Assembly (NCBI RefSeq): GCF_003667545.1
Contig: NZ_RCUV01000006.1
Coordinates: forward strand, 186,001-250,000
From: Mycetocola manganoxydans
GTDB lineage: Bacteria; Actinomycetota; Actinomycetes; Actinomycetales; Microbacteriaceae
Length of the DNA: 64,000 nt
Direction: 5' to 3'
Shown here: positions 1 to 64,000 of the stretch, piece by piece
Position numbering within the stretch: position 1 is the first letter of the stretch
Layout of the letters: each line of letters begins with the position of its first letter
The notes under the pieces: generated by a model
Databases searched by the model: none
What the model was told of the DNA's origin: nothing
The model's input: only the letters and a program-made list of their open reading frames with translations
Program-made: the position numbers and the translations under genes

Positions 1-1
1 G

Positions 2-244
2 GCCGGTGTGCTCTTCTGCGCCGGCGCCGTCGCCGCCCTGTATCGCGTGATCCAGGGGCCGAGCCTGCTCGATCGGGTGATCGCATCCGACGTCTTCGTT
101 GTGACGATCATGTGTGTGCTCGCGACCGAGATGGCGTTGAACCACCACACCGAAACCCTCCCGGTGCTGCTCGTCCTCGCCGCATTCGCGTTCCTCGGCT
201 CGGTCAGTTTTGCCCGCTTCATGGCGAAGCAGGACCAGACATGA
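2..244 (+). CDS. mrpF: Mrp/Mnh cation:proton antiporter subunit F (5' end outside window)
   Basis: Small integral membrane subunit of the multi-subunit Mrp (Mnh) Na+/H+ antiporter in the cytoplasmic membrane. The reading frame is open to the window edge, so the true start and first transmembrane helix lie upstream. The visible part has the MrpF-typical stretch PSLLDRVIASDV between two hydrophobic segments, and is close to the family's usual length of about 90 residues. It overlaps mrpG by four bases (ATGA at 241-244), so the two are translationally coupled at the end of an mrp operon. The family call is firm; the start cannot be given. Confidence 0.88.
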   Translation, partial: AGVLFCAGAVAALYRVIQGPSLLDRVIASDVFVVTIMCVLATEMALNHHTETLPVLLVLAAFAFLGSVSFARFMAKQDQT

Positions 245-630
245 CCTGGGAAGCTGTGCGCGAGATCATCACGATGGGCCTGGTTCTGTTGTCGTCGCTC
301 ATGTGTTTTGCCGCCGGGGTCGGGCTCATCCGGTTCCCGGACGTGCTGTCCCGGCTGCACGCAGCCACGAAACCGCAGATCCTCGGGCTGATGTCCATCG
401 GCGCCGCCATCGCGGTCAACAACCCGCGGATCGGGATCTTCGCCCTGCTCACCGCCATCATCATCTTCCAGGGGCTGACCGCACCGATCACAGCCCACAT
501 GGTGGCGAGGGCCGCGTATCGATCCGATCACCTGCGCCGTGACCTGCTGATCCGGGATGAGCTCTCGGTCAGCGTCGAGCAGGTGGAACAGGGCGCAGCG
601 GTCGAGGACCCGGATGGCGACAAGCGCTGA
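241..630 (+). CDS. mrpG: Mrp/Mnh cation:proton antiporter subunit G
   Basis: The 129-residue last subunit of the Mrp Na+/H+ antiporter. It has three predicted membrane helices (residues about 8-30, 45-62 and 65-85). The diagnostic segment GLIRFPDVLSRLHAATKP lies between helices 1 and 2, followed by a charged cytoplasmic tail. The ATG at 241 is chosen because it gives the usual family N-terminus and the four-base overlap with mrpF; a longer upstream reading only runs over mrpF in another frame. The stop is three bases from the convergent nagA stop at 634, so the two operons end against each other with no room for a separate terminator. Confidence 0.9.
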   Translation: MTWEAVREIITMGLVLLSSLMCFAAGVGLIRFPDVLSRLHAATKPQILGLMSIGAAIAVNNPRIGIFALLTAIIIFQGLTAPITAHMVARAAYRSDHLRRDLLIRDELSVSVEQVEQGAAVEDPDGDKR

Positions 631-633
631 GCC

Positions 634-1815
634 CTACCGGATTCGGACGCCGGCTGCCCAGATCGCGGTCGGCGCGAATGAGTCGTCGAGGAGCACGGCA
701 TCCGCAGCGTAACCACGGGCGAGAAGCCCCAGGTCGGCTGACCGGCCGATCGCGCGTGAAGGCGTCTCGGTGAGGGCGGAGATCGCCTCGGTGAGCGGGA
801 TGCCCACCTCGGTGACAGCCCGGCGAAGCGCGGCGTCCTGCGTGAGCGTCGATCCCGCGATCGAGCCGCCACCGGCCAGCCGGGCGACGCCGTCCACCAC
901 GTCGACGTCGAGCGATCCGAGCCGATAGCCGCCGTCAGACGCACCGGCCGCCGCCATGGCATCCGTGATGAGGGCGATGCGTCCCGGGGCAGCATCGAAG
1001 GCGATCCGCACCACGTCGGGGTGAACGTGAACGCCATCGTTGATGATCTCGAGGATGACGGACGTCGACGACGTCGCCGCCGTGATCGGGCCGGGGTTGC
1101 GGTGATGGATGCCGTTCATCGCGTTGAAGGCGTGGGTCAGGATGCTGGCGCCCGCCTCGAACGCTCGTCGAGCGCCTTCGAAATCGACATCGGTATGACC
1201 GACAGCAACGGCGACACCTGCTGAGGTGAACTGCCGGATGGCGTCCATGCCGCCCGGCAGCTCGGGCGCGAGGGTGACCTGGCGGATCGAGCCTCGCCCC
1301 GCGGTGATCAGCCGATCGATCGAGACCGGGTCGGGGGCGCGGAGCAGTGCTGGGTCGTGCGCGCCCTTGTGCCCGACGTCGAGGAACGGTCCTTCGAGGT
1401 GGGAGCCGAGGATCGTCGGGTCGGCGTCAGCCAGGTCCGCGACGAGAGCCACCCGGTGGACGAGTTCGTCGATCGTCCCGGTGACGAGCGACAGGACGGA
1501 GCGGGTGGTGCCGTGTGCGCGGTGGACGGCGAGAGCGGTGCGGATGCCATCGGCGTCGCTGTCGAAGGAACATCCGCCGCCGCCGTGGCCGTGGATGTCG
1601 ATGAACCCGGGAACGAGGACCGCGCCTGCAGCGTCGACGACCTCCGCCGCGTTGAAGGTTCGCCAGTCGTCTCCCGTGCCCGTGGCGGTGATGACACCGC
1701 CAGAGATAGCGACGAACCCGTCGGCGATCGCCGTGCCGCCGGAGACCACACGGGCCGAGTGGAGAACGAGGTCTGTGCTGTCCGTGCTGTTTGTGCTGCC
1801 TGGCGTCTGGGTCAC
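634..1815 (-). CDS. nagA: N-acetyl-hexosamine-6-phosphate deacetylase (NagA/AgaA family)
   Basis: A 393-residue cytoplasmic amidohydrolase that removes acetate from GlcNAc-6-P or GalNAc-6-P. Family motifs seen: the metal site DIHGHGG near residue 73, HLEGPFL near 140, VAVGHTD near 205, HAFNAMNG near 230, DGVHVHPD, and the catalytic aspartate in ITDAMAA. It is the last gene of a minus-strand operon and its start overlaps the upstream DeoR gene by four bases. Sequence alone does not tell GlcNAc-6-P from GalNAc-6-P preference. The neighbouring tagatose-type kinase and aldolase favour the galactosamine isomer (AgaA role). Confidence 0.92.
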   Translation of the reverse strand: MTQTPGSTNSTDSTDLVLHSARVVSGGTAIADGFVAISGGVITATGTGDDWRTFNAAEVVDAAGAVLVPGFIDIHGHGGGGCSFDSDADGIRTALAVHRAHGTTRSVLSLVTGTIDELVHRVALVADLADADPTILGSHLEGPFLDVGHKGAHDPALLRAPDPVSIDRLITAGRGSIRQVTLAPELPGGMDAIRQFTSAGVAVAVGHTDVDFEGARRAFEAGASILTHAFNAMNGIHHRNPGPITAATSSTSVILEIINDGVHVHPDVVRIAFDAAPGRIALITDAMAAAGASDGGYRLGSLDVDVVDGVARLAGGGSIAGSTLTQDAALRRAVTEVGIPLTEAISALTETPSRAIGRSADLGLLARGYAADAVLLDDSFAPTAIWAAGVRIR

Positions 1816-2600
1816 GTCGCCACGATAACGTCGATGCCCGCTTCGGTGAAAGCTCGGGACTGTGTTGCGGTGATCCCTTCGTCGGTGATGAGCGTGCTGA
1901 ACGTGTCGGCGCCGCCGACGTTCGCGAACGCGCGATGGCCGATTTTCGACGATTCTGCGACGACGATGGCGCGATCGGAGCGAGCCGCCATGAGCCGGTT
2001 GATGCGCGCTTCACCCTCGTCATGGACGGTCGCGCCGATGGCAGGATCGATCCCGTTCACCCCGAGGAAGGCGAGATCCAGCGATACCTCCCGGAGCATG
2101 AGGTCGCTGTACGGACCGACGAGTTCGTATGAGCGCGGGTGCACGACCCCTCCCGTCACGACGACCTTGAACTGGGGCCTCACCGCGAGTTGGACGGCGA
2201 TGTTCACGGCGTTGGTGACGATGGTGAGACTCACTCCCGTGGATGGCTCGGTCAGGTCGGCGCGGGACGTCAGGAGGCTCGCGATCGCCGTCGATGTGGT
2301 TCCACCACACAGGCCGACGACGGCGCCCCGGGGAATCAGGGCGCTCGCCGCCCGGGCGATCCGTTCCTTGGGGGAGGCGGGCTGGTCCGGCCGGTAGCGG
2401 CGGGGGAGGTCGTAGGAGACCGAGTGACCGACGGCACCGCCGCGGGTTCGCGTGAGCAGTTGCTGCTCCGCGAGCAAATCGAGGTCGCGCCTCGCGGTTG
2501 CGGGTGAGATCGCCAGCCGGCCAACGAGATCATCGACGTCAACCCTGTCGTGTTCCGCGAGCAGGTCGAGGATCGCGGTGAGACGCTCGGCGCGATTCAC
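1812..2600 (-). CDS. DeoR-family transcriptional regulator of the amino-sugar operon
   Basis: A 262-residue DeoR-type regulator. The N-terminal winged helix-turn-helix (about residues 3-57) contains DLVGRLAISPATARRDL. The C-terminal sugar-phosphate-sensing DeoRC domain contains the sensor-site stretch GLCGGTTSTAI and the TNAVNIA region. It lies inside the amino-sugar operon with four-base overlaps on both sides, so it probably controls its own operon, as AgaR does in enterobacteria, with a phosphorylated amino sugar or tagatose phosphate as effector. That role comes from position; the family is clear. Confidence 0.9.
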   Translation of the reverse strand: MNRAERLTAILDLLAEHDRVDVDDLVGRLAISPATARRDLDLLAEQQLLTRTRGGAVGHSVSYDLPRRYRPDQPASPKERIARAASALIPRGAVVGLCGGTTSTAIASLLTSRADLTEPSTGVSLTIVTNAVNIAVQLAVRPQFKVVVTGGVVHPRSYELVGPYSDLMLREVSLDLAFLGVNGIDPAIGATVHDEGEARINRLMAARSDRAIVVAESSKIGHRAFANVGGADTFSTLITDEGITATQSRAFTEAGIDVIVAT

Positions 2601-3439
2601 CCCTCGCTCCCGGCGAAGAGTGTGAGCAGCCGCTCCGCCTCGAGAGCGAGGGCGTCCCTGCCTGCGGAGAGGTAACGCCGGGAATCGACGAGATCGGGAT
2701 CGGCGTCGAGGGCGGCACGGACGGCTCGGGTGAAGTGACCGTTGAGGTGGGTGGAGACGTTGATCTTCGTCATCCCCGCGCGGATGGCCGACTGGATGTC
2801 GTCGTCGGACACCCCGCTCGAGCCGTGGAGGACGAGCGGAACGGGGACGGCGTCACGGAGACGGCCGACGAGCTCGAGGTCGAGCCGTGCCGTCCTTTCC
2901 GCCATGGCGTGTGACGAGCCGACAGCGACGGCGAGAGCGTCGACTCCGGTCGCCGCGACGAACGCGGCGGCGTCGGCCGGATCGGTTCGCACGCCAGGGG
3001 CGTGGGCGCCGTCCTTGCCGCCGATCTCACCGAGTTCAGCCTCGACGAAGACCCCGGCGGCGTGGGCGGCGACGACGACGCGGCGGGTGGCGGCGACATT
3101 CTCCGCGTAGTCGAGGGTTGCGCCGTCGAACATGACCGACGTGAGACCGAGGTCGATGGCAGCGAGGGCGAGGGATTCGTCTGTGGCGTGGTCGAGGTGC
3201 ACGGCGACATCGACGGCGGACGAGTGGGCAAGGGCAAGCGTCGCTGCGGCGAGCGGTACGAGACTGCCGTGGTAGCGAACACAATTCTCGGATATCTGCA
3301 GAATCACGGGTAGCCCGGCTGTCTCCGCAGCGGAGACGATTCCTTCAGCCGTTTCCAGCGAGAGGACGTTGAACGCACCGATACCGGCGTTCGCGGACCT
3401 GGCGCTGTGGATGAGGTTCCCTGTTGGGGTGAGTGGCAT
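2597..3439 (-). CDS. Class II ketose-bisphosphate aldolase (KbaY/GatY-like)
   Basis: A 280-residue zinc-dependent aldolase that splits tagatose-1,6-bisphosphate or fructose-1,6-bisphosphate into two triose phosphates. Zinc and active-site motifs visible: HLDHATDE near residue 82, EAELGEIGGKDG near 135, LHGSSGVSDDDI near 205 and TKINVSTHLN near 230. The ATG at 3439 is chosen for its GAGGA ribosome site and because the family begins with this segment; a longer upstream reading is out-of-family. It overlaps the DeoR gene by four bases. A tagatose-specific role is inferred from the adjacent PfkB kinase, SIS protein and deacetylase. Fructose-bisphosphate activity is possible. Confidence 0.88.
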   Translation of the reverse strand: MPLTPTGNLIHSARSANAGIGAFNVLSLETAEGIVSAAETAGLPVILQISENCVRYHGSLVPLAAATLALAHSSAVDVAVHLDHATDESLALAAIDLGLTSVMFDGATLDYAENVAATRRVVVAAHAAGVFVEAELGEIGGKDGAHAPGVRTDPADAAAFVAATGVDALAVAVGSSHAMAERTARLDLELVGRLRDAVPVPLVLHGSSGVSDDDIQSAIRAGMTKINVSTHLNGHFTRAVRAALDADPDLVDSRRYLSAGRDALALEAERLLTLFAGSEG

Positions 3440-3450
3440 GGGTTCCTCGA

Positions 3451-4362
3451 TCAGTTGGTCGTGATGGTGATGCGGCGCTCGATCGCATCGCAATCGGGGT
3501 GCACACTGCCCGCCTGGGGTTCGAGGACGGCAGCGGCCCCCCAGGCGCACGCGCGGGAGAGGAGCGTCCGGATGTCGCGGTCGCCGGCCGCGAGGAGAGA
3601 CGCGGCGCCTGCGACCGCCGCGTCACCGGCCCCGGTTGGATTCCCAGCCAGCACCGAGTCCAGTCGCGCGTACAGGACGTCGCCCTGCCGTGGCACGGCC
3701 ATCATTCCGTCCTCTCCGAGTGAGACGAGGACGAGGTGCGCCCCTGCCCGCTGGAGCGCTCGCGCCCCGGCGAGCGGATCCGCCTCGCCTGTCGCTTCGG
3801 CGAGCTCCCGCCGGTTCGGTTTCAGGAGAGTTGCTCCTGCGGCGGCTGCACTGAGGAGGTATGGCCCCGAGGCGTCGGCGACGCTCGGGATTCCGGCGTC
3901 GGCCGCGAGGCGGAGAAGGTCCGCGACGAGCGAGTCGGGGGAGCCGGGCGGAATGCTCCCGGCGACGACGAGACAGCGCGTGTCGCCGATGCGCGAGCGG
4001 ACGGCATCCGTCACGTGCGTCCAGGTCTCCTGCGGCACGGGCCTGCCGGATTCGTTGAGCACCGTCGTGCGCCCTGTCCCGCTCTCGACGATCGCGGTCG
4101 ATCGACGAGCCGGGCCGGGGACAGGGACGAGAAGAGCGGGGATCGTTCCGAGGTCACGCTCGAATTCGCCCCGGTCGTCGCTTCCGACCGGGGCGACGGC
4201 GAGCGTGTCGTACCCCTGTTGCATGAGCACCCTGGCGACGTTGATGCCCTTGCCTCCTGCGCGGGTGACGGCTGGGGCCACCCGATGGCTTTCGCCGACG
4301 TCGAGTTCGCCGAGGGTGATGGTGCTGTCGAGCGCGGGATTCGGGGTCACCGTGAGGATCAT
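3451..4362 (-). CDS. PfkB-family hexose-phosphate kinase (tagatose-6-P / 1-phosphofructokinase type)
   Basis: A 303-residue sugar kinase of the LacC/FruK branch of PfkB. Seen: the N-terminal substrate motif GGKGINVARVL (residues about 37-47), the central KPNRRELAEATGE, and the C-terminal PfkB signature GNPTGAGDAAVAG with the catalytic aspartate in GAGD. It probably phosphorylates tagatose-6-P to the 1,6-bisphosphate for the aldolase encoded 11 bases downstream. Its start overlaps the stop of the ROK kinase by four bases. A 1-phosphofructokinase or 6-phosphofructokinase role cannot be excluded from sequence, but there is no fructose PTS nearby. Confidence 0.87.
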   Translation of the reverse strand: MILTVTPNPALDSTITLGELDVGESHRVAPAVTRAGGKGINVARVLMQQGYDTLAVAPVGSDDRGEFERDLGTIPALLVPVPGPARRSTAIVESGTGRTTVLNESGRPVPQETWTHVTDAVRSRIGDTRCLVVAGSIPPGSPDSLVADLLRLAADAGIPSVADASGPYLLSAAAAGATLLKPNRRELAEATGEADPLAGARALQRAGAHLVLVSLGEDGMMAVPRQGDVLYARLDSVLAGNPTGAGDAAVAGAASLLAAGDRDIRTLLSRACAWGAAAVLEPQAGSVHPDCDAIERRITITTN

Positions 4363-5306
4363 GCCGGTGCTCCGGTCAGGCGGTCGCGGGCACCGAGGGC
4401 TGCGCCGACGAGGCCGGCGTTCTCTCCGACCGTCGCCGGGAGCAGCACCGGGCGGCGGTGGAAGGTGAGGAGAGAGTTCATGCGCCGCTCGACCGGCTCG
4501 AACAGGGCAGGACCGGCCTGAGCGAGGCCCCCGCCGAGCACGATCGCTTCCGGGGCGAGCAAAGCGGCGACCGTCGAGAGGGCGAGGCCGAGGGCATCCG
4601 TCGCGGTGTTCCAGACCGAGACGGCGATGTCGTCCCCCGCCTGGGCGAGGTCGAGGACCTCACGCGCGCCGGCGACGGGAACGGCCGCCAGGGCGTTGTA
4701 CTGACGGGCGATGGCGCCAGCGGAAGCGATGGCCTCGAGACAGCCGTTGCCGCCGCACGCGCACGCGATCCCACCCGGGTCGATGACAGCATGTCCGATC
4801 TCGCCGGCGTAACCGGAAGCCGAATACGGCACCCCGTCGAGAAAGATCGCGCTCGCGATCCCGGTCCCGATGACCACGACGACCACGTTGCCGTAGCTCC
4901 CGGCGGCGCCGAGCCGGTATTCGGCTTTCCCTGCTGCTCGAACGTCGTGTGTGAATGCGACCGGAACGCCGAGCGCGGCGCTCGCCGCGTCACGGAACGG
5001 CACATCCCGCCAGCCGAGGTTCTCGGCGTAGACGCCTGTCCCGGTTTCCTCGTCGACGAGACCGGGAACGATGAGCCCGGCCGCGGCCGGCTCCAGATCG
5101 GGATGCCGTGCCGCAAAGCCCTGCGCGAGGGCGCCGAGCTGGGCGAGCACCGCGTTTCCGCTGCCGTCGACGCTGTATGGCGTCGGCACCCGCACGACCT
5201 CCCGGAGGGTGCCGTCGGCGTCGAAAAGGCCGGCCTTGGTATCCGTCCCCCCGACGTCGAAGGCGAGGACGGGGGACCCGGCGCCGAGGATTCCGGTCGG
5301 TGTCAT
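4359..5306 (-). CDS. ROK-family sugar kinase (probable GalNAc/GlcNAc kinase)
   Basis: A 315-residue ROK kinase. Seen: the N-terminal ATP phosphate-binding motif AFDVGGTDTKAGLFDADG, the central GTGIASAIFLDG, and the ROK zinc-finger segment GHAVIDPGGIACACGGNGCLE. It likely phosphorylates the free amino sugar released by the GH20 enzyme at the 6 position. The start at 5306 is set by family length and by the four-base ATGA overlap with the SIS gene. An apparent extension of 91 residues upstream is an arginine- and proline-rich shadow of the SIS gene. GlcNAc, GalNAc and glucose kinases share this fold, so substrate is inferred from the operon. Confidence 0.88.
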   Translation of the reverse strand: MTPTGILGAGSPVLAFDVGGTDTKAGLFDADGTLREVVRVPTPYSVDGSGNAVLAQLGALAQGFAARHPDLEPAAAGLIVPGLVDEETGTGVYAENLGWRDVPFRDAASAALGVPVAFTHDVRAAGKAEYRLGAAGSYGNVVVVVIGTGIASAIFLDGVPYSASGYAGEIGHAVIDPGGIACACGGNGCLEAIASAGAIARQYNALAAVPVAGAREVLDLAQAGDDIAVSVWNTATDALGLALSTVAALLAPEAIVLGGGLAQAGPALFEPVERRMNSLLTFHRRPVLLPATVGENAGLVGAALGARDRLTGAPA

Positions 5307-6193
5307 GCGCCGAGAATGACGGAACGGGTCAGGTTGCGCGGGGTGTCGGGGTTGAGGCCTGCTCGCAGCGAACGCTCGAGGGCGACGCGGTGGGCCCGGA
5401 CGAGGTCGGCGAGCGGGTCGAGGGCTGAGTCCTCGAAGAAGGCGCCGGTTGCTGCGACGTCCCCGGCAAGGCCGGTCGGGGCATCCCCGAACATCCAGAC
5501 GGCGCGACCGGGCGCGGCGATCGCGAGCGGGCCGTGACGATACTCCATGGCTGGATATGACTCGGTCCACGCCTGGCACGATTCGCGCATCTTGAGCGCT
5601 GCCTCATGGGCGATACCCACACTCCAGCCGCGGCCGAGGAACGTCACCTGCTCCGCGGAGAGCAGGTCGTCGCTGAGGTCCTCGGACAGCGCCGTTTCGG
5701 CGTCGCGAATGGAGGCGGAGACGTCCGCTCCTGTTGACGCACGGAGGAAGGTCAGTGCCGTCGTGGCGAACCGCGTCTGCACGACACTTCGCTCATCAGC
5801 GAACGGCAGGCCGACGACGTCATCGGCGAGGTCGACGAGGGGGCTGCTGAGGTCGCCGACGATGCCGATCGTGCGCGTCCTGCCTGGGAGGCCGGTGAGC
5901 AGCTCGAGGACCTCCGAGGTGGTTCCCGAACGGGTGATCGCGATCACAGCGTCGTACTCGCGGTCGAGGAACGCTTCGGATGCCGCGAACGCGTCTGTGT
6001 GTCCCTGCCCGGATCCCTCGCGGAGAGCCGCGTACGACTGTGCCATGAACCAGCTGGTCCCGCAGCCGACGACGGCCACTCGCTGACCTGCCGCCGGCAG
6101 CAGCTCGCGCTCCGTCGCGAGGTCGGCTGCCCGTGCCCAGACCTCCGGCTGGCTCCGAAGTTCTTCGTCCATCCATGCGCCTGCTGTGGTCAT
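5303..6193 (-). CDS. SIS-domain sugar isomerase/deaminase (AgaS-like)
   Basis: A protein of about 296 residues with two SIS domains, resembling the isomerase half of GlmS and AgaS, the galactosamine-6-P deaminase/isomerase. Motifs: VAVVGCGTSWFMAQSYAALREG in the first domain and AITRSGTTSEVLELL in the phosphosugar-binding loop; a second SIS fold follows from about residue 160. I chose ATG 6193 because GGCAGGAG lies eight bases upstream and the usual family N-terminus follows. An alternative ATG at 6244 adds 17 residues but has no ribosome site. In the operon it would convert galactosamine-6-P to tagatose-6-P and ammonia. Glucosamine-6-P deamination is the alternative. Confidence 0.82.
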   Translation of the reverse strand: MTTAGAWMDEELRSQPEVWARAADLATERELLPAAGQRVAVVGCGTSWFMAQSYAALREGSGQGHTDAFAASEAFLDREYDAVIAITRSGTTSEVLELLTGLPGRTRTIGIVGDLSSPLVDLADDVVGLPFADERSVVQTRFATTALTFLRASTGADVSASIRDAETALSEDLSDDLLSAEQVTFLGRGWSVGIAHEAALKMRESCQAWTESYPAMEYRHGPLAIAAPGRAVWMFGDAPTGLAGDVAATGAFFEDSALDPLADLVRAHRVALERSLRAGLNPDTPRNLTRSVILGA

Positions 6194-6238
6194 CGACAAC
6201 GCTCCTGCCGGTTCGTCGGCCGTCGCGGCCGGGTGAGT

Positions 6239-6280
6239 GATCATGATCGTTTGAGTGCTTTATCGAGCAGCTTCGATCAT
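6239..6280 (-). promoter_or_regulatory. Candidate operator in the GH20-SIS intergenic region
   Basis: The short gap between the GH20 stop and the SIS start is locally AT-richer than its surroundings. It holds a perfect 10-base palindrome GATCATGATC (6239-6248), and GATCAT recurs at 6275-6280. This could be a binding site for the operon's own DeoR regulator, or an internal promoter region for the genes after GH20. No convincing -35/-10 pair was found. The site is inferred only from symmetry and position. Confidence 0.3.
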
Positions 6281-7803
6281 TCCAGAGTTTCGGGCGCAAG
6301 GCCAGCGGTGGGGTCGTCACGGTGAGCGGCGATGCCGAGCGCGGTGAAACGCGGGTCCCACAGGGCCAGTCGTGCCGAGAAATCGGCCCAGGTGCGGTTG
6401 TCCTTGTTCGACCAGCCGATCTCGGCGACGGCAGCGAGCCGGGGGAAGGCGAGATAGTCGATATCAGCGCTCGTGACGACCGTCTCGGTCCAGAGGGGTG
6501 CTTCGACGCCGAGCATCCGGTCCTCCGGCACCCCGAGAAGGACGTCGGTCGGTTCCCACTCATACGCCGACTGGACGGTCGTCGGGCCACCGGCCCAGGC
6601 CTGCCCGATCGGCGTCGATTCGTCATAGGTGATGTCGAGGTAGGAGACATCGGCGGGGGAGAAGATGATCGAGCCACCCTGCTCGATGAAGGAGGCGGCG
6701 AGTTCGGCGCCGTTTCTCTCCGGAGTGGCATAGTCCCAGTACTGCCCGATGGTGCCCGGTGCGAGACCCTCGGAACGGCCGGCTTCGTGCCACGCGATCG
6801 GGATCTTGCCGTGCGCTGCGACGAGCGCTGTGGCGCGGGCGATGAATTCGGGGAACTCCTCGGGCGGGGTGGTGTGGGATTCGTCGCCGCCGATGTGCAG
6901 GTAGGGCCCTGGAGTCTGGGACGCCACGGAACGGAAGACGTCGTCGAGGAACTGCCAGGTGGCATCCGCGTGCACATCGAGGCTGGAGAATCCGACCTCC
7001 ATGCCGGTGTACACGGCCGTCGACGAACCGGGCAGGCCGATCTCGGGGTAGGCGGCGATCGCCGCCTGGGTGTGCCCGGGAACATCGATCTCGGGAACGA
7101 TCGTCACGAACCGGTCGGCGGCGTAGCGCACGATGCTCGCGAAATCCTCCTCGGTGTAGAAGCCGCCTGAGCCACCCCCGACGGCCGTCGAAGCGCCGAT
7201 CCCGGTGAGTTCCTGACGCCCCGGAATGGAGATCCGCCAGCCCTGGTCGTCTGTGAGGTGCAGGTGGAGGGTGTTGATCTTGAACAGCACGATCTCATCG
7301 ATGTACCGCTTGACGGCGGGAACGGAAAAGAAATGCCTGGCGACGTCGAGCATCGCCCCGCGCCAGGCGAAGCGCGGCCGGTCCGTCAGCGTGGCCGACG
7401 TCGCCTGCCAGGCAACGCTCTGCACCGAGTGCTTCTCCACCTCGGGCGGGAGCAACTGGCGGAACGACTGGACACCGTAGAACAGGCCGGCGGGCGTCGC
7501 GGCGGTGATCGACGCGCCGGCCTCCGAGGTGGCCAGCGTGTACCCCTCTGCACCGAGGCTCGAGCTGTCGGCAAGGTCGAGGTGCAGCGCGATGTCAGCG
7601 GGTCCGGCAACGTCGCCGTCGACCGGGCTCACGATGGGCAGCGGATAGCCTGTCGATGGCCGCAGGATTCCCGCCAGATAACCGGCGACGGATGCTGCGG
7701 CATCCGTCGCGAGAATCCGTGACGACACGATCAGCGTGAATGGCGCTGCACTGCCTGCGATGCGCTGTTCGGTGGGCTGCGGGATGATGCGGGTAGGACT
7801 CAT
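6277..7803 (-). CDS. Family 20 beta-N-acetylhexosaminidase, cytoplasmic
   Basis: A 508-residue glycoside hydrolase family 20 enzyme that removes terminal beta-linked GlcNAc or GalNAc. It has the GH20b N-terminal domain (about 1-140) and a catalytic barrel with LHLHLTDDQGWRI, VPEIDVPGHTQA and the catalytic Asp-Glu pair in LHIGGDESHT. ATG 7803 is chosen for its GAGGAAG ribosome site; upstream residues in the frame are out-of-family. There is no signal peptide, so it should act on imported oligosaccharides inside the cell. It is the first gene of the amino-sugar operon and is divergent from glyA. Confidence 0.92.
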   Translation of the reverse strand: MSPTRIIPQPTEQRIAGSAAPFTLIVSSRILATDAAASVAGYLAGILRPSTGYPLPIVSPVDGDVAGPADIALHLDLADSSSLGAEGYTLATSEAGASITAATPAGLFYGVQSFRQLLPPEVEKHSVQSVAWQATSATLTDRPRFAWRGAMLDVARHFFSVPAVKRYIDEIVLFKINTLHLHLTDDQGWRISIPGRQELTGIGASTAVGGGSGGFYTEEDFASIVRYAADRFVTIVPEIDVPGHTQAAIAAYPEIGLPGSSTAVYTGMEVGFSSLDVHADATWQFLDDVFRSVASQTPGPYLHIGGDESHTTPPEEFPEFIARATALVAAHGKIPIAWHEAGRSEGLAPGTIGQYWDYATPERNGAELAASFIEQGGSIIFSPADVSYLDITYDESTPIGQAWAGGPTTVQSAYEWEPTDVLLGVPEDRMLGVEAPLWTETVVTSADIDYLAFPRLAAVAEIGWSNKDNRTWADFSARLALWDPRFTALGIAAHRDDPTAGLAPETLE

Positions 7804-7904
7804 GCGAACTTCCTCGGTCGGGTTACGCCCATCCAAGCACGGAAGCATCGCCGGCGCAGAGAGCTTTCGCTGCCTGTCACGAGAGCCCCGACCGGCTCCG
7901 CTGC

Positions 7905-7910
7905 TATGAT
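7905..7910 (+). promoter_or_regulatory. -10 element of the glyA-folD promoter
   Basis: TATGAT at 7905-7910 matches the primary-sigma -10 box. It would start transcription at about 7917, the first base of the conserved ZTP-riboswitch core. No good -35 hexamer was found at 16-18 bases. Placement relative to the aptamer is the main support. Confidence 0.6.
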
Positions 7911-7914
7911 CGGT

Positions 7915-8010
7915 CTGTCGTAACTGGCGTGCAGGCGGAAGGCGATTCCGCCTCGGATGGTCACCATCGGGGAGCGACTGACACGGATTCGGCCGAACGC
8001 CTGGGTTGAT
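7915..8010 (+). ncRNA. ZTP (pfl) riboswitch upstream of glyA-folD
   Basis: The leader matches the ZTP/pfl aptamer in order. GTCGTAACTGGCG (7917-7929) is followed by a hairpin GGCGGAA/TTCCGCC, then ATGG-TCA-CCAT, then the conserved GGGGAGCGAC that closes the first domain (GTCG pairs with CGAC), and finally AACGCCTGGG (about 7997-8004), the second-domain core expected to form the pseudoknot. This class binds the purine and folate stress signal ZTP and typically controls one-carbon genes such as glyA, folD and purH, which is the situation here. The remaining 45 bases to the glyA start are the expression platform. No strong terminator stem is obvious there, so translation control is plausible. 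Conserved blocks were read by eye; no covariance model was run. Confidence 0.88.
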
Positions 8011-8055
8011 ACGGATTACCTGCAATTTGTCCGCCGCTGTCTTAAGGAGCCAGTT

Positions 8056-9327
8056 TTGTCATCAACATTCAACGCGCCTCTCTCCGAGGTCGACCCCGAG
8101 ATCGCCGCTGTCCTCGAACAGGAACTCGGTCGCCAGCGCGACTACCTCGAGATGATCGCGAGTGAGAACTTCGTTCCCGTCTCCGTCCTGCAGTCCCAGG
8201 GCAGCGTTCTCACCAACAAATACGCCGAGGGATACCCGGGTCGCCGGTATTACGGCGGCTGCGAGTACGTCGATATCGCCGAGTCGCTCGCAATCGAGCG
8301 GGCGAAGAGCCTGTTCGGCGCCGCGTACGCCAACGTTCAGCCGCACTCAGGTGCCACAGCCAACGCCGCCGTTCTCTCCGCGATCGCGACACCGGGAGAC
8401 ACCATCCTCGGCCTCGAACTCGCGCACGGTGGGCACCTCACCCACGGAATGAAGCTCAACTTCTCCGGCAAGCTCTACAACGCCGTCTCCTACGGCGTCG
8501 ACCCCGAGACCTTCCTCGTCGACATGAACGTCGTGCGCGAGAAGGCGCTCGAGCACAAGCCGCAGGTCATCATCGCCGGCTGGTCTGCGTACCCGCGCCA
8601 GCTCGACTTCGCCGCCTTCCGCGCCATCGCCGACGAGGTCGGCGCCAAGCTCTGGGTCGACATGGCGCACTTCGCCGGACTCGTCGCTGCCGGCCTCCAC
8701 CCGTCTCCCATCCCGTTCGCGGATGTCGTGTCGTCGACGGTGCACAAGACCCTCGCCGGACCGCGTTCAGGCATCATCCTCAGCCGCGACATGGAGCTCG
8801 CCAAGAAGCTCAATTCGAACGTGTTCCCCGGCCAGCAGGGCGGACCGCTCATGCACGTCATCGCCGCCAAGGCAACGGCGTTCCTGCTCGCGTCACAACC
8901 GGAGTTCAAGGACCGCCAGGAGCGCACCCTCCGTGGCGCCCACATCCTCGCCGAGCGGCTCACCGCTGACGACTCGCGGGCAGCAGGCGTCGATGTGCTC
9001 ACCGGCGGCACCGACGTGCACCTCGTGCTCGCCGACCTCCGCAACTCCGAGATCAACGGCCAGCAGGCCGAGGACGCCCTCCACGAGGTCGGCATCACCG
9101 TGAACCGCAACTCGGTTCCGTTCGACCCGCGCCCGCCGATGGTCACCTCAGGTCTCCGGATCGGTACGCCCGCGCTCGCGACCCGCGGATTCGACGACGT
9201 CGAGTTCACCGAGGTCGCGGACGTCATCGCCACCGCGCTCAAGCCGGGCGCGGACATTCCTGCGCTCCGCACGCGCGTGAAGGCCCTCACCGACCGGTTC
9301 CCGCTGTACCCCGGCCTCGCCCAGTGA
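8056..9327 (+). CDS. glyA: Serine hydroxymethyltransferase
   Basis: A 423-residue PLP enzyme that interconverts serine and glycine while charging tetrahydrofolate with a one-carbon unit. Seen: [10 protein letters not shown] near the N-terminus, [27 protein letters not shown], and the PLP-lysine segment [16 protein letters not shown]. The start is TTG 8056, with AAGGAG six bases upstream (8044-8049) and the usual SHMT N-terminus after it. An in-frame ATG at 7957 would lie inside the riboswitch and is rejected. It overlaps folD by four bases, so the two one-carbon enzymes are made together under ZTP control. Confidence 0.96.
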
Positions 9328-10205
9328 CCGCACAGATCCTCGACGGCAAGGCTGTCGCATCCGTCATCAAGTCCGAGCTCACCGAGCGCGTCACAGCGCT
9401 TCGTGAGCGAGGTGTCGTCCCGGGGCTCGGAACGGTGCTCGTCGGCTCGGATCCCGGTTCGCAGTGGTACGTCGCCGGCAAGCACAGGGATTGCGCCGAG
9501 GTCGGCATCGAGTCGATTCGCCGTGACCTGCCCGAGTCGATCAGCCAGGAAGAGCTCGAAGCGGTCCTCGACGAACTCAACGCTGACCCGGCATGCACCG
9601 GGTACATCGTGCAGTTGCCGTTGCCCGCACACATCGACACGGATGCGATCCTCGAGCGGGTCGACCCGGAGAAGGACGCGGACGGTCTGCACCCGACGAA
9701 CCTCGGGCGACTCATCCTCAACGTCAACCGGCCGATTCACACGCCGTTGCCGTGCACCCCACGTGGCGCGATCGAACTGATGCAGCGCCACGGCATCGAG
9801 CTCAGCGGCAAGCATGTCGTCGTCGTCGGGCGGGGGGTCACGGTCGGCCGCGCGATCGGGCCGCTGCTCACCCGCCGCGAGTTCAACGCGACGGTGACGC
9901 TCACCCACACCGGAACCGTCGGACTCGACGACCTGCTCCGCAGCGCCGACGTGATCGTGGCAGCAGCGGGTGTTCCCGGAATCGTGAAAGCGTCCGCCGT
10001 AAAGCCGGGCGCTGTCGTGCTCGATGTCGGCGTCAGTCGGGAGACCGACCCGGAGACCGGCAAGAGCCGCGTCGTCGGTGACGTCGACCCCGCTGCTGCC
10101 GAGGTCGCCGGGTGGATCTCACCGAACCCCGGCGGAATCGGTCCGATGACGCGCGTGCAGCTGCTCACCAACGTGGTGGACACAGCCGAGCGACTGAACC
10201 CGTAA
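9324..10205 (+). CDS. folD: Bifunctional methylenetetrahydrofolate dehydrogenase/cyclohydrolase
   Basis: A 293-residue cytoplasmic enzyme that oxidises 5,10-methylene-THF to methenyl-THF and then hydrolyses it to 10-formyl-THF. Motifs: [55 protein letters not shown], the NADP-binding loop [17 protein letters not shown] and [14 protein letters not shown]. The start is GTG 9324, overlapping the glyA stop (GTGA). It uses the one-carbon unit produced by GlyA, and purine synthesis consumes its product, which explains shared control by the riboswitch. Confidence 0.96.
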
Positions 10206-10294
10206 GCCGCGCCGAGAGTGCAGGAGTGGCGCCGACCCTCGCGTTTCTTCGGGCCGCTCCTCGCCTCTCGATGCCACACCCTGAGGCTCTCAGA

Positions 10295-10771
10295 ATGAAT
10301 CACCCCTCCGTCGACCGCGTCGTCTCCCAACTGCGTGCGGGCGGGATCGGCGGCGACGTGCGCTGGTTCGACGATGCGACTCCGACCGCCGCCCACGCCG
10401 CTGCAGCTCTCGGCGTCGACGTGGGCGCGATCGCCAACTCGCTGATCTTCACCCTCGACGGCGAGCCCGTCCTCGTGCTCACCTCCGGCTCGCACCGTGT
10501 CGACACCGCCTGGCTGGGCGAGCAACTCGGCGGCAGGCTGAAACGAGCGGATGCCGCAACGCTCCGGTCCGCGACGGGGCAGGTGATCGGCGGAGTCGCT
10601 CCCGTCGGGCATCCGGCGCCCGTTCGCACCTACGTCGACACCGCGCTCGCCGCGTACCCGGAAGTCTGGGCCGCCGCGGGGCATCCGCACACGGTGTTCC
10701 CCACGACGTTCGACGAACTCGTGCGCCTCACCGGAGGAACACCGACGGCGGTCGAGCCGCGCGACGAGTAG
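10295..10771 (+). CDS. YbaK/EbsC-type aminoacyl-tRNA deacylase
   Basis: A 158-residue protein of the YbaK/prolyl-tRNA editing superfamily, which hydrolyses mischarged tRNAs in trans. Seen: the N-terminal ADATPTAAHAA-like region, SLIFTLDGEPVLVLTSGSHRVD, the conserved ATGQVIGGVAPVGHP loop that forms the substrate pocket, and AAGHPHTVFPTTFDEL. ATG 10295 is chosen for GAGG eight bases upstream; an in-frame ATG at 10271 has no ribosome site. It follows folD by about 90 bases on the same strand. Actinobacterial YbaK-like proteins are often mono-domain like this one. The substrate tRNA is unknown. Confidence 0.87.
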   Translation: MNHPSVDRVVSQLRAGGIGGDVRWFDDATPTAAHAAAALGVDVGAIANSLIFTLDGEPVLVLTSGSHRVDTAWLGEQLGGRLKRADAATLRSATGQVIGGVAPVGHPAPVRTYVDTALAAYPEVWAAAGHPHTVFPTTFDELVRLTGGTPTAVEPRDE

Positions 10772-10777
10772 GGCGGC

Positions 10778-10854
10778 TCAACAGGTGCCGGCCCCGCTGA
10801 ACGGTCGGATCCGCCTGTCGAACGTCACACGCCGCCGATCGCGCCTGTTGAACG
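10778..10854. repeat. Small intergenic inverted/direct repeat between convergent genes
   Basis: The gap between the convergent YbaK and galK genes holds CAACAGGTGC (10779-10788) and its near inverse GCGCCTGTTG (10841-10850), a 9/10 match. Inside are two direct copies of GATC(G)CGCCTGT(C/T)GAACG, at 10808-10824 and 10837-10854. It may be a REP-like element or a remnant that also serves as a transcription stop. No uridine tract is seen. Confidence 0.4.
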
Positions 10855-10858
10855 GGCG

Positions 10859-12019
10859 TCAGTCGATGCGGGAGGCTCCGTCGGCGGCGGTCACCGTGAA
10901 CAGGTCGGGCGTCTCGAACCCGCGCTCAGCGAACGCCGCGAGGACGGCATCCGACACGGCGGCCTGGTCGGCGAGGCGGACGAGCGCGATGGCGGCGCCA
11001 CCGAAACCTCCGCCGGTCATCCGTGCACCGATCGCACCGGCGTCGAGCGCGGTGTCCACGGCGACGTCGAGCTCGGGCACCGAGATCTCGAAGTCGTCGC
11101 GCATCGACACGTGCGATGCGGTGAGCAGGCCACCGATGGCCTCAGGGCCCTCGAGCCGCAGGGTGCGCACGGTGTCGAGGACGCGCTGGTTTTCGGTGAG
11201 GATGTGACGGATGCGACGAAACGTCTCGTCATCGAGGACCTCGCGGGCACGTTCAAGATCATCCACGTCGAGGTCCCGCAGGGACTGCACACCCATCATC
11301 CGGGCCCCGCGCTCGCACGACGCGCGACGGTCGGCGTAGCCGCCGGTGGCGTGGGCGTGGGAGACGTGGGTGTTGATGATGAGGAGCACGAGCCCGGCCG
11401 CATCGAAGCCGAGCGGGATCACTTCGGCATCGAGGCTGCGGCAGTCGAGGAACACCGCTGCGTCCTTCTTGCCGAGGAGGGAAGCCGACTGGTCCATGAT
11501 GCCCGTCGGCGCACCGACCGCTTTGTTCTCGGCCAGCTGCCCGACGCGCGCAAGAGTCTCCCGGTCGAGACCGAGCTGCCACACCTCGGTGAGAGCAACG
11601 GAGACGGCGCACTCGATTGCCGCGGAGGATGACAGGCCGGCGCCGATCGGAACATCCGAGTCGATGTGCGCGTCGAAACCGGACGCCGCGGACAGATCCG
11701 CGCCGAATTCCCCGAGTGCCCACACGACGCCGAGAGGATACGCTGACCAGCCGGAGACGGCATCCGGGGTCACGTCGTCGAGGCTGATGCGGACGATGTC
11801 ATCGGTGTGCGCTGTCGTGATCTGGATCGTGCGGTCCTCGCGTGGCGCGAGAGCGACGACCGTCGACCGGTCGATCGCGAACGGAAAGACGAAACCGTCG
11901 TTGTAGTCCGTGTGCTCACCGATCAGGTTCACGCGGCCGGGCGCGCACCAGGCACCGGCTGGTTCACGCTGGAACCGCTCGCGAAACCCGGAACGGGCTG
12001 TGCTGCTCACGTCGCTCAT
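10859..12019 (-). CDS. galK: Galactokinase
   Basis: A 386-residue GHMP kinase that phosphorylates alpha-D-galactose at C1, the first committed step of the Leloir pathway. Seen: the galactokinase signature GRVNLIGEHTDYNDGFVFPFAI at about residues 28-49, the ATP-binding motif PIGAGLSSSAAIE near 122, and the C-terminal ARMTGGGFGGAAIAL. Its ATG overlaps the galT stop by four bases, so galT-galK form one unit transcribed from the promoter at 13179-13207. Full family length, nothing missing. Confidence 0.95.
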   Translation of the reverse strand: MSDVSSTARSGFRERFQREPAGAWCAPGRVNLIGEHTDYNDGFVFPFAIDRSTVVALAPREDRTIQITTAHTDDIVRISLDDVTPDAVSGWSAYPLGVVWALGEFGADLSAASGFDAHIDSDVPIGAGLSSSAAIECAVSVALTEVWQLGLDRETLARVGQLAENKAVGAPTGIMDQSASLLGKKDAAVFLDCRSLDAEVIPLGFDAAGLVLLIINTHVSHAHATGGYADRRASCERGARMMGVQSLRDLDVDDLERAREVLDDETFRRIRHILTENQRVLDTVRTLRLEGPEAIGGLLTASHVSMRDDFEISVPELDVAVDTALDAGAIGARMTGGGFGGAAIALVRLADQAAVSDAVLAAFAERGFETPDLFTVTAADGASRID

Positions 12020-13137
12020 ACGGGGTTCTCCTGATCGGCGCGGGCGATGGCCTCACGCACTCGTTCTGCGGTCTGCTCCGGTGGGATGTCGCCGATCCAC
12101 GCCCCCATCGCCGCTTCCGATCCGGCGAGGTACTTCAGTTTGTCTGCTGCGCGGCGCGGCGACGTCAGCTGCAGCATCAGGCGGATGTCGTCGCGACCGA
12201 TCGAGACCGGTGCCTGGTGCCAGGCGGCGATGTACGGTGTCGGCGCCTCATAGAGTGCGTCGACCCCGCGAAGCAATCGTAGATACAGGACCGAGAGCTC
12301 GTCACGCTCCTCGTCTGTCGTTCCGGCGAAGTCGGCCACGTGGCGGTGCGGAAGCAGGTGCACCTCGATCGGCCAGCGTGCAGCGAACGGCACGAAGGCC
12401 GTCCAGTGCTCACCCCGCAGAACGACACGTTCGCTGTTCTGTTCGCTCGCGAGAATGTCGGCGAAGAGTGTCGGTCCGTATCTCTCGATGGATGCCAGCA
12501 ACCGCTGGGTGCGCGGCGTCACGTACGGGTACGAATAGATCTGCCCGTGCGGATGATGCAGCGTCACGCCGATCTCCACGCCGCGGTTCTCGAACGGGAA
12601 CACCTGCTCGATGCCGGGCAGCGCGGAGAGGGCTTCGGTCCGCGACGCCCACGCTTCGATCACCGTGCGGGCGCGGGAGCGGCTGAGCGAGCCGAACGAG
12701 CCCTCGTGTTCGGGGCTGAAGCACACCACTTCGCACCGGCCGACGGAGGTACGGGTGCGGCCGAGGCCGATCCGGGTGAGGTCCTCGAGCCCGCGAGGAG
12801 CATTGTCGTCTTCGAGCAGCGGGCCGAAGGAGGGCGACCGGTTCTCGAATACGGCGACGTCGTAGTTGCTGGGAACCTCGGACGGGTTCGTCGGGCTCTG
12901 CGGTGCGAGAGGGTCGAGGTGCGCCGGCGGCAGAAAAGCACGGCTTTGGCGCGCTGCGGCGATCGAGATCCACTCGCCGGTGAGCGGGTCCTGGCGCATG
13001 GACGCTGTGGCCGGCCGGTCAGGGAGATCGCGGGAATCGGCGGACCGTTCGGGACCGAGGGTCGAGTCGGCGTCATCGAAGTAGATGATCTCACGGCCGT
13101 CGGCGAGCACGTCCGACTGGGAGGTGATGGAAGACAT
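12016..13137 (-). CDS. galT: Galactose-1-phosphate uridylyltransferase
   Basis: A 373-residue HIT-superfamily enzyme that swaps galactose-1-P with UDP-glucose. Seen: MRQDPLTGEWISIAAARQSRAF, the motif GVTLHHPHGQIYSYP containing the nucleophilic histidine of the HPH triad, and PIEVHLLPHRHVADFAG. ATG 13137 is chosen for the GGAAAGG upstream and because it follows the promoter at 13179-13207; a longer frame would begin upstream of that promoter, inside the divergent regulator. First gene of galTK. No UDP-galactose epimerase gene is present in the window. Confidence 0.94.
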   Translation of the reverse strand: MSSITSQSDVLADGREIIYFDDADSTLGPERSADSRDLPDRPATASMRQDPLTGEWISIAAARQSRAFLPPAHLDPLAPQSPTNPSEVPSNYDVAVFENRSPSFGPLLEDDNAPRGLEDLTRIGLGRTRTSVGRCEVVCFSPEHEGSFGSLSRSRARTVIEAWASRTEALSALPGIEQVFPFENRGVEIGVTLHHPHGQIYSYPYVTPRTQRLLASIERYGPTLFADILASEQNSERVVLRGEHWTAFVPFAARWPIEVHLLPHRHVADFAGTTDEERDELSVLYLRLLRGVDALYEAPTPYIAAWHQAPVSIGRDDIRLMLQLTSPRRAADKLKYLAGSEAAMGAWIGDIPPEQTAERVREAIARADQENPV

Positions 13138-13161
13138 GCGGGGCGCCTTTCCGGCAAAAGC

Positions 13162-13207
13162 TTTCGAATACGAAACCAATCCTAGATCCGGCTCGCGGCA
13201 TTGACAA
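13162..13207 (-). promoter_or_regulatory. galTK promoter with overlapping palindromic operator
   Basis: On the minus strand TTGTCA (13202-13207) and TAGGAT (13179-13184) are separated by exactly 17 bases, a good primary-sigma promoter with a start near 13172. A perfect palindrome TTTCG-AATA-CGAAA (13162-13175) covers that start point and is a likely operator for the divergent DeoR regulator. On the other side, TAAATGAAAG and TAAATGAAGA repeat in tandem (13209-13228), overlapping the regulator's own start. The promoter is read directly; the operator role is inferred. Confidence 0.7.
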
Positions 13208-13211
13208 CTAA

Positions 13212-14048
13212 ATGAAAGTAAATGAAGATGTGGCCATGGCTTTGTCGAAACGACCCGCGGGGGGAGAAGATGCGGTCCCCGCAATTCTCCGTCGGCAGCG
13301 GATGACCGAGTTCGTGACGCGGCGAGGCTTTGTCCGCGTCGCCGAACTCGCCGACGAATTCGCCGTCAGCGAGGTCACGGTCCGCAGTGACCTCGCCGCC
13401 CTCGACGACGACGGTCTCCTCCGCCGCGTCCACGGGGGTGGGATGCCACGCGGGGCGCGCGACCGGGAGTCCAGTTTTGAGGAATCGCTCGAGGCATCCG
13501 CCCCGGGCAAGAAAGCGATCGGCCGGCTGGCGGCGTCCCTGATCGCATCCGGCCAGAGCGTCCTGCTCGATGTGGGGACGACGACACTCGCCGTCGCGCA
13601 GGCGCTCAAGGAGCGCGCCGATCTCGATGATCTAGTCATCATCACCAACGGACTGCACATCGCCCTCGAACTCGAGTCCGAGATTCCCCGGTTCACCGTG
13701 ATCGTCACCGGCGGAGCGCTGCGGCCGTTGCAGCACTCGCTCGTGCAGCCGCTCGCGCGCGCGGTTCTCGAACAGGTGCACGCTGATGTCGCCATCCTGG
13801 GCTGCAACGGCGTCGACGTCGATGGCGGCGTGACGAACGTGAACCTTCCCGAAGCCGAAGTGAAGCAACTCATGGCGGCGGCGGCGGAGCGGGTGATCGT
13901 CGTCGCGGACGCGTCGAAGCTCGGCAGGGTCAGCCTCGGCACCATCGCCCCGCTTGATCGGGTCGACCTGCTCGTGACGAACGACGGTGCGGACCCGGCG
14001 CTGGTCGCCGACCTGGCGGCGGCCGGCGTCGAGGTCCTCACCGCGTGA
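13212..14048 (+). CDS. DeoR-family regulator of galactose genes
   Basis: A DeoR-type regulator of 278 residues from ATG 13212, or 270 from ATG 13236, which may be the real start; neither has a strong ribosome site. The N-terminal winged helix contains LADEFAVSEVTVRSDLAAL. The DeoRC sensor domain contains SVLLDVGTTTLAVAQAL, IITNGLHIALELE and VIVVADASKLG. It is divergent from galTK across a 75-base region with a palindromic site, so it probably represses galTK and perhaps itself. It is a paralogue of the DeoR gene at 1812-2600, not an adjacent duplicate. Confidence 0.88.
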   Translation: MKVNEDVAMALSKRPAGGEDAVPAILRRQRMTEFVTRRGFVRVAELADEFAVSEVTVRSDLAALDDDGLLRRVHGGGMPRGARDRESSFEESLEASAPGKKAIGRLAASLIASGQSVLLDVGTTTLAVAQALKERADLDDLVIITNGLHIALELESEIPRFTVIVTGGALRPLQHSLVQPLARAVLEQVHADVAILGCNGVDVDGGVTNVNLPEAEVKQLMAAAAERVIVVADASKLGRVSLGTIAPLDRVDLLVTNDGADPALVADLAAAGVEVLTA

Positions 14049-14051
14049 AGG

Positions 14052-14255
14052 TCACTCCAGCACGAAGGTGACCTCGAGGACGACGTGCCAGGCGGTGATT
14101 TTGCCGTCCTGCGCTTCGACCTTCTGATCCTTGACCCATGCGCCGGACACGTTCCGCAGGGTCTCGCTTGCGCGAGCGACCCCGATGCTGACGGCGTCGT
14201 CGAAACTGGTCTCCGAACGAGCGCTGATGGTGGTTACGCGGGCTACTGAACTCAT
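14052..14255 (-). CDS. Dodecin
   Basis: A 67-residue flavin-storage protein that forms a hollow dodecamer. Seen: the characteristic SIGVARASETLRNVSGAWVKDQKVE and the strand-rich end KITAWHVVLEVTFVLE, with the tryptophan that stacks on flavin in this family. Length is exactly that of typical dodecins. ATG 14255 has a very strong AAGGAGGAG ribosome site seven bases upstream. It is convergent with the DeoR gene, with three bases between the stops, and divergent from galM. Confidence 0.9.
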   Translation of the reverse strand: MSSVARVTTISARSETSFDDAVSIGVARASETLRNVSGAWVKDQKVEAQDGKITAWHVVLEVTFVLE

Positions 14256-14377
14256 GTTCTCCTCCTTGAGTGATCGAGTTGTGTCGATTCTGCTCGTGGA
14301 GGGCGCGTAACGATAGCCGTCGCTTGCGTCGGGTGAAAAGGCTACGCTCGGGAGGAAAACGTCTCGAGGAGCCCGAC

Positions 14378-15304
14378 ATGACCTTCGCCACCGGTGAGCA
14401 ATTCGACCTTCGACGGGAGACGTCGTCCGGCGGGACCGTCGAGGCAACGATCACGCAGGTGGCCGCAGGCATCCGTCGGTTGAGGGTGCATGGAGTCGAC
14501 ATCATGCCGCCGTACGACGAGAGCCGCCCGCGGCCACTCGGCAGCGGGATGATCCTCGTGCCCTGGCCGAACCGCGTCCGCGACGGGCGCTGGATGCTCG
14601 ACGGCAGCCAGCAGCAACTCGCCCTCACCGAGCCGGCGAAGAACAACGCCAGCCACGGTCTGCTGCGGTTCAGTCCGTACTCGGTCGGCGCCAGCACCGG
14701 CTCGACGCTGCGGCTCGAAGCGACGGTGTTTCCGCAGACCGGGTACCCCTTCCTTCTCGACACCGCCGTCACGTACCGGCTCGTCGATACGGGCATCGAG
14801 GTCACCCACACGATCACCAACGGGTCGGATGCCGCGGCGCCCGTCGCGATCGGCGCTCACCCTTTCTTCACCATCGGCGACGTCGCCCCCGAGGAGCTCA
14901 CGGTGCGGGTGAACGTCACGACCCGCTTCGAGTCCGACGATCGCTCACTGCCGATCGGGGAGGTCCCTGTCGATGGTCGCTACGATCTCCGCGGGGGAGT
15001 GAGGCTCGGCGACCTCGAGCTCGACACCGGGTTCGGTGGAGCGGTGATGCACGACGGGATCTCCGAGCATTCGATAGCGGCGCCGGACGGGCGACGTGTC
15101 ACCGTGTGGGGCGACGACAATTTTGCCTACTGGCAGGTCTTCACCACCGAGCTGTACCCTGGCCAGTCGAAAGCGGTGGCGATCGAACCGATGACGGCAC
15201 CGGCGGATGCTCTCAACTCGGGCACGGGCCTGCGGTGGCTCGCTCCCGGTGCGACCTGGGAGGCCAGCTGGGGCGTGCGCGCAGACGGTTTCACGCCGGC
15301 CTGA
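14378..15304 (+). CDS. galM: Aldose 1-epimerase
   Basis: A 308-residue mutarotase-fold protein that interconverts alpha and beta anomers of galactose and related sugars. Seen: LGSGMILVPWPNRVRDGRW, KNNASHGLLRF (the catalytic general-acid histidine region), PVAIGAHPFFTIG with the second conserved histidine, and a C-terminal glutamate in VAIEPMTAP. ATG 14378 is chosen for its GAGGAG site. It completes the galactose uptake steps before GalK, but is separated from galTK by the regulator and dodecin genes. It may be under its own promoter (TACGCT at 14342-14347). Confidence 0.9.
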   Translation: MTFATGEQFDLRRETSSGGTVEATITQVAAGIRRLRVHGVDIMPPYDESRPRPLGSGMILVPWPNRVRDGRWMLDGSQQQLALTEPAKNNASHGLLRFSPYSVGASTGSTLRLEATVFPQTGYPFLLDTAVTYRLVDTGIEVTHTITNGSDAAAPVAIGAHPFFTIGDVAPEELTVRVNVTTRFESDDRSLPIGEVPVDGRYDLRGGVRLGDLELDTGFGGAVMHDGISEHSIAAPDGRRVTVWGDDNFAYWQVFTTELYPGQSKAVAIEPMTAPADALNSGTGLRWLAPGATWEASWGVRADGFTPA

Positions 15305-15394
15305 GCCTCCAGCGGAGCGTGCTCGGTCGATAACGGCTGGATTGCGCGCGTCGGTTCGACCAGTACCGCCCGAGCAACGTCGACAGCGCCCGAT

Positions 15395-16549
15395 TCAGGC
15401 GGCGCCGAGCCGCCACAGCGACGTGACCTCGGCCGATCGCGCCGCGTGCAGCGGATCGGAGCGGTCAGCCGCCCGCGTGTGTGTCGGGCGGGTGTCCATC
15501 CGGGCGATCACCGTGAGGCCGGCGTCGTCGATGGCGTCGAGCAGGTCACCCCGCGACCGCAGCCCGAGTCGTTCGGCGATGTCGGAGATCACGAGCCAGC
15601 CCTCGCCGCCTGGCGTGAGGTGGTCGGCCAGGCCCGAGAGGAAGCCAGCGAGCATCCTCCCGTCCTCGTCGTAGACCGCATAGTCGGTCGAGACCTTCGG
15701 GGTGGCTGGGATCCACGGTGGATTGCAGACGATGAGATCGGCGCGGCCGTCGGGGAACAGGTCCGCCTTGATCATGGCAGCGGCGTCGGCGAACCCGAGC
15801 CGGTCGAGGTTCTCCCTGGCGCAGGCGAGAGCACGGGGGTCGAGATCCGTCGCGGTGATCGAGCGGATGCCCCGGCGGGCGAGAATCGCGGACAGCACGC
15901 CGGTACCGGTTCCGATGTCGAACGCGGTGACGGCATCCGCCGGAAGAGGGGTGGTGGCGACGAGGTCGAGGTACTCGCCGCGGACAGGAGCGAACACTCC
16001 GTAGTGCGGGTGGATGCGTGCCCCGAGGGCAGGGACGTCGACGCCGGTGGTCCGCCACTCCTCAGCGCCGAGAACGCCGAGCAGTTCACGCAGTGAGACG
16101 ACGGATGCGTCGGTGCTCACGCCCCAGGCATGGATTGTCGCCGAACGGATGTCGGGGGACCGGCGGAGGGGGATGGTGCCTTCCGCGTCGATCGGGACGA
16201 GAAGCATCCCGAGGATCGCCGCCCGCCTCAGTGCATCCTCGCGGGAGCGGGCGAAGGCTGCGCGCATGGTGTCGTTCCGGGGCGCGCGGGAACCGGTGAG
16301 TCGCCTGCCCATCGCGCCGAGCAGCTGTTTGGCGTTCTGGAAGTCGTCCGTCCAGAGAATCGCTGTTCCGGCGGAGGCCAGACGCAGCGCCACCGCGGCC
16401 GTCATGGTGTCGTCGCCGGGAACGACGCGGGTGGGCGCAGGCCAGCCGCTCTCGGAACGCCAGAGGGCGGAGCGGGGAGTCGAGTTCTCGATCCAGTCGA
16501 TGCGAGCGGGGGCTGGGGTCGGCTCCTGGGCGGGAGTCCTCTCGGACAT
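15395..16549 (-). CDS. SAM-dependent methyltransferase (small-MTase/RsmC-like fold)
   Basis: A 384-residue class I methyltransferase. The C-terminal half holds the SAM-binding motif AFDIGTGTGVLSAILARRG near residue 200, the acidic strand end ATDLDPRALA, and the N6/N5 methyltransferase motif VCNPPWIPA near 275. The N-terminal half (about 1-170) has no clear motif and resembles the inactive N-domain of RsmC/RlmG-type rRNA methyltransferases. A modified base or glutamine in RNA or protein is the likely target, from the NPPW motif. It is monocistronic and divergent from the mutagenesis cassette. Confidence 0.78.
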   Translation of the reverse strand: MSERTPAQEPTPAPARIDWIENSTPRSALWRSESGWPAPTRVVPGDDTMTAAVALRLASAGTAILWTDDFQNAKQLLGAMGRRLTGSRAPRNDTMRAAFARSREDALRRAAILGMLLVPIDAEGTIPLRRSPDIRSATIHAWGVSTDASVVSLRELLGVLGAEEWRTTGVDVPALGARIHPHYGVFAPVRGEYLDLVATTPLPADAVTAFDIGTGTGVLSAILARRGIRSITATDLDPRALACARENLDRLGFADAAAMIKADLFPDGRADLIVCNPPWIPATPKVSTDYAVYDEDGRMLAGFLSGLADHLTPGGEGWLVISDIAERLGLRSRGDLLDAIDDAGLTVIARMDTRPTHTRAADRSDPLHAARSAEVTSLWRLGAA

Positions 16550-16678
16550 GCGGCTGCTTTCAGGGCATCTCTGCCGGTTCGCGGTGGGGTTTTTCAGTAT
16601 CGCATGGGCGCGGCCGGATGCCGTTTCGGGAGCGGCGGGGAGCTCTTTTTCGCGACTCTCCCGGGGTGCTCAGCCCGA

Positions 16679-16708
16679 TTGACTTTATCGAACATGTGTT
16701 CGACTATT
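16679..16708 (+). promoter_or_regulatory. LexA/SOS box within the imuA'-imuB-dnaE2 promoter
   Basis: TCGAACATGTGTTCGA (16688-16703) is a perfect palindrome of the actinobacterial LexA form TCGAAC-N4-GTTCGA. It lies between a -35 TTGACT (16679-16684) and a weak -10 (GACTAT or ACTATT, about 16702-16708), so bound LexA would block RNA polymerase. The implied start point falls at or next to the ATG at 16714, so the mRNA is probably leaderless. Confidence 0.92.
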
Positions 16709-16713
16709 AACGC

Positions 16714-17451
16714 ATGTCCCTGTCCGTTGCTTCCGCCAGAGGTTTCGCGGATGCGCCTGTCGCATCGGCCGCGAGCCAGGTTGCTGAACTGCAGGATCGC
16801 ATCCGGGGGATGCAACGTACCCGGATAGATTCGCACGGGCTACCGACATCACCCGGGGTCGCCGAGCTTCTGCCGGGAGGGGTGCTCCGCGCCGGTGCCG
16901 CTTACTCCGTCCAGGAGTCGACGAGCCTCGCCCTCGCCCTGCTGGCGGGTCCGAGTGCGGCAGGGCACTGGTGCGGTGTCGTCGGGCTGCCTGCGCTCGG
17001 TGTCGAAGCGGCAGCCGCTGCCGGTGTCGACCTCGACCGGCTCGTGCTCGTGCCGCAGCCGGGGGAACAGTGGCTCCAGGTCACCGCCGCGCTCGCCGAC
17101 GTCGTGACCGTCGTGCTCGCCCGGCCACCGGCATCCCTCAGCGCTGCCGAGGTGGCGAGGCTCGCGTCCCGGTTGCGCCAGAGGGGGTCGACGCTCGTCG
17201 CTCTCGGCGACTGGCCGCAAAGCGAGGCGACGTTGCGGGTATCCGACGACCGCTGGATGGGACTCGGTGACGGCCACGGCTATCTCGCCGCCCGCCGGGT
17301 CACGGTGTCGGTGACGGGGCGGACGCTCACCGGCAAGCCGCGGCGCAAACAGTTGTGGCTCCCGGACAGCGAGCAGGCGATCCGCCCGGCCGGACTCGCC
17401 GGGGTCCCCGTCGCCCTGCCCGATCGTCGTCGCGAGGCGGCCGTCTCATGA
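16714..17451 (+). CDS. imuA: ImuA'-type mutasome protein (RecA-like fold, no Walker A)
   Basis: A 245-residue accessory protein of the DNA-damage-induced mutasome, which couples ImuB to the replication machinery. Seen: an N-terminal VAELQDRIRGMQRTR helix, then a degenerate RecA core starting GVLRAGAAYSVQESTSLALALLAG. Where RecA has the GKT of Walker A, this protein has VQESTSLA, so ATP binding in the usual way is unlikely. This is the actinobacterial ImuA' pattern. It overlaps imuB by four bases and sits directly under the LexA box. The call rests on this context as much as on sequence. Confidence 0.85.
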   Translation: MSLSVASARGFADAPVASAASQVAELQDRIRGMQRTRIDSHGLPTSPGVAELLPGGVLRAGAAYSVQESTSLALALLAGPSAAGHWCGVVGLPALGVEAAAAAGVDLDRLVLVPQPGEQWLQVTAALADVVTVVLARPPASLSAAEVARLASRLRQRGSTLVALGDWPQSEATLRVSDDRWMGLGDGHGYLAARRVTVSVTGRTLTGKPRRKQLWLPDSEQAIRPAGLAGVPVALPDRRREAAVS

Positions 17452-19013
17452 CCGGTCCGGTTCGTACCCTCCTGCTCTGGTGCCCTGACTGGCCGACCAA
17501 CGCCGTTGCCGCTGAGCACGGGCTCACTTCGGACACCCCCATCGCACTGATCGACCGGGGCGAGGTCTTCGCCTGCTCGGTCACCGCCCGCGCCGACGGC
17601 GTTCGTCGCGGCCTCCGGGTCCGTGAAGCGCAGTCACCACGGTGTACCGACCTCGTCGCGCTGCCGTACGACCCGGTGCTCGACCACCGTGCATTCGAAC
17701 CGGTCATCGCCGCCGTGGAGCAGATCGTTCCGGGGGTGCAGCTCTCCCGCCCCGGCACGTGCGTCATGCGGGCGCGTGGGCCCAGCCGGTACTACGGCGG
17801 AGAACAGCAGGCGGCCGAGGCGCTGCTCGACACTCTCGCCGGGCTGGGGGTGCGTGCGCAGGTCGGGATCGCCGATGGTCCCTTTGCTGCCGGGCAGGCC
17901 GCGAAGCTCCGGTCGTCGTCCCCGGCGGATGCCATCCGCATCGTTCCCGCCGGGCGCTCGCCCGAGTTCCTCGCTCCGTTTCCCGTCGAATTGCTCGACC
18001 GGCCCGACCTGGCCACGCTGCTTCGCCGGCTCGGTATCGCCACCCTCGGGAATTTCGCCGCCCTCGAGCCGATGCAGGTGCGTGACCGGTTCGGGCCAGA
18101 CGGCGTGCTCGCGCACCGTCTGGCCTCAGGATTCGACCCGAGCGACGTCGATGCCCGGGTACCTCCCGCCGATCACTCGAGCGTCCTCGAATTCGAGCCT
18201 GCCCTCGACCGTGTCGACCAGATCGCGTTCGCCTTCCGCACCGCGGCCGAGGAGTTCGTCGCGCGGTTGCAGTCATCATCGCTCGTTGCGACAGCAATCC
18301 GGATCGAGGTGTCGACCGAGAGCGGAGAGTCCAGGTCCCGCACCTGGCTGCACCCCCGCTGGTTCACTGCCGGCGATGTGCTCGACCGGGTGCGCTGGCA
18401 GGTGCAGGGAGCGGGGCTCGCCGAGAGCGGTCTGAACAGTGCGATCTCGAAGCTCCGCGTCGAACCCGAGAGCGTCGACCCGGCTGGCAGCCACGAAGCC
18501 GGGTTGTACGGGGGAGCGACCGATGAACACATCCACTCCGGCCTGTCCCGCGTGCAGAGCATGGTCGGTCACACCGGCGTACTCACCGCGCGCATTTCCG
18601 GCGGCAGGCAGCCGTCGAGCCGCCGCGTTCTCGTGCCGTGGGGCGACCTGCCACCGGGCGGGGAGGCATCCGTTCGCGCGTCTCGCGAACTTCCGTGGCC
18701 GGGCAGGCTTCCCGGCCCTCCACCTGCCACCGTGTTCCCTGAGCGCCAGCGCGTCGCCGTTGCCGCTGCAGGGGGCAGGGAGGTCGTCGTCGACGACAGG
18801 GGAGAACTGTCGGATGTTCCGGTACAGTTCACGCCGCCGGGCAGGAAACCCGGCCCGGTCGCAGCGTGGGCGGGGCCATGGCCGGTGACCGAACGCTGGT
18901 GGGAGTCGGGAGGCACGCGGCTGAACCGGTTCCAGTTCGTCGACGACGCAGGGGGAGCGTGGCTGCTCGTGCTCGATGACTCGGGCTGGTGGGCGGAGGC
19001 CCGCTATGACTGA
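17448..19013 (+). CDS. imuB: ImuB, catalytically inactive Y-family polymerase homologue
   Basis: A 521-residue Y-family polymerase-like protein that acts as the hub of the SOS mutasome, bringing DnaE2 to the sliding clamp. The N-terminus LLLWCPDWPTNAVAAEHG takes the place of the catalytic start of DinB. The segment MRARGPSRYYGGEQ replaces the SIDEAF motif, so the metal-binding acidic residues are missing, as in known ImuB. A helix-hairpin-helix region (RRLGIATLGNFAAL) and a polymerase little-finger region follow. ATG 17448 overlaps imuA' (ATGA). The missing active site is seen; the scaffolding role is known for the family. Confidence 0.9.
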   Translation: MTGPVRTLLLWCPDWPTNAVAAEHGLTSDTPIALIDRGEVFACSVTARADGVRRGLRVREAQSPRCTDLVALPYDPVLDHRAFEPVIAAVEQIVPGVQLSRPGTCVMRARGPSRYYGGEQQAAEALLDTLAGLGVRAQVGIADGPFAAGQAAKLRSSSPADAIRIVPAGRSPEFLAPFPVELLDRPDLATLLRRLGIATLGNFAALEPMQVRDRFGPDGVLAHRLASGFDPSDVDARVPPADHSSVLEFEPALDRVDQIAFAFRTAAEEFVARLQSSSLVATAIRIEVSTESGESRSRTWLHPRWFTAGDVLDRVRWQVQGAGLAESGLNSAISKLRVEPESVDPAGSHEAGLYGGATDEHIHSGLSRVQSMVGHTGVLTARISGGRQPSSRRVLVPWGDLPPGGEASVRASRELPWPGRLPGPPPATVFPERQRVAVAAAGGREVVVDDRGELSDVPVQFTPPGRKPGPVAAWAGPWPVTERWWESGGTRLNRFQFVDDAGGAWLLVLDDSGWWAEARYD

Positions 19014-19042
19014 CATCGCCGGATGCCTGGAAGGACCGGCTC

Positions 19043-22000
19043 ATGGGCTGGCATAACCCGCCGGTGCCCTGGTCCGAGTTCGAACGCGCGCTCTCGGACG
19101 CCAGCCGCCCCGGCTCGCCGCCCCCGGGAGCCGACGGCGGGGACAGCCCGGCCTGGTCACGCAAACGATCGGCATACGTTCCCGAACCTCAGGACTCGCC
19201 GCAGGCAGACGAGGTCGTGCCCTATGTCGAACTGCACGCCCACTCCAACTTCAGTTTTCTCGACGGTGCGTCCTCGCCCGAGAAACTCGTCGAGGAGGCA
19301 GCGAGGCTCGGTCTCGACGGGCTCGCCCTCACCGACCACGACGGGTTGTACGGCATCGTCCGGCTGGCCGAAGCGGCCGAGGCGCACCCAGGGCTTCGCA
19401 CGATCTTCGGTGCCGAGCTCTCGCTCGGGCTCAGCAAACCGCAAAACGGTGAACCCGACCCTGAGGGCACCCACCTCGTCGTGCTCGCCAGGCGCGAGGA
19501 GGGGTACCACCGGCTCGCCGGAGCGATCACCGCCGCGCAACTCGCGCACGGCGCCGAGAAGGGCAAGCCCCGTTACGACATCGTCGACCTCGCCTCCGCT
19601 GCCGACGGCACTTGGCTGGTGTTGAGCGGATGCCGCAAGGGCGCCGTCCGTCAAGCTCTCGTTCACGACGGCGCGGCCGGGGCACGGCGCGAACTCGAGG
19701 AACTCGTGCGGCTGTTCGGGCACGACAACGTGGTGGTCGAACTGTACGACCACGGCAACCCCGGGGATTCGACAGCGAACGACACCCTTGCCGATCTGGC
19801 CGTTGAACTGGGGTTGCCTGTCGTCGCAACGACGGGGGCTCATTACGCGACGCCGGCGCAGCATCCGCTCGCGTCGGCGCTCGCCGCAGTCCGCGCCCGC
19901 CGCAGTCTCGACGATCTCGACGGCTGGCTGCCGGCATCCGGTTCCGCCCATCTGCGCAGTGGGGCGGAGATGGCTCGCCGGTTCGCGCGGTATCCGGGTG
20001 CCGTCGAGCGCACCGTTGAGATCGCCGATGAGCTCGCGTTCCGGTTGCGGAGCGTCAAACCGGGTCTTCCGCTCCAGGAGGTACCGGAGGGGCACACGCC
20101 GATGACGTGGCTGCGTGAACTGACCTGGCAGGGCGCTGCACGGCGCTATCCGGGGGCGGACGCCTCCGTCACCGATCGGATTTCCCGTGAACTCGACGTG
20201 ATCGAGCAGAAGGACTTCCCCGGGTATTTCCTCATCGTGCACGAGATCGTGCAGTTCGCCCGCAGCCGCGGCATCCTCTGCCAGGGTCGCGGCTCAGCCG
20301 CGAACTCGGCCGTCTGCTACCTGCTCGACATCACCGCCGTCGATTCGATCGCCTACGGACTGCCGTTCGAGCGCTTCCTGTCGAGCATGCGCGACGAGGA
20401 GCCGGACATCGACGTCGACTTCGACTCCGACCGGCGCGAAGAAGTCATTCAGCACGTCTATGAGAGGTATGGCCGGTTCAACGCCGCGCAGGTGGCGAAC
20501 GTCATCACGTATCGGCCCAAGTTCGCGGTGCGCGACATGGCCAAGGCGCTCGGGCACAGCCCCGGGCAGCAGGACGCGTGGTCGAAGCAAGTGGAACGCT
20601 GGGGTTCGGTGACCTCGAGCGAGGACCACGACATCCCTGAACCGGTGGTCGATCTCGCCCAGCAGGTGTTGACCTTCCCGCGCCATCTCGGGATTCACTC
20701 CGGCGGGATGGTCCTCACCGACCGGCCCGTCGGCGAAGTATGCCCGATCGAGCATGCCCGGATGGACGGCAGGACGGTGCTGCAGTGGGACAAGGATGAC
20801 TGCGCCTGGATGGGTCTCGTCAAGTTCGACCTGCTCGGGCTCGGCATGCTCGCCGCCCTGCAGTATTCGTTCGACCTCGCTGCCGAGCACTGCGGTGAAC
20901 GGTGGGATCTGCAGTCCATGCCGAAGGAGGAGCAGGGGGTCTACGACCAGCTCTGCCGCGCAGACACCGTGGGGGTGTTCCAGGTTGAGAGCAGGGCACA
21001 GATGGGTATGCTGCCGAGGCTCCAGCCCCGCCGTTTCTACGACCTCGTGATCCAGATCGCGATGGTGAGGCCTGGTCCGATCCAGGGCGGTGCGGTGCAC
21101 CCGTACATCCGCAGGCGCACCGGGGGAGAAGAGGTCACCTACCTGCACCCTGACCTCGAACCCGTGCTCAAGCGCACCCTCGGTGTTCCGTTGTTCCAGG
21201 AACAGCTCATGCAGATGGCGATGGTCGTCGGCGGCTGCACCGGAGAGGACGCCGATCTGCTCCGCCGGGCGATGGGATCCAAACGCGGGCAGGAGAAGAT
21301 CGAGTCTCTCAAGACCAAGCTCTACGAGGGCATGGCCGCCAACGGCATCACCGGCGAGGATGCAGACACCATCTATCTGAAGATCCAGGCGTTCGCGAAC
21401 TTCGGGTTCGCCGAGAGCCACTCCATCAGCTTCGCCCTGCTCGTCTACGCGAGCGCGTGGATGCGACTGCACTACCCGGCAGCGTTCCTCGCCTCTCTGC
21501 TCCGTGCACAGCCGATGGGGTTCTATTCGCCGCAATCCCTCGTCGCGGATGCCACGCGGCACGGCGTCGAGACACGGCGCCCTGACATCCAGCTCTCGGG
21601 TGTCGAGGCGGGGCTCGAACTTCTCGACGGCGCTCCGGTGGACGGAACGGCGGGCGAATCGACGCCCACGGGACCGGACGCGTGTCTCGACCCGCACCAA
21701 CCGGAGGTGGAAGCGTTCGACCTCTCTGCTCCGTTCGACCCGGCCGACCACCGGCGCGACGGTCACTATGCGGTGCGGCTCGGTCTCGCCGCTGTGTCCT
21801 CGATCGGGGTGCGCAAGGCGGAGCAGATCGTCGCCGAGCGGGAACGCGGCGGTGCGTACCGCGACATGCGTGACCTCGCCCGCCGGGTCGGACTCAACTC
21901 CGCCCAGCTCGAAGCGCTGGCGGCGGCGGGGGCTTTCGACACGCTGGGTCTGTCGAGGCGGGGAGCCCTGTGGGACGCCGAGCAGGCATCACAGGAGCGC

Positions 22001-22471
22001 CCAGACCAGTTGCAGGGCAGCCATTTGACCGTGCAACCGCCGTTGTTCGCGATGCTCACCGGGGAGGAGCAGGTGATCAACGACCTGTGGTCGACCGGGG
22101 TCACGCCGGACGACCACCCGATCCGCTATGTCCGCCCGGCGCTTGCCGAACGCGGGGTGAAGAGCGCCGCCGATCTGAAAACCTGCGAGTCGGGGCGGCG
22201 GATCGAAGTGGGTGGGGTCGTCACCCACCGGCAGCGGCCGGCGACGGTAAGTGGGATCACCTTCGTGAACCTCGAGGATGAGACGGGGCTCGTGAACGTG
22301 ATCTGCAGCGTCGGCGTGTGGGGGCGCTACCGGAGGACAGCGAGGGAGGCGCCCGCGATGATCGTGCGCGGCATCCTCGAACGTTCCCCCGAGGGCATCG
22401 TCAACGTCATCGCCGATCGGCTCGAGCCGCTCCCGCTCAGCGCGCGAACCCGGTCGAGGGACTTCCAGTAA
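19043..22471 (+). CDS. dnaE2: Error-prone DNA polymerase III alpha subunit DnaE2
   Basis: A 1142-residue C-family polymerase that carries out translesion and mutagenic synthesis in the SOS response. The PHP domain begins at about residue 62 (VELHAHSNFSFLDGASSP). The palm carries QGRGSAANSAVCYLL and the catalytic acidic residues in DEEPDIDVDFDSDRREE. A helix-hairpin-helix region (ISSIGVRKAEQIVAERERGG-like, near 915) and a C-terminal OB fold (about 1040-1125) follow. Length and domain order match DnaE2 rather than replicative DnaE1. It is 29 bases after imuB in the same LexA-controlled operon. Confidence 0.95.
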   Translation: MGWHNPPVPWSEFERALSDASRPGSPPPGADGGDSPAWSRKRSAYVPEPQDSPQADEVVPYVELHAHSNFSFLDGASSPEKLVEEAARLGLDGLALTDHDGLYGIVRLAEAAEAHPGLRTIFGAELSLGLSKPQNGEPDPEGTHLVVLARREEGYHRLAGAITAAQLAHGAEKGKPRYDIVDLASAADGTWLVLSGCRKGAVRQALVHDGAAGARRELEELVRLFGHDNVVVELYDHGNPGDSTANDTLADLAVELGLPVVATTGAHYATPAQHPLASALAAVRARRSLDDLDGWLPASGSAHLRSGAEMARRFARYPGAVERTVEIADELAFRLRSVKPGLPLQEVPEGHTPMTWLRELTWQGAARRYPGADASVTDRISRELDVIEQKDFPGYFLIVHEIVQFARSRGILCQGRGSAANSAVCYLLDITAVDSIAYGLPFERFLSSMRDEEPDIDVDFDSDRREEVIQHVYERYGRFNAAQVANVITYRPKFAVRDMAKALGHSPGQQDAWSKQVERWGSVTSSEDHDIPEPVVDLAQQVLTFPRHLGIHSGGMVLTDRPVGEVCPIEHARMDGRTVLQWDKDDCAWMGLVKFDLLGLGMLAALQYSFDLAAEHCGERWDLQSMPKEEQGVYDQLCRADTVGVFQVESRAQMGMLPRLQPRRFYDLVIQIAMVRPGPIQGGAVHPYIRRRTGGEEVTYLHPDLEPVLKRTLGVPLFQEQLMQMAMVVGGCTGEDADLLRRAMGSKRGQEKIESLKTKLYEGMAANGITGEDADTIYLKIQAFANFGFAESHSISFALLVYASAWMRLHYPAAFLASLLRAQPMGFYSPQSLVADATRHGVETRRPDIQLSGVEAGLELLDGAPVDGTAGESTPTGPDACLDPHQPEVEAFDLSAPFDPADHRRDGHYAVRLGLAAVSSIGVRKAEQIVAERERGGAYRDMRDLARRVGLNSAQLEALAAAGAFDTLGLSRRGALWDAEQASQERPDQLQGSHLTVQPPLFAMLTGEEQVINDLWSTGVTPDDHPIRYVRPALAERGVKSAADLKTCESGRRIEVGGVVTHRQRPATVSGITFVNLEDETGLVNVICSVGVWGRYRRTAREAPAMIVRGILERSPEGIVNVIADRLEPLPLSARTRSRDFQ

Positions 22472-22512
22472 TCGCCGCAGCAATCGCGGACCGGACATCG
22501 CCGGAACTTCGC

Positions 22513-22518
22513 TAGACT
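22513..22518 (+). promoter_or_regulatory. -10 box of a leaderless small gene
   Basis: TAGACT is followed by six bases and the ATG at 22525. The same TANNNT-N6-ATG spacing recurs at several other genes in the window, which supports a leaderless transcript starting at the ATG. Confidence 0.6.
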
Positions 22519-22524
22519 GGCCGC

Positions 22525-22683
22525 ATGGCTTTCGTCCTCTCCTTCGCGCTGTTCCTGGCCGGCATCTTCCTGTTCTATTTCGCGTTCACGGTCGAAAGCC
22601 TTCAGGCCATCATCTTCTTCGCCGGCATCATCTCGATCAGCCTGTCCTTCGGCATCCCCGCGCACGTCCTCGCCAAGCGCTAG
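22525..22683 (+). CDS. Small membrane protein, 52 residues
   Basis: A short protein of unknown function, with two hydrophobic segments (about residues 2-20 and 26-45) joined by TVESLQ and a basic end (HVLAKR), so it is probably a two-helix inner-membrane protein. There is no Shine-Dalgarno sequence, but TAGACT lies at the right distance for leaderless expression. Reading-frame composition matches neighbouring genes. It starts 53 bases after dnaE2 and could depend on readthrough as well. The existence of the gene is well supported by promoter plus frame; its function is unknown. Confidence 0.65.
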   Translation: MAFVLSFALFLAGIFLFYFAFTVESLQAIIFFAGIISISLSFGIPAHVLAKR

Positions 22684-22728
22684 AGGACCTCGCCCGGCGG
22701 CTCGCTGACATTCGCGCCCCCAGCACTC

Positions 22729-22786
22729 TTCACGGGACGCAAACTGCTGTTCCCAGCCGTTTTAGCGACGTTTTGCGTCCCCTGAA
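22729..22786. repeat. Inverted repeat with 15-base arms
   Basis: TTCACGGGACGCAAA (22729-22743) faces TTTGCGTCCCCTGAA (22772-22786): 14 of 15 positions pair across a 28-base loop. No uridine tract follows, so it is a poor intrinsic terminator. It ends at the point where the decayed Xre reading frame opens, so it may be a REP-type or small mobile-element remnant. Confidence 0.55.
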
Positions 22787-22800
22787 CGCCGTCTGGGGCA

Positions 22801-22971
22801 TCCGTTCCTCGTACCTGCGCACGTCTCTCGCACTTTCTCTCAGCTCTCGGCGTCCACTACCAGACAGTGGGGTACCTCGAACGCGGCGAATACAACCCGA
22901 GCCTTGACCTCGCGCTCCGGATCGCGAAATTCTTCGACGTGCCGCTCGAGTTCGTGTTCTCGATCGACCCG
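22801..22971 (+). pseudogene. Remnant of an Xre-family HTH regulator
   Basis: Translation here gives SALGVHYQTVGYLERGEY, then NPSLDLALRIAKFFDVPLEF and VFSIDP. This is the second half of the helix-turn-helix domain of the small (about 65-70 residue) YgzD-like Xre regulators. The first 20 or so residues are missing or shifted: the expected LSQxxLA segment appears only in a neighbouring frame (RTFSQLSA), and there is no start codon in a sensible place. The frame runs on without a stop into the dehydrogenase gene at 23074. I read it as a 5'-truncated, frameshifted pseudogene next to an inverted repeat. Confidence 0.65.
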
Positions 22972-23073
22972 TCCCACGGATCGGGCCAGGGGCGCAAGAG
23001 CGATGATCCTCCGGATGCCGGTGCGCTAGGGTTCGGGACACATCGCAACCCCCACATCGAAGGGAATCCGCCC

Positions 23074-23904
23074 ATGACCACCTGGTTTCTCACCGGATGT
23101 TCCACCGGCCTCGGTCGCGCGCTCGCCGAGGCGGTCCTCGCGCGAGGCGACGGGGCCGCCATCACCGCCCGTGACCTTCGCAGCATCCAGAATCTGGCCG
23201 ATGCGTACCCCGATTCCGCTCTCGCCCTGCCCCTCGATGTGACGGATGCGACGCAGGTCACCTCGGCCGTGCGGGAGGCGGAGGAACGGTTCGGGTCGAT
23301 CGACGTGCTCGTGAACAATGCGGGTTACGGCTACCGAGCGGCCGTGGAAGAGGGTGACGACGGTGACGTCCAGCGACTGTTCGCGACGAACTTCTTCGGG
23401 CCGGTGGCGCTGATCAAAGAGGTCCTCCCGGGGATGCGGGCACGCCGCTCCGGCGCGATCGTCAACATCTCGTCCATCGGAGCGCGGATCTCCCCTCCCG
23501 GTTCCGGGTACTACGCGGCGTCGAAGGCGGCGCTCGAGGGGATGAGCGCGTCGCTCCGGAAAGAACTCGAGCCGCTGGGGATCGCGGTCATGGCGGTGGA
23601 GCCCGGCGGGTTCCGCACCGACTTCGCCGGCCGTTCCCTGACACAGTCGGCCGATCCCATCGCGGATTACGCCGACACGGCAGGCAAACGCCGCAAGGAA
23701 GCCGACACCGTGCACGGCACGCAACCGGGTGACCCGGCGAAGGCGGCAACGGCGATTCTCGCGGCGGTGGACTCGCCCGCGACGCCCGGGCTGCTCCTGC
23801 TCGGGAACGACGCCGTCGACGGCTTCCGCGAGGTGGAGGACGCCCAGCGTGCTGAACTCGACGCGTGGGAGGAACTCAGCCGGAGCACCACTCTCGAGAG
23901 CTGA
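23074..23904 (+). CDS. Short-chain dehydrogenase/reductase
   Basis: A 276-residue classical SDR oxidoreductase using NAD(P). Seen: the cofactor motif TGCSTGLGRALAEA at residues 8-21, LPLDVTD (adenine-ring contact), VLVNNAGYGYR, the serine in IVNISSIGARISPPGSG, and the catalytic YYAASKAALEG (YxxxK). The C-terminal half resembles retinol-dehydrogenase-like SDRs often annotated as oxidoreductases of unknown substrate. ATG 23074 begins at the normal family position. The open frame upstream belongs to a decayed regulator, not to this protein. Substrate unknown. Confidence 0.9.
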   Translation: MTTWFLTGCSTGLGRALAEAVLARGDGAAITARDLRSIQNLADAYPDSALALPLDVTDATQVTSAVREAEERFGSIDVLVNNAGYGYRAAVEEGDDGDVQRLFATNFFGPVALIKEVLPGMRARRSGAIVNISSIGARISPPGSGYYAASKAALEGMSASLRKELEPLGIAVMAVEPGGFRTDFAGRSLTQSADPIADYADTAGKRRKEADTVHGTQPGDPAKAATAILAAVDSPATPGLLLLGNDAVDGFREVEDAQRAELDAWEELSRSTTLES

Positions 23905-23941
23905 ACGAGGGGCGCCCTGGACGCACGGGAACTGCGGAGGG

Positions 23942-24014
23942 TGGGCCCCGCCGGGCTCGAACCGGCGACCCGCGGATTAAAAGTCCGATGCTCTACCAAC
24001 TGAGCTAGAGGCCC
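23942..24014 (-). tRNA. tRNA-Lys (anticodon TTT)
   Basis: The minus strand folds as a complete cloverleaf of 73 bases. The acceptor stem GGGCCTC/GGGGCCC has one G-U pair. The D-arm is AGCTCAGTTGGTAGAGCA, the anticodon loop CTTTTAA gives anticodon TTT, the T-arm is GCCGG-TTCGAGC-CCGGC, and the discriminator base is A. CCA is not encoded. It lies between the SDR gene and a convergent-facing spacer. Confidence 0.96.
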
Positions 24015-24114
24015 CAACACACTTAATCTACCGGTTCCCGCTGGACGATGTGACCACACACCGTCGCCGGGCGCGGAGTACCGTTAACCGTTGCGTACGC
24101 GAGAGGGGAGAGCC

Positions 24115-24744
24115 ATGGCTGAAGAGTTCCACAAGCCCACCAAGTTCCCCGGCAAGATTTTCGAATCCTTCCAGGGCGGGATCGACCCGGCCGAGTCGAG
24201 CCGGATCGCCCACGAGACGGCGCTCGCGCTGCTCGCGCGGGTACGACACGACCCGGACCCGGATGTCGTCGACCGGCTCATCGCATACACCGACGAAAAC
24301 GGCATCGACACCATCGCCGAGCTCTGGTCGCGGGCGACGGCACGGAGCCTGCCCGGCGCGCTCTGGCGGATCTACCTGCTGCGTCTGATGATCCGGGAGG
24401 ACCCGCACGAGTCCAGTTACCTGTTCCAGCGCGGCAGCGAAGTGATCGGCACGATCGATCCCGTCGTCGCCGGCGCATCCATGCCGACCGGGCCCGACGA
24501 GATCCGGACCCTCGCCGATCGCATCCTGCGCGGGGTCTTCGAGGGGGACTTCGCCGTCGCACTCGAGCGGGCCGCTGCGTTCTGCCGGGTGTCGGCCGCC
24601 GGTTCGGCGAGCGTCGCAGACGATTCGGATGCCGCCGAGCCGGCACGATCGGCGGATCTCACCACCCGCGCGCTCCGGCTCTCAACCCTCGCGCATGAGC
24701 TCGGCAGCTGCGCCAAGCTCTGGCGGCACGAGTCACTCGACTGA
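24115..24744 (+). CDS. Conserved-looking hypothetical protein, 209 residues
   Basis: I do not recognise a functional domain. The protein is acidic and mostly helical, with no signal peptide or membrane segment. It begins EEFHKPTKFPGKIFESFQGG and carries a well-formed segment WSRATARSLPGALWRIYLLR and a C-terminal LAHELGSCAKLWRHESLD. A cysteine occurs in FCRVSAAG and another in GSCAKLW. Start ATG 24115 has a strong GAGAGGGGAG site. It stands alone between tRNA-Lys and the lipid kinase fusion. It looks like a genuine cytoplasmic protein, possibly restricted to related actinobacteria. No function is proposed. Confidence 0.75.
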   Translation: MAEEFHKPTKFPGKIFESFQGGIDPAESSRIAHETALALLARVRHDPDPDVVDRLIAYTDENGIDTIAELWSRATARSLPGALWRIYLLRLMIREDPHESSYLFQRGSEVIGTIDPVVAGASMPTGPDEIRTLADRILRGVFEGDFAVALERAAAFCRVSAAGSASVADDSDAAEPARSADLTTRALRLSTLAHELGSCAKLWRHESLD

Positions 24745-24771
24745 CCCTTCCCGCCGGAACCCGGTGCTGGC

Positions 24772-24777
24772 TACTGT
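24772..24777 (+). promoter_or_regulatory. -10 box of a leaderless gene
   Basis: TACTGT followed by GGGGGC and the ATG at 24784. The six-base spacing places the transcription start at the start codon. Confidence 0.5.
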
Positions 24778-24783
24778 GGGGGC

Positions 24784-26349
24784 ATGAGCCCGAGCGGTGC
24801 GGCACATCCCATACGGCTCGTCGGCGTCCTGCCCGCCTGGGTTCGGAGAATGGACGCGGCCGTCGGGCGCCGGATCAACGCGCGCCGCACGCATCCGCTG
24901 ATCGATCGCGGCTTCGTCCGGTTGTCACACTCGGCGGATCGCAGCGTGCTCTGGTTTACCGCGGCGGCGGTGCTGCTGATCCTCACCCGTCATCGGGCAG
25001 CGCTTCGCGGTGTGGCATCACTCACCGTCGCGAGTGGCATCGCGAATCTTGTCGGCAAACGACTCTTCGGCGGTGACAGGCCCATCCTCAAGGACATACC
25101 CGTTGGACGCAGGCTGGCCAGGCATCCGGAATCGGGGTCGTTCCCGTCCGGCCACTCCGCCAGCGCGGCAGCGTTCGCGACCGGGGTGGCGCTGGAGTTC
25201 CCATCGATCGGCGCCGTCAGCGCTCCGGTCGCGGGGGCAGTGGCGTACTCCCGGCTGCACACCGGCGCGCACTGGCTCTCGGACGTCCTCGGCGGAATCG
25301 CGATCGGAGGCGGTGTCGCCCTGCTGGGAAAGCTGCTGCTGCCGCTTCCACCTCGCCGGAAACCTCGCGAAGGCGGTACTGCGCTCGTGCTCCCCGCGTC
25401 GGCAGACGGCGAAGGGGTATTTCTTCTCGTGAACCCCGGCTCCGGTGCTGCCGTCGTTGCGCGCCAGGATCCCCTTCCCGTCCTCCGGGACCGTCTCCCT
25501 GCCGCCCGCATCCACCTCCTCACCGAGAATGACGACGTCGCCACAATCCTGTCCGATGCACTCGAGGGGGAGGACCCGCCCCGCGTCATCGGCGTGTGCG
25601 GCGGCGACGGAACCGTGTCGGCAGTCGCTCAGGTCGCCCGCACGGAGGCCCTGCCGCTACTGGTCGTGCCCGGCGGGACCTTCAACCACTTCGCGCGAAC
25701 GGCGGGAATCGAATCGGTCGACGACGCGATTGCCGCGCTCGAGGCGGGTGAAGGGCTCCTGGTCGATGTGGGTGAGCTCCGCCTCGGCGCGGACGGACCG
25801 GAAACGGTGCTCAACGCGGCATCCATCGGCATCTATCCGGACTTCGTCGCCGAGCGGGAAAAGCATCAGGGCACCTTCGGCAAATGGATCGCCGGGATCC
25901 TCGCGGCAATCCGGGTGTTGCGGAGAAGCGAGCCGGTCGAGGTCGTCGTCGACGGCCGGACGATCCGTGCGTGGTCGATCTTCGTCGGGATCAACCGCAA
26001 TCACGCGGTCATCCCGGCCCCGTTGCAGCGCCGCCGTCTCGACGACGGGCTCCTCGACATCCGGATTCTTCACGCTCGAAGTCGCCTTCACGCCGTCGCG
26101 TCGCTGTCGTTCGGCCGGAGAACCAGTGCGCTCGTGCGGCGCCTCCTGCCGGTGACGTCCGCGGTCGAGTCGTTCACGGCTCCCGAACTCGATGTCGCCG
26201 TCTCTCCTCGCGACGGGGAGGCCCCCAGCTTCGCCCACGATGGAGAAGTCGAACTCTCCGTCAGGGACCGCGGGATGCCACGGGGCGGCTACCTGTCGAC
26301 GTTACGGATCGTCGAGGATGGGCTCAGCATCTACGCACCGCACGGTTGA
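24784..26349 (+). CDS. PAP2 phosphatase / diacylglycerol-kinase-type lipid kinase fusion
   Basis: A 521-residue two-domain protein. Residues about 50-185 form a PAP2 lipid-phosphatase domain with membrane helices and the three-part signature: K92 to R99-P100 in GKRLFGGDRP, PSGHSASA with H124, and SRLHTGAHWLSD with R157 and H163. Residues about 210-510 form a diacylglycerol/sphingosine-kinase catalytic domain, with VNPGSG, the nucleotide loop GVCGGDGT (273-277) and VPGGTFNHFAR. One protein thus joins a phosphatase and a kinase acting on membrane lipids, perhaps linking undecaprenyl or phosphatidate dephosphorylation to rephosphorylation. Domains are clear; the coupled role is inferred. Confidence 0.9.
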   Translation: MSPSGAAHPIRLVGVLPAWVRRMDAAVGRRINARRTHPLIDRGFVRLSHSADRSVLWFTAAAVLLILTRHRAALRGVASLTVASGIANLVGKRLFGGDRPILKDIPVGRRLARHPESGSFPSGHSASAAAFATGVALEFPSIGAVSAPVAGAVAYSRLHTGAHWLSDVLGGIAIGGGVALLGKLLLPLPPRRKPREGGTALVLPASADGEGVFLLVNPGSGAAVVARQDPLPVLRDRLPAARIHLLTENDDVATILSDALEGEDPPRVIGVCGGDGTVSAVAQVARTEALPLLVVPGGTFNHFARTAGIESVDDAIAALEAGEGLLVDVGELRLGADGPETVLNAASIGIYPDFVAEREKHQGTFGKWIAGILAAIRVLRRSEPVEVVVDGRTIRAWSIFVGINRNHAVIPAPLQRRRLDDGLLDIRILHARSRLHAVASLSFGRRTSALVRRLLPVTSAVESFTAPELDVAVSPRDGEAPSFAHDGEVELSVRDRGMPRGGYLSTLRIVEDGLSIYAPHG

Positions 26350-26427
26350 CGCACGATACCCGCTGACCTGCCCCTCGAGTCAAGCGTGTTCGCGACCCGA
26401 GAACAGGGAACATTACCGAGTGCGGGT

Positions 26428-26436
26428 TGTTACACT
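26428..26436 (+). promoter_or_regulatory. Extended -10 promoter for the small-RNA candidate
   Basis: TGTTACACT (26428-26436) is an extended -10 element (TG-N-TANNNT). It predicts a start at about 26442-26443, where a long closing stem begins. No -35 hexamer is visible, which is usual for extended -10 promoters. Confidence 0.55.
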
Positions 26437-26442
26437 TGATCA

Positions 26443-26530
26443 GGCCGGGCCGCATAACCCCGGGCTCCAATTTTTGCCGCTGCGAGCGGCCTTCCGCCGA
26501 GAGGCGTTTTGCGGCCCGGTCCTTTTCTTT
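26443..26530 (+). ncRNA. Candidate structured small RNA with intrinsic terminator
   Basis: GGCCGGGCCGCA (26443-26454) pairs with TGCGGCCCGGTC (26510-26521), a stem of 10 Watson-Crick pairs plus a G-U and a further G-C. The enclosed sequence holds two hairpins: GCCGCT-GCG-AGCGGC (26476-26490) and CGCC-GAGA-GGCG (26495-26506, a GNRA loop). The outer stem is followed by CCTTTTCTTTT, a terminator-like U tract. An extended -10 box sits just upstream. It lies in the 358-base gap between the lipid kinase fusion and the cupredoxin. It does not match the conserved core of SRP RNA, and I could not place it in a known class. It could alternatively be an elaborate terminator of the upstream gene. Confidence 0.5.
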
Positions 26531-26707
26531 TAACGCATCTTCTTCTCACGCGTCGACCAGCGACTGTGCTGACGTGCGCCGCCGCCTCCCTCCCGCCCGC
26601 GGGCACGCTGGCTTTCTCGGACGGGAACCCCGACGGCGAAGTCTGGCAGTTGGCTGTGACCGGCAATCCCGGGCAAACCATGTGCGGCTCGGCGCCGAAT
26701 CGTTTGC
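26531..26707 (+). other. Leader region of the cupredoxin gene
   Basis: Remainder of the long gene-free gap. No open frame of convincing composition is present. CGAATC at 26696-26701 lies six bases before the cupredoxin ATG, the same spacing as -10 boxes elsewhere in the window. It is not a primary-sigma hexamer, so an alternative sigma factor (perhaps the one encoded at 27996) may read it. GGGAAC occurs at 26624-26629 but is too far away to form a pair. Nothing firmer is visible. Confidence 0.25.
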
Positions 26708-27157
26708 ATGACCTCACAGATTCGGTATCGAACACGGCTCGCCCTCCCGGCGGCGCTCGTGTTGTCGTTGGGGATGTTCGGCCTTACCGGCTGCGCATCC
26801 GGCGACCCCGTCACTGCAGGGTCCAGCCCGTCGGCGAGCTCTGAAGAGCCTGCCGAGGGCGACGTCACCCTGGTGTCCCTGAACTTCATGCCGGAAACCA
26901 TCACGGTTTCGGTCGGAGAAACGGTCACCTGGTTCAACGGAGAGTCGATCACGCACACGATCACGAGCGGCACCTTCTCCGATGTCGACGAGACCACCGG
27001 GCTTCGCGGAAGCGACGCCGCTGATGGTCTCTTCGACGAAGAGCTCGGCGAGAAAGGTGGAACGTTCTCGTTCACCTTCGACACCGCCGGGACCTACCCA
27101 TACTTCTGCGACATCCACTCCGGCATGAACGCCACCGTGGTCGTTGACGAAGGATGA
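26708..27157 (+). CDS. Plastocyanin/azurin-like cupredoxin lipoprotein
   Basis: A 149-residue secreted lipoprotein. Signal peptide residues about 8-26 end in the lipobox LTGC (cysteine near 28), followed by a serine- and glutamate-rich linker. A single cupredoxin domain covers about residues 50-147. Type I copper ligands can be seen: the histidine in ESITHTITSG, then Cys in TYPYFCDIH with its following His, and the methionine in HSGMNATVVVDEG. It should bind one copper ion on the outer face of the membrane and may carry electrons or buffer copper. It is followed 73 bases later by another lipoprotein and then a sigma/anti-sigma pair. Confidence 0.87.
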   Translation: MTSQIRYRTRLALPAALVLSLGMFGLTGCASGDPVTAGSSPSASSEEPAEGDVTLVSLNFMPETITVSVGETVTWFNGESITHTITSGTFSDVDETTGLRGSDAADGLFDEELGEKGGTFSFTFDTAGTYPYFCDIHSGMNATVVVDEG

Positions 27158-27230
27158 TCGCCGACGTCGGTGATCGTACCAACCCCTGTCACATCCGCCC
27201 TCACCCGGGCACCTTCCAAGGAGAATCCTC

Positions 27231-27914
27231 ATGAAAAAGGCAACACCCCTCGTCGGCGCAGCACTCGCCGCAGCCCTGCTTCTCTCCGGCTGCAGCATGG
27301 GAGCTGCGAACGAATCCATGTCCACAGACGACAGCTCTGCGTCGTCCAGCACTGAGATGGTGGACACGGTCAACAGCGACGGTGCAGGCCTCCGCGCAAC
27401 ACTCACCGCGCAGTTCAGCGACCACGTGTACCTCGCCGGTGCAGCCATCCACGCAGCGCTCGCCGCCGGTGGAGACCTGACCGAGGCCAAGACCGCCGGA
27501 GCCGTTGCCGCGCTCGACGCGAACTCCGTCGACATCGCCGCGTCCGTCGGATCGGTCTACCCGGATGCCGAGGAGCCCTTCCTCGAGTCATGGCGTGAGC
27601 ACATCGGCTTCTTCGTCGACTACACGCTCGGCGAAGCCACCGGTGACCAGGCGAAGTCGGACGCCGCAGTGGCGAGCCTGACCGAGTACGCTGCCACCTT
27701 CGGCGAACTGCTGAACTCGGTTGTCCCGACCCTCCCGGCTGACGCCGTGGAAGAGGAACTGAAGATGCACGCGACGACGCTGATCGCAGCGATCGACGCC
27801 GACATCGCCGGTGACCCCGAGTACTACACCCTCCTCAAGGACGCTGCGGGCCACATGCCGATGACGGCAACCGCCATCGCCGGCGCCATCGCTGAGGACC
27901 AGGAAATCCAGTAA
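27231..27914 (+). CDS. Putative lipoprotein of unknown function
   Basis: A 227-residue exported protein. A short signal peptide ends in the lipobox LLSGC (cysteine near residue 22), then a serine-rich linker (about 24-45), then an all-helical acidic domain to the end. That domain seems built of repeated helical pieces with a histidine in each: FSDHVYLAGAAIHAAL, WREHIGFFVDYTLG, MHATTLIAAIDADI and AAGHMPMTATAIA. The spacing suggests a bundle that could bind metal or heme, but this is only suggested by the histidines. Strong AAGGAG site seven bases before the ATG. It sits between a cupredoxin and a sigma factor. I do not recognise a named family. Confidence 0.8.
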   Translation: MKKATPLVGAALAAALLLSGCSMGAANESMSTDDSSASSSTEMVDTVNSDGAGLRATLTAQFSDHVYLAGAAIHAALAAGGDLTEAKTAGAVAALDANSVDIAASVGSVYPDAEEPFLESWREHIGFFVDYTLGEATGDQAKSDAAVASLTEYAATFGELLNSVVPTLPADAVEEELKMHATTLIAAIDADIAGDPEYYTLLKDAAGHMPMTATAIAGAIAEDQEIQ

Positions 27915-27926
27915 CATCCTTCGTTC

Positions 27927-27964
27927 TCGGGCGGGCGACGGTATCACATCCGTCGCCCGCCCGA
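27927..27964 (+). terminator. Strong hairpin after the lipoprotein gene
   Basis: TCGGGCGGGCGACGG (27927-27941) and its exact complement (27950-27964) form a perfect 15-pair stem with an eight-base loop, 12 bases after the stop codon. No U tract follows. It probably ends or protects the lipoprotein mRNA and separates it from the sigma-factor gene 31 bases downstream. Confidence 0.65.
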
Positions 27965-27995
27965 GCGGCGTCACCCGAATGGCGGTGAACCTGAC

Positions 27996-28592
27996 ATGCT
28001 AGTTCTCGTGGAAAACGCACCAGGTACCGAGAGCAACGTCGTGGCTCCCGGCGACCTTGATTCCCTGCTCGGGCAGATTGCCGCCGGCAGCCAGCAGGCG
28101 TTCGCGTCGCTGTATGACACCGTAGCTCCCCGGGTTCTCGGACTGATCCGCAGGGTCCTCGTCGATCACGCCCAGTCCGAAGAAGTCGCGCAGGAAGTTT
28201 TTCTCGAGATCTGGCAAAACGCGACACGGTTTGAGTCTGGCAGGGGAGCAGCGTCCTCCTGGATCATGACCATCGCCCACCGCCGGGCAATCGACAGGGT
28301 TCGCGCCTCACAGGCTGGCCGCGACCGTGACGTGAAAATCGGCATCCGCGATTTCCCCGATGCTTTCGACCAGGTCGCCGAGTCGGCGGAGATCTCGATC
28401 GAACACGAACGAGTCAGCCGGGCAATGACGGCCCTGACCGAAATTCAGCGACAAGCTGTGTCACTGGCCTACTACGGCGGATACAGTCAAAGTGAGGTCG
28501 CGGAGATTCTCTCCGTTCCCCTCGGAACCGTGAAAACCCGTCTGCGCGACGGGATGATGAAACTACGAGACGAAATGGGGGTGGCATCATGA
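27996..28592 (+). CDS. sigK: ECF-type RNA polymerase sigma factor (SigK-like)
   Basis: A 198-residue extracytoplasmic-function sigma factor. Region 2 (about 38-105) contains EEVAQEVFLEIWQNATRFE and SWIMTIAHRRAIDRVR, which contact the -10 box and core enzyme. Region 4 (about 140-190) contains LTEIQRQAVSLAYYGGYSQSEVAEILSVPLGTVKTRLR, here split only by my reading, with the helix that reads the -35 box. Its last codons overlap a membrane anti-sigma gene (four bases), the mycobacterial sigK-rskA arrangement. ATG 27996 lacks a strong ribosome site; GTG 28008 is an alternative. Likely targets are the neighbouring exported copper and lipoprotein genes. Confidence 0.88.
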   Translation: MLVLVENAPGTESNVVAPGDLDSLLGQIAAGSQQAFASLYDTVAPRVLGLIRRVLVDHAQSEEVAQEVFLEIWQNATRFESGRGAASSWIMTIAHRRAIDRVRASQAGRDRDVKIGIRDFPDAFDQVAESAEISIEHERVSRAMTALTEIQRQAVSLAYYGGYSQSEVAEILSVPLGTVKTRLRDGMMKLRDEMGVAS

Positions 28593-29494
28593 CCGAGAAC
28601 CGAAACCCGTCCGAACTCGCCGGAGCGTACGCCCTCAACGCGTTGAGCTCCGAGGATCGCGCCGAATACGAGCGCTACCTGGCGACATCCCGAGAAGCAC
28701 GCCTCGAGGCGGACAGCCTCGAAAACACGGCAGCCGCTCTCGCCCTCGACACGCCGCCCGTTCAGCCGTCGGCAGCTCTGCGTGCCAGCGTGCTCGCGGC
28801 GATCGCATCGACCCCTCAGCTTCCCCGTGATGACGCACAGAAGTCGGATGCCGTCGGCGAGGCACCAGCCACGCCTCGCGCCGCTCTCGCCTCGAATCGC
28901 GGGCAGCAGGAACAACCCGTGCGACCGATGGCCGTCCCATCGAGCGCACCGGATAGAACTCCGACCACCAAGGCATCGATGCCGACGTCGACCAAGGCGC
29001 AGCGCAAGGCGAGCAGGCGCTGGTACACCCAGCCGCTCGCCGCTGCGGTCGCCGCCGTCGCCCTCGTCGTGACCCTGCTCGGAGTCAATGGCATCACGAC
29101 GGCGTTGAACAACGGCAACGGTCTGCCCCAGGCGCTGCAGCTCGCGCAGATCAATGCCCAGCCGGACGCCCAGCGTGAGACGGTCAAGCTTACGAACATC
29201 AACGACGGCGAGCAGGTTGTCGCCACCCTCGTCTGGTCCGGGCGGCTCGGCCAGTCCGTACTCCTGGTCGACGGTCTCGCTTCGCTCACCGAAGAGCAGA
29301 CCTACGAGCTCTGGTACATCCGCGACGACGGCCCGATCTCGGCCGGGACCTTCAACACCACCGGATCAGGCGACAGCTGGCGTGTCCTCGACGGAACGAT
29401 GGGCGAGGGCGACGCCGTCGGTGTGACCGTCGAACCGGCTGGCGGTTCTGAACAGCCGACGACCGATCCGCTTCTTGTGATCCCAACGGCTTAG
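28589..29494 (+). CDS. rskA: RskA-type membrane anti-sigma factor
   Basis: A 301-residue regulator that holds the SigK-like factor at the membrane. The N-terminal cytoplasmic part (about 1-75) has ELAGAYALNALSSEDRAEYE and further helices typical of the anti-sigma domain. A long linker precedes one membrane helix (about residues 147-170, AAAVAAVALVVTLLGVNGI). The extracytoplasmic RskA domain (about 180-300) contains WSGRLGQSVLLVDGLASL and TYELWYIRDDGPISAGTFN, the usual signature. The four-base overlap with the sigma gene ensures balanced synthesis. Activation by stepwise proteolysis is known for the family but cannot be read here. Confidence 0.9.
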   Translation: MTENRNPSELAGAYALNALSSEDRAEYERYLATSREARLEADSLENTAAALALDTPPVQPSAALRASVLAAIASTPQLPRDDAQKSDAVGEAPATPRAALASNRGQQEQPVRPMAVPSSAPDRTPTTKASMPTSTKAQRKASRRWYTQPLAAAVAAVALVVTLLGVNGITTALNNGNGLPQALQLAQINAQPDAQRETVKLTNINDGEQVVATLVWSGRLGQSVLLVDGLASLTEEQTYELWYIRDDGPISAGTFNTTGSGDSWRVLDGTMGEGDAVGVTVEPAGGSEQPTTDPLLVIPTA

Positions 29495-29508
29495 CGCCTC
29501 CACGACAA

Positions 29509-29538
29509 AAGCAGGAGGAACGAGAGTTCCTCCTGCTT
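29509..29538. terminator. Bidirectional terminator between rskA and pstB
   Basis: AAGCAGGAGGAAC (29509-29521) pairs perfectly with GTTCCTCCTGCTT (29526-29538) over a GAGA loop. The A-rich left flank and TCTT right flank suit termination in both directions between these convergent genes. Confidence 0.85.
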
Positions 29539-29572
29539 CTTGCTGTCCGGCCCGCGGACCGGCCAGCGAATG

Positions 29573-30352
29573 TTATCCGAAGCGGCCCGAAACGTAGTCC
29601 TCCGTCGCCTGCACGGTGGGCTGGGTGAAGATGGTGTCCGTGTCGTTGTACTCGATGAGCTTGCCCGGCTTGCCGGTACCGGCGATGTTGAAGAACGCCG
29701 TGCGGTCGGACACCCGTGACGCCTGCTGCATGTTGTGAGTCACGATGACGATCGTGTACTCGCTCTTGAGCTCCTCGATGAGGTCCTCGATCGCGAGGGT
29801 GGAGATCGGGTCAAGCGCCGAACATGGCTCATCCATCAACAGGATGTCCGGTGAGACGGCGATCGCCCTCGCGATACAGAGGCGCTGCTGCTGGCCGCCG
29901 GAGAGGCTGGAACCCGGCTTGTCGAGGCGATCCTTGACCTCGTTCCAGAGGTTTGCGCCCCGGAGCGACTTCTCGGCGAGATCGTCAGCGGCCGACTTCG
30001 AGATCCGGCGGTTGTTGAGCGTGACACCGGCGAGCACGTTCTCGCGGATCGACATCGTCGGGAACGGGTTGGGCCGCTGGAACACCATGCCGATGTTGCG
30101 GCGAACGAGGACCGGGTCGACACCGGCACCGTAGAGGTTGTCACCGTCGATGAGCACTTCGCCCTCGACCCTGGCACCGGGGATGACCTCGTGCATGCGG
30201 TTCAGCGTGCGGAGGAATGTGGACTTGCCACACCCTGATGGGCCGATGAACGCGGTGACGCTGCGTGGCTCGATGGTGAGCGAGACATCCTCGACGGCAA
30301 GGAACTTGCTGTAGTAGACGTTGAGATCTTTGACTTCGATGCGCTTGGACAT
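29573..30352 (-). CDS. pstB: Phosphate ABC transporter ATP-binding protein
   Basis: A 259-residue ATPase that drives high-affinity phosphate import through PstCA. Walker A is GPSGCGKST (about residues 36-44), the Q-loop region is [12 protein letters not shown], the ABC signature is [14 protein letters not shown], Walker B is [13 protein letters not shown], and the switch histidine is in [11 protein letters not shown] 30352 follows an AAAGGA site; a longer upstream reading is an overlap shadow of pstA. Last gene of pstSCAB, 14 bases after pstA. Confidence 0.96.
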
Positions 30353-30366
30353 TTTTTCCTTTGGAG

Positions 30367-31485
30367 CTAGCGGCCCAGTTTGGGCGAGAAGAGCCTGGCG
30401 ACGATCCGGGCGATGAGGTTGAGCGCCATCACGATGAGGATGAGGGCGAGGGCCGCTGCCCACGCCCGGTCGAGATACGCCTGGGCGTCGGTTCCCTGGC
30501 TGACGTACGAGCTGTAGACGAAGACAGGCAGGCTCTGCATCCGACCCTCGAACGGGTTGTAGTTCATGTTCTGGGTGAAGCCGGCAGCGACGAGGAGCGG
30601 AGCGGTCTCACCGATGACACGGGCGATCGCGAGCATCACACCGGTCGTAATCCCGGCGAGTGACGTGGGAAGCACAACCTTGAGAATTGTCAGCCACTTG
30701 GGAACACCGAGGGCGAACGCCGCTTCGCGCAGTTCGTTGGGAACGAGCCGCAGCATCTCTTCGCTCGAGCGGACGACGACGGGGATCATCAGCACACTGA
30801 GCGCGACGGCGCCCGCCACCCCGAGCCTGACGCCGGGACCGAAGACGAGGCTGAACAGCGCGTAGGCGAACAGGCCGGCGACGATCGAGGGGATGCCGGT
30901 CATGACGTCGACGAAGAACGTGATCGCCCTGGCGAGGGCGCCGCGACCGTATTCGACCAGGTAGATCGAGGTGAGCAGTCCGACCGGCACCGAGATGACG
31001 GTGGCGATCCCGGTCATGATGAGGGTTCCGACGATCGCGTGAAGAACTCCACCACCCTGGCCGACGACGTTCCGCATCGACTCAGAGAACAACTGAAGAT
31101 CGAAACGTTCAGTTCCCCTCGACAGAACCGTGATGAAGAGGGAGATCAGCGGTGCGAGCGCGATGATGAACGCGCTCGAGACGAGAGTCGTGACCAGACG
31201 GTCCTTCGCCTTGCGGATCCCCTCGACGAGAAGAGCGGTGACATAGATGAGGATCCCGTTGAGGACACCGGTCAGAACGATGGCGCCGGCGACGTTGAAG
31301 TCGCCTCCAGACGCGGCCTGGAACAGTGCGAACACGGCCAGGCTGATGATGAGGGATACCCCGAGGATCGCCCAGGGAACCCAGCGGCCGAGCCGACCGC
31401 TCGCGTACACGTTCGACATCTGGCCCCGGGGAGGAGGGGTGGGGGAGCTCAGGCGCACCGCGGGAGCTGCTGTTGTCTGTGCCAT
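30367..31485 (-). CDS. pstA: Phosphate ABC transporter permease PstA
   Basis: A 372-residue membrane permease of the phosphate importer. A cytoplasmic N-terminus of about 40 residues precedes helices at about 37-58 and 66-85. The usual PstA core with four to five further helices follows. The permease motif that docks on PstB is visible as [24 protein letters not shown] 31485 is fixed by the one-base overlap with the pstC stop (TAATG). An in-frame run continuing upstream for 335 more residues is a non-coding shadow of pstC. The first two helices before the typical start make it longer than Escherichia coli PstA (296). Confidence 0.93.
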
Positions 31486-32444
31486 TAGTTCGCTCCGGAG
31501 AATTCTTTGCGGCGGCTGATGATGTACCGCGCGAGGGCGTTGATGACAAGAGTGATCGCGAAGAGCATGAGGCCGGTGGCGATGAGCAGGTTGACGTTGA
31601 GGCCGTATGCCTCGGGGAAGCTCAGCGCGATGTTCGCGGCGATCGTGCTCGGGTTCGAGGAGGTCAGCAGCGCGACGGTGATCGCACCGGACGACGAGAG
31701 CACCATGGCGACAGCCATCGTCTCGCCGAGCGCCCGGCCAAGGCCGAGCATGGCCGCCGAGATGATGCCGGCGCGACCGAACGGCAGAACGGCGATGCGG
31801 ATCATCTCCCACCGGGTTGCCCCGAGAGCGAGCGCGGCCTCCTCGTGGAGGACCGGGGTCTGAAGGAAGATCTCGCGGCACAGAGCGGTGATGATCGGCA
31901 GGATCATGACGGCCAGGACGACGGATGCCGTGAGGATGGTGCGGCCGGTGCCTGAGGCCTGCCCGGAGAACAGCGGGAACCAGCCGAGGTTCTCGGTCAG
32001 CCAGCTGTAGAACGGCTGGACCGCTGGCGCCAGAGTGTTGGCACCCCACAACCCGAAGACGACGGAGGGCACCGCGGCGAGAAGATCGATGACGTAGCCG
32101 AGACCCTGCGCCAGTCTCCGGGGTGCGTAGTGCGAGATGAAGAGCGCGATGCCGATCGCGACGGGGACGGCCATGACGAGGGCGATGGCGGCAGACCAGA
32201 CGGTGCCGAAGACCAGGGGCCAGACATACGACCAGAAGTTCTGCCCGGAGAGGATCGAGATGTCGTTCGGGTCTGTGGTGACGGCGGGGATGCTCTGCAT
32301 CACCAGGAACGCGGCGACGGCGGCGAGGGTGGCGAGGATCAGGCTTCCCGCGGTGAGTGCCGCGCCCGAGAATACCCGGTCGGCGAGCCGCTGGACCGGC
32401 TTCGGGTGGGCATTTGGCGCCTGGGCGACCGCTGGCGTCGACAT
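31485..32444 (-). CDS. pstC: Phosphate ABC transporter permease PstC
   Basis: A 319-residue membrane permease that pairs with PstA. It has six predicted helices, the first at about residues 27-50. The EAA-type loop EEAALALGATRWEMIRIAVLPFGRAG contacts PstB. The conserved AAVPSVVFGLWG-like region is present. Start ATG 32444 is chosen for an AGGAG upstream, though its 11-base spacing is long. It follows pstS after a strong stem-loop (32501-32535) that probably reduces permease synthesis relative to the binding protein. Confidence 0.94.
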   Translation of the reverse strand: MSTPAVAQAPNAHPKPVQRLADRVFSGAALTAGSLILATLAAVAAFLVMQSIPAVTTDPNDISILSGQNFWSYVWPLVFGTVWSAAIALVMAVPVAIGIALFISHYAPRRLAQGLGYVIDLLAAVPSVVFGLWGANTLAPAVQPFYSWLTENLGWFPLFSGQASGTGRTILTASVVLAVMILPIITALCREIFLQTPVLHEEAALALGATRWEMIRIAVLPFGRAGIISAAMLGLGRALGETMAVAMVLSSSGAITVALLTSSNPSTIAANIALSFPEAYGLNVNLLIATGLMLFAITLVINALARYIISRRKEFSGAN

Positions 32445-32500
32445 CTGCTGGTGTGCTCCTGTGGGGATGGGGGAGTTGCGGCAGGTGCCGCAACCGTGGC

Positions 32501-32535
32501 GACTCCGGTTGCGCCTGACGGGCGCAACCGGAGTC
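32501..32535 (-). terminator. Stem-loop between pstS and pstC (attenuator or mRNA-processing hairpin)
   Basis: GACTCCGGTTGCGCC (32501-32515) and its exact complement (32521-32535) form a perfect 15-pair stem with a five-base loop, ten bases after the pstS stop. No U tract follows. Such intercistronic hairpins protect the 3' end of binding-protein mRNAs, giving more PstS than PstCAB. Confidence 0.75.
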
Positions 32536-32544
32536 TCCTGGGTG

Positions 32545-33639
32545 TTACTTGATGAGCTCGATGGCTGCCTTCGACTTGTCTGCGATGGTCGCTGAGATCG
32601 GTGCGGAGCCTGCGGCATCCGCGCTTGCCTGCTGGCCTTCTTCACTCACAATGTAGCTGAAGTACTCCTTGACGAGCTTGCCTGCTTCAGCGTCTTCGTA
32701 CTCGGTGCAGCCGATGAGGTAGCTGATGAGAACGATGGGGTAGACCCCTGCTTCGGTCGACGTGCGGTCCAGTTCGATAGCGAGGTCGCCTTCGCTGCGA
32801 CCCTCCGCCGCGGGGGAAGCGTCGACGATGGCTGCTGCGGCCTTGGCGGAGTACGGAACGTACTCTTCGCCGACCTTGATCGCCACGGTGCCGAGGTCAC
32901 CGGCGCGGGAGGCGTCAGCGTAACCGATGGTGCCGGTGCCGGAGGTCACAGCGTCGATGACTCCTGAGGTCTGCGAGGCGGCTTCTCCGCCTTCGAGAGG
33001 CCAGACGCCGTCGGCTTCGCTGGTCCACACGTCGGGAGCCGTCGCGTGCAGGTACTCGGTGAAGTTCTCGGTGGTGCCCGAGTCGTCGGCACGGTGAACG
33101 GCGGTGATCGCCTGGTCAGGCAACTCGGCGTCCGGGTTCTGCGAGACGATGGCTTCGTCGTTCCAGGTGGTGATGGTGCCGGCGAAGATACCGGCGACCG
33201 TGGCGGGGTCGAGGTTGAGTGTCTCGATCCCGTCGAGGTTGAAGACGACGGCGATCGGGGAGATGTAGGCGGGCAGCTCGACGAGGCCCGTGCCAGGTAC
33301 GCACGCGGCGAAGTTGTCCTCGGCGATTTCCTCATCCTTGAACGCGCGGTCCGAGCCCGCGAACGAGCTGCCGCCGGCGATGAAGGTGTCGCGCCCTGCG
33401 CCGGATCCGGCGGGGTCGTACTCGACGGTCACATCGGGGTTTGCCTTCTGGAATGCGGAAACCCAGGCCTCCTGAGCCGACTGCTGTGACGAGGCGCCGC
33501 CGCCCACCAGGGTGCCGGTGAGTTCGCTGTCGGTGGATTCCGATCCGGTTGCTGCCGACTCATTCGCGGCACACGAGGTCAGGGTGAGGGCGGCGAGTGC
33601 TGCGACGGCCGCGACGCGGCCGAATTTCGAGAACTTCAC
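32545..33639 (-). CDS. pstS: Phosphate-binding lipoprotein PstS
   Basis: A 364-residue substrate-binding lipoprotein on the outer face of the membrane. The signal peptide ends in the lipobox TLTSC (cysteine near residue 23). Ligand-binding motifs of the family are present: LVGGGASSQQSAQEAW at the first phosphate-contact loop, PAGSGAGRDTFIAGGSSFAGSD at the second, and VHRADDSGTTENFTEYL at the third. The last contains the D-SGTT phosphate site. First gene of pstSCAB, downstream of PHO-box-like repeats at 33731-33758. Full length, clearly functional. Confidence 0.96.
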   Translation of the reverse strand: MKFSKFGRVAAVAALAALTLTSCAANESAATGSESTDSELTGTLVGGGASSQQSAQEAWVSAFQKANPDVTVEYDPAGSGAGRDTFIAGGSSFAGSDRAFKDEEIAEDNFAACVPGTGLVELPAYISPIAVVFNLDGIETLNLDPATVAGIFAGTITTWNDEAIVSQNPDAELPDQAITAVHRADDSGTTENFTEYLHATAPDVWTSEADGVWPLEGGEAASQTSGVIDAVTSGTGTIGYADASRAGDLGTVAIKVGEEYVPYSAKAAAAIVDASPAAEGRSEGDLAIELDRTSTEAGVYPIVLISYLIGCTEYEDAEAGKLVKEYFSYIVSEEGQQASADAAGSAPISATIADKSKAAIELIK

Positions 33640-33693
33640 GTGTTGTGTCCATTCATTGTGATTCCGGGACGGGCCGGTGCAGGCCCACGAGGA

Positions 33694-33758
33694 ACGTTAG
33701 GCTCGCGGCCTTACGAGAGTCCCTCACAATGGTGAACGGAAGGTTAACGACGGGGAAC
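33694..33758 (-). promoter_or_regulatory. PHO-box-like direct repeats and -10 of pstSCAB
   Basis: On the minus strand GTTCCCC (33752-33758), GTTAACC (33742-33748) and GTTCACC (33731-33737) repeat with 10- and 11-base periodicity, the form of actinobacterial PhoP/RegX3 PHO boxes built on GTTCACC. TAACGT (33694-33699) is a candidate -10. This region is about 55-120 bases upstream of the pstS start, and the cognate SenX3-RegX3 system is encoded in the same window (42472-44357). Confidence 0.7.
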
Positions 33759-33776
33759 GGATGGCGTCGGCGCCGG

Positions 33777-34712
33777 TCAGGCGCGCGGTTCGTGCGTCTC
33801 GATCGAGATGATTCCCGAGCTCGGGTTCGTCGCGGACAGGTGCACGATGCTGAACGCACCGGTCGGTAGATCCGCGGCGCTGGAGAGGTAGGAACCGCTC
33901 AGGCTTCCCGTTGCCAGGGCGATCTCCCGGAGAATTTCCGGCAGGACCGGCCCGTGGCTGCACAACACCGCTGTTTTTCCCGACCGCACGCGTTTGCCGA
34001 CGACCTTGCGCACGTCTGCTTCGCCGCGTTCATGGGCGTCCTGACTGATGAGATCCGTCCGGCGAAGATCCAGGCCGGATGCCGCGGCGAGCGGAGCCGC
34101 CGTCGTCACGCACCGAACGGCGGTGCTGGAGACGATGCGCTTCACGCCGAACGCCTGCAAAGTGGGGACGATGCTCGACGCCTGCTCGACTCCGCGCGCC
34201 GTCAGCGGGCGCGTGGCATCCGGTCCCGCCCAGGACGATGCCGGGAGAGCTTTGCCGTGGCGGAGAGCGATGATGGCGAAGGTCGATGAAATGCCGTCGT
34301 CGAGCAGATCCGTGAAGGTCGAGAGGATCTCGACGTCGGGCGCGTGGCTGAGATAGCTGCGTGCCTTGCGCGGCGTCACCCACTCCAGGGCGGCGACCTC
34401 CTCGTTGGGAACGAATGTGGAGGAACGGATGGCGGCGTCGCTGACCTCGGCCGCCCAGTAGTGAACGATCTTCTCCCGCCCGGACGCCAGCGGATACCGG
34501 GAGATCCCCAGCGGAACACCGAGTGACACGGCCAGGCCGGTCTCCTCGAGAATCTCACGGACAGCGGTCTGTGGGAGTGATTCGCCGGGGTCGACCTTGC
34601 CCTTCGGCAGGGAGACGTCAGCATATTTCGTGCGGTGGATGACGAGCACGTGAATCTTGCCGTCGATCCTTCGCCAGCACACGGCGCCAGCGGCAAACAC
34701 GGCCGTCGTCAC
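33777..34712 (-). CDS. Nudix hydrolase fused to histidine phosphatase (MutT1-like)
   Basis: A 311-residue two-domain protein. Residues about 1-135 form a Nudix domain, with the box starting [20 protein letters not shown] that binds Mg and cleaves nucleoside or dinucleoside polyphosphates. Residues about 155-305 form a phosphoglycerate-mutase-type phosphatase, with a degenerate ALRHGKA catalytic motif. This matches mycobacterial MutT1, which hydrolyses 8-oxo-dGTP and diadenosine polyphosphates. The start GTG 34712 overlaps the ppk stop (GTGA), so it is co-translated with polyphosphate kinase. An earlier ATG would run over ppk and gives out-of-family residues. Confidence 0.87.
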
Positions 34713-36883
34713 CGTCGAGTCCTCGGCCGGCGGCGAAGGCTGGACTTGAGCATCAGGCGGTCCTGCAGGTCGACGAGAGCGGCGCCGGACTCGTCTGTCG
34801 AGTGCCTCTCCCAGATTCCGTCGGCGCCGAGGTGCCACGTCGACGTCTTGTCGTCCATGGCGACGTCGAACAACGCACCGATCTCGCTGAGGTGGGCGGG
34901 AGCGGTCAGCCGCACAAGTGCCTCGACCCTGCGGTCGAGGTTGCGGTGCATCATGTCGGCGCTGCCGATGAAGACGCGGGGGTCGCCGTCGTTGACGAAT
35001 GAGAAGATGCGCGAGTGCTCGAGGAACCGTCCGAGGATGGACCTCACCCGGATGTTCTCGCTCATCCCGGGCTGGCCCGGCCTCAGGCTGCAGATGCCGC
35101 GAACCCAGATGTCGACGGGGACCCCGGCCTGGCTTGCCCGGTACAGCCCGTCGATGATCGCTTCGTCGACGATCGAATTCACCTTGATCCGGATGCCGCT
35201 CGGCTTGCCGGCCTCCGCGTTCCGTCGTTCCTGGTCGATGTGTTTGAGCAGGCCCTTCCGAAGGTGCAGCGGGGCGACGAGAAGCCGTTTGAACTTCTTC
35301 TCGATCGCGTATCCGGAGAGCTCATTGAACAGGCGGGTGAGGTCCTTGCCGACCTGGGCGTCCGCGGTGAACAGGCCGAGGTCTTCGTAGATCCGGCTCG
35401 TCTTCGGGTTGTAGTTGCCGGTGCCGATGTGGCTGTAGTGCTGCAGTGTTCCCTTTTCCTCGCGGATGACGAGGGCGAGCTTGCAGTGCGTCTTGAGACC
35501 GACCAGGCCATAGACGACGTGCACTCCGGCCTTCTCCAGCTTGCGAGCCCAGGTGATGTTGGCCTGCTCGTCGAAGCGCGCCTTGATCTCGACGAGGGCG
35601 AGAACCTGTTTTCCCGCCTCGGCCGCATCGATGAGGGCCTCGACGATGGGGGAGTCGCCGGAGGTGCGGTACAGGGTCTGCTTGATCGCGAGCACCTGGG
35701 GGTCCGCGGCCGCCTGCTCGAGGAACGCCTGCACGCTCGTTGCGAATGACTCGTACGGGTGATGAACGAGAACGTCCTGCTGTGCGATTGCACCGAAGAT
35801 GTCTGCCTTGGTGTTCGGCTCTGCCGGCTGGAACTGCATGACCGTCGTCGGCACGCGTGGCGGGTAGCGCAAATCGGGGCGGTCGATCCCCGACAGGCTG
35901 AACAGGCCTCCGAGGTCGAGCGGTGCCGGGAGACGGTAGACCTCCTGGTCGGTGACGTCGAGTTCGCGAACGAGCAGGTCGAGGGTCACATCGTCCATGT
36001 CCTCGGTGATCTCGAGACGGATCGGCGGCCCGAACCGGCGGCGCAACAACTCCTTCTCGAGGGCCTGAATGAGGTTTTCGGTCTCGTCCTCTTCGATTTC
36101 GACATCTTCGTTGCGGGTGACGCGGAAGACGTGGTGCTCGATGATCTCCATACCGGGGAACAGGTCGCCGAGGTGATTGGCGATGAGGTCCTCGAGCGGG
36201 ATGTACTGCACGTTCTCGAGTGACGCGGTCGGGTCGACCGGCACGAAACGGGGGAGCATCTGCGGGACCTTGAGGCGCGCGAACTCCTGCCTGCCCGTCT
36301 TCGAGTTCCGGACGCGGACCGCGAGGTTCAGTGACAGGCCGGAGATGTACGGGAACGGATGTGCCGGGTCGACGGCGAGAGGCATGAGAACCGGGAAGAT
36401 CTGCTGACCGAAGTAGTCCCGCAACCGTTCATGGTCATCGTCGGTCAGCGAATCCCACGTCACGACATTGACCCCTGCTGCGGTGAGGTCGGGTTTCACC
36501 AGCTCGGACCACGCCCTGGCATGCCGCGCCTGGAGTTCGTGCGCGGTCTGCGAGATGTCGCTCAGAACGTCGGCGGGAGCACGGCCGACGTTGGTGGGTA
36601 CGGCGAGACCGGTGAGCACGCGGCGTTTCAGCCCTGCGACACGCACCATGAAGAACTCGTCGAGGTTCGACGCGAAGATCGCGAGGAAGTTGGCGCGTTC
36701 GAGCGCGGGAACCGTCGGGTCTTCCGCGAGTTCGAGCACGCGTTGGTTGAATGCCAGCCAGCTCACTTCACGATCGAGGTAGCGTCCCTCGGGGAGAGCG
36801 GGATCGTCGCGTTCGAAGACCGGGTCGAAGTCGTCGTCGTCGCCGCCAAGGCCGGAGTCGAGCGCGATACTGTCAGCTGCCAT
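34709..36883 (-). CDS. ppk: Polyphosphate kinase 1
   Basis: A 724-residue enzyme that reversibly polymerises the gamma-phosphate of ATP into polyphosphate. Seen: the N-terminal helical domain [20 protein letters not shown] and [19 protein letters not shown], the phospholipase-D-like catalytic halves with [15 protein letters not shown] (probable autophosphorylated histidine) and [20 protein letters not shown], and a second catalytic region near [14 protein letters not shown]. Full family length. It forms an operon with the MutT1-like gene and lies between pst and mshD-glnR, part of a phosphate-centred neighbourhood. Confidence 0.95.
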
Positions 36884-36946
36884 GCCAACATCTTGTCACC
36901 TTGGGCGTGGCCATGGAGCCAGCGCAGGCGAACAGTTGGCGACGGC

Positions 36947-37834
36947 TCAGGCGGTTGCGCCCCTACGGTACTGGATGTCCACGGTGTGGTCGGTGAAGCC
37001 GAGGGATCGGTAGAGCGCGACCGCTCGCTCGTTGTCGCCCTCGACATACAGTGACGCCGTCGTCACTCCACGCTCCCGCAGCCGATCCAGCCCGGCCACC
37101 ATGAGTTGCCTGCCGAGCCCCCTCCCCGGTTCCCCGACGCCGATGACGTAGATCTCTCCGGACTCACCATCGATCTTGAGCCAGTTGTACCCGATCATCC
37201 GGCCGGCGTCGTCGCGCGCGAGGAGGAAGTCCCCGGCGTCGAACCACGGTTCGGCGCGTCGCGCCCGCACGTCGTCGACGGTGATGCGCCCCTGCTCCGG
37301 GTGATCCGCGAACACCCGCGCGTTGAGCTCGACCCACTCGGCGTCGTCGATGTCCGGCCGGAAGGTGGTGATCCCGTCCGGGAGCGGAGGGATGTCGTCG
37401 CCAGGTTCCAGCGGCATCCGCAGCTGGAGAAGGGTGCGTACCCGCTCGAAGCCGAACCGGGTGGCGAGGGCTCGGGAGGCGGGATGGTCACCGTGCGCCC
37501 AGGCAAGCAGGTCACCAGGAGCGTCCAGGAGAATCCCGGTGAGCATCGCTGTTCCGACCCCGGTTCCGCGCCATTCGGGGTCGACGACGAGTTCGAGTTC
37601 ACCCTGACCGATGAGTACGGCGCCGACGAGCAGTTCTGCGGCGCTCGGGGACTCCGGCGGGGCGACGGCGAAGACGAGGGAACGACTCCCGTCTCCGGCG
37701 TCGATCAACGCCTGGTCGTTGAACGGGGATGCACCGTCACCGGCGACCGCGCGGCGAACCAGACGATCGAATGCGGCGCGTGGCGCAGCATCCGCGAGAT
37801 TACGGGAGCGGAGTACTGGTGTGCGCACTGTCAT
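36947..37834 (-). CDS. mshD: Mycothiol synthase
   Basis: A 295-residue tandem-GNAT acetyltransferase that acetylates Cys-GlcN-Ins in the last step of mycothiol synthesis. The N-terminal GNAT half contains [15 protein letters not shown]. The active C-terminal half contains [20 protein letters not shown] with the acetyl-CoA loop GRGLGRQLM, and ends [23 protein letters not shown] 37834 is the family start and overlaps the end of the response-regulator gene by 35 bases. A longer upstream frame is only a shadow of that gene. Its presence marks the organism as an actinobacterium. The glnR-mshD pairing is also seen in mycobacteria. Confidence 0.92.
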
Positions 37835-38489
37835 CCTCGTAGACGTTGAAGCGGTAGCCGACGTTGCGGACGGTCCCGATGAGCTGTTCGAGGTCGCCGA
37901 GTTTGGCGCGAAGGCGCCGCACGTGGACGTCGACGGTGCGAGTGCCACCGAAGTAGTCGTATCCCCAGACCTCGCTCAGCAATTGTTCCCTGGTGAAGAC
38001 CCGCGACGGATGCCCCGCGAGGAATCGAAGAAGTTCGAATTCCTTGTAGGTCAGGTCGAGCGGTTTGCCCTGGACCTTCGCGGAATAGCTCGCCTCGTCG
38101 ATGACGACGCCCGACGTCTGGATCTTGGTGTTCGTTGTTTCGAGCGATTGGCGACCGATGGCGAGGCGAATGCGGGCGTCGATCTCGGCGGGCCCCGCCA
38201 TGTCGACGAGGACGTCGTCGACTCCCCAGTCGGCGCTGACGGCGCTGAGCCCGCCCTCGGTGAGGATGACGAGGAGGGGAACGGTGAGGCCGGTGGTCCT
38301 GAGGATCTTGCACAGCGCCTTCGCTCCGGCGAGATCCGTGCGCGCGTCGATCAGGATCAGATCGCTCGATGGCGCGTTGACGAGCTGGGCAGGCTGAGCA
38401 GGTATCTGACGCACGCGGTGACTGAGCAGCCCGAGTGAAGGCAACACATCATTGTCGACCTGCGAGGTCAGAATCAACAGTTGCGCCAC
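37800..38489 (-). CDS. glnR: GlnR-type orphan OmpR-family response regulator
   Basis: A 229-residue regulator. An atypical N-terminal receiver domain (about 1-115) retains the aspartate in [13 protein letters not shown] but lacks the full acidic pocket. A C-terminal winged helix (about 130-220) contains [18 protein letters not shown] and the recognition helix region [24 protein letters not shown] 38489 is chosen for a perfect GGAGGA six bases upstream; an earlier ATG gives an out-of-family N-terminus. No histidine kinase adjoins it, and it precedes mshD as GlnR does in mycobacteria. A role in nitrogen-gene control follows from that homology. Confidence 0.82.
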
Positions 38490-38601
38490 GAGCGTCCTCC
38501 AGTGATTACGTGGACTCATACTAGCTATTGCGACGGGCCGCATCAGACCGCGGTCGCTCCGGCGTCCAACGACGGCAGCGGGATTCAGGCAGAATAGGGG
38601 A

Positions 38602-38892
38602 ATGACAGACGTACCGATGACACCCTCGCGCATCTGGCGCAGCATCTTCGGTGTCTGGGGAGTCGCCGTCCTCGGCGCGATTCTCGTCGCGATCTTCGCT
38701 CCTCCCGGATTGCACTTCACCTGGCTGTCGCTCACCCTCGCCGCGTGCACCCTGCTTGCGTTCGTGCTTCAGCTGGGGACGCATCAAAAGGTCGGGTTCA
38801 TCGACCGGTTGTCGGTCACGATCGTCGGCGTCGTGGGCATTCTCACCGTTGCCGCTGCTGTACTTGGCCTCGCCGCCCTGTTCGCGGGATAG
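38602..38892 (+). CDS. Small conserved-looking membrane protein, 96 residues
   Basis: A protein of unknown function with three hydrophobic segments (about residues 14-35, 38-57 and 70-94) and the loop [15 protein letters not shown]. It has no recognised domain. The start is supported by AGGGGA directly before the ATG and by CAGAAT (38590-38595) six bases upstream, the leaderless spacing seen elsewhere. Divergent from glnR across 112 bases and followed nine bases later by a 37-residue membrane protein, with which it may be co-expressed. Confidence 0.75.
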
Positions 38893-38895
38893 ACT
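38890..38895 (+). promoter_or_regulatory. -10 box of a leaderless micro-gene
   Basis: TAGACT, overlapping the stop codon of the preceding gene, is six bases from the ATG at 38902. It has the same hexamer and spacing as at 22513. Confidence 0.5.
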
Positions 38896-38901
38896 GCCGG
38901 T

Positions 38902-39015
38902 ATGGATCTCGTCGCACTCGAACTCTTCTACGTCGGCCTGCTCGCCCTTGCCAGCCTCGCCATCGGTGCGATCGCTGTCGTCGTGCTGGTCAACCTCTTC
39001 CGCGGCCAGCGCTGA
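38902..39015 (+). CDS. Single-helix membrane micro-protein, 37 residues
   Basis: A very short frame reading MDLVALELFYVGLLAL and continuing as a hydrophobic helix (about residues 8-31), with a basic end NLFRGQR. It is one predicted membrane span with the positive charges inside. A TAGACT -10 box six bases before the ATG and tight fit between two genes (nine and 14 bases) support it. Function unknown. It could be a small subunit or regulator of a membrane complex. Confidence 0.6.
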   Translation: MDLVALELFYVGLLALASLAIGAIAVVVLVNLFRGQR

Positions 39016-39029
39016 CCCCTGGCGCGCCG

Positions 39030-39626
39030 ATGATCGAAATCCCGACCGGCCTGCCCGCCGAGCTCGTCCCGCTGTCCTGGCTGATCGGAGTCTGGGAGGG
39101 CACAGGAGTCATCGATTACGCCGGCGCCGACGGCCCGGTGAGCGCGGAGTTCGGCCAGCGCGTCAGCTTCAGCCACGACGGGATGCCCTACCTGAACTAC
39201 ACGTCGAACTCCTGGCTTCTCGACGAGGAGCACACGGCCCTCACCGCCGAGACGGGGTACTGGCGGCTGCACCGGCCGCAAAGCGCGGGTGACCCGGGCC
39301 CTGCGATGCTTCCCAGTATCGGCGACCGCCCGTTCCAGAACGCTGACGAGGTCGAAACACTCCGCAACGGCGCGGGTGGATTCGACATCGAGGTGGCGCT
39401 CGTGCACCCCGGTGGGGTGAGCGAACTGTATCTCGGTCAGGTTCGCGGGCCGCGCATCGACCTCGCGACCGACGCGGTGTTGCGCACCGCAGGCGCAAAG
39501 GAATACGCCGCAGCAACACGCTTGTACGGTCTCGTGGACAGCCACCTGCTCTGGGCGTGGGACATCGCCGCTCTCGGCCAGAACCTCCGCACCCACGCCT
39601 CAGGGCGTCTTTCTAAGGCCGACTGA
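39030..39626 (+). CDS. Nitrobindin-type heme-binding beta-barrel protein (FABP-like, DUF1794)
   Basis: A 198-residue ten-stranded beta-barrel protein. The family signature GVWEGTG is seen at about residues 20-26, with FGQRVSFSHDGMPYLNYTS forming the barrel wall. The C-terminal LVDSHLLWAWDIAA contains the histidine that coordinates heme in nitrobindins. Known members bind ferric heme and NO and isomerise peroxynitrite. Stop and start overlap with ygfZ (TGATG), so the two are co-translated. The mycobacterial homologue likewise lies near glnR and mshD. Function in this organism is inferred from family. Confidence 0.85.
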   Translation: MIEIPTGLPAELVPLSWLIGVWEGTGVIDYAGADGPVSAEFGQRVSFSHDGMPYLNYTSNSWLLDEEHTALTAETGYWRLHRPQSAGDPGPAMLPSIGDRPFQNADEVETLRNGAGGFDIEVALVHPGGVSELYLGQVRGPRIDLATDAVLRTAGAKEYAAATRLYGLVDSHLLWAWDIAALGQNLRTHASGRLSKAD

Positions 39627-40753
39627 TGACCGCTCCCAGCCCGTTCCTCTCCCGTCAGGGAGCCGTCGTTCTTCCCGATGTCGCCGACCCTGGTGTTCCG
39701 TCCCACTACGGCAACCCGAATATCGAACAGCGGATGCTCGTGGCCGGCGAGGCGATCGTCGACCTGTCCACCCGTGGGATCGTCTCCATCACGGGTGAAG
39801 ACCGGCTGAGCTGGCTCAACTCCATGACATCCGCGGAACTCACCCGGCTCCCCGTCGGAGCGTCGAGCGAAACACTGTTCCTGGACCCCAACGGCCGGCT
39901 CGAATACGCCGCAGGGATCATCGACGACGGTGTCACTGCATGGCTGCTCGTCGAAGCCGACGACGTCGCGCCGATGGTCGCCTGGCTCACCCGCATGAAG
40001 TTCATGATGCGGGTGGAGGTCGCTGACCGTTCCGCCGAGTTCGCCCGAATCGGCATGATGCCTGCCCAGGCGCCGCTCGATCTCGCCGTCGCATCGCCGA
40101 ACGGGGTCCCGCTGGTGTGGACAGACCCGTGGAGGGACGTCGTCGCAGGCGGCCACCAGTACGCGCGGGGTGAACATCCCTCTGCCGAGTGGCGGTGGAC
40201 CGAAGTGCTCGTGTTCCGTGACGAGCTGACGGCGCTCGCCGCAGGCCCACTCCCCGCTGCCGGGTCGCTCGCCGCCGAGGCGCTGCGAGTCGCAGCCTGG
40301 CGGCCACGCACGTCGACGGAAGCCGACGAGAAGACCATCCCCCACGAACTGGATTGGCTGCGCAGCGCCGTCCACCTCTCCAAGGGCTGCTACCGCGGCC
40401 AGGAGACCGTGGCGAAGGTGCACAACCTCGGTCACCCGCCCAGGCGGCTCGTTCTGCTCCACCTCGACGGCTCGGACTCGGTTCTTCCCCGCCACGGCGC
40501 GGTTGTTTTCGCCGACAGGAAGGGCGAGCCCACGGCCGTCGGCGCGGTGACGACCGCGGCGATGCACCATGAACTCGGGCCGATCGCGCTCGCCGTCGTC
40601 CGCAGGAACGTCGATCCAGGGGCTCGACTGACCGTCGACGAAGATGGAACAGCCATCGCCGCGGCACAGCAGGTCATCGTCCCCTCGGATGCAGGCGCCG
40701 TCGCCGATGTCCCGCGACTGCCCAGGCTCGGCGCGGTCCGGCGCACCCAGTAG
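39626..40753 (+). CDS. ygfZ: Folate-binding YgfZ/GcvT-like protein
   Basis: A 375-residue protein of the YgfZ family, which uses tetrahydrofolate to help assemble or repair certain iron-sulfur clusters. Seen: GcvT-like N-terminal folds with IVSITGEDRLSWLNSMTSAEL and the diagnostic motif KGCYRGQETVAKV (K-G-C-Y-x-G-Q-E) near residue 253, whose cysteine is essential in characterised members. The start ATG 39626 shares one base with the nitrobindin stop. A barrel domain ends the protein. Pairing with a heme protein suggests a link to oxidative or nitrosative damage. Confidence 0.92.
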   Translation: MTAPSPFLSRQGAVVLPDVADPGVPSHYGNPNIEQRMLVAGEAIVDLSTRGIVSITGEDRLSWLNSMTSAELTRLPVGASSETLFLDPNGRLEYAAGIIDDGVTAWLLVEADDVAPMVAWLTRMKFMMRVEVADRSAEFARIGMMPAQAPLDLAVASPNGVPLVWTDPWRDVVAGGHQYARGEHPSAEWRWTEVLVFRDELTALAAGPLPAAGSLAAEALRVAAWRPRTSTEADEKTIPHELDWLRSAVHLSKGCYRGQETVAKVHNLGHPPRRLVLLHLDGSDSVLPRHGAVVFADRKGEPTAVGAVTTAAMHHELGPIALAVVRRNVDPGARLTVDEDGTAIAAAQQVIVPSDAGAVADVPRLPRLGAVRRTQ

Positions 40754-40793
40754 ACCCCGACGACGCATTCCGCGCCGCCGTGCGGGGCATCGC

Positions 40794-40799
40794 TAGAGT
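40794..40799 (+). promoter_or_regulatory. -10 box of gpmA
   Basis: TAGAGT followed by GGAGGC and the ATG at 40806. The six-base gap doubles as a Shine-Dalgarno sequence if a longer transcript enters from ygfZ. Confidence 0.5.
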
Positions 40800-40805
40800 G
40801 GAGGC

Positions 40806-41555
40806 ATGTCTTCGCCATACACACTCATCCTGCTCCGCCACGGCAACAGCGACTGGAATCAGAAGAACCTGTTCACCGGCTGGGTCGACGTCCGACTCAG
40901 CGAACAGGGCGTTGCTGAAGCTCACCGGGCGGGCGAACTGCTGAACGAGTCGGGGCTTTTCCCTGACGTCCAGTACACCTCACTCCTGACGCGGGCGATC
41001 CAGACCGCCAACATCACCCTCGACGTCGCCGATCGCGCGTGGATTCCGGTGAAGCGCACCTGGCGTCTCAACGAACGCCACTACGGCGACCTCCAGGGCA
41101 AGGACAAGGCCCAGACCCTCGCCGAGTACGGCCAGGAACAATTCCAGACCTGGCGCCGGTCGTTCGACGTGCCGCCGCCCCCCATCGCCGATGACAACGA
41201 GTACTCCCAGGCGAACGACCCCCGTTACGTCGGCATCGACGGTGACGTGCCAAGGACGGAATGCCTGAAGGACGTCATCGACCGCATGCTTCCGTACTGG
41301 CACTCCGACATCACCGGAGATCTCGCCGAGGGAAAGACCGTCCTCGTCACCGCTCACGGGAACTCACTGCGGGCGCTCGTCAAGCACCTCGACGGGATCT
41401 CTGACGACGAGATCGCGTCACTCAACATCCCGACCGGAATTCCGCTGGTCTACAAACTCGACGAGAACTTCATGCCGATCGAGCCGGCCGAGTACCTCGA
41501 CCCCGAGGCAGCAGCGGCTGGTGCCGCAGCGGTGGCGTCGCAGGGTAAGAAGTAG
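40806..41555 (+). CDS. gpmA: 2,3-bisphosphoglycerate-dependent phosphoglycerate mutase
   Basis: A 249-residue glycolytic enzyme that interconverts 3- and 2-phosphoglycerate through a phosphohistidine. Seen: the catalytic motif [20 protein letters not shown] with the nucleophilic histidine near residue 12, [18 protein letters not shown], and the second histidine in [17 protein letters not shown]. Full length and typical of dPGM. Followed by a very strong bidirectional terminator shared with phoU. Confidence 0.96.
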
Positions 41556-41577
41556 TCGAAATCCCCAGACCGATACG

Positions 41578-41610
41578 AAAGGGCGGGAACCGATTCGGTT
41601 CCCGCCCTTT
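41578..41610. terminator. Bidirectional terminator between gpmA and phoU
   Basis: AAAGGGCGGGAACCG (41578-41592) and CGGTTCCCGCCCTTT (41596-41610) form a perfect 15-pair stem with a three-base loop and A/T-rich ends on both sides, serving both convergent genes. Confidence 0.92.
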
Positions 41611-41630
41611 CTCGTCAACTCAACCGGGTG

Positions 41631-42287
41631 TCAGTCGTCGCTCTCGGCGGTCCAGTCGCCGGTTGCGAGGTACTGGACCTTCTTCGAGATCGACACGGCG
41701 TGGTCGGCGAAACGCTCGTGATAGCGAGAAGCGAGTGTCGCGTCCACCGTTGCGACAGGCTTACCCTTCCAGGTCTCGCCGAGAACCTTGTCGAACACCT
41801 TGACGTGCAACTCGTCGACTCGGTCGTCCTCGTTGCGGATCTCCTCCGCGAGGCGTACGTCCTGGGTGCGGAGGAGCTCGGTGAGCTTGTGCGCGATCTC
41901 CACATCGAGGCGACCCATCTCCGCGAAGGTCGAGCGGAGCCCCTTGGGTACCGCTCGCTCCGGGTAGCGGTATCGGGCGAGCTGGGCGATGTGCTCAGCC
42001 ATGTCACCCATCCGCTCGAGGGACGAACTGATCCGGAGGGCGCTGACGACGATCCGCAAATCGCGCGCGACGGGTTGCTGCCGCGCCAGGATGTTGATCG
42101 CGAGTTCGTCGAGAGCAACGGTGAGTTCGTCGATTCGTACGTCGTTCTCGATCACTTCCTCGGCGATGGAGACGTCTGACTCGCTGAACGCCTGCACCGC
42201 GTTCGTGATGGAGATCGCCACGAGCTCGGAGATGGCGACGAGCCGTTCCTGAACCTCGGCCAGCTCCTGCTGGAATACTTCACGCAT
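41631..42287 (-). CDS. phoU: Phosphate-specific transport system accessory protein PhoU
   Basis: A 218-residue helical cytoplasmic protein that links the Pst transporter to the SenX3 kinase and represses the phosphate response when phosphate is ample. Two PhoU repeats are visible, each with an acidic metal-binding motif: EEVIENDVRIDELTVALDE in the first and EEIRNEDDRVDELHVKVFD in the second. ATG 42287 has a GGAG site. It is divergent from senX3-regX3 across 184 bases, as in mycobacteria, which helps the naming of that pair. Confidence 0.94.
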   Translation of the reverse strand: MREVFQQELAEVQERLVAISELVAISITNAVQAFSESDVSIAEEVIENDVRIDELTVALDELAINILARQQPVARDLRIVVSALRISSSLERMGDMAEHIAQLARYRYPERAVPKGLRSTFAEMGRLDVEIAHKLTELLRTQDVRLAEEIRNEDDRVDELHVKVFDKVLGETWKGKPVATVDATLASRYHERFADHAVSISKKVQYLATGDWTAESDD

Positions 42288-42459
42288 CTGATCTCCGTTC
42301 GGATGTTGGGGTCCGGCGCCCACATTTCAGGCGCCCGGGAACAAGCCCCGCCGCAACTCTGCCCACCCGAGGTTAACGTTTGGTGGCGTGCTTCTGAACA
42401 GGGGCCCAAATGCCCTGATGAGAGCACACCGCCCGGCGGGCGTGGTGCGGCCATGCCTC

Positions 42460-42465
42460 TAACCT
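42460..42465 (+). promoter_or_regulatory. -10 box of senX3-regX3
   Basis: TAACCT followed by six bases and the ATG at 42472, the leaderless geometry. GGTTAAC about 85 bases upstream (42372-42378) matches one of the PHO-box repeats before pstS and may be a RegX3 half-site. Confidence 0.5.
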
Positions 42466-42471
42466 AGTCGT

Positions 42472-43680
42472 ATGGACTCTCCCTGGCTGGTGCTTGCAGC
42501 CCTCCTGCTCGGACTCGTCATCGGCTCCGGGTTCGCCATCGGACTCATCGCAGCAGCACGCCGCGGAGAACGGATCGCGACGGTCGTCGCTCCGTCTGTT
42601 CCCGACGGGGTCAGCCAGGTCCTCGACGCCCTCGAGAGCGCCGGGATCGTGGTCGACCCATCGGGGAACGTCGTGAAGGCATCCCCTGGGGCCCTCGCTC
42701 TCGGCCTGATCCGCGACGGCATGCTCGCTCACCCCGAGTTCGTCAGTCTGGCCGACCGCGTTCGTGACGGCGGCGAGCCGGTCACCGAAGACATCGACAT
42801 CGTTCGCGGGAGGTTCAGTGACGTCGTCCTCCACCTCGGTGTACGCGGCGCGCGACTCGGCACGAGGTATGTCCTTCTTCTGGCGACCGATCACACCGAG
42901 TCCAGGCGGCTCGACGAAGTGCGACGCGACTTCATCGCGAATATCAGCCATGAACTCAAAACCCCCATCGGCGCCGTCGGTCTGCTCGCCGAAGCGCTCG
43001 AGCCGGCGGCCGATGATCCCGACCAGGTACGCAGGTTCGCCGCGCGGCTGGGCACAGAGGCGTCGCGCCTCGCTCGACTGACCGGTGAGATCATCGACCT
43101 GTCAAGACTCCAGGCCGCCGATGCCCTCAACCAGCCGGAACTCCTCGACGTTGACCGCGTCGTCGCGGCTGCGCTCGATCAGAACCGTGTGGCCGCAGAC
43201 GCGGGCGGGGTCACGCTCGTGTCCGCGGGGGACGAGGGGGCACGGGTGTACGGAGATGAAGCGCTACTCGTGGTCGCTGTGCACAACCTCATCTCGAACG
43301 CCATCACCTACTCACCGCCGCGCGGTCGCGTCGGTGTGGGTATCTCCCGCAAGAACGGCGTCATCGAGATCGCCGTCACCGACCAGGGTCCAGGCATCCC
43401 CGAGGAAGACCGCGAGCGTGTGTTCGAACGGTTCTTCCGGATCGACCAGGCCAGGTCGCGGAACACCGGCGGTACCGGCCTCGGCCTCTCGATCGTGAAG
43501 CACACGATCCAGAACCACGGAGGCGAGGTGAAGGTCTGGTCGCTCGTCGGAAAAGGCTCGACATTCACCATCCGGCTTCCCGAAGCATCCGAGAAGCCCC
43601 TCACCGGGCAGATTCGGCTCCCTGTCGATACGGACTCCGTATCGGATTCAAACACCGAACGTGAGGACTCCATCAGATGA
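42472..43680 (+). CDS. senX3: Phosphate-sensing histidine kinase SenX3
   Basis: A 402-residue membrane kinase. One clear N-terminal helix (about residues 5-27), a PAS-like sensor region (about 45-140), the phosphoacceptor motif RRDFIANISHELKTPIGAVG, the N box VVAVHNLISNAITYSP, and the ATP-lid region DQGPGIPEEDRERVFERFFR with TGGTGLGLSIVKHT. It phosphorylates RegX3, encoded with a four-base overlap. Divergent phoU and the pst operon on the same window argue for phosphate as its signal. Only one strong membrane helix is obvious, where characterised SenX3 is described with two. Confidence 0.92.
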   Translation: MDSPWLVLAALLLGLVIGSGFAIGLIAAARRGERIATVVAPSVPDGVSQVLDALESAGIVVDPSGNVVKASPGALALGLIRDGMLAHPEFVSLADRVRDGGEPVTEDIDIVRGRFSDVVLHLGVRGARLGTRYVLLLATDHTESRRLDEVRRDFIANISHELKTPIGAVGLLAEALEPAADDPDQVRRFAARLGTEASRLARLTGEIIDLSRLQAADALNQPELLDVDRVVAAALDQNRVAADAGGVTLVSAGDEGARVYGDEALLVVAVHNLISNAITYSPPRGRVGVGISRKNGVIEIAVTDQGPGIPEEDRERVFERFFRIDQARSRNTGGTGLGLSIVKHTIQNHGGEVKVWSLVGKGSTFTIRLPEASEKPLTGQIRLPVDTDSVSDSNTEREDSIR

Positions 43681-44357
43681 CCCGCATTCTCCTTGTCGAA
43701 GACGAAGCAGCCCTGAGCGAGCCCCTCGCCTACCTGCTCGGTCGTGAGGGATACGAGATCGACGTCGTCGAAGACGGGCCAAGCGCGGTGACGGCATTCT
43801 CCGCGACCGAGCCGGACCTGGTGCTTCTCGACCTCATGCTTCCCGGGATCCCGGGAACCGAGGTGTGCAGGCAGATCCGAGCGGTGTCCTCGGCGCCGAT
43901 CATCATGCTCACAGCGAAGGACTCCGAAGTCGATATCGTCGTCGGGCTGGAACTCGGTGCAGACGATTATGTGACGAAGCCGTACTCCAGCCGAGAACTC
44001 CTCGCCCGAATCCGGGCCGTCCTCCGTCGCCGCGGAACCGACGACGAGGTCGACGAAGCCGTACTCGAGGCCGGGACCGTCCGGATGGATCTCGAGCGCC
44101 ACACCGTCGAAGTGAATGGCGCCGAGACGGCTATGCCCCTCAAGGAATTCGAGCTGCTCGAACTCCTGCTGCGGAATGCCGGCCGCGTACTCACCCGCGG
44201 ACAACTCATCGATCGTGTCTGGGGGAGCGATTACTTCGGCGACACCAAGACGCTCGATGTCCACATCAAGCGGATTCGCTCGCGCATCGAGGAGAACCCC
44301 TCAGAACCGCGGATGCTCGTCACCGTTCGCGGGCTCGGCTACCGTTTCGAAGCCTGA
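43677..44357 (+). CDS. regX3: Response regulator RegX3
   Basis: A 226-residue OmpR-family regulator that activates phosphate-starvation genes. The receiver domain has the acidic pair E8-D9, the phosphoacceptor D52 in LVLLDLMLPG, T79 and K101 in YVTKPYS. The winged helix (about 130-225) contains MPLKEFELLELLLRNAGRVL and the recognition helix near DTKTLDVHIKRIRSRIE. Overlaps senX3 by four bases and ends before a strong terminator. PHO-box-like repeats upstream of pstS are the expected target. Confidence 0.95.
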   Translation: MTRILLVEDEAALSEPLAYLLGREGYEIDVVEDGPSAVTAFSATEPDLVLLDLMLPGIPGTEVCRQIRAVSSAPIIMLTAKDSEVDIVVGLELGADDYVTKPYSSRELLARIRAVLRRRGTDDEVDEAVLEAGTVRMDLERHTVEVNGAETAMPLKEFELLELLLRNAGRVLTRGQLIDRVWGSDYFGDTKTLDVHIKRIRSRIEENPSEPRMLVTVRGLGYRFEA

Positions 44358-44365
44358 TCGATCGA

Positions 44366-44403
44366 AAAAAGCGCGACGCCCCTGCCGGGGCGTCGCGCTT
44401 TTT
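44366..44403. terminator. Bidirectional terminator between regX3 and lpqE
   Basis: AAAAAGCGCGACGCCCC (44366-44382) pairs fully with its complement (44387-44403) over a TGCC loop, ending in a T tract on either strand. It serves both convergent genes. Confidence 0.94.
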
Positions 44404-44414
44404 GAAGTCGACGG

Positions 44415-44945
44415 CTATTCGCCCTCGGGCGTAGCCTCAGGTGTGCTCGTCGGGCTCGCCGAACGGATCGGCACCGGTGGGCTCGGCACGAGGTCGCTGT
44501 ATTCGGGCAGCGAGCCGTCGAGAACGGGGACGAGTATCTCCACGCCGGTCTCGTCGCCGTACTGGAAGAACACGGTGGTGAGCGAGCCGGGCAGGGCGTC
44601 GACGCCCGCGAGCAGGATCGGCTCGTCCTCGGCGGTGCCGAATGACACGGTCGACTCTTCGGGAACCTTGACGGTGACTGTCCCGTCTTCGCCCTCACCG
44701 AACTGGATGTCGAGGGACTGCGCAGAGCCACCGTTGGTCACAGACGCGATGAGGTTCCCGTCGGTACCCTCCTCGCCCATGATGATCAGCGCGTTGCGGA
44801 TCTTGAGATCACCGACGCGACCCGACACGCCATCGCTCGGGTCGTAGTTCTTCGTCGTGGCCTGCGGGGCGACCAGGTTGCACGCGCTGGTGCCCAATAC
44901 GACGGTGGCCGCCAGCACGACGGATGCGATCAAACGCGCCTTCAC
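44415..44945 (-). CDS. lpqE: LpqE-like lipoprotein
   Basis: A 176-residue exported lipoprotein. The signal peptide (about 1-20) ends in the lipobox GTSAC. A single beta-rich domain (about 35-150) contains LKIRNALIIMGEEGTDGNLIASVTN, in the style of DUF461/PCu(A)C-like sandwich folds, followed by a proline- and serine-rich tail. Naming rests on position: in mycobacteria lpqE is divergent from carD-ispD-ispF-cysS-rlmB, exactly as here. Its function is unknown. A copper-chaperone-like role is only suggested by the fold. Confidence 0.75.
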   Translation of the reverse strand: MKARLIASVVLAATVVLGTSACNLVAPQATTKNYDPSDGVSGRVGDLKIRNALIIMGEEGTDGNLIASVTNGGSAQSLDIQFGEGEDGTVTVKVPEESTVSFGTAEDEPILLAGVDALPGSLTTVFFQYGDETGVEILVPVLDGSLPEYSDLVPSPPVPIRSASPTSTPEATPEGE

Positions 44946-45068
44946 AGGTCCTCCAAGAACACAGGGCTGCGCACGCGGAAACAGCGTGCGGGAACGAGTC
45001 CGAGTTTAGCTTAGCCAGTCGCTCGCGCCGCCCAACGCTGGGCGAACTTTAGTGCATACCCCCTGTGG

Positions 45069-45074
45069 TATTCT
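45069..45074 (+). promoter_or_regulatory. -10 box of carD
   Basis: TATTCT lies 27 bases before the carD ATG and implies a leader of about 20 bases with GAAGGGA as ribosome site. The -35 is weak (ACTTTA or AACTTT). Confidence 0.5.
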
Positions 45075-45100
45075 GGTAGATGCTGAAGGGATACACATCC

Positions 45101-45583
45101 ATGCTTTTTGAGGTTGGCGAAACCGTCGTATACCCCCACCACGGAGCCGCAACTATTGCGGAAGTGAAAACTCGGGTCATCAAGGGAGAAGAGAAGCTTT
45201 ATCTGAAGCTTCGCGTCACCCAGGGTGACCTCGTTATCGAGGTGCCCGCTGAGAACGTCGATCTGGTCGGCGTTCGTGACGTTATTGGTAAAGAAGGTCT
45301 TGAGCGCGTCTTCGACGTGCTTCGTGCGCCGTTCACTGAAGAACCCACGAACTGGTCGCGCCGGTACAAGGCCAACCTTGAGAAGCTCGCCTCGGGCGAC
45401 GTCATCAAGGTGAGCGAGGTCGTTCGCGACCTGTGGCGCCGGGACCAGGACCGCGGTCTTTCGGCCGGCGAAAAGCGCATGCTTGCAAAGGCACGCCAGA
45501 TTCTCATCTCGGAACTCGCCCTCGCGGAGAAGACCGACGAAGAGAAGGCGTCGAACGTGCTTGATGAGGTTTTGGCTTCATAG
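45101..45583 (+). CDS. carD: CarD-family RNA polymerase-binding transcription factor
   Basis: A 160-residue essential transcription factor that stabilises the open promoter complex, important at rRNA promoters in actinobacteria. The N-terminal RNA-polymerase-interacting domain has [20 protein letters not shown] and [21 protein letters not shown]. The C-terminal helical domain binds DNA, with the tryptophan in [19 protein letters not shown] and a second one in [18 protein letters not shown] 45101 is the family start; an ATG at 45080 lies close to the -10 box and adds out-of-family residues. Codon use is less GC-biased at the start than in neighbours. Confidence 0.95.
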
Positions 45584-45586
45584 TGT

Positions 45587-45714
45587 GATCTCGACAGGCT
45601 TGGTTACTGAGCCTGTTGAAGTGCGATCACCGGGTTTACTGGTGGTCGAGCTTTTTGTCGTTGATCTCGACAGGCTCGATCACCGGGTTTTCAGTGGTCG
45701 GGCTTTTTGTCGTT
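45587..45714 (+). repeat. Tandemly duplicated intergenic repeat (REP-like)
   Basis: Two units lie head to tail in the gap after carD. Each starts GATCTCGACAGGCT (45587-45600 and 45663-45676) and ends with a near-identical block of 38-39 bases, from CGATCACCGGGTTT through CTTTTTGTCGTT (45624-45662 and 45677-45714). Unit one carries 23 extra bases that complete an inverted repeat TCGACAGGCT/AGCCTGTTGA (45591-45619). It resembles dispersed CGACAGGCT repeats common between genes in this group of bacteria. The element is non-coding. Confidence 0.8.
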
Positions 45715-45798
45715 ATTGAGGCGCCGTGCGACCCGGTATGGCGTGGGGAACACTCGGCGGCTCTGGGGCGAGCGCAGCGGGTCGGTAGGCTCGGGAAC

Positions 45799-46974
45799 AT
45801 GAATACGCGCTCCCCGATCGTCGGCGTCATCGTCGTCGCCGCAGGCAGTGGGACGCGCCTCGGCGCCGACCGCCCCAAAGCTTTCGTCGACTGCGCCGGA
45901 CGCACCGTGCTCGAACGATCCCTCGATTCCGTGTTCGGTATGCAACGTGAAGCGCAGGTCGTCGTCGTCGCCCCTGCGGACCTCGTCGCCGAGGCAGAAG
46001 ACATCGCACGCCGGGCGGCAGGTGCTGCCGAATCGTCGATTTCCGTCGTCGCCGGTGGGGACACCCGGCAGCAATCCGTGTCGAACGGACTCGCGGCTCT
46101 CGACGCCGGCATCCGGATCGTCCTCGTTCACGACGCCGCGCGCGCTCTGACGCCCGCCGCGATCTTCGACGACGTCGTGACGGGTGTCGCGCAGACGGCA
46201 TCCGGAATCGTGCCGGGAGTTCCGGTGCAGGACACCGTGAAGCGGGTCGACGACGACGATGCGGTCGTCGAAACGATCGACCGCGCCGAATTGCGGTCGA
46301 TCCAGACACCGCAGGGCTTCCCGCGAGCGTCGCTCGCTGCCGCGTACGCGGATGCCGAGATCGAATACACCGACGATGCGGCCTTGTTCGCCGCCGCCGG
46401 ACATCCCGTGTCCGTGATCGACGGAGACGCGCTCTCGTTCAAGATCACGACCCCGTGGGACCTGCGGCGCGCGGAAGGTCTCCTCGCGAGCGCCCCCGCG
46501 AGCATCCGGGTCGGGATCGGAACAGACGTCCACGCCTATGACGATGAGTCAGAGCTCTGGCTTGCCGGTCTGGCGTGGCCGGGGGAGCGGGGCCTCTCCG
46601 GGCACAGCGACGGGGATCCCGTCTGCCATGCGATCACCGATGCGCTGCTCTCAGCCGCCGGCCTCGGCGACATCGGCAGCGTCTTCGGCACGAGTGACCC
46701 GCGATTCGCCGGGGCCCACGGTGAGACCTTCCTCACCGCGACCCGGTCGAGGCTGGCCGACGACGGCTTCACCATCGGAAACGTTGCCGTGCAGATCATG
46801 GGCAACAGCCCCCGGTTCGCGCCCCGTCGTGACGAGGCAGAAGTCTTCCTCACAGGTCTGCTCGGCGCTCCGGTGAGTATCGCGGCGACGACGACCGACG
46901 GACTCGGATTCACCGGTCGCGGAGAGGGCGTGTGCGCCATCGCGACCGCGACGGTGTCGCGCCAGTACTCTTGA
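45799..46974 (+). CDS. ispDF: Bifunctional IspD/IspF, isoprenoid precursor synthesis
   Basis: A 391-residue fusion of two MEP-pathway enzymes. Residues about 1-232 are IspD, the cytidylyltransferase that makes CDP-ME, with VVAAGSGTRLGADRPKAFV, HDAARALTP and PVQDTVKRVD. Residues about 235-391 are IspF, the cyclodiphosphate synthase, with GIGTDVHAYDDE and GLSGHSDGDPVCHAITDALL supplying the zinc ligands, and ending TTTDGLGFTGRGEG. ATG 45799 is chosen as the family start, with TAGGCT (45786-45791) seven bases upstream for a leaderless message. The intermediate step (IspE) is not in the window. Confidence 0.94.
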   Translation: MNTRSPIVGVIVVAAGSGTRLGADRPKAFVDCAGRTVLERSLDSVFGMQREAQVVVVAPADLVAEAEDIARRAAGAAESSISVVAGGDTRQQSVSNGLAALDAGIRIVLVHDAARALTPAAIFDDVVTGVAQTASGIVPGVPVQDTVKRVDDDDAVVETIDRAELRSIQTPQGFPRASLAAAYADAEIEYTDDAALFAAAGHPVSVIDGDALSFKITTPWDLRRAEGLLASAPASIRVGIGTDVHAYDDESELWLAGLAWPGERGLSGHSDGDPVCHAITDALLSAAGLGDIGSVFGTSDPRFAGAHGETFLTATRSRLADDGFTIGNVAVQIMGNSPRFAPRRDEAEVFLTGLLGAPVSIAATTTDGLGFTGRGEGVCAIATATVSRQYS

Positions 46975-46977
46975 GTC

Positions 46978-48396
46978 GTGGCAATCCAACTCTATGACTC
47001 CCGGGCGCAGGCCCTCCGTGACTTCACCCCGCTCGTCCCCGGCAAGGTCGGAGTCTATGTCTGTGGACCCACGGTCCAGTCATCCCCCCACATCGGCCAC
47101 TTGCGATCGGCGCTCGTCTACGACCAGATGCGCCGCTGGCTGAACTACTCGGGATACGACGTCACCCTTGTGCGCAACGTCACCGACATCGACGACAAGG
47201 TCCTCGTCAACGCGTCCGGGAACGAGGAGTGGTGGGCTCTCGCCTATCGCACCGAGCTGGAGTTCTCCGCCGGTTACCGCGCTCTCGGCATCCTGCCGCC
47301 CACCTACGAACCCCGCGCGACGGCGAGCATCCAGCAGATGCACGCGATCATCGAACGGCTGATCGCGAACGCGCACGCCTACGTTGCCGAAGACGGTTCG
47401 GGCGACGTGTACTTCGACGTCCGCAGTTGGCCCGGATACGGTGCTCTGACCCGTCAGAACATCGACAGCATGGACGCAGCGACGGATGCCGATCCGCGCG
47501 GCAAGCGGGACCCGCGCGACTTCGCGCTCTGGAAAGGACACAAGGCTGACGAACCCTCGTCGGCGGCGTGGCCCAGCCCCTGGGGCGACGGCAGACCTGG
47601 CTGGCACATCGAATGCTCTGCGATGGCGAGCCGTTACCTCGGCGCCGCTTTCGACATTCACGGTGGCGGACTCGACCTGCGCTTTCCGCACCACGAGAAC
47701 GAGCTTGCCCAGTCGACAGCGGCAGGCGACCCGTTCGCGTCGTACTGGGTGCACAACGGGCTCGTGAACGTCAACGGTCAGAAAATGTCCAAGTCGCTGG
47801 GTAATTCGGTGTACGCGGCGGACCTTCTCGGCGCGGCACGACCGATCGTCGTTCGTTACTACCTCGGCCAGGCGCACTACCGGTCGACCATCGATTACCA
47901 CGATGGCGCGCTCCTCGAAGCAGAGGCAGCGCTCGATCGCATCGAGAGCTTCCTCGACCGGGTCACCCGTCGACTCACCGGCACCCGTTTCGCGGGGACA
48001 GGCACCGAGCAGATTCCGGATGCCTTCGCTGCCGCGATGGACGACGATCTGTCCATCCCGCAGGCACTCGCGGTATTGCATGACACAATAAGGCAAGGCA
48101 ACGCGAGCATTGACGGGGAAGACCTCGCCTCAGCCGCCGCGGCGCAAGGGCAGGTGATGGCCATGACCGAGGTTCTCGGAATCAACCCTCTCTCGCCCGA
48201 ATGGTCCCGCGGTCAGGACACAGCAGCATCCGCGGCGCTCGACACGCTCGTCGACACGTTGCTCGACGAGCGCCAGCAGGCCAGGGCGGCACGCGATTTC
48301 GCGGCCGCCGACAGGATCCGCAATGTCCTCACGACAGCGGGAATCACGATTGAAGACACCTCAACGGGTGCACATTGGAGTATTGATGGCCAGTAA
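46978..48396 (+). CDS. cysS: Cysteinyl-tRNA synthetase
   Basis: A 472-residue class I synthetase that charges tRNA-Cys. Seen: the zinc-site cysteine in [20 protein letters not shown] with its HIGH signature, the zinc residues in WHIECSAMA and [14 protein letters not shown], and the KMSKS loop [11 protein letters not shown]. The start is GTG 46978, three bases after the ispDF stop. Full length, including the C-terminal helical domain. It overlaps rlmB by 11 bases. Ordered as in mycobacteria (ispD, ispF, cysS, rlmB). Confidence 0.96.
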
Positions 48397-49402
48397 GGAT
48401 GGCCGCCCAGGGGCGGTTCGGAAGACGAAGAAGGGCCCGGCAAAGGGAACCGGTGGCCTCGGCCGCCGCGCCCTCGAGGGCAAGGGACCGACGCCCAAGG
48501 CCGAGGACCGGACCTATCACGCCGCAGGTAAGCGCAAGATCGCCAAGGACCGGTTGAGCCAGGCTCAGGCCAAGTCCGGTGGACGGCCGAGCACCGCACC
48601 CGTCGCCGGCCGCAAGCCCAAGCAGAAGCAGGCCGACGACAGCGAGATCGTCACGGGCCGCAACTCGGTACTCGAAGCCCTCCGCGCCAAAATTCCGGCT
48701 TCGGCGCTGTACATGGCGACCCGGATCGAGTTCGACGACCGGGTGAAGGAAGTTCTCGCCCTGGCAACGGCTCGCGGCCTCCCGATCCTCGAGGTCATGC
48801 GCCCCGAACTCGACCGCCTCGCCGGTTTCGACTCTGTGCACCAGGGACTCGCGCTCAAGGTTCCGCCGTACTCGTACGCCCACCCCACCGAACTGCTCGA
48901 GCAGGTCGTATCGCGCGGTCAGGTTCCGCTCTTCGTCGCGCTTGACGGCGTCACCGATCCTCGTAACCTCGGTGCCATCATCCGCTCGACCGCGGCGTTC
49001 GGCGGCCAGGGTGTCATCGTTCCACAGCGGCGCTCCGTCGGACTGACAGCGTCTGCCTGGAAGACGTCGGCCGGTGCCGCAGCGCGTACGCCGGTCGCCA
49101 TGGCGACGAACCTGACCCAGACGCTCAAGGCGTTCAAGGCAGCAGGCGTCTTCGTCGTCGGTCTCGATGGGGGCGGCACGACCGACCTTCCCGGTCTCGA
49201 ACTCGCCGACCGGCCGCTCGTCGTCGTCGTCGGCAGCGAGGGCAAGGGGCTGTCGCGCCTCGTCACAGAAACCTGTGACGCGATCGTGTCGATCCCGATC
49301 TCGGCAGCCACCGAGTCGCTGAACGCCGGCATCGCGGCATCCGTCACTCTCTACGAGATCTCGAAGATGCGCGCATCAGGCAAGAAGGCCAAGAAGAAGT
49401 AG
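48386..49402 (+). CDS. rlmB: 23S rRNA (guanosine-2'-O)-methyltransferase RlmB
   Basis: A 338-residue SPOUT methyltransferase that methylates a guanosine of the 23S rRNA peptidyl-transferase region. A basic, low-complexity N-terminal tail (about 1-85, rich in Lys and Gly) precedes the substrate-binding domain (IVTGRNSVLEALRAK). The SPOUT core carries motifs 1-3: DPRNLGAIIRSTAAFG, VVVGSEGKGLSRLV and IPISAATESLNAGIAASV. ATG 48386 follows GGAG and overlaps cysS. The long basic tail is typical of actinobacterial members and may bind RNA. Confidence 0.92.
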   Translation: MASKDGRPGAVRKTKKGPAKGTGGLGRRALEGKGPTPKAEDRTYHAAGKRKIAKDRLSQAQAKSGGRPSTAPVAGRKPKQKQADDSEIVTGRNSVLEALRAKIPASALYMATRIEFDDRVKEVLALATARGLPILEVMRPELDRLAGFDSVHQGLALKVPPYSYAHPTELLEQVVSRGQVPLFVALDGVTDPRNLGAIIRSTAAFGGQGVIVPQRRSVGLTASAWKTSAGAAARTPVAMATNLTQTLKAFKAAGVFVVGLDGGGTTDLPGLELADRPLVVVVGSEGKGLSRLVTETCDAIVSIPISAATESLNAGIAASVTLYEISKMRASGKKAKKK

Positions 49403-49436
49403 GGCCTGACGTTCTTTCAGCTGGCGCGGCCCGGTC

Positions 49437-50723
49437 TCAGACCCGGTCGCGCCAGTTCTCGTTCGGGCTGTCGATCACCGCGGTCGGCAGCGTGATGGCG
49501 CCGGTCGGGGGAGCGATCACCGTTGCTTCGTCGCGGCGGTGACGCAGGATGTCGTTGATGTATGAGGTCAGCGCTTCGGCGAGCGGTACATCCCTGGCCT
49601 GGTTCTGGGACATGAACCAGCGGTGCTCGAGCAATTGGTGGAAGACCTCGGCCGGTTCGAGTTTGCCCTTGAGATCGCGCGGAATCGACTTGATGACGGG
49701 CTCGAAGACCCGGATCAGCCATTCGTGCGCCATCATCTCTTCGTCCATGTTCGCTTTCGCGAACGTCGCGCCGTACGAGTCCAGGTCGTTGAGCAGCCGT
49801 CGGGCCTGGTTCTCGCCGGCGTCGAGCCCGGTCAGCCGGAGCAGGCGGCGCTGGTGGTGGCCGGCATCGACGACCTTCGGCTGGATCCGCACCCGCGAGC
49901 CGGTCTCGTCTGTCTTGATCGCGAGCTCTTCGATGTCGAAGCCGAGTTCGTTGAGGCGGTGCACCCGCTCGTTGATCCGCCAGCGTTCGCTCGAAGAAAA
50001 GGACTCGGACCCGGTGAGTTCGGTCCACAGTGAGCGGTAGGCGGCGACGATGCCGTCCGAGAGCTTGATCGGGTCGAGGGCGTCGTCGACCCGGCCGCCG
50101 GCCTCGAGGTCCATGAGCTCGCCGGCGATGTTGACTCGGGCGATCTCGAGGTCGTTCTCCCTCTGCCCGTTCGACAGGCCGCCGCCGTACAGCTTGCCGG
50201 TCTCGGCGTCGACGAGGTAGGCGGCGAAAGCGCCGGCGTCGCGCCGGAACAGAGTGTTCGACAGCGAGACGTCACCCCAGAAGAAGCCGGCGATGTGAAG
50301 CCTGGCGAGGAGTACGGCGAGCGCGTCGACAAGCCGACCGGCCGTATCCGGGCGCAATTGCTGCGAGAACAGCGCGCGATACGGAAGCGAGAACTTGAGG
50401 TGCCGCGTGACGAGCACGCTCGGCAGGGGATCGCCGGATTCGTCGGATCGCCCGGTGATGACGGCGACCGGGTCGACGCACGGGATGTCCATGCGCTGAA
50501 GCGTGCGCAACATGTCGTATTCGCCGCGGGCCATCTCGGCGGTCGTTTCCTTCACAGCGACGACGTAGCCGGAAAGGTTCGCGAAGCGCACGAGGTGGCG
50601 TGAAATTCCCTTGGGAAGCGACGCAATGGTCTCGTTGGGCCAGTTCTCCAGCGGCAGGTCCCACGGCAGGTCGAGAAGCGCCGGATCGACGGTGGCGGCT
50701 GTGATGTTCAGTGATGCGCTCAT
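49437..50723 (-). CDS. DUF4032 protein with kinase-like fold
   Basis: A 428-residue cytoplasmic protein. The first half (about 1-235) resembles a lipopolysaccharide- or aminoglycoside-kinase fold: a lysine in YVVAVKETTAEMARGEY, the catalytic-loop-like FFWGDVSLSNTLFRRDAG (with D but no HxD), and a metal-loop-like AAYLVDAETGKLYGG. The second half is the DUF4032 domain, including LLRLTGLDAGENQARRLLNDL and LEHRWFMSQNQARDV. Target unknown; phosphotransfer is suggested only by the fold. It is convergent with rlmB and separated from the sugar-ABC ATPase gene by a strong hairpin. Confidence 0.8.
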   Translation of the reverse strand: MSASLNITAATVDPALLDLPWDLPLENWPNETIASLPKGISRHLVRFANLSGYVVAVKETTAEMARGEYDMLRTLQRMDIPCVDPVAVITGRSDESGDPLPSVLVTRHLKFSLPYRALFSQQLRPDTAGRLVDALAVLLARLHIAGFFWGDVSLSNTLFRRDAGAFAAYLVDAETGKLYGGGLSNGQRENDLEIARVNIAGELMDLEAGGRVDDALDPIKLSDGIVAAYRSLWTELTGSESFSSSERWRINERVHRLNELGFDIEELAIKTDETGSRVRIQPKVVDAGHHQRRLLRLTGLDAGENQARRLLNDLDSYGATFAKANMDEEMMAHEWLIRVFEPVIKSIPRDLKGKLEPAEVFHQLLEHRWFMSQNQARDVPLAEALTSYINDILRHRRDEATVIAPPTGAITLPTAVIDSPNENWRDRV

Positions 50724-50739
50724 GGTGAGTTAAACAGTA

Positions 50740-50776
50740 GCGCCGGCTGGCGGGGCGAAACCCCGCCAGCCGGCGC
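50740..50776 (-). terminator. Terminator-like hairpin after the sugar ABC ATPase
   Basis: GCGCCGGCTGGCGGGG (50740-50755) pairs perfectly with its complement (50761-50776) over a CGAAA loop, seven bases after the ATPase gene stop. There is no long U tract. It separates that gene from the DUF4032 gene on the same strand. Confidence 0.75.
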
Positions 50777-50783
50777 GATGCTG

Positions 50784-51884
<1,101 letters not shown>

Positions 51885-52165
51885 GTTGTGCTCCTTCACC
51901 GGCAGGTACGTGCCGGACGATCCGAGTGAATGGATTCATGCATTGCCTGCTGCGTTGCATGCGCGCGGTCGTGCGGGTACACGATCGCGAGACTTCAGTA
52001 TGGCATGAAGTGAAGGCCCGGGTGCGGGTTTCGCGCGGTGTCCGTACCCGCGGCATGCAGCATCCGTTTGGGCATTTCCCAGACTGCACAACTACGATCG
52101 GTGGGTGTTGGCCGCGGCAACCCGACCCGAAACCGACCGAATACTCACCCCCGAAGCGAGGATTT

Positions 52166-53104
52166 ATGGACAGCGACGCACCGGAAGTTCTTCCGACGAA
52201 GAACGAGCGTCGCGAGGCGACCCGCGAGAAGGCGAAGGAGCTGCGGGAGTCGCAGAAGAAGCGCGATAAGCGCAACCGCGTGCTCCTCCAGGGTGGCATC
52301 GTCGTCGCTGTTGTCGCCGTCATCGTCGGTGTCGCGTTCATCATCACGAGTGCCATCCGGCCGCCGGCCCCTGGCCCCGCCAACATGGCCAGCGACGGGA
52401 TCGTCGTCGGTTCAGCACTCGAAGTCGTGGAGACCCCTGCCCTCGCTGCCGGAGCGTCGCCCGTCGCCACAAAGGTCGACCCGAACGTTCCGAACATCCG
52501 GATCTACGTCGACTACCTGTGCCCTGTGTGCGGTGAGTTCGAGCGAGCAAACGCCGAACAGCTCGCCACCTGGGCCGAGAAGGGCACGGCGACGGTCGAG
52601 TATCACCCCATCGCGCTGCTCACCGGGCGGTCTGCCGGGTCCCAGTACTCCCTGCGTGCGGCGAACGCCGCCGCGTGCGTCGCCAACTACTCGCCGAATG
52701 ACTTCTTCGACTTCAACTCCTCGCTGTTCAAGAACCAGCCCGAGGTCGGAACAGCGGGGCACTCGGATGAAGCACTCATGGAGTTCGCGGCCACGGCGAT
52801 CCAGACGGATGCCGGTACGGCGCCTGCCGGACCGATCCAGTCGAACATCGATTCCTGCATCACAGATGCCACCTTCACCCCGTGGGTCCAGTCCGCGACG
52901 GACCGCGCCACCACCGAGAAGGTGCCGTACTCGTCGCTCGACAAGGTCAAGGGAACCCCGACCGTGCTCGTGAACGACAAGCAGTACACGGGGTCGATCA
53001 CCGATGACGAAGAGTTCCAGGCCTTCGTGCTGTCTGTCGCCAGCGAGACCTACGCGAAGTCGAGCCCGAGCCCGAGTCCTTCGCCGTCCGCACCTGCCGA
53101 GTAG
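52166..53104 (+). CDS. Membrane-anchored DsbA-like thioredoxin-fold protein
   Basis: A 312-residue disulfide-handling protein on the outer face of the membrane. A basic, coiled N-terminus (about 1-38) precedes one helix (about 40-65), then a thioredoxin/DsbA domain (about 110-290). The redox motif is CPVC in YLCPVCGEFERANA, the cis-proline loop is GTPTVLVNDKQY, and a serine-proline tail ends the protein. ATG 52166 is preceded by GAGGA. Such proteins form or shuffle disulfides in exported proteins. It is divergent from the sugar ABC ATPase and directly before the convergent ThrE-like exporter gene. Confidence 0.9.
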   Translation: MDSDAPEVLPTKNERREATREKAKELRESQKKRDKRNRVLLQGGIVVAVVAVIVGVAFIITSAIRPPAPGPANMASDGIVVGSALEVVETPALAAGASPVATKVDPNVPNIRIYVDYLCPVCGEFERANAEQLATWAEKGTATVEYHPIALLTGRSAGSQYSLRAANAAACVANYSPNDFFDFNSSLFKNQPEVGTAGHSDEALMEFAATAIQTDAGTAPAGPIQSNIDSCITDATFTPWVQSATDRATTEKVPYSSLDKVKGTPTVLVNDKQYTGSITDDEEFQAFVLSVASETYAKSSPSPSPSPSAPAE

Positions 53105-53107
53105 CGG

Positions 53108-54448
53108 CTAGATCTTTTCGTCGCGCTTGCGGCCCAGCCGCACCTGAACGCCCATGAGCGGGCCGACGAACCTGCGCTGGATCCGGCGTGCAGGTCCGAG
53201 CGCGTTCTGAACGATGTACTGGCCGAGGATTGCGCCCGCCGCGAGGGCGACGGCGACCGATGCAGCTTCGAGCATGCTGAGCAGCCCGTCGATCGAACCG
53301 GCGCTGAGTTCCAGCAGCCCCCGGAAGAGAATGAGCCCGGGAACCAGCGGGACGAGCGCCGAAACCACGAGCGGCAGGGGAGGAGTCCGCACCAGCCGCG
53401 AGGCGAGTGCTGACAGCACGCCGACGGCGACGGCGGCGGCAGCGGCCGACCAGGCGACGCCCAATCCGGCTACCTGCCCGCCCGTGTAGACGAGGTAGGC
53501 GAGAATTCCGAGCGCGCTGACCGCCCAGATGGCCCTGGCAGGCACTTCGACCGCGAGCGCGAAGCCGAGAATGATGATGACGGATGCTGCGCACAGCAAC
53601 CAGATGTTGGCGAACGACGGCGGGACGTAATTGTCGATGTCGAGGACGAGGCCGAACCGGGCGAGGAGCGTGGTCGTCCCGGCGACTCCGGCGACGAGCC
53701 CTCCCGTGATGAGGAGAGCTTCGAGCACGCGCGCTGTTCCCGTGACGTAGAACCCGGACAGGACGTCCTGCACGGCGCCGAACGAGGTCACGCCGGCGAG
53801 AAGCACGATGATGGTCGCGACGACGACGAGGAACGAACTCGCCGCAGGATCGAGAAAGTGCACGACGGCAGCGACAATCGGTCCGACGGCGCCCCCGGCG
53901 AGAGTCTGGTAGAACACACTCATCCGGGTGCGTGCGAGAGCTGTTGTGAGGGAATCGACGAAGAAGGTGGCTACGAACGCGGCGGCGATGACGAGAGGTC
54001 CTCCACCGAGGAGAAGGGCAGCTCCTGCGCCGACGAGGCTCCAGCCCAGCCGCCGGATCAGCACCGGGTAGATCGGGCGCGCAGCGATGATCGTGTTGAC
54101 GCGGATCCTGGCCTCCCCGACGGAGATCGGGGTGTGGAGAAGGTCGTCGACGAGGGTGGACGTGTTCGTGAGGCGCGTGTAGTCGAGCGTGCGGTACTTG
54201 ACGTTTCTCGACCTGGTGACCGTGTCGTTCGTCGACGGATCGTCCCAGGTCAGTGTGATGACCGTGTGCGTCACATCCGCTTCACAGCCTTTGAGCCCGT
54301 AGGCCCGCGTGACGGCGAGCATCGTCGCTGTCGCATCTTCGGCGCTGGCACCGGAAGCGAAGATGACCTCGCCGCACCGGATGGCGAGATCGAGGATGCC
54401 TCTGCCCGTTTGTTCTGTCGTTGCGGGCGCCTGGGACTGCTCGGGCAT
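53108..54448 (-). CDS. thrE: ThrE-family threonine/serine exporter
   Basis: A 446-residue membrane protein. A cytoplasmic N-terminal domain (about 1-125, DUF1212) contains LAIRCGEVIFASGASAEDATATM, the family signature that includes a putative hydrolase-like site. About ten membrane helices follow in two sets (DUF1212 core and DUF3815). Corynebacterial ThrE exports threonine and serine using proton motive force; substrate here is inferred. It is convergent with the DsbA-like gene, three bases apart at the stops, and divergent from tRNA-Thr. That adjacency is of no known meaning. Confidence 0.88.
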   Translation of the reverse strand: MPEQSQAPATTEQTGRGILDLAIRCGEVIFASGASAEDATATMLAVTRAYGLKGCEADVTHTVITLTWDDPSTNDTVTRSRNVKYRTLDYTRLTNTSTLVDDLLHTPISVGEARIRVNTIIAARPIYPVLIRRLGWSLVGAGAALLLGGGPLVIAAAFVATFFVDSLTTALARTRMSVFYQTLAGGAVGPIVAAVVHFLDPAASSFLVVVATIIVLLAGVTSFGAVQDVLSGFYVTGTARVLEALLITGGLVAGVAGTTTLLARFGLVLDIDNYVPPSFANIWLLCAASVIIILGFALAVEVPARAIWAVSALGILAYLVYTGGQVAGLGVAWSAAAAAVAVGVLSALASRLVRTPPLPLVVSALVPLVPGLILFRGLLELSAGSIDGLLSMLEAASVAVALAAGAILGQYIVQNALGPARRIQRRFVGPLMGVQVRLGRKRDEKI

Positions 54449-54513
54449 GCGTGTGTTCCTCGTCGTGGTGGTCCTCCAAGGATGTCATGGCAGGACACGC
54501 CTCGAGGGTTCGT

Positions 54514-54519
54514 TATGAT
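54514..54519 (+). promoter_or_regulatory. -10 box of tRNA-Thr
   Basis: TATGAT 12 bases before the first base of the mature tRNA. No clear -35 was found. Confidence 0.5.
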
Positions 54520-54531
54520 TGACGAGTCCAC

Positions 54532-54605
54532 GCCGCCTTAGCTCAGTTGGCCAGAGCAGCGCACTTGTAATGCGCAGGTCGTCGGTTCGAATCCGACAGG
54601 CGGCT
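54532..54605 (+). tRNA. tRNA-Thr (anticodon TGT)
   Basis: A complete cloverleaf of 74 bases: acceptor stem GCCGCCT/AGGCGGC, D-arm AGCTCAGTTGGCCAGAGC, anticodon stem GCGCA/TGCGC with loop CTTGTAA giving TGT, and T-arm GTCGG-TTCGAAT-CCGAC. The discriminator base is T and CCA is not encoded. Confidence 0.96.
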
Positions 54606-54616
54606 CTCATGTGTAA

Positions 54617-55588
54617 ATGCTCGATGCGCCCCCGGTGGTCGCGGTGAACCCCAGGGCGGGAATCCCGCCCTGGCTCGCCATCACCATCGCCGCCGCGTGC
54701 GGTGGGCTCGTTGCCGTGCAGACCCGGCTCAACGGTGCCCTCGGCCTCGCAATCGGTGACGGCTTCGTTGCCGCCGTGATCTCTTTCGGATCCGGCCTCG
54801 TCATCCTCACCGTCTGTTTGATGTTCGTCCGGAGCGGGCGCACCGGCCTCGTGACGATCACCGCCGCCCTCCGCGAAGGAAGCATGCCGTGGTGGACGGT
54901 ACTCGGCGGTCTCTCGGGTGCGTTCCTCGTCCTCGGTCAGGGCATCACCGGCGCTGTCGTCGGCGTGGCACTGTTCAGCGTCGCCCTCGTCGCCGGCCAG
55001 ACGGTCTCGGGACTGATCCTCGACCGGGTGGGTTTCGGACCCAACGGGCGGGTTGCCACCACATGGCCGCGGCTCATCGGCGCGGCTCTCGCGATGATCG
55101 CCGTGCTGTGGTCCGTCTCGGGGCAGATCGGCGGCGACGTCCCGCTGTGGATGCTCGGGATGCCACTGATCGCCGGTTTCGGCACCGGCTGGCAGTCAGC
55201 GGTCAACGGCCGGGTCCGAGCTCGTGCGCACAGCGCGCTCACCGCGACGTTCCTGAACTTCGTTGTCGGCACGTCCGCCCTCGTCGCTGTACTCCTCATC
55301 CGGTCCATCTTCGTCGGCTGGCCGGAGAGTCTCCCGGCGCAACCGATGCTGTATCTCGGCGGGGCCATCGGCTGCGTGTTCATCGGCGTGAACGCGTTCC
55401 TCGTCGCCCACACCGGTGTGCTGCTTCTCGGGCTGGGCACCGTCGCCGGCCAGCTGATCGGGTCGGTCGTCATCGATGCCCTTGCGGCGGGCGGGGTCGG
55501 CCTCAGCGTCACAACGGTCAGCGGCGCCGCACTCGCCCTCGTCGCCGTGGGCGTCGCGACGTTCAGGCGGCCTAGAGCTCGCGGATAA
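54617..55588 (+). CDS. DMT-family transporter (YdcZ/DUF606 duplicated)
   Basis: A 323-residue membrane protein with about ten helices arranged as two DUF606 repeats (about 15-160 and 170-315). Each repeat opens with a similar asparagine-containing segment, VAVQTRLNGALGLAIGDG in the first and FGTGWQSAVNGRVRARAHS in the second. The fused form is common in actinobacteria, where shorter relatives work as pairs. Substrate unknown. Start ATG 54617 lies 12 bases after tRNA-Thr with no ribosome site, so the start is uncertain. It overlaps the convergent nitroreductase gene by 17 bases. Confidence 0.85.
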   Translation: MLDAPPVVAVNPRAGIPPWLAITIAAACGGLVAVQTRLNGALGLAIGDGFVAAVISFGSGLVILTVCLMFVRSGRTGLVTITAALREGSMPWWTVLGGLSGAFLVLGQGITGAVVGVALFSVALVAGQTVSGLILDRVGFGPNGRVATTWPRLIGAALAMIAVLWSVSGQIGGDVPLWMLGMPLIAGFGTGWQSAVNGRVRARAHSALTATFLNFVVGTSALVAVLLIRSIFVGWPESLPAQPMLYLGGAIGCVFIGVNAFLVAHTGVLLLGLGTVAGQLIGSVVIDALAAGGVGLSVTTVSGAALALVAVGVATFRRPRARG

Positions 55589-56105
55589 GTGATTCGGCGT
55601 CGATGGGCTTGCGCGATCCCGTCTTCGCGTTCTCAGGGATGCCTCCGACGTAAAGCCAGCCAAGCAGGTATTCGTTCTTGCCGAGCTTGTGCATTTTTCG
55701 AACCGGCTTCGAACGCGTGTAGCTCCCTGTGCGCCACAGAACGCCCCAGCCGGCGTCGTACAGCAGCAGGCTGAGCATGTGGGCGACGCCGGAGGCAACA
55801 GCCTCCTGCTCCCACGCCGGCACCTTCGAGTTCTTCTTGAGCGAGACGACGATCGCGATGAGGAGGGAGGCCCGGAGCGGCTTGGACGACGGAGAATCGT
55901 CGCCCTCCGCCTTCGCTATCGCCTTGCCGAGCTTCTCCCGCGCCGAACCTCGCAACTCGAGTAGCCGCCACGGCCGCAGGGCACTGTGGTCGGCGACGCG
56001 GGCGGATGCCGCGACGAGGGGAAGCAGGTCCTCGTGCGTCGGGGCATCCGCCGTCACGCGCGACCACGAGCGGCGCGCAGCGACGACGTCGACCAGGCGG
56101 GTCAC
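55572..56105 (-). CDS. Nitroreductase-family flavoprotein
   Basis: A 177-residue FMN-dependent oxidoreductase resembling the short YdjA branch. Seen: the N-terminal FMN contacts AARRSWSRV, HSALRPWRLLELRGSAREKLG, and the C-terminal LLYDAGWGVLWRTGSYTRS and GKNEYLLGWLYVG. Short members like this lack the extended dimer arms of NfsB and have poorly known substrates. It lies one base after msrB on the same strand, suggesting co-expression with that oxidative repair enzyme. Confidence 0.85.
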   Translation of the reverse strand: MTRLVDVVAARRSWSRVTADAPTHEDLLPLVAASARVADHSALRPWRLLELRGSAREKLGKAIAKAEGDDSPSSKPLRASLLIAIVVSLKKNSKVPAWEQEAVASGVAHMLSLLLYDAGWGVLWRTGSYTRSKPVRKMHKLGKNEYLLGWLYVGGIPENAKTGSRKPIDAESLIREL

Positions 56106-56106
56106 G

Positions 56107-56523
56107 TTACTCGACGGGTGCGAAGTTGAGTGCCAGCGAGTTCATGCAGTACCGGTCACCGGTCGGTGTCCCGAATCCATCGTCGAAGACGTGTCCGAGG
56201 TGGGAGTCGCACGTCGCGCAACGCACCTCTGTCCGTACCATTCCCAGTGAGTTGTCTTCGATCAGCTGCACGGCTTCCGGCCGGACGGACTCGTAGAAGC
56301 TCGGCCAGCCGCACCCGGAATCGAATTTGGTTCCGCTCTTGAACAGTTCTGCGCCACACGCTGCACAGGTGTACAGACCCGCGCGGCTCTCGTCGAGCAG
56401 TTCGCCGGTCCACGGGCGCTCCGTTGCCGCTTCACGCAGCACCGCGTACTGCTCACTGGTCAGTTCTTCGCGCCACTCGTCGTTGGTCTTGGTGACCGGG
56501 GTCTTGTCCACAGGCTGGTTCAT
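56107..56523 (-). CDS. msrB: Peptide methionine-(R)-S-oxide reductase
   Basis: A 138-residue repair enzyme that reduces methionine-R-sulfoxide in proteins. Two zinc-binding CxxC pairs are seen, in [11 protein letters not shown] and [14 protein letters not shown]. The family core [10 protein letters not shown] is present, and the catalytic cysteine is in [16 protein letters not shown] 56523 has AAGGAG seven bases upstream. First gene of a two-gene unit with the nitroreductase. Confidence 0.96.
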
Positions 56524-56720
56524 AGTGCTCCTTACGGATAATGCTTGCCTCTTATCTAACCCCTTCCCGGGCTCTGGTGTTCCCGTCTTACGTTCAGGCT
56601 GGGCAACACCTGAGCATCGCCTGCTCGCCTCGTCCGACGCGCCACGGGAGAAGCGGAAGCGCGTTGCGCACGCCCTAGGATGGCGGCACGGTCTGCGAGC
56701 GGACACAAGGACTTCGAGCG

Positions 56721-57011
56721 GTGGTGAATATGGCGGACAACGGTTCTTCGGACGGAACGCCCCAGGAGCTCAGCGAGCGCGATCTCGCGATTCTCGAGTT
56801 CGAGAGCCGGTGGTGGCAGCACGCCGGCCAGAAAGAGGAGGCCGTCCGTGCCGCGTTCGGGTTCTCTCCCACCCGGTACTATCAATTGCTGGGCGTGCTC
56901 ATCGATTCGCCGGCGGCCCTCGTTCACGATCCGCTCCTGGTCAAGCGCCTGCACAGGCTGCGCGACACCCGGCAGGCGGCACGCCGTGCCCGAGCGAGGA
57001 ACGCAGACTGA
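56721..57011 (+). CDS. DUF3263 protein
   Basis: A small DNA-binding-like protein of 96 residues from GTG 56721, or 93 from ATG 56730; the ribosome site does not decide. The helical core [28 protein letters not shown] followed by [18 protein letters not shown] has the look of a helix-turn-helix and is diagnostic of DUF3263, an actinobacterial family of unknown function. The C-terminus is basic ([10 protein letters not shown]). It precedes the LytR_C gene, an arrangement common in actinobacteria; the link between them is unknown. Confidence 0.85.
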
Positions 57012-57119
57012 ACAACGTTCCGCGCCCCGATCGCGGATCGGCATCCGAGCCCGTCTGACCGAGACACCGTCTGACCGACAAGCACAACCGACAAGCACAG
57101 AGGACCTGACAGCAGCGAC

Positions 57120-57692
57120 ATGGCACACAACTTCGCCAAGGACAGGTTCGACGAGATCCCTGAAGACCTTCGACGGGTTGGAGCGCATCGCGCGCCCGTG
57201 CCGGCCGGCAGGGGCTGGTTTCTGTTCCTGTGGGCGGGACTGGCGACTCTTCTCCTCGTCGGGGCTGGGATCCTCGGCCTGACGCTCCTCGGTGATCGGG
57301 TCAACTTCGTCGAGACCCCTCGACCCGCAGCGACTGCCCCCGCGCCGACGGAGACGCCGGTGGCCGTTGCCACCATCGACCCGGACTCGATGGTCACCGT
57401 GCTGAACGGTACGACAACCAGGGGCCTGGCCACCCGGGCGATCGAGAAACTCAATTCTGCGGGCTGGACCCAGAGCATCACGCCGGGAAGTGCTTCAGCC
57501 ACCGACGTCGAAAAGACCACCGTCTATTACGAAGACCCGTCGCAGGAAGGGGCTGCTCGCGGACTCGCAGAGGGACTCGGCATCGGGAGCATCCAGCTGT
57601 CGACGCAGTTCCAGATCCCCGTCGACGATGGGGAAGAACCCCTCCTGCAGCTCACGGTCGTGCTCGGATCGGACTACGCCGCCCAGGAGTGA
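57120..57692 (+). CDS. LytR C-terminal domain membrane protein
   Basis: A 190-residue protein. A cytoplasmic head of about 30 residues precedes one helix (about 33-58, FLFLWAGLATLLLVGAGIL), a proline/threonine linker, and an extracytoplasmic LytR_C domain (about 88-185). That domain carries MVTVLNGTTTRGLATRAIEKL and the closing VVLGSDYAAQE. This domain is found after LytR-CpsA-Psr phosphotransferases and also alone in actinobacteria. It may bind cell-wall glycopolymer, but no catalytic domain is present. Start ATG 57120 lies in a 108-base gap after the DUF3263 gene, with no clear promoter. Confidence 0.85.
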   Translation: MAHNFAKDRFDEIPEDLRRVGAHRAPVPAGRGWFLFLWAGLATLLLVGAGILGLTLLGDRVNFVETPRPAATAPAPTETPVAVATIDPDSMVTVLNGTTTRGLATRAIEKLNSAGWTQSITPGSASATDVEKTTVYYEDPSQEGAARGLAEGLGIGSIQLSTQFQIPVDDGEEPLLQLTVVLGSDYAAQE

Positions 57693-57783
57693 TCCTTCCG
57701 CAGTCTCGATCCGCCGACCCGATCGTTCCCGCTGCAATCCTGTGCCGTGGTCAAACCCCTGTTCGGGCGACAGTTCTTCTCGC

Positions 57784-57916
57784 TAGGATCTGGAACTGGT
57801 CATGATTGTGCTCTCATCGCCAGAGGCTGACGAGCCGGCACGATCGCCGGGCCCTGGCGCCGGCGGACCCGGGCTGGCGCCTGCCTGCACGGAGAACACT
57901 GCAATGGGAGTTACAC
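57784..57916 (+). promoter_or_regulatory. Possible promoter and long leader of the cold-shock gene
   Basis: TAGGAT (57784-57789) is the best -10 candidate and would give a leader of about 120 bases before the ATG at 57917. The leader is GC-rich with self-complementary GGCGCC and CCCGGG stretches (57848-57885). Long structured leaders control cold-shock mRNAs in other bacteria. No -35 was found, so this is tentative. Confidence 0.35.
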
Positions 57917-58120
57917 ATGGCGAACGGAACCGTGAAATGGTTCAACGCTGAAAAAGGCTACGGCTTCATCACCGTCGACGGGGATGGGCAGGACGTCTTC
58001 GTCCACTATTCCGCGATCGACAGCACCGGTTATCGCTCACTCGAAGAAGGCCAGCAGGTCAGCTTCGAGATCGGAACCGGCGCGAAGGGCCCTCAGGCAG
58101 AGGCTGTCCGCGCGGTCTGA
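57917..58120 (+). CDS. cspA: Cold-shock protein (CspA family)
   Basis: A 67-residue RNA/DNA chaperone with a single cold-shock domain. The two RNA-binding motifs are seen: KGYGFITV (RNP1) and DVFVHYSAI (RNP2), after the usual [11 protein letters not shown] start. GGGAG lies eight bases upstream of the ATG. It is monocistronic between the LytR_C gene and groEL. Confidence 0.97.
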
Positions 58121-58208
58121 GCCGCGCTGCCAGGCGCCGTCCACCATCGGTGGGCGGCGCCTGGTCGTCGGGGGCGTCCCCGCTGTGCTTCACACGACCG
58201 GCGCCGAG

Positions 58209-58235
58209 CTTGCACTCGCAGGGGCAGAGTGCCAG
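58209..58235 (+). promoter_or_regulatory. Degenerate second CIRCE-like element overlapping the groEL -35
   Basis: GCACTC (58212-58217), nine bases, then GAGTGC (58227-58232) has the exact CIRCE arm core and N9 spacer but lacks the outer TTA/TAA. It overlaps the -35 TTGCAC and starts 34 bases before the perfect CIRCE, about three helical turns away. HrcA could bind both. Confidence 0.55.
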
Positions 58236-58238
58236 AAT
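58210..58238 (+). promoter_or_regulatory. groEL promoter
   Basis: TTGCAC (58210-58215) and CAGAAT (58233-58238) are separated by 17 bases. The start point, about 58245, falls in the left arm of the CIRCE. Confidence 0.75.
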
Positions 58239-58242
58239 CGTG

Positions 58243-58269
58243 TTAGCACTCGCATTCGTAGAGTGCTAA
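58243..58269 (+). promoter_or_regulatory. CIRCE operator (HrcA site) of groEL
   Basis: TTAGCACTC (58243-58251), nine bases, GAGTGCTAA (58261-58269): a perfect match to the CIRCE consensus, placed at the transcription start. It shows that groEL is controlled by the heat-shock repressor HrcA. Confidence 0.97.
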
Positions 58270-59925
<1,656 letters not shown>

Positions 59926-59948
59926 GTCCGAGCAACTCGCACGAATCG

Positions 59949-59978
59949 GCGGGGCGTCTCCTTCGGGAGGCGCCCCGC
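59949..59978 (+). terminator. groEL terminator
   Basis: GCGGGGCGTCTCC (59949-59961) pairs with GGAGGCGCCCCGC (59966-59978), one G-U pair, over a TTCG tetraloop. TTTCG follows. It is 24 bases after the groEL stop. Confidence 0.9.
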
Positions 59979-60013
59979 TTTCGTCGTCGTGACGGCTGCA
60001 CCGATCGCATCCG

Positions 60014-60304
60014 TCACACGCGGAACATGTTCGCGTTCGTCCGCTCGATCTCCTGGTACTGGGTTCCCGCCTTCGCGAGCGCGGTGTTGATGTGGACAGC
60101 GCTCTCTTCAACGCGCCGCTGGGTGCCGCGCCAATCGGCGACGACCCCCTGGAACGCGGTCGACGCTTCTCCCGTCCACGTCGACTGGAGCTCGGTCAGC
60201 TGGCGCATCATGGCGTCGACCTCGGACTGGATCGTCTCGATTCGCGCCCGGACGGACCCGGTCGTTCCCATGACGACATCGCTGTCCACCTGGTATCTGG
60301 TCAT
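60014..60304 (-). CDS. WXG100-family ESAT-6-like protein
   Basis: A 96-residue helical hairpin protein of the type secreted by ESX/type VII systems. The turn motif WTGEASTAF (W-x-G) is seen near residue 43 between two amphipathic helices. No C-terminal YxxxD/E secretion signal is evident, apart from a loosely similar YQEIE near 85. It begins with MTRYQVDS and has a strong GAGGAGG site. No EccC, partner WXG protein or toxin is adjacent, so it is an orphan; it could pair with itself. It is convergent with groEL. Confidence 0.88.
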   Translation of the reverse strand: MTRYQVDSDVVMGTTGSVRARIETIQSEVDAMMRQLTELQSTWTGEASTAFQGVVADWRGTQRRVEESAVHINTALAKAGTQYQEIERTNANMFRV

Positions 60305-60452
60305 GACTCCTCCTCTGGATGACGGACGCGCGGGGCGCAGCATCCGTTCTCCGACCGTACGGGCGCCTCAGCGCGCACCGGACGGCAGGACATGAGCGGT
60401 GGAGGGCGTTCGGCGGCCAGTGCCCTGGGGAGGAGCGTCAGGCAGGAACGGC

Positions 60453-62168
60453 TCAGCTCGGAGGGGAGGGAACCGCGGTGTCTGCGAGCGGGAAACTCAC
60501 GCGGAAGGTGGCTCCGCCTCCCGGTGTCTCGGTAACGGATACCGTGCCGTGGTGAGCGGCGACGATGGACGAGACGATGGCGAGCCCGAGGCCGGAGCCA
60601 CCGGTCTCCCTCGTGCGGGAGGAATCGGCTCGCCAGAAGCGCTGGAAGATCTTCTCGCGAATCTGAGGGGGAACACCGTCGCCGTGGTCGATCACGGCGA
60701 TCGTCGCGGTGCGCGACTTGAGGTCCGCGGACACCCCGATCTCGAGCGGGCTGTCGTCTGGCGTGAAGCGGAGGGCGTTCCCGACGAGGTTGGTGACGAC
60801 CTGACGCAGTTTATTCTCTTCACCCATGACGATCGCCGGAACCTCGGGCTCGGGGTCCGGGGCGACCGCGAGGTTCGACCGGATCGTCAACGCAGGACCG
60901 GTGTCGGTCGCCTTGCGTGGGCGTCGCTGGCGCAACCGGGCGAGCGTTGCCCCGGCAAAGGCGATCGATCCCGTCGCTGTCGACTCGTCGTCCGTCGGCA
61001 TGGCGCGAGTGACGGAGGATGCCGCGGGGGCGGATTCCGTCTGAACCGGGGCAGGCGGAAGAACCGGCGTCGGCGGGCAATCCACGACGACGCTCACCGT
61101 GCGTCGTGGCGACGATGCGTTCGCGTCGAGCGCCGCGTCCCTCGCGATCGGAGTGAGGTCGACCGGCGTAAGTACCATCGGCTTGGTCTCATCGAGTCGC
61201 GCCAGTTCGAGGAGATCCTCGACGAGGCCGCCCATGCGAATGGCTTCCTTCTCGATTCGGCTCATCGCCTGGGCGAGGTCGTCGCTGTTCTGCAGCGCGC
61301 CCATCCGGTACAGCTCGGCGTAGCCCCGAACCGTGACGAGAGGCGTCCGCAATTCGTGGCTGGCGTCGCCGACGAAGCGCCGCATCTGGTCGATGGTCCG
61401 CGCCCGGTCTGCGAAGGCCTTGTCGATTCGCGCCAGCATGGTGTTGAGCGAGCGGTTTAAGCGCCCGACCTCGGTGTTCGGGGTCGCGACGGCGAGACGC
61501 TGGCTGAAGTCACCATCGGCGATCGCCGCTGCCGTGTGTTCCACCTCGCGCAACGGGTGGAAGGTGCTGGTGACGAGGAGGCGTGTGAGCAGAGCGCCGA
61601 TGATGATGACCCCGAGCCCGAGACCGAAGAAGATCGTCAGGTAGGTGGCGATGATCGTCTCGGTCTCCCGCATCGAGATCGCCACAAGCACGACACCGAT
61701 GGAGCCCTGGTGGTCCCACTGGTAGGGGACGACGACGGCGTGGTAGGTCGTCTTGCCGTCGATGCTCGAGACCTGGAAGACGCCGGTCTGCTTGACGGCA
61801 TCCGACAGCTCGAACGTGCGGCTGATGTTCGGCAGCATCTCCTCCGGGCGATCCTGCCAGGTGGCGGCGCGCAATCTGCCGTCGGCGTCGTAGATCGCGG
61901 TGAAGTAGTCAGACGACATCGCATCCTTGACCATGTCGCCTGCGTTGTCAGCCTCTTCCTCGTCAACGTTGAGGAACCCGGGTGGAACCGGGGACTGCGC
62001 CGCGGCCACGAGATCGGTGTTGACCTTGTCCACGAGCGCCGGCCGAAGCATCACGACGGTACCGACACCGGCGACGAGCAGTCCAAAAGTGAGGACGAGC
62101 ACGGTCACGCCGGTGATCTTCGTGCGCAGTGAAATCGCGTTCCACCACTCGGCTATGGGATCGTGCAT
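60453..62168 (-). CDS. Sensor histidine kinase with an unusual linker insertion
   Basis: A 571-residue membrane kinase of the MprB/TrcS type. Helices are at about 15-42 and 171-199 with an extracytoplasmic sensor between (43-170). HAMP follows (200-253), the H box is SHELRTPLVTVRG with H271, the N box is KLRQVVTNLVGNALRF (about 453-468), and the ATP lid is DHGDGVPPQIREKIFQRFWR with GGSGLGLAIVSSI. Between the dimerisation domain and N box sits about 75 residues rich in Pro, Ala and Ser (about 365-440) that most relatives lack. Partner regulator lies 15 bases upstream. Signal unknown; envelope stress is typical for this subfamily. Confidence 0.9.
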   Translation of the reverse strand: MHDPIAEWWNAISLRTKITGVTVLVLTFGLLVAGVGTVVMLRPALVDKVNTDLVAAAQSPVPPGFLNVDEEEADNAGDMVKDAMSSDYFTAIYDADGRLRAATWQDRPEEMLPNISRTFELSDAVKQTGVFQVSSIDGKTTYHAVVVPYQWDHQGSIGVVLVAISMRETETIIATYLTIFFGLGLGVIIIGALLTRLLVTSTFHPLREVEHTAAAIADGDFSQRLAVATPNTEVGRLNRSLNTMLARIDKAFADRARTIDQMRRFVGDASHELRTPLVTVRGYAELYRMGALQNSDDLAQAMSRIEKEAIRMGGLVEDLLELARLDETKPMVLTPVDLTPIARDAALDANASSPRRTVSVVVDCPPTPVLPPAPVQTESAPAASSVTRAMPTDDESTATGSIAFAGATLARLRQRRPRKATDTGPALTIRSNLAVAPDPEPEVPAIVMGEENKLRQVVTNLVGNALRFTPDDSPLEIGVSADLKSRTATIAVIDHGDGVPPQIREKIFQRFWRADSSRTRETGGSGLGLAIVSSIVAAHHGTVSVTETPGGGATFRVSFPLADTAVPSPPS

Positions 62169-62183
62169 GTACCCGTATTCGGT

Positions 62184-62873
62184 TTACGCCTTCGCTGTCT
62201 TCAGCATGTAGCCGAATCCGCGCTTGGTCTGGATGAGCGGTTCAGTCGAGAACTGGTCCAGCTTGCGTCGCAAGTAGGAGATGTAGCTTTCGACGATGCC
62301 GGCATCCCCATTGAAGTCGTACTCCCAGACGTGGTCGAGGATTTGCGCCTTGCTCAACACCCGGTTCGGGTTGAGCATGAGGTACCGCAGAAGCTTGAAC
62401 TCGGTCGGGCTCAACTCGATGGGCGTCTCGCCGACGAGAACCTCATGGGTGTCCTGATCCATGGTGAGTTCGCCTGCGCGGATGACGGCATCCTCATCAG
62501 CATGCATGGTGCGTCTGAGGATTGCCTTGATGCGAGCCACGATTTCGTCGAGGCTGAACGGCTTGGTGACGTAGTCGTCACCGCCGACGGTGAGGCCCAT
62601 GATCTTGTCCTCGGTGTCGTCCTTCGCGGTGAGGAACAGGATCGGAGCCGTGTAGCCGGCCGAGCGGAGGCGCTTCGTCACGCCGAACCCGTTCATGTCG
62701 GGCAGCATGACGTCGAGGATGATGAGGTCGGGCTCTTCCTCGAGCACGGCAGAGATGGCCTGGGCGCCGTTTCCGACGGCTCGCACGGCGAAGCCGGCGA
62801 AGCGGAGGCTGGTGGTGAGCAGGTCGCGGATGTTCGGTTCGTCATCGACGATGAGAATTCGTGGTCCAGTCAT
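62184..62873 (-). CDS. OmpR-family response regulator (TrcR/MprA-like)
   Basis: A 229-residue regulator. The receiver carries the acidic pair D10-D11, phosphoacceptor D54 in LIILDVMLPDMNG, and the lysine in DYVTKPFSLDE. The winged helix (about 130-225) contains IELSPTEFKLLRYLMLNPNRV and the recognition helix near AGIVESYISYLRRKLD. The EFKLLRYLM and YLRRK style matches the MprA/TrcR/TcrX group of actinobacteria. It is the first gene of the pair with the kinase and is divergent from the FolP2-like gene. Confidence 0.92.
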   Translation of the reverse strand: MTGPRILIVDDEPNIRDLLTTSLRFAGFAVRAVGNGAQAISAVLEEEPDLIILDVMLPDMNGFGVTKRLRSAGYTAPILFLTAKDDTEDKIMGLTVGGDDYVTKPFSLDEIVARIKAILRRTMHADEDAVIRAGELTMDQDTHEVLVGETPIELSPTEFKLLRYLMLNPNRVLSKAQILDHVWEYDFNGDAGIVESYISYLRRKLDQFSTEPLIQTKRGFGYMLKTAKA

Positions 62874-63009
62874 GTGCCCAGTCTCTGCGAGTTGGCTGCG
62901 ATCTTCCTGAACGCCTTCGGTGTGTCATTGATACGGCTGAACCGGGAAGGATGCCGTGAGCCGCGGCGACAGGAGATCAGGATCGCGTCGCGTACGGCAC
63001 GATGGGAGG

Positions 63010-63933
63010 ATGACAGCTCCCCTGGACGCGTTCGACGATCGGATGCTCGTTCCTTCCCTGCCGGTTCGCACCCTGGGATCGCGGAACTTCGACTTTTCGC
63101 GGCAGGTCGCGGTGATGGCCGTCGTGAACCGGACACCGGACTCGTTCTACGACCGGGGAAGCACCTTCGGACTCGATGAGGCCGTGGCCGCAGCCCTGCG
63201 GGCCGTCGCGGACGGGGCAGACATCGTCGACATCGGTGGCGCACCGTTCGCACCGGGCCCCGAACTTGCCGTGGCTCGGGAGATCGAGCGGGTTGTTCCG
63301 GTGGTGGAGGCGGTTCGCGCCGAATCTGACGTCGTTCTTTCCATCGACACGTTCCAGCCCGAGGTAGCCCGCGCGGGAATCGCAGCGGGGGCGGACGTCA
63401 TCAATGACACCACGGGGCTGCGGAACCCGGCGATGATCGCTGCTGTCGCGGACAGCAGCGCGAGTGTCGTGATCACGCACAGCCTCGCCGAGCCCCGGTC
63501 GCCGTTCGCCCGCCCGCAGTATGCCGATGTCGTCGCCGAGGTCCGGGCGTTCCTCTCCGCGCGCGCTGGTGCGGCGCTCGACGCCGGTATTCCGGCCGAG
63601 CGGATCATCGTGGACCCCGGCCACGACCTGAACAAGAACACGATGCATTCGCTTGCGCTGACCAGACGCTTCGGCGAGATCGCCTCGCTGGGATTCCCGG
63701 CACTCGCCGCGGTGTCGAACAAGGACTTCATCGGCGAGACCCTCGATCGCGATCGGGCGGAGCGCGTCTACGGGTCACTGGCCGCTGCTGTGGTCTCCAT
63801 CCTCAACGGAGCAAGGATCCTCCGGATGCATAACGTGGCCCCTGCCGTCGACGCGGCGAGGATGACCGAGGCCATCCTCGGGTTCCGGCAGCCCGCGTAC
63901 CTGCGTCACAACATGGGGGAGAGCAATGACTGA
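63010..63933 (+). CDS. folP2: Dihydropteroate synthase paralogue (FolP2 type)
   Basis: A 307-residue TIM-barrel protein of the DHPS family. Motifs VNRTPDSFYDRG (near residue 38), DIVDIGGAPFAPG, VLSIDTFQPEVARAG, INDTTGL and a late SNKDFIGETLDRD are in order. In true FolP1 the penultimate segment reads roughly S-R-K-x-F-x-G, with a lysine that contacts substrate. Here it is NKDF, the form of mycobacterial FolP2, which is reported to lack DHPS activity. Role is thus uncertain. The ATG follows GGGAGG without spacing, so the start is not fully fixed. Eight-base overlap with the next gene. Confidence 0.82.
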   Translation: MTAPLDAFDDRMLVPSLPVRTLGSRNFDFSRQVAVMAVVNRTPDSFYDRGSTFGLDEAVAAALRAVADGADIVDIGGAPFAPGPELAVAREIERVVPVVEAVRAESDVVLSIDTFQPEVARAGIAAGADVINDTTGLRNPAMIAAVADSSASVVITHSLAEPRSPFARPQYADVVAEVRAFLSARAGAALDAGIPAERIIVDPGHDLNKNTMHSLALTRRFGEIASLGFPALAAVSNKDFIGETLDRDRAERVYGSLAAAVVSILNGARILRMHNVAPAVDAARMTEAILGFRQPAYLRHNMGESND

Positions 63934-64000
63934 GCCCGCTGTGTTCTCCCTCGCGCCCGGGGGCAGCCTCACCGACGACGACATCACGGCCGTCTATGCC
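63926..64000 (+). CDS. 5' end of a gene, possibly a pyrimidine/RibD-type reductase
   Basis: Only 25 codons are inside the window: MTEPAVFSLAPGG followed by SLTDDDITAVYA. The frame is open to the edge and overlaps folP2 by eight bases. The TDDDITAVYA ending resembles the beginning of the dihydrofolate-reductase-like pyrimidine reductase family (YxYP follows in those), but this is too short to be sure. Truncated by the window, not necessarily in the genome. Confidence 0.55.
   Translation, partial: MTEPAVFSLAPGGSLTDDDITAVYA

Follow-up and report, generated by a model that had tools for sequence, protein, structure and literature searches.

The window analysed here is a 64,000-nucleotide stretch of the Mycetocola manganoxydans genome, in which a gap of 358 bases (26350-26707) is flanked by a lipid-kinase gene and a cupredoxin gene. 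The gap holds a small RNA locus that occurs as a single copy in the window genome. An initial annotation, made from the letters alone, had proposed an RNA gene with its own promoter and terminator at this place, and the gap as well as the extended -10 box, the 12-pair stem, the two hairpins, the GAGA loop and the tail are all found at the positions given there. The -10 box indeed sets the expected +1 on the first base of the stem. The description of the promoter holds for this -10 box and is extended here by a second, ECF-type promoter that overlaps it and was absent from the annotation. The features are as follows.

24091 to 24744, + strand: F0, a 217-aa protein, the next gene upstream of the RNA in most loci examined within the order, and encoded beside the RNA in several other families
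26407 to 26411, + strand: GGAAC, putative -35 of an ECF (SigR/SigH-type) promoter, from the sequence, upstream motif counts and the published consensus
26428 to 26436, + strand: TGTTACACT, extended -10 of a housekeeping-type promoter, with TACACT at 26431-26436 and the expected +1 at 26443
26429 to 26431, + strand: GTT, putative -10 of the ECF-type promoter, N17 after GGAAC (usual N18)
26443 to 26521, + strand: the RNA, about 79 nt plus tail, from DNA search and covariance models
26443 to 26454, + strand: P1, 5' strand, partner 26510-26521
26456 to 26457, + strand: P1b, 5' strand (AA), partner UU at 26507-26508; AG/CU, UG/CA or GA/UC elsewhere
26458 to 26475, + strand: J1, single-stranded CCCCGGGCUCCA plus a variable linker of 6 nt; core nearly invariant, candidate effector
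26476 to 26490, + strand: P2 hairpin, loop closed as C-UNCGA-G
26495 to 26506, + strand: P3 hairpin with a GNRA loop, here GAGA
26510 to 26521, + strand: P1, 3' strand, partner 26443-26454
26522 to 26531, + strand: T-rich tail, probable intrinsic terminator together with P1

In the window, P1 consists of 12 pairs, one of them G-U, and the tail CTTTTCTTTT follows directly 3' of this stem. The hairpin loops read UGCGA (P2) and GAGA (P3). The folding energy of the RNA is better than that of 199 of 200 dinucleotide shuffles (z -2.66). The free MFE fold places part of the C-rich strand in extra pairs; in the conserved structure this strand is single-stranded.

Comparison with Rfam, which the annotation had proposed as a check, gave no Rfam 15 match up to E=10 over 25900-27000, and in 25 loci of relatives the RNA has no match at or over a gathering score. 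The only Rfam overlaps on the RNA of relatives are with Thr_leader, at 29.5 bits (L138) and 26.2 bits (L233), where the gathering score is 55. Bacterial small SRP RNA (RF00169) is of similar length and also small and GC-rich, however it was rightly set aside by eye: RF00169 has no match at the locus, and the SRP RNA gene lies on another contig of the window genome (G000:C16). A likeness also exists to 6C RNA, an actinobacterial sRNA with C-rich unpaired bases, which in the passages of PMC8388888 dealing with it has two stem-loops with at least six C in each. Here, in contrast, the C run lies in the junction strand and not in hairpin loops, the relatives carry loops of five bases that end in GA and, mostly, GNRA loops, and there is no Rfam match. 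Ms1, of about 300 nt, and the 6S-like RNAs are, like the RNA described here, independent structured actinobacterial RNAs, but differ in that the window RNA matches no such Rfam entry. Ms1 and 6S-like RNA of actinobacteria bind RNA polymerase, according to the abstract of PMC9130861, and by analogy RNA polymerase binding would be one possible model for the window RNA. A scan of the whole window at gathering scores returned two tRNAs, an msiK RNA (51885-51941, - strand) and a ZMP/ZTP riboswitch (7910-8013, + strand), the latter two both over their gathering scores and all of them away from the RNA.

Conservation and covariation across the class

Lack of stem conservation in relatives had been named in the initial annotation as an argument against its own proposal, but the stems are kept. 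A DNA search (query 26350-26560) recovers the RNA locus in 6/6 genomes of the genus, and for three of the five genomes besides that of the window it narrows to the RNA itself. Within the family, a DNA search with 26420-26535 at E<=1 finds the RNA in 293/299 genomes and 85/85 genera. The firm matches number 274/299, because 19 of the 293, chiefly from genomes no larger than 2 Mb, lie above E=0.01; one of these 19, G144, nevertheless gives a clear covariance-model match (8.4e-16). Across the order, covariance model R1 recovers the RNA in 244/248 genomes. In the class samples, which were drawn evenly and are no census, R1 finds it in 123/197 genomes at E<=1 and the refined model R2 in 131/197 at E<=0.01, leaving 66/197 without a match by R2 at this threshold. 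In a phylum sample only 10/149 genomes match, all 10 inside the class. Carriers named by a pattern scan for P2 and P3, with at least 119 stretches, include Streptomyces, Kitasatospora, Nocardia, Rhodococcus, Mycobacterium and Mycolicibacterium, and among the pattern matches listed R1 confirms the RNA in 32 of 32 stretches tested. In the family of G579, Mycobacteriaceae by inference, 66/121 genomes match, of which ten carry two or three copies of the match, and 55/121 are without.

Conservation begins abruptly at the RNA. When 61 distinct family sequences are compared in pairs without gaps, identity reaches 0.84 in the first 14 RNA bases versus 0.28-0.32 over the 120 bases upstream, which makes for a sharp conservation edge. 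Further inside, the ungapped identity is 0.67-0.69; one-base indels break the register there. The segments ACCCCGGGCUCCA, GAGCGG and CGCCGAGAGGCG do not vary in alignment A1 (61 distinct rows from 65 picked family loci); outside A1, two loci of genus g78 (L096, L097) deviate, with UCCCGGGUUCCA and one altered P3 pair. Alignment A2 contained reverse-strand matches and was left out of the counts, and A4 comprises 78 of 80 class-wide matches, with L150 and one tandem copy of L231 omitted.

The stem P1 covaries throughout and the loops hardly vary. At the best ungapped placement, 59 of the 61 family sequences form 11/11 P1 pairs and the other 2 form 10/11; in the family alignment 99.9% of the P1 cells pair, and for 5/11 P1 pairs one or more sequences have both bases exchanged. 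Class-wide, in 79 distinct rows from 80 matches that were aligned to R1, 97.9% of the cells pair and 13/21 pairs change on both sides, giving 207 cells with such changes versus 53 in shuffles and 7-54 with the strands slid. An alignment fitted to R1 leans towards the model, however the structure-blind MAFFT alignment A4 shows the same exchanges by eye. The compensatory changes that had been suggested as a test were thus found in P1, and one pair per hairpin also changes with pairing kept. The second pair of P2 changes from C-G to U-A in 32 of the 79 distinct class-wide rows with pairing kept, and the outer pair of P3 is changed and still paired in 11/79 (C-G to U-G in 10, to U-A in 1). P3 carries a GNRA loop in 71/78 rows, as GAGA (53), GUGA (10) or GCGA (8). 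P1b, two pairs beside the C run, pairs directly in 59/78 rows, and a further 9 rows need a single bulged base; the pairs are AG/CU (29), AA/UU (15), UG/CA (8), GA/UC (3) and others; the misfits are 8 Streptomyces-type rows (AG/AG) and two single rows. Wobble pairs, 106 G-U versus 4 A-C cells, fit the + strand. From these structure comparisons, the constant part is the single-stranded CCCCGGGYYCC(A) between P1b and P2, opposite P3. When J1 is instead paired with the 3' strand or with the 5' strand of P1, zero pairs change on both sides; a switch or antiterminator working by J1-P1 pairing was rejected on this ground.

Taken together, covariation, sharp edges, a T-rich end, a -10 at fixed distance, wobble pairs fitting the + strand and conservation across the class uphold the proposal of an independent RNA gene of about 80-90 nt. 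Kept nearly unchanged across the class and seemingly switched on in part by the oxidative-stress machinery, this structured small RNA is probably a real regulator, and a still unstudied one.

Promoters and the 3' end

Promoter motifs were counted in 145 distinct upstream stretches from 147 hand-listed loci, with second copies omitted and loci such as L016, L020, L080-L097, L118, L119 and L122-L128 left out. The grouping is our own: Mycobacteriales comprises four f22 loci and those of Nocardia, Mycobacterium, Mycolicibacterium and Rhodococcus, and Streptomycetaceae three f37 loci and those of Streptomyces and Kitasatospora. In the family of the window (f1), 61 of 63 upstream stretches have a TAnnnT at 4-9 nt from the start (2.6 expected from shuffles), and 13 of the 63, all 13 also with TAnnnT, contain GGAA[TC]-N16..19-GTT (0.11 expected). 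Among the Mycobacteriales, 20/25 upstream stretches carry this ECF motif (0.04 expected), in 19 cases spaced by N18; TAnnnT occurs in 0/25. For the Streptomycetaceae the counts are 9/14 (ECF motif) and 14/14 (TAnnnT), for f35/f53 2/3 and 1/3, and for the 35 other stretches 4/35 and 23/35. In f47, where the ECF motif occurs in 4/5 stretches and TAnnnT in 0/5, the pattern suggests copies that are purely stress-controlled. Four f47 loci (L110, L111, L113, L114) carry the ECF motif alone, and a housekeeping-type -10 was not found upstream of them.

The window itself contains GGAAC-N17-GTT, one base below the consensus spacing as in several other family members, and this putative ECF-type promoter overlaps the housekeeping -10. 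In the sources, as far as their passages go, the SigH consensus of M. tuberculosis is GGAAYR-N17-GTT, equal to GGAAY-N18-GTT, the SigR consensus is GGAAT-N18-19-GTT, and promoters common to SigH and SigE in C. glutamicum have GGAAC. As judged from its letters, the window thus has a candidate SigR/SigH-type promoter (GGAAY-N16..19-GTT) just upstream of the start, with a spacing one under the optimum. The window genome encodes a SigH_actino sigma factor (TIGR02947, 313.2 bits, cut-off 251.55); G009, a small genome without a SigH match, nevertheless has a match to the RNA. Given the TAnnnT and ECF motif counts, the published consensus and the SigH_actino sigma factor, basal housekeeping transcription combined with stress control appears well supported for the family and, less firmly, for the promoter in the window.

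At the other end of the RNA, the T fraction is 0.39 in the 14 bases after P1 versus 0.16 further down, and 39/61 family tails have at least five T in 10 bases versus 4/183 background windows.

Possible modes of action and genomic context

The firm part of the picture, as far as comparative sequence analysis can predict it, is the independent structured RNA with two overlapping promoter types, whereas its mode of action is what we infer. We favour, with a probability of roughly 0.58, a new class-wide family of independent, trans-acting structured RNAs of about 80 nt, which would be made by the housekeeping and SigR/SigH systems and whose core would bind a conserved partner. Basal transcription would come from the housekeeping holoenzyme, and SigR/SigH, or an ECF sigma factor of overlapping specificity, would raise the level under thiol-oxidative or heat stress. 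P1 would shield both RNA ends and serve as terminator stem as well, and the constant core, with J1 presented by P2 and P3, would form the binding platform. The RNA might in this way retune gene expression in stress. Exact 12-nt complements of J1 were searched for in six genomes, and in 6/6 the complement occurs once per genome, at the RNA locus itself and nowhere else; a backwards control pattern is absent from five of the genomes and has 3 occurrences in the sixth. Because the whole core is nearly constant and the J1 complement is confined to its own locus, a protein or RNP partner seems more likely than a long antisense target.

A more specific version is offered tentatively, and we hold it short of probable: a class-wide stress RNP RNA, in which a three-way fold of P1/P1b, P2 and P3 would let the CCCCGGG strand bind one conserved protein or machine, for example RNA polymerase or the ribosome, with a basal level, a SigR/SigH boost, subtypes of short and long form, and as many as three copies in a genome. 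If true, this would describe a regulator with a reach like that of 6S or Ms1 and an unrelated design.

A serious rival, in our view less likely, is a trans base-pairing sRNA. Its C-rich J1 (CCCC, CUCC, ACCC) and the linker would provide short seeds of 6-9 nt for pairing to the G-rich Shine-Dalgarno regions of several mRNAs, whose translation would be blocked in stress. J1 would suit this role, being C-rich, nearly invariant and single-stranded in the conserved structure; in other relatives it runs on as CCUCACC or CCCAACC, which resembles an anti-Shine-Dalgarno sequence, and regulatory sRNAs go well with control by a stress sigma factor. However, base-pairing sRNAs usually conserve the seed alone, and here the constancy of P2, P3 and the GNRA loop comes close to that of J1; the missing exact 12-nt complement outside the locus in 6/6 genomes also counts against it.

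The initial annotation had left room for a cis- or a trans-acting role; a trans role is now strongly favoured, with differing downstream genes and the convergent PstB gene as evidence, and the cis role has not stood up. As a cis-acting leader, attenuator or riboswitch the RNA would control the gene downstream, which we consider very improbable. The cupredoxin gene does lie downstream on the same strand in the window, and a same-strand sigK lies no more than 1 kb downstream in 17/40 family loci, which still leaves the family without a conserved same-strand downstream gene. PstB, however, is downstream and convergent in 30/40 (within 300 nt in 8), and the two alternative J1 pairings lack covariation. 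The copper and lipoprotein neighbours, once put forward as context for the role, fall away too, as the context that relatives share is without these genes. Neighbours differ again in the Streptomyces-type loci, with HelD/HelR-like, malic-enzyme-like and HU-like genes (all scores under curated cut-offs), and in Mycobacteriales; a WhiB-like gene, without NCBIfam match and presumably resembling WhiB6, lies upstream in some mycobacterial loci. A context so variable is a strong argument against the leader of one downstream gene, and together with the T-rich end that closes the unit it largely refutes the cis reading.

That the element is a mere terminator of the upstream gene (lipid kinase in the window, F0 in relatives) is barely conceivable: the GC-rich stem and T-rich tail would fit, as would F0, which in 34/40 family loci ends on the same strand no more than 320 nt upstream, but a terminator has no need of constant J1, P2 and P3 or of a -10 at fixed distance, and at L068, with PstB as the same-strand upstream gene and a convergent F0, the RNA core is the same, so that conservation refutes the terminator-only reading and agrees with the earlier view of more than a plain terminator.

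F0 is placed likewise, on the same strand and ending at most 320 nt upstream, in 23/29 loci of other families, and was not detected in the examined stretch of 53 further loci. In the class it occurs in 62/197 genomes, of which 61 have the RNA, the exception being G537; in the window the lipid-kinase gene lies between F0 and the RNA. The window protein belongs to no Pfam or NCBIfam family, 44 relatives gave scattered weak family matches (best E 0.0052), and the best match among PDB sequences has E 0.41. The predicted structure is confident and all-helical; Foldseek found no match to it at E<=0.001, and matches to helical bundles are middling (best Z 7.2). Since searches and model fits are all weak or middling, they are uninformative on the function of F0.

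To return to the favoured reading of a trans-acting structured RNA with a conserved partner, no paper with any of six core fragments was found in the literature covered, which lay outside subscription papers, and neither this literature nor Rfam yielded a description of the class-wide family, the fold or the stress promoter. The RNA spans the range from the family of the window to Streptomyces and mycobacteria, is absent from Rfam and carries a thiol-stress promoter motif in many lineages, and hence points to a layer of the SigR/SigH stress response that has gone unrecognised among antibiotic producers and related bacteria.

Subtypes, copies and scr2952

A longer subtype of 107-123 nt (loci L290-L302, L147-L149) keeps P1, CCCCGGG and P3 and has a larger domain in place of P2, with CG[UC][UC]CGGCUG common to 14/19 copies. 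Upstream of it, GGAAY-N17..18-GTT is present in 17/19 and GGAAG-N18-GTT in the other two. Both types occur together in four Streptomyces-type genomes (G587, G639, G649, G658). The covariation model and the subtypes should make the RNA findable in more actinobacterial genomes.

The Streptomyces-type copies sit between HelD/HelR-like and malic-enzyme-like genes. A comparable place, between SCO2951 and SCO2952, would be expected for scr2952 of Streptomyces coelicolor, reportedly described by Vockenhuber in 2011. Passages of the respective sources identify SCO2952 as HelD (PMC8655204) and SCO2951 as malic enzyme (PMC7494193) and state that scr2952 has confirmed expression and is conserved among more than half of the Streptomyces tested (PMC8388888). 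In the literature covered, scr2951/2952 or SCO2951/2952 are mentioned by 8 papers, and scr2952 itself by PMC8388888 alone. Since it is flanked by HelD-like and malic-enzyme genes, the Streptomyces copy is probably scr2952, an uncharacterised sRNA. This identity, a comparison of gene order, is only probable because a passage of PMC8388888 places scr2952 in Rfam, whereas four Streptomyces-type loci (L233, L138, L139, L174) have no Rfam match. The literature passages that concern scr2952 report no wider family, structure or stress promoter. Should the two be the same, an sRNA of reported expression would gain a structure, a family and a likely regulator.

Tandem arrangement is seen in Nocardia abscessus (L231 3899-4069), where two copies lie 88 bases apart and the ECF promoter is on the upstream copy. 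In f38 loci (L116-L118, L122-L129), an extra conserved hairpin-like stretch lies in the 60 bases upstream, directly before P1; it runs as GCGACAGCC..GGCUCUCGC in many loci and resembles a 5' extension of the RNA.
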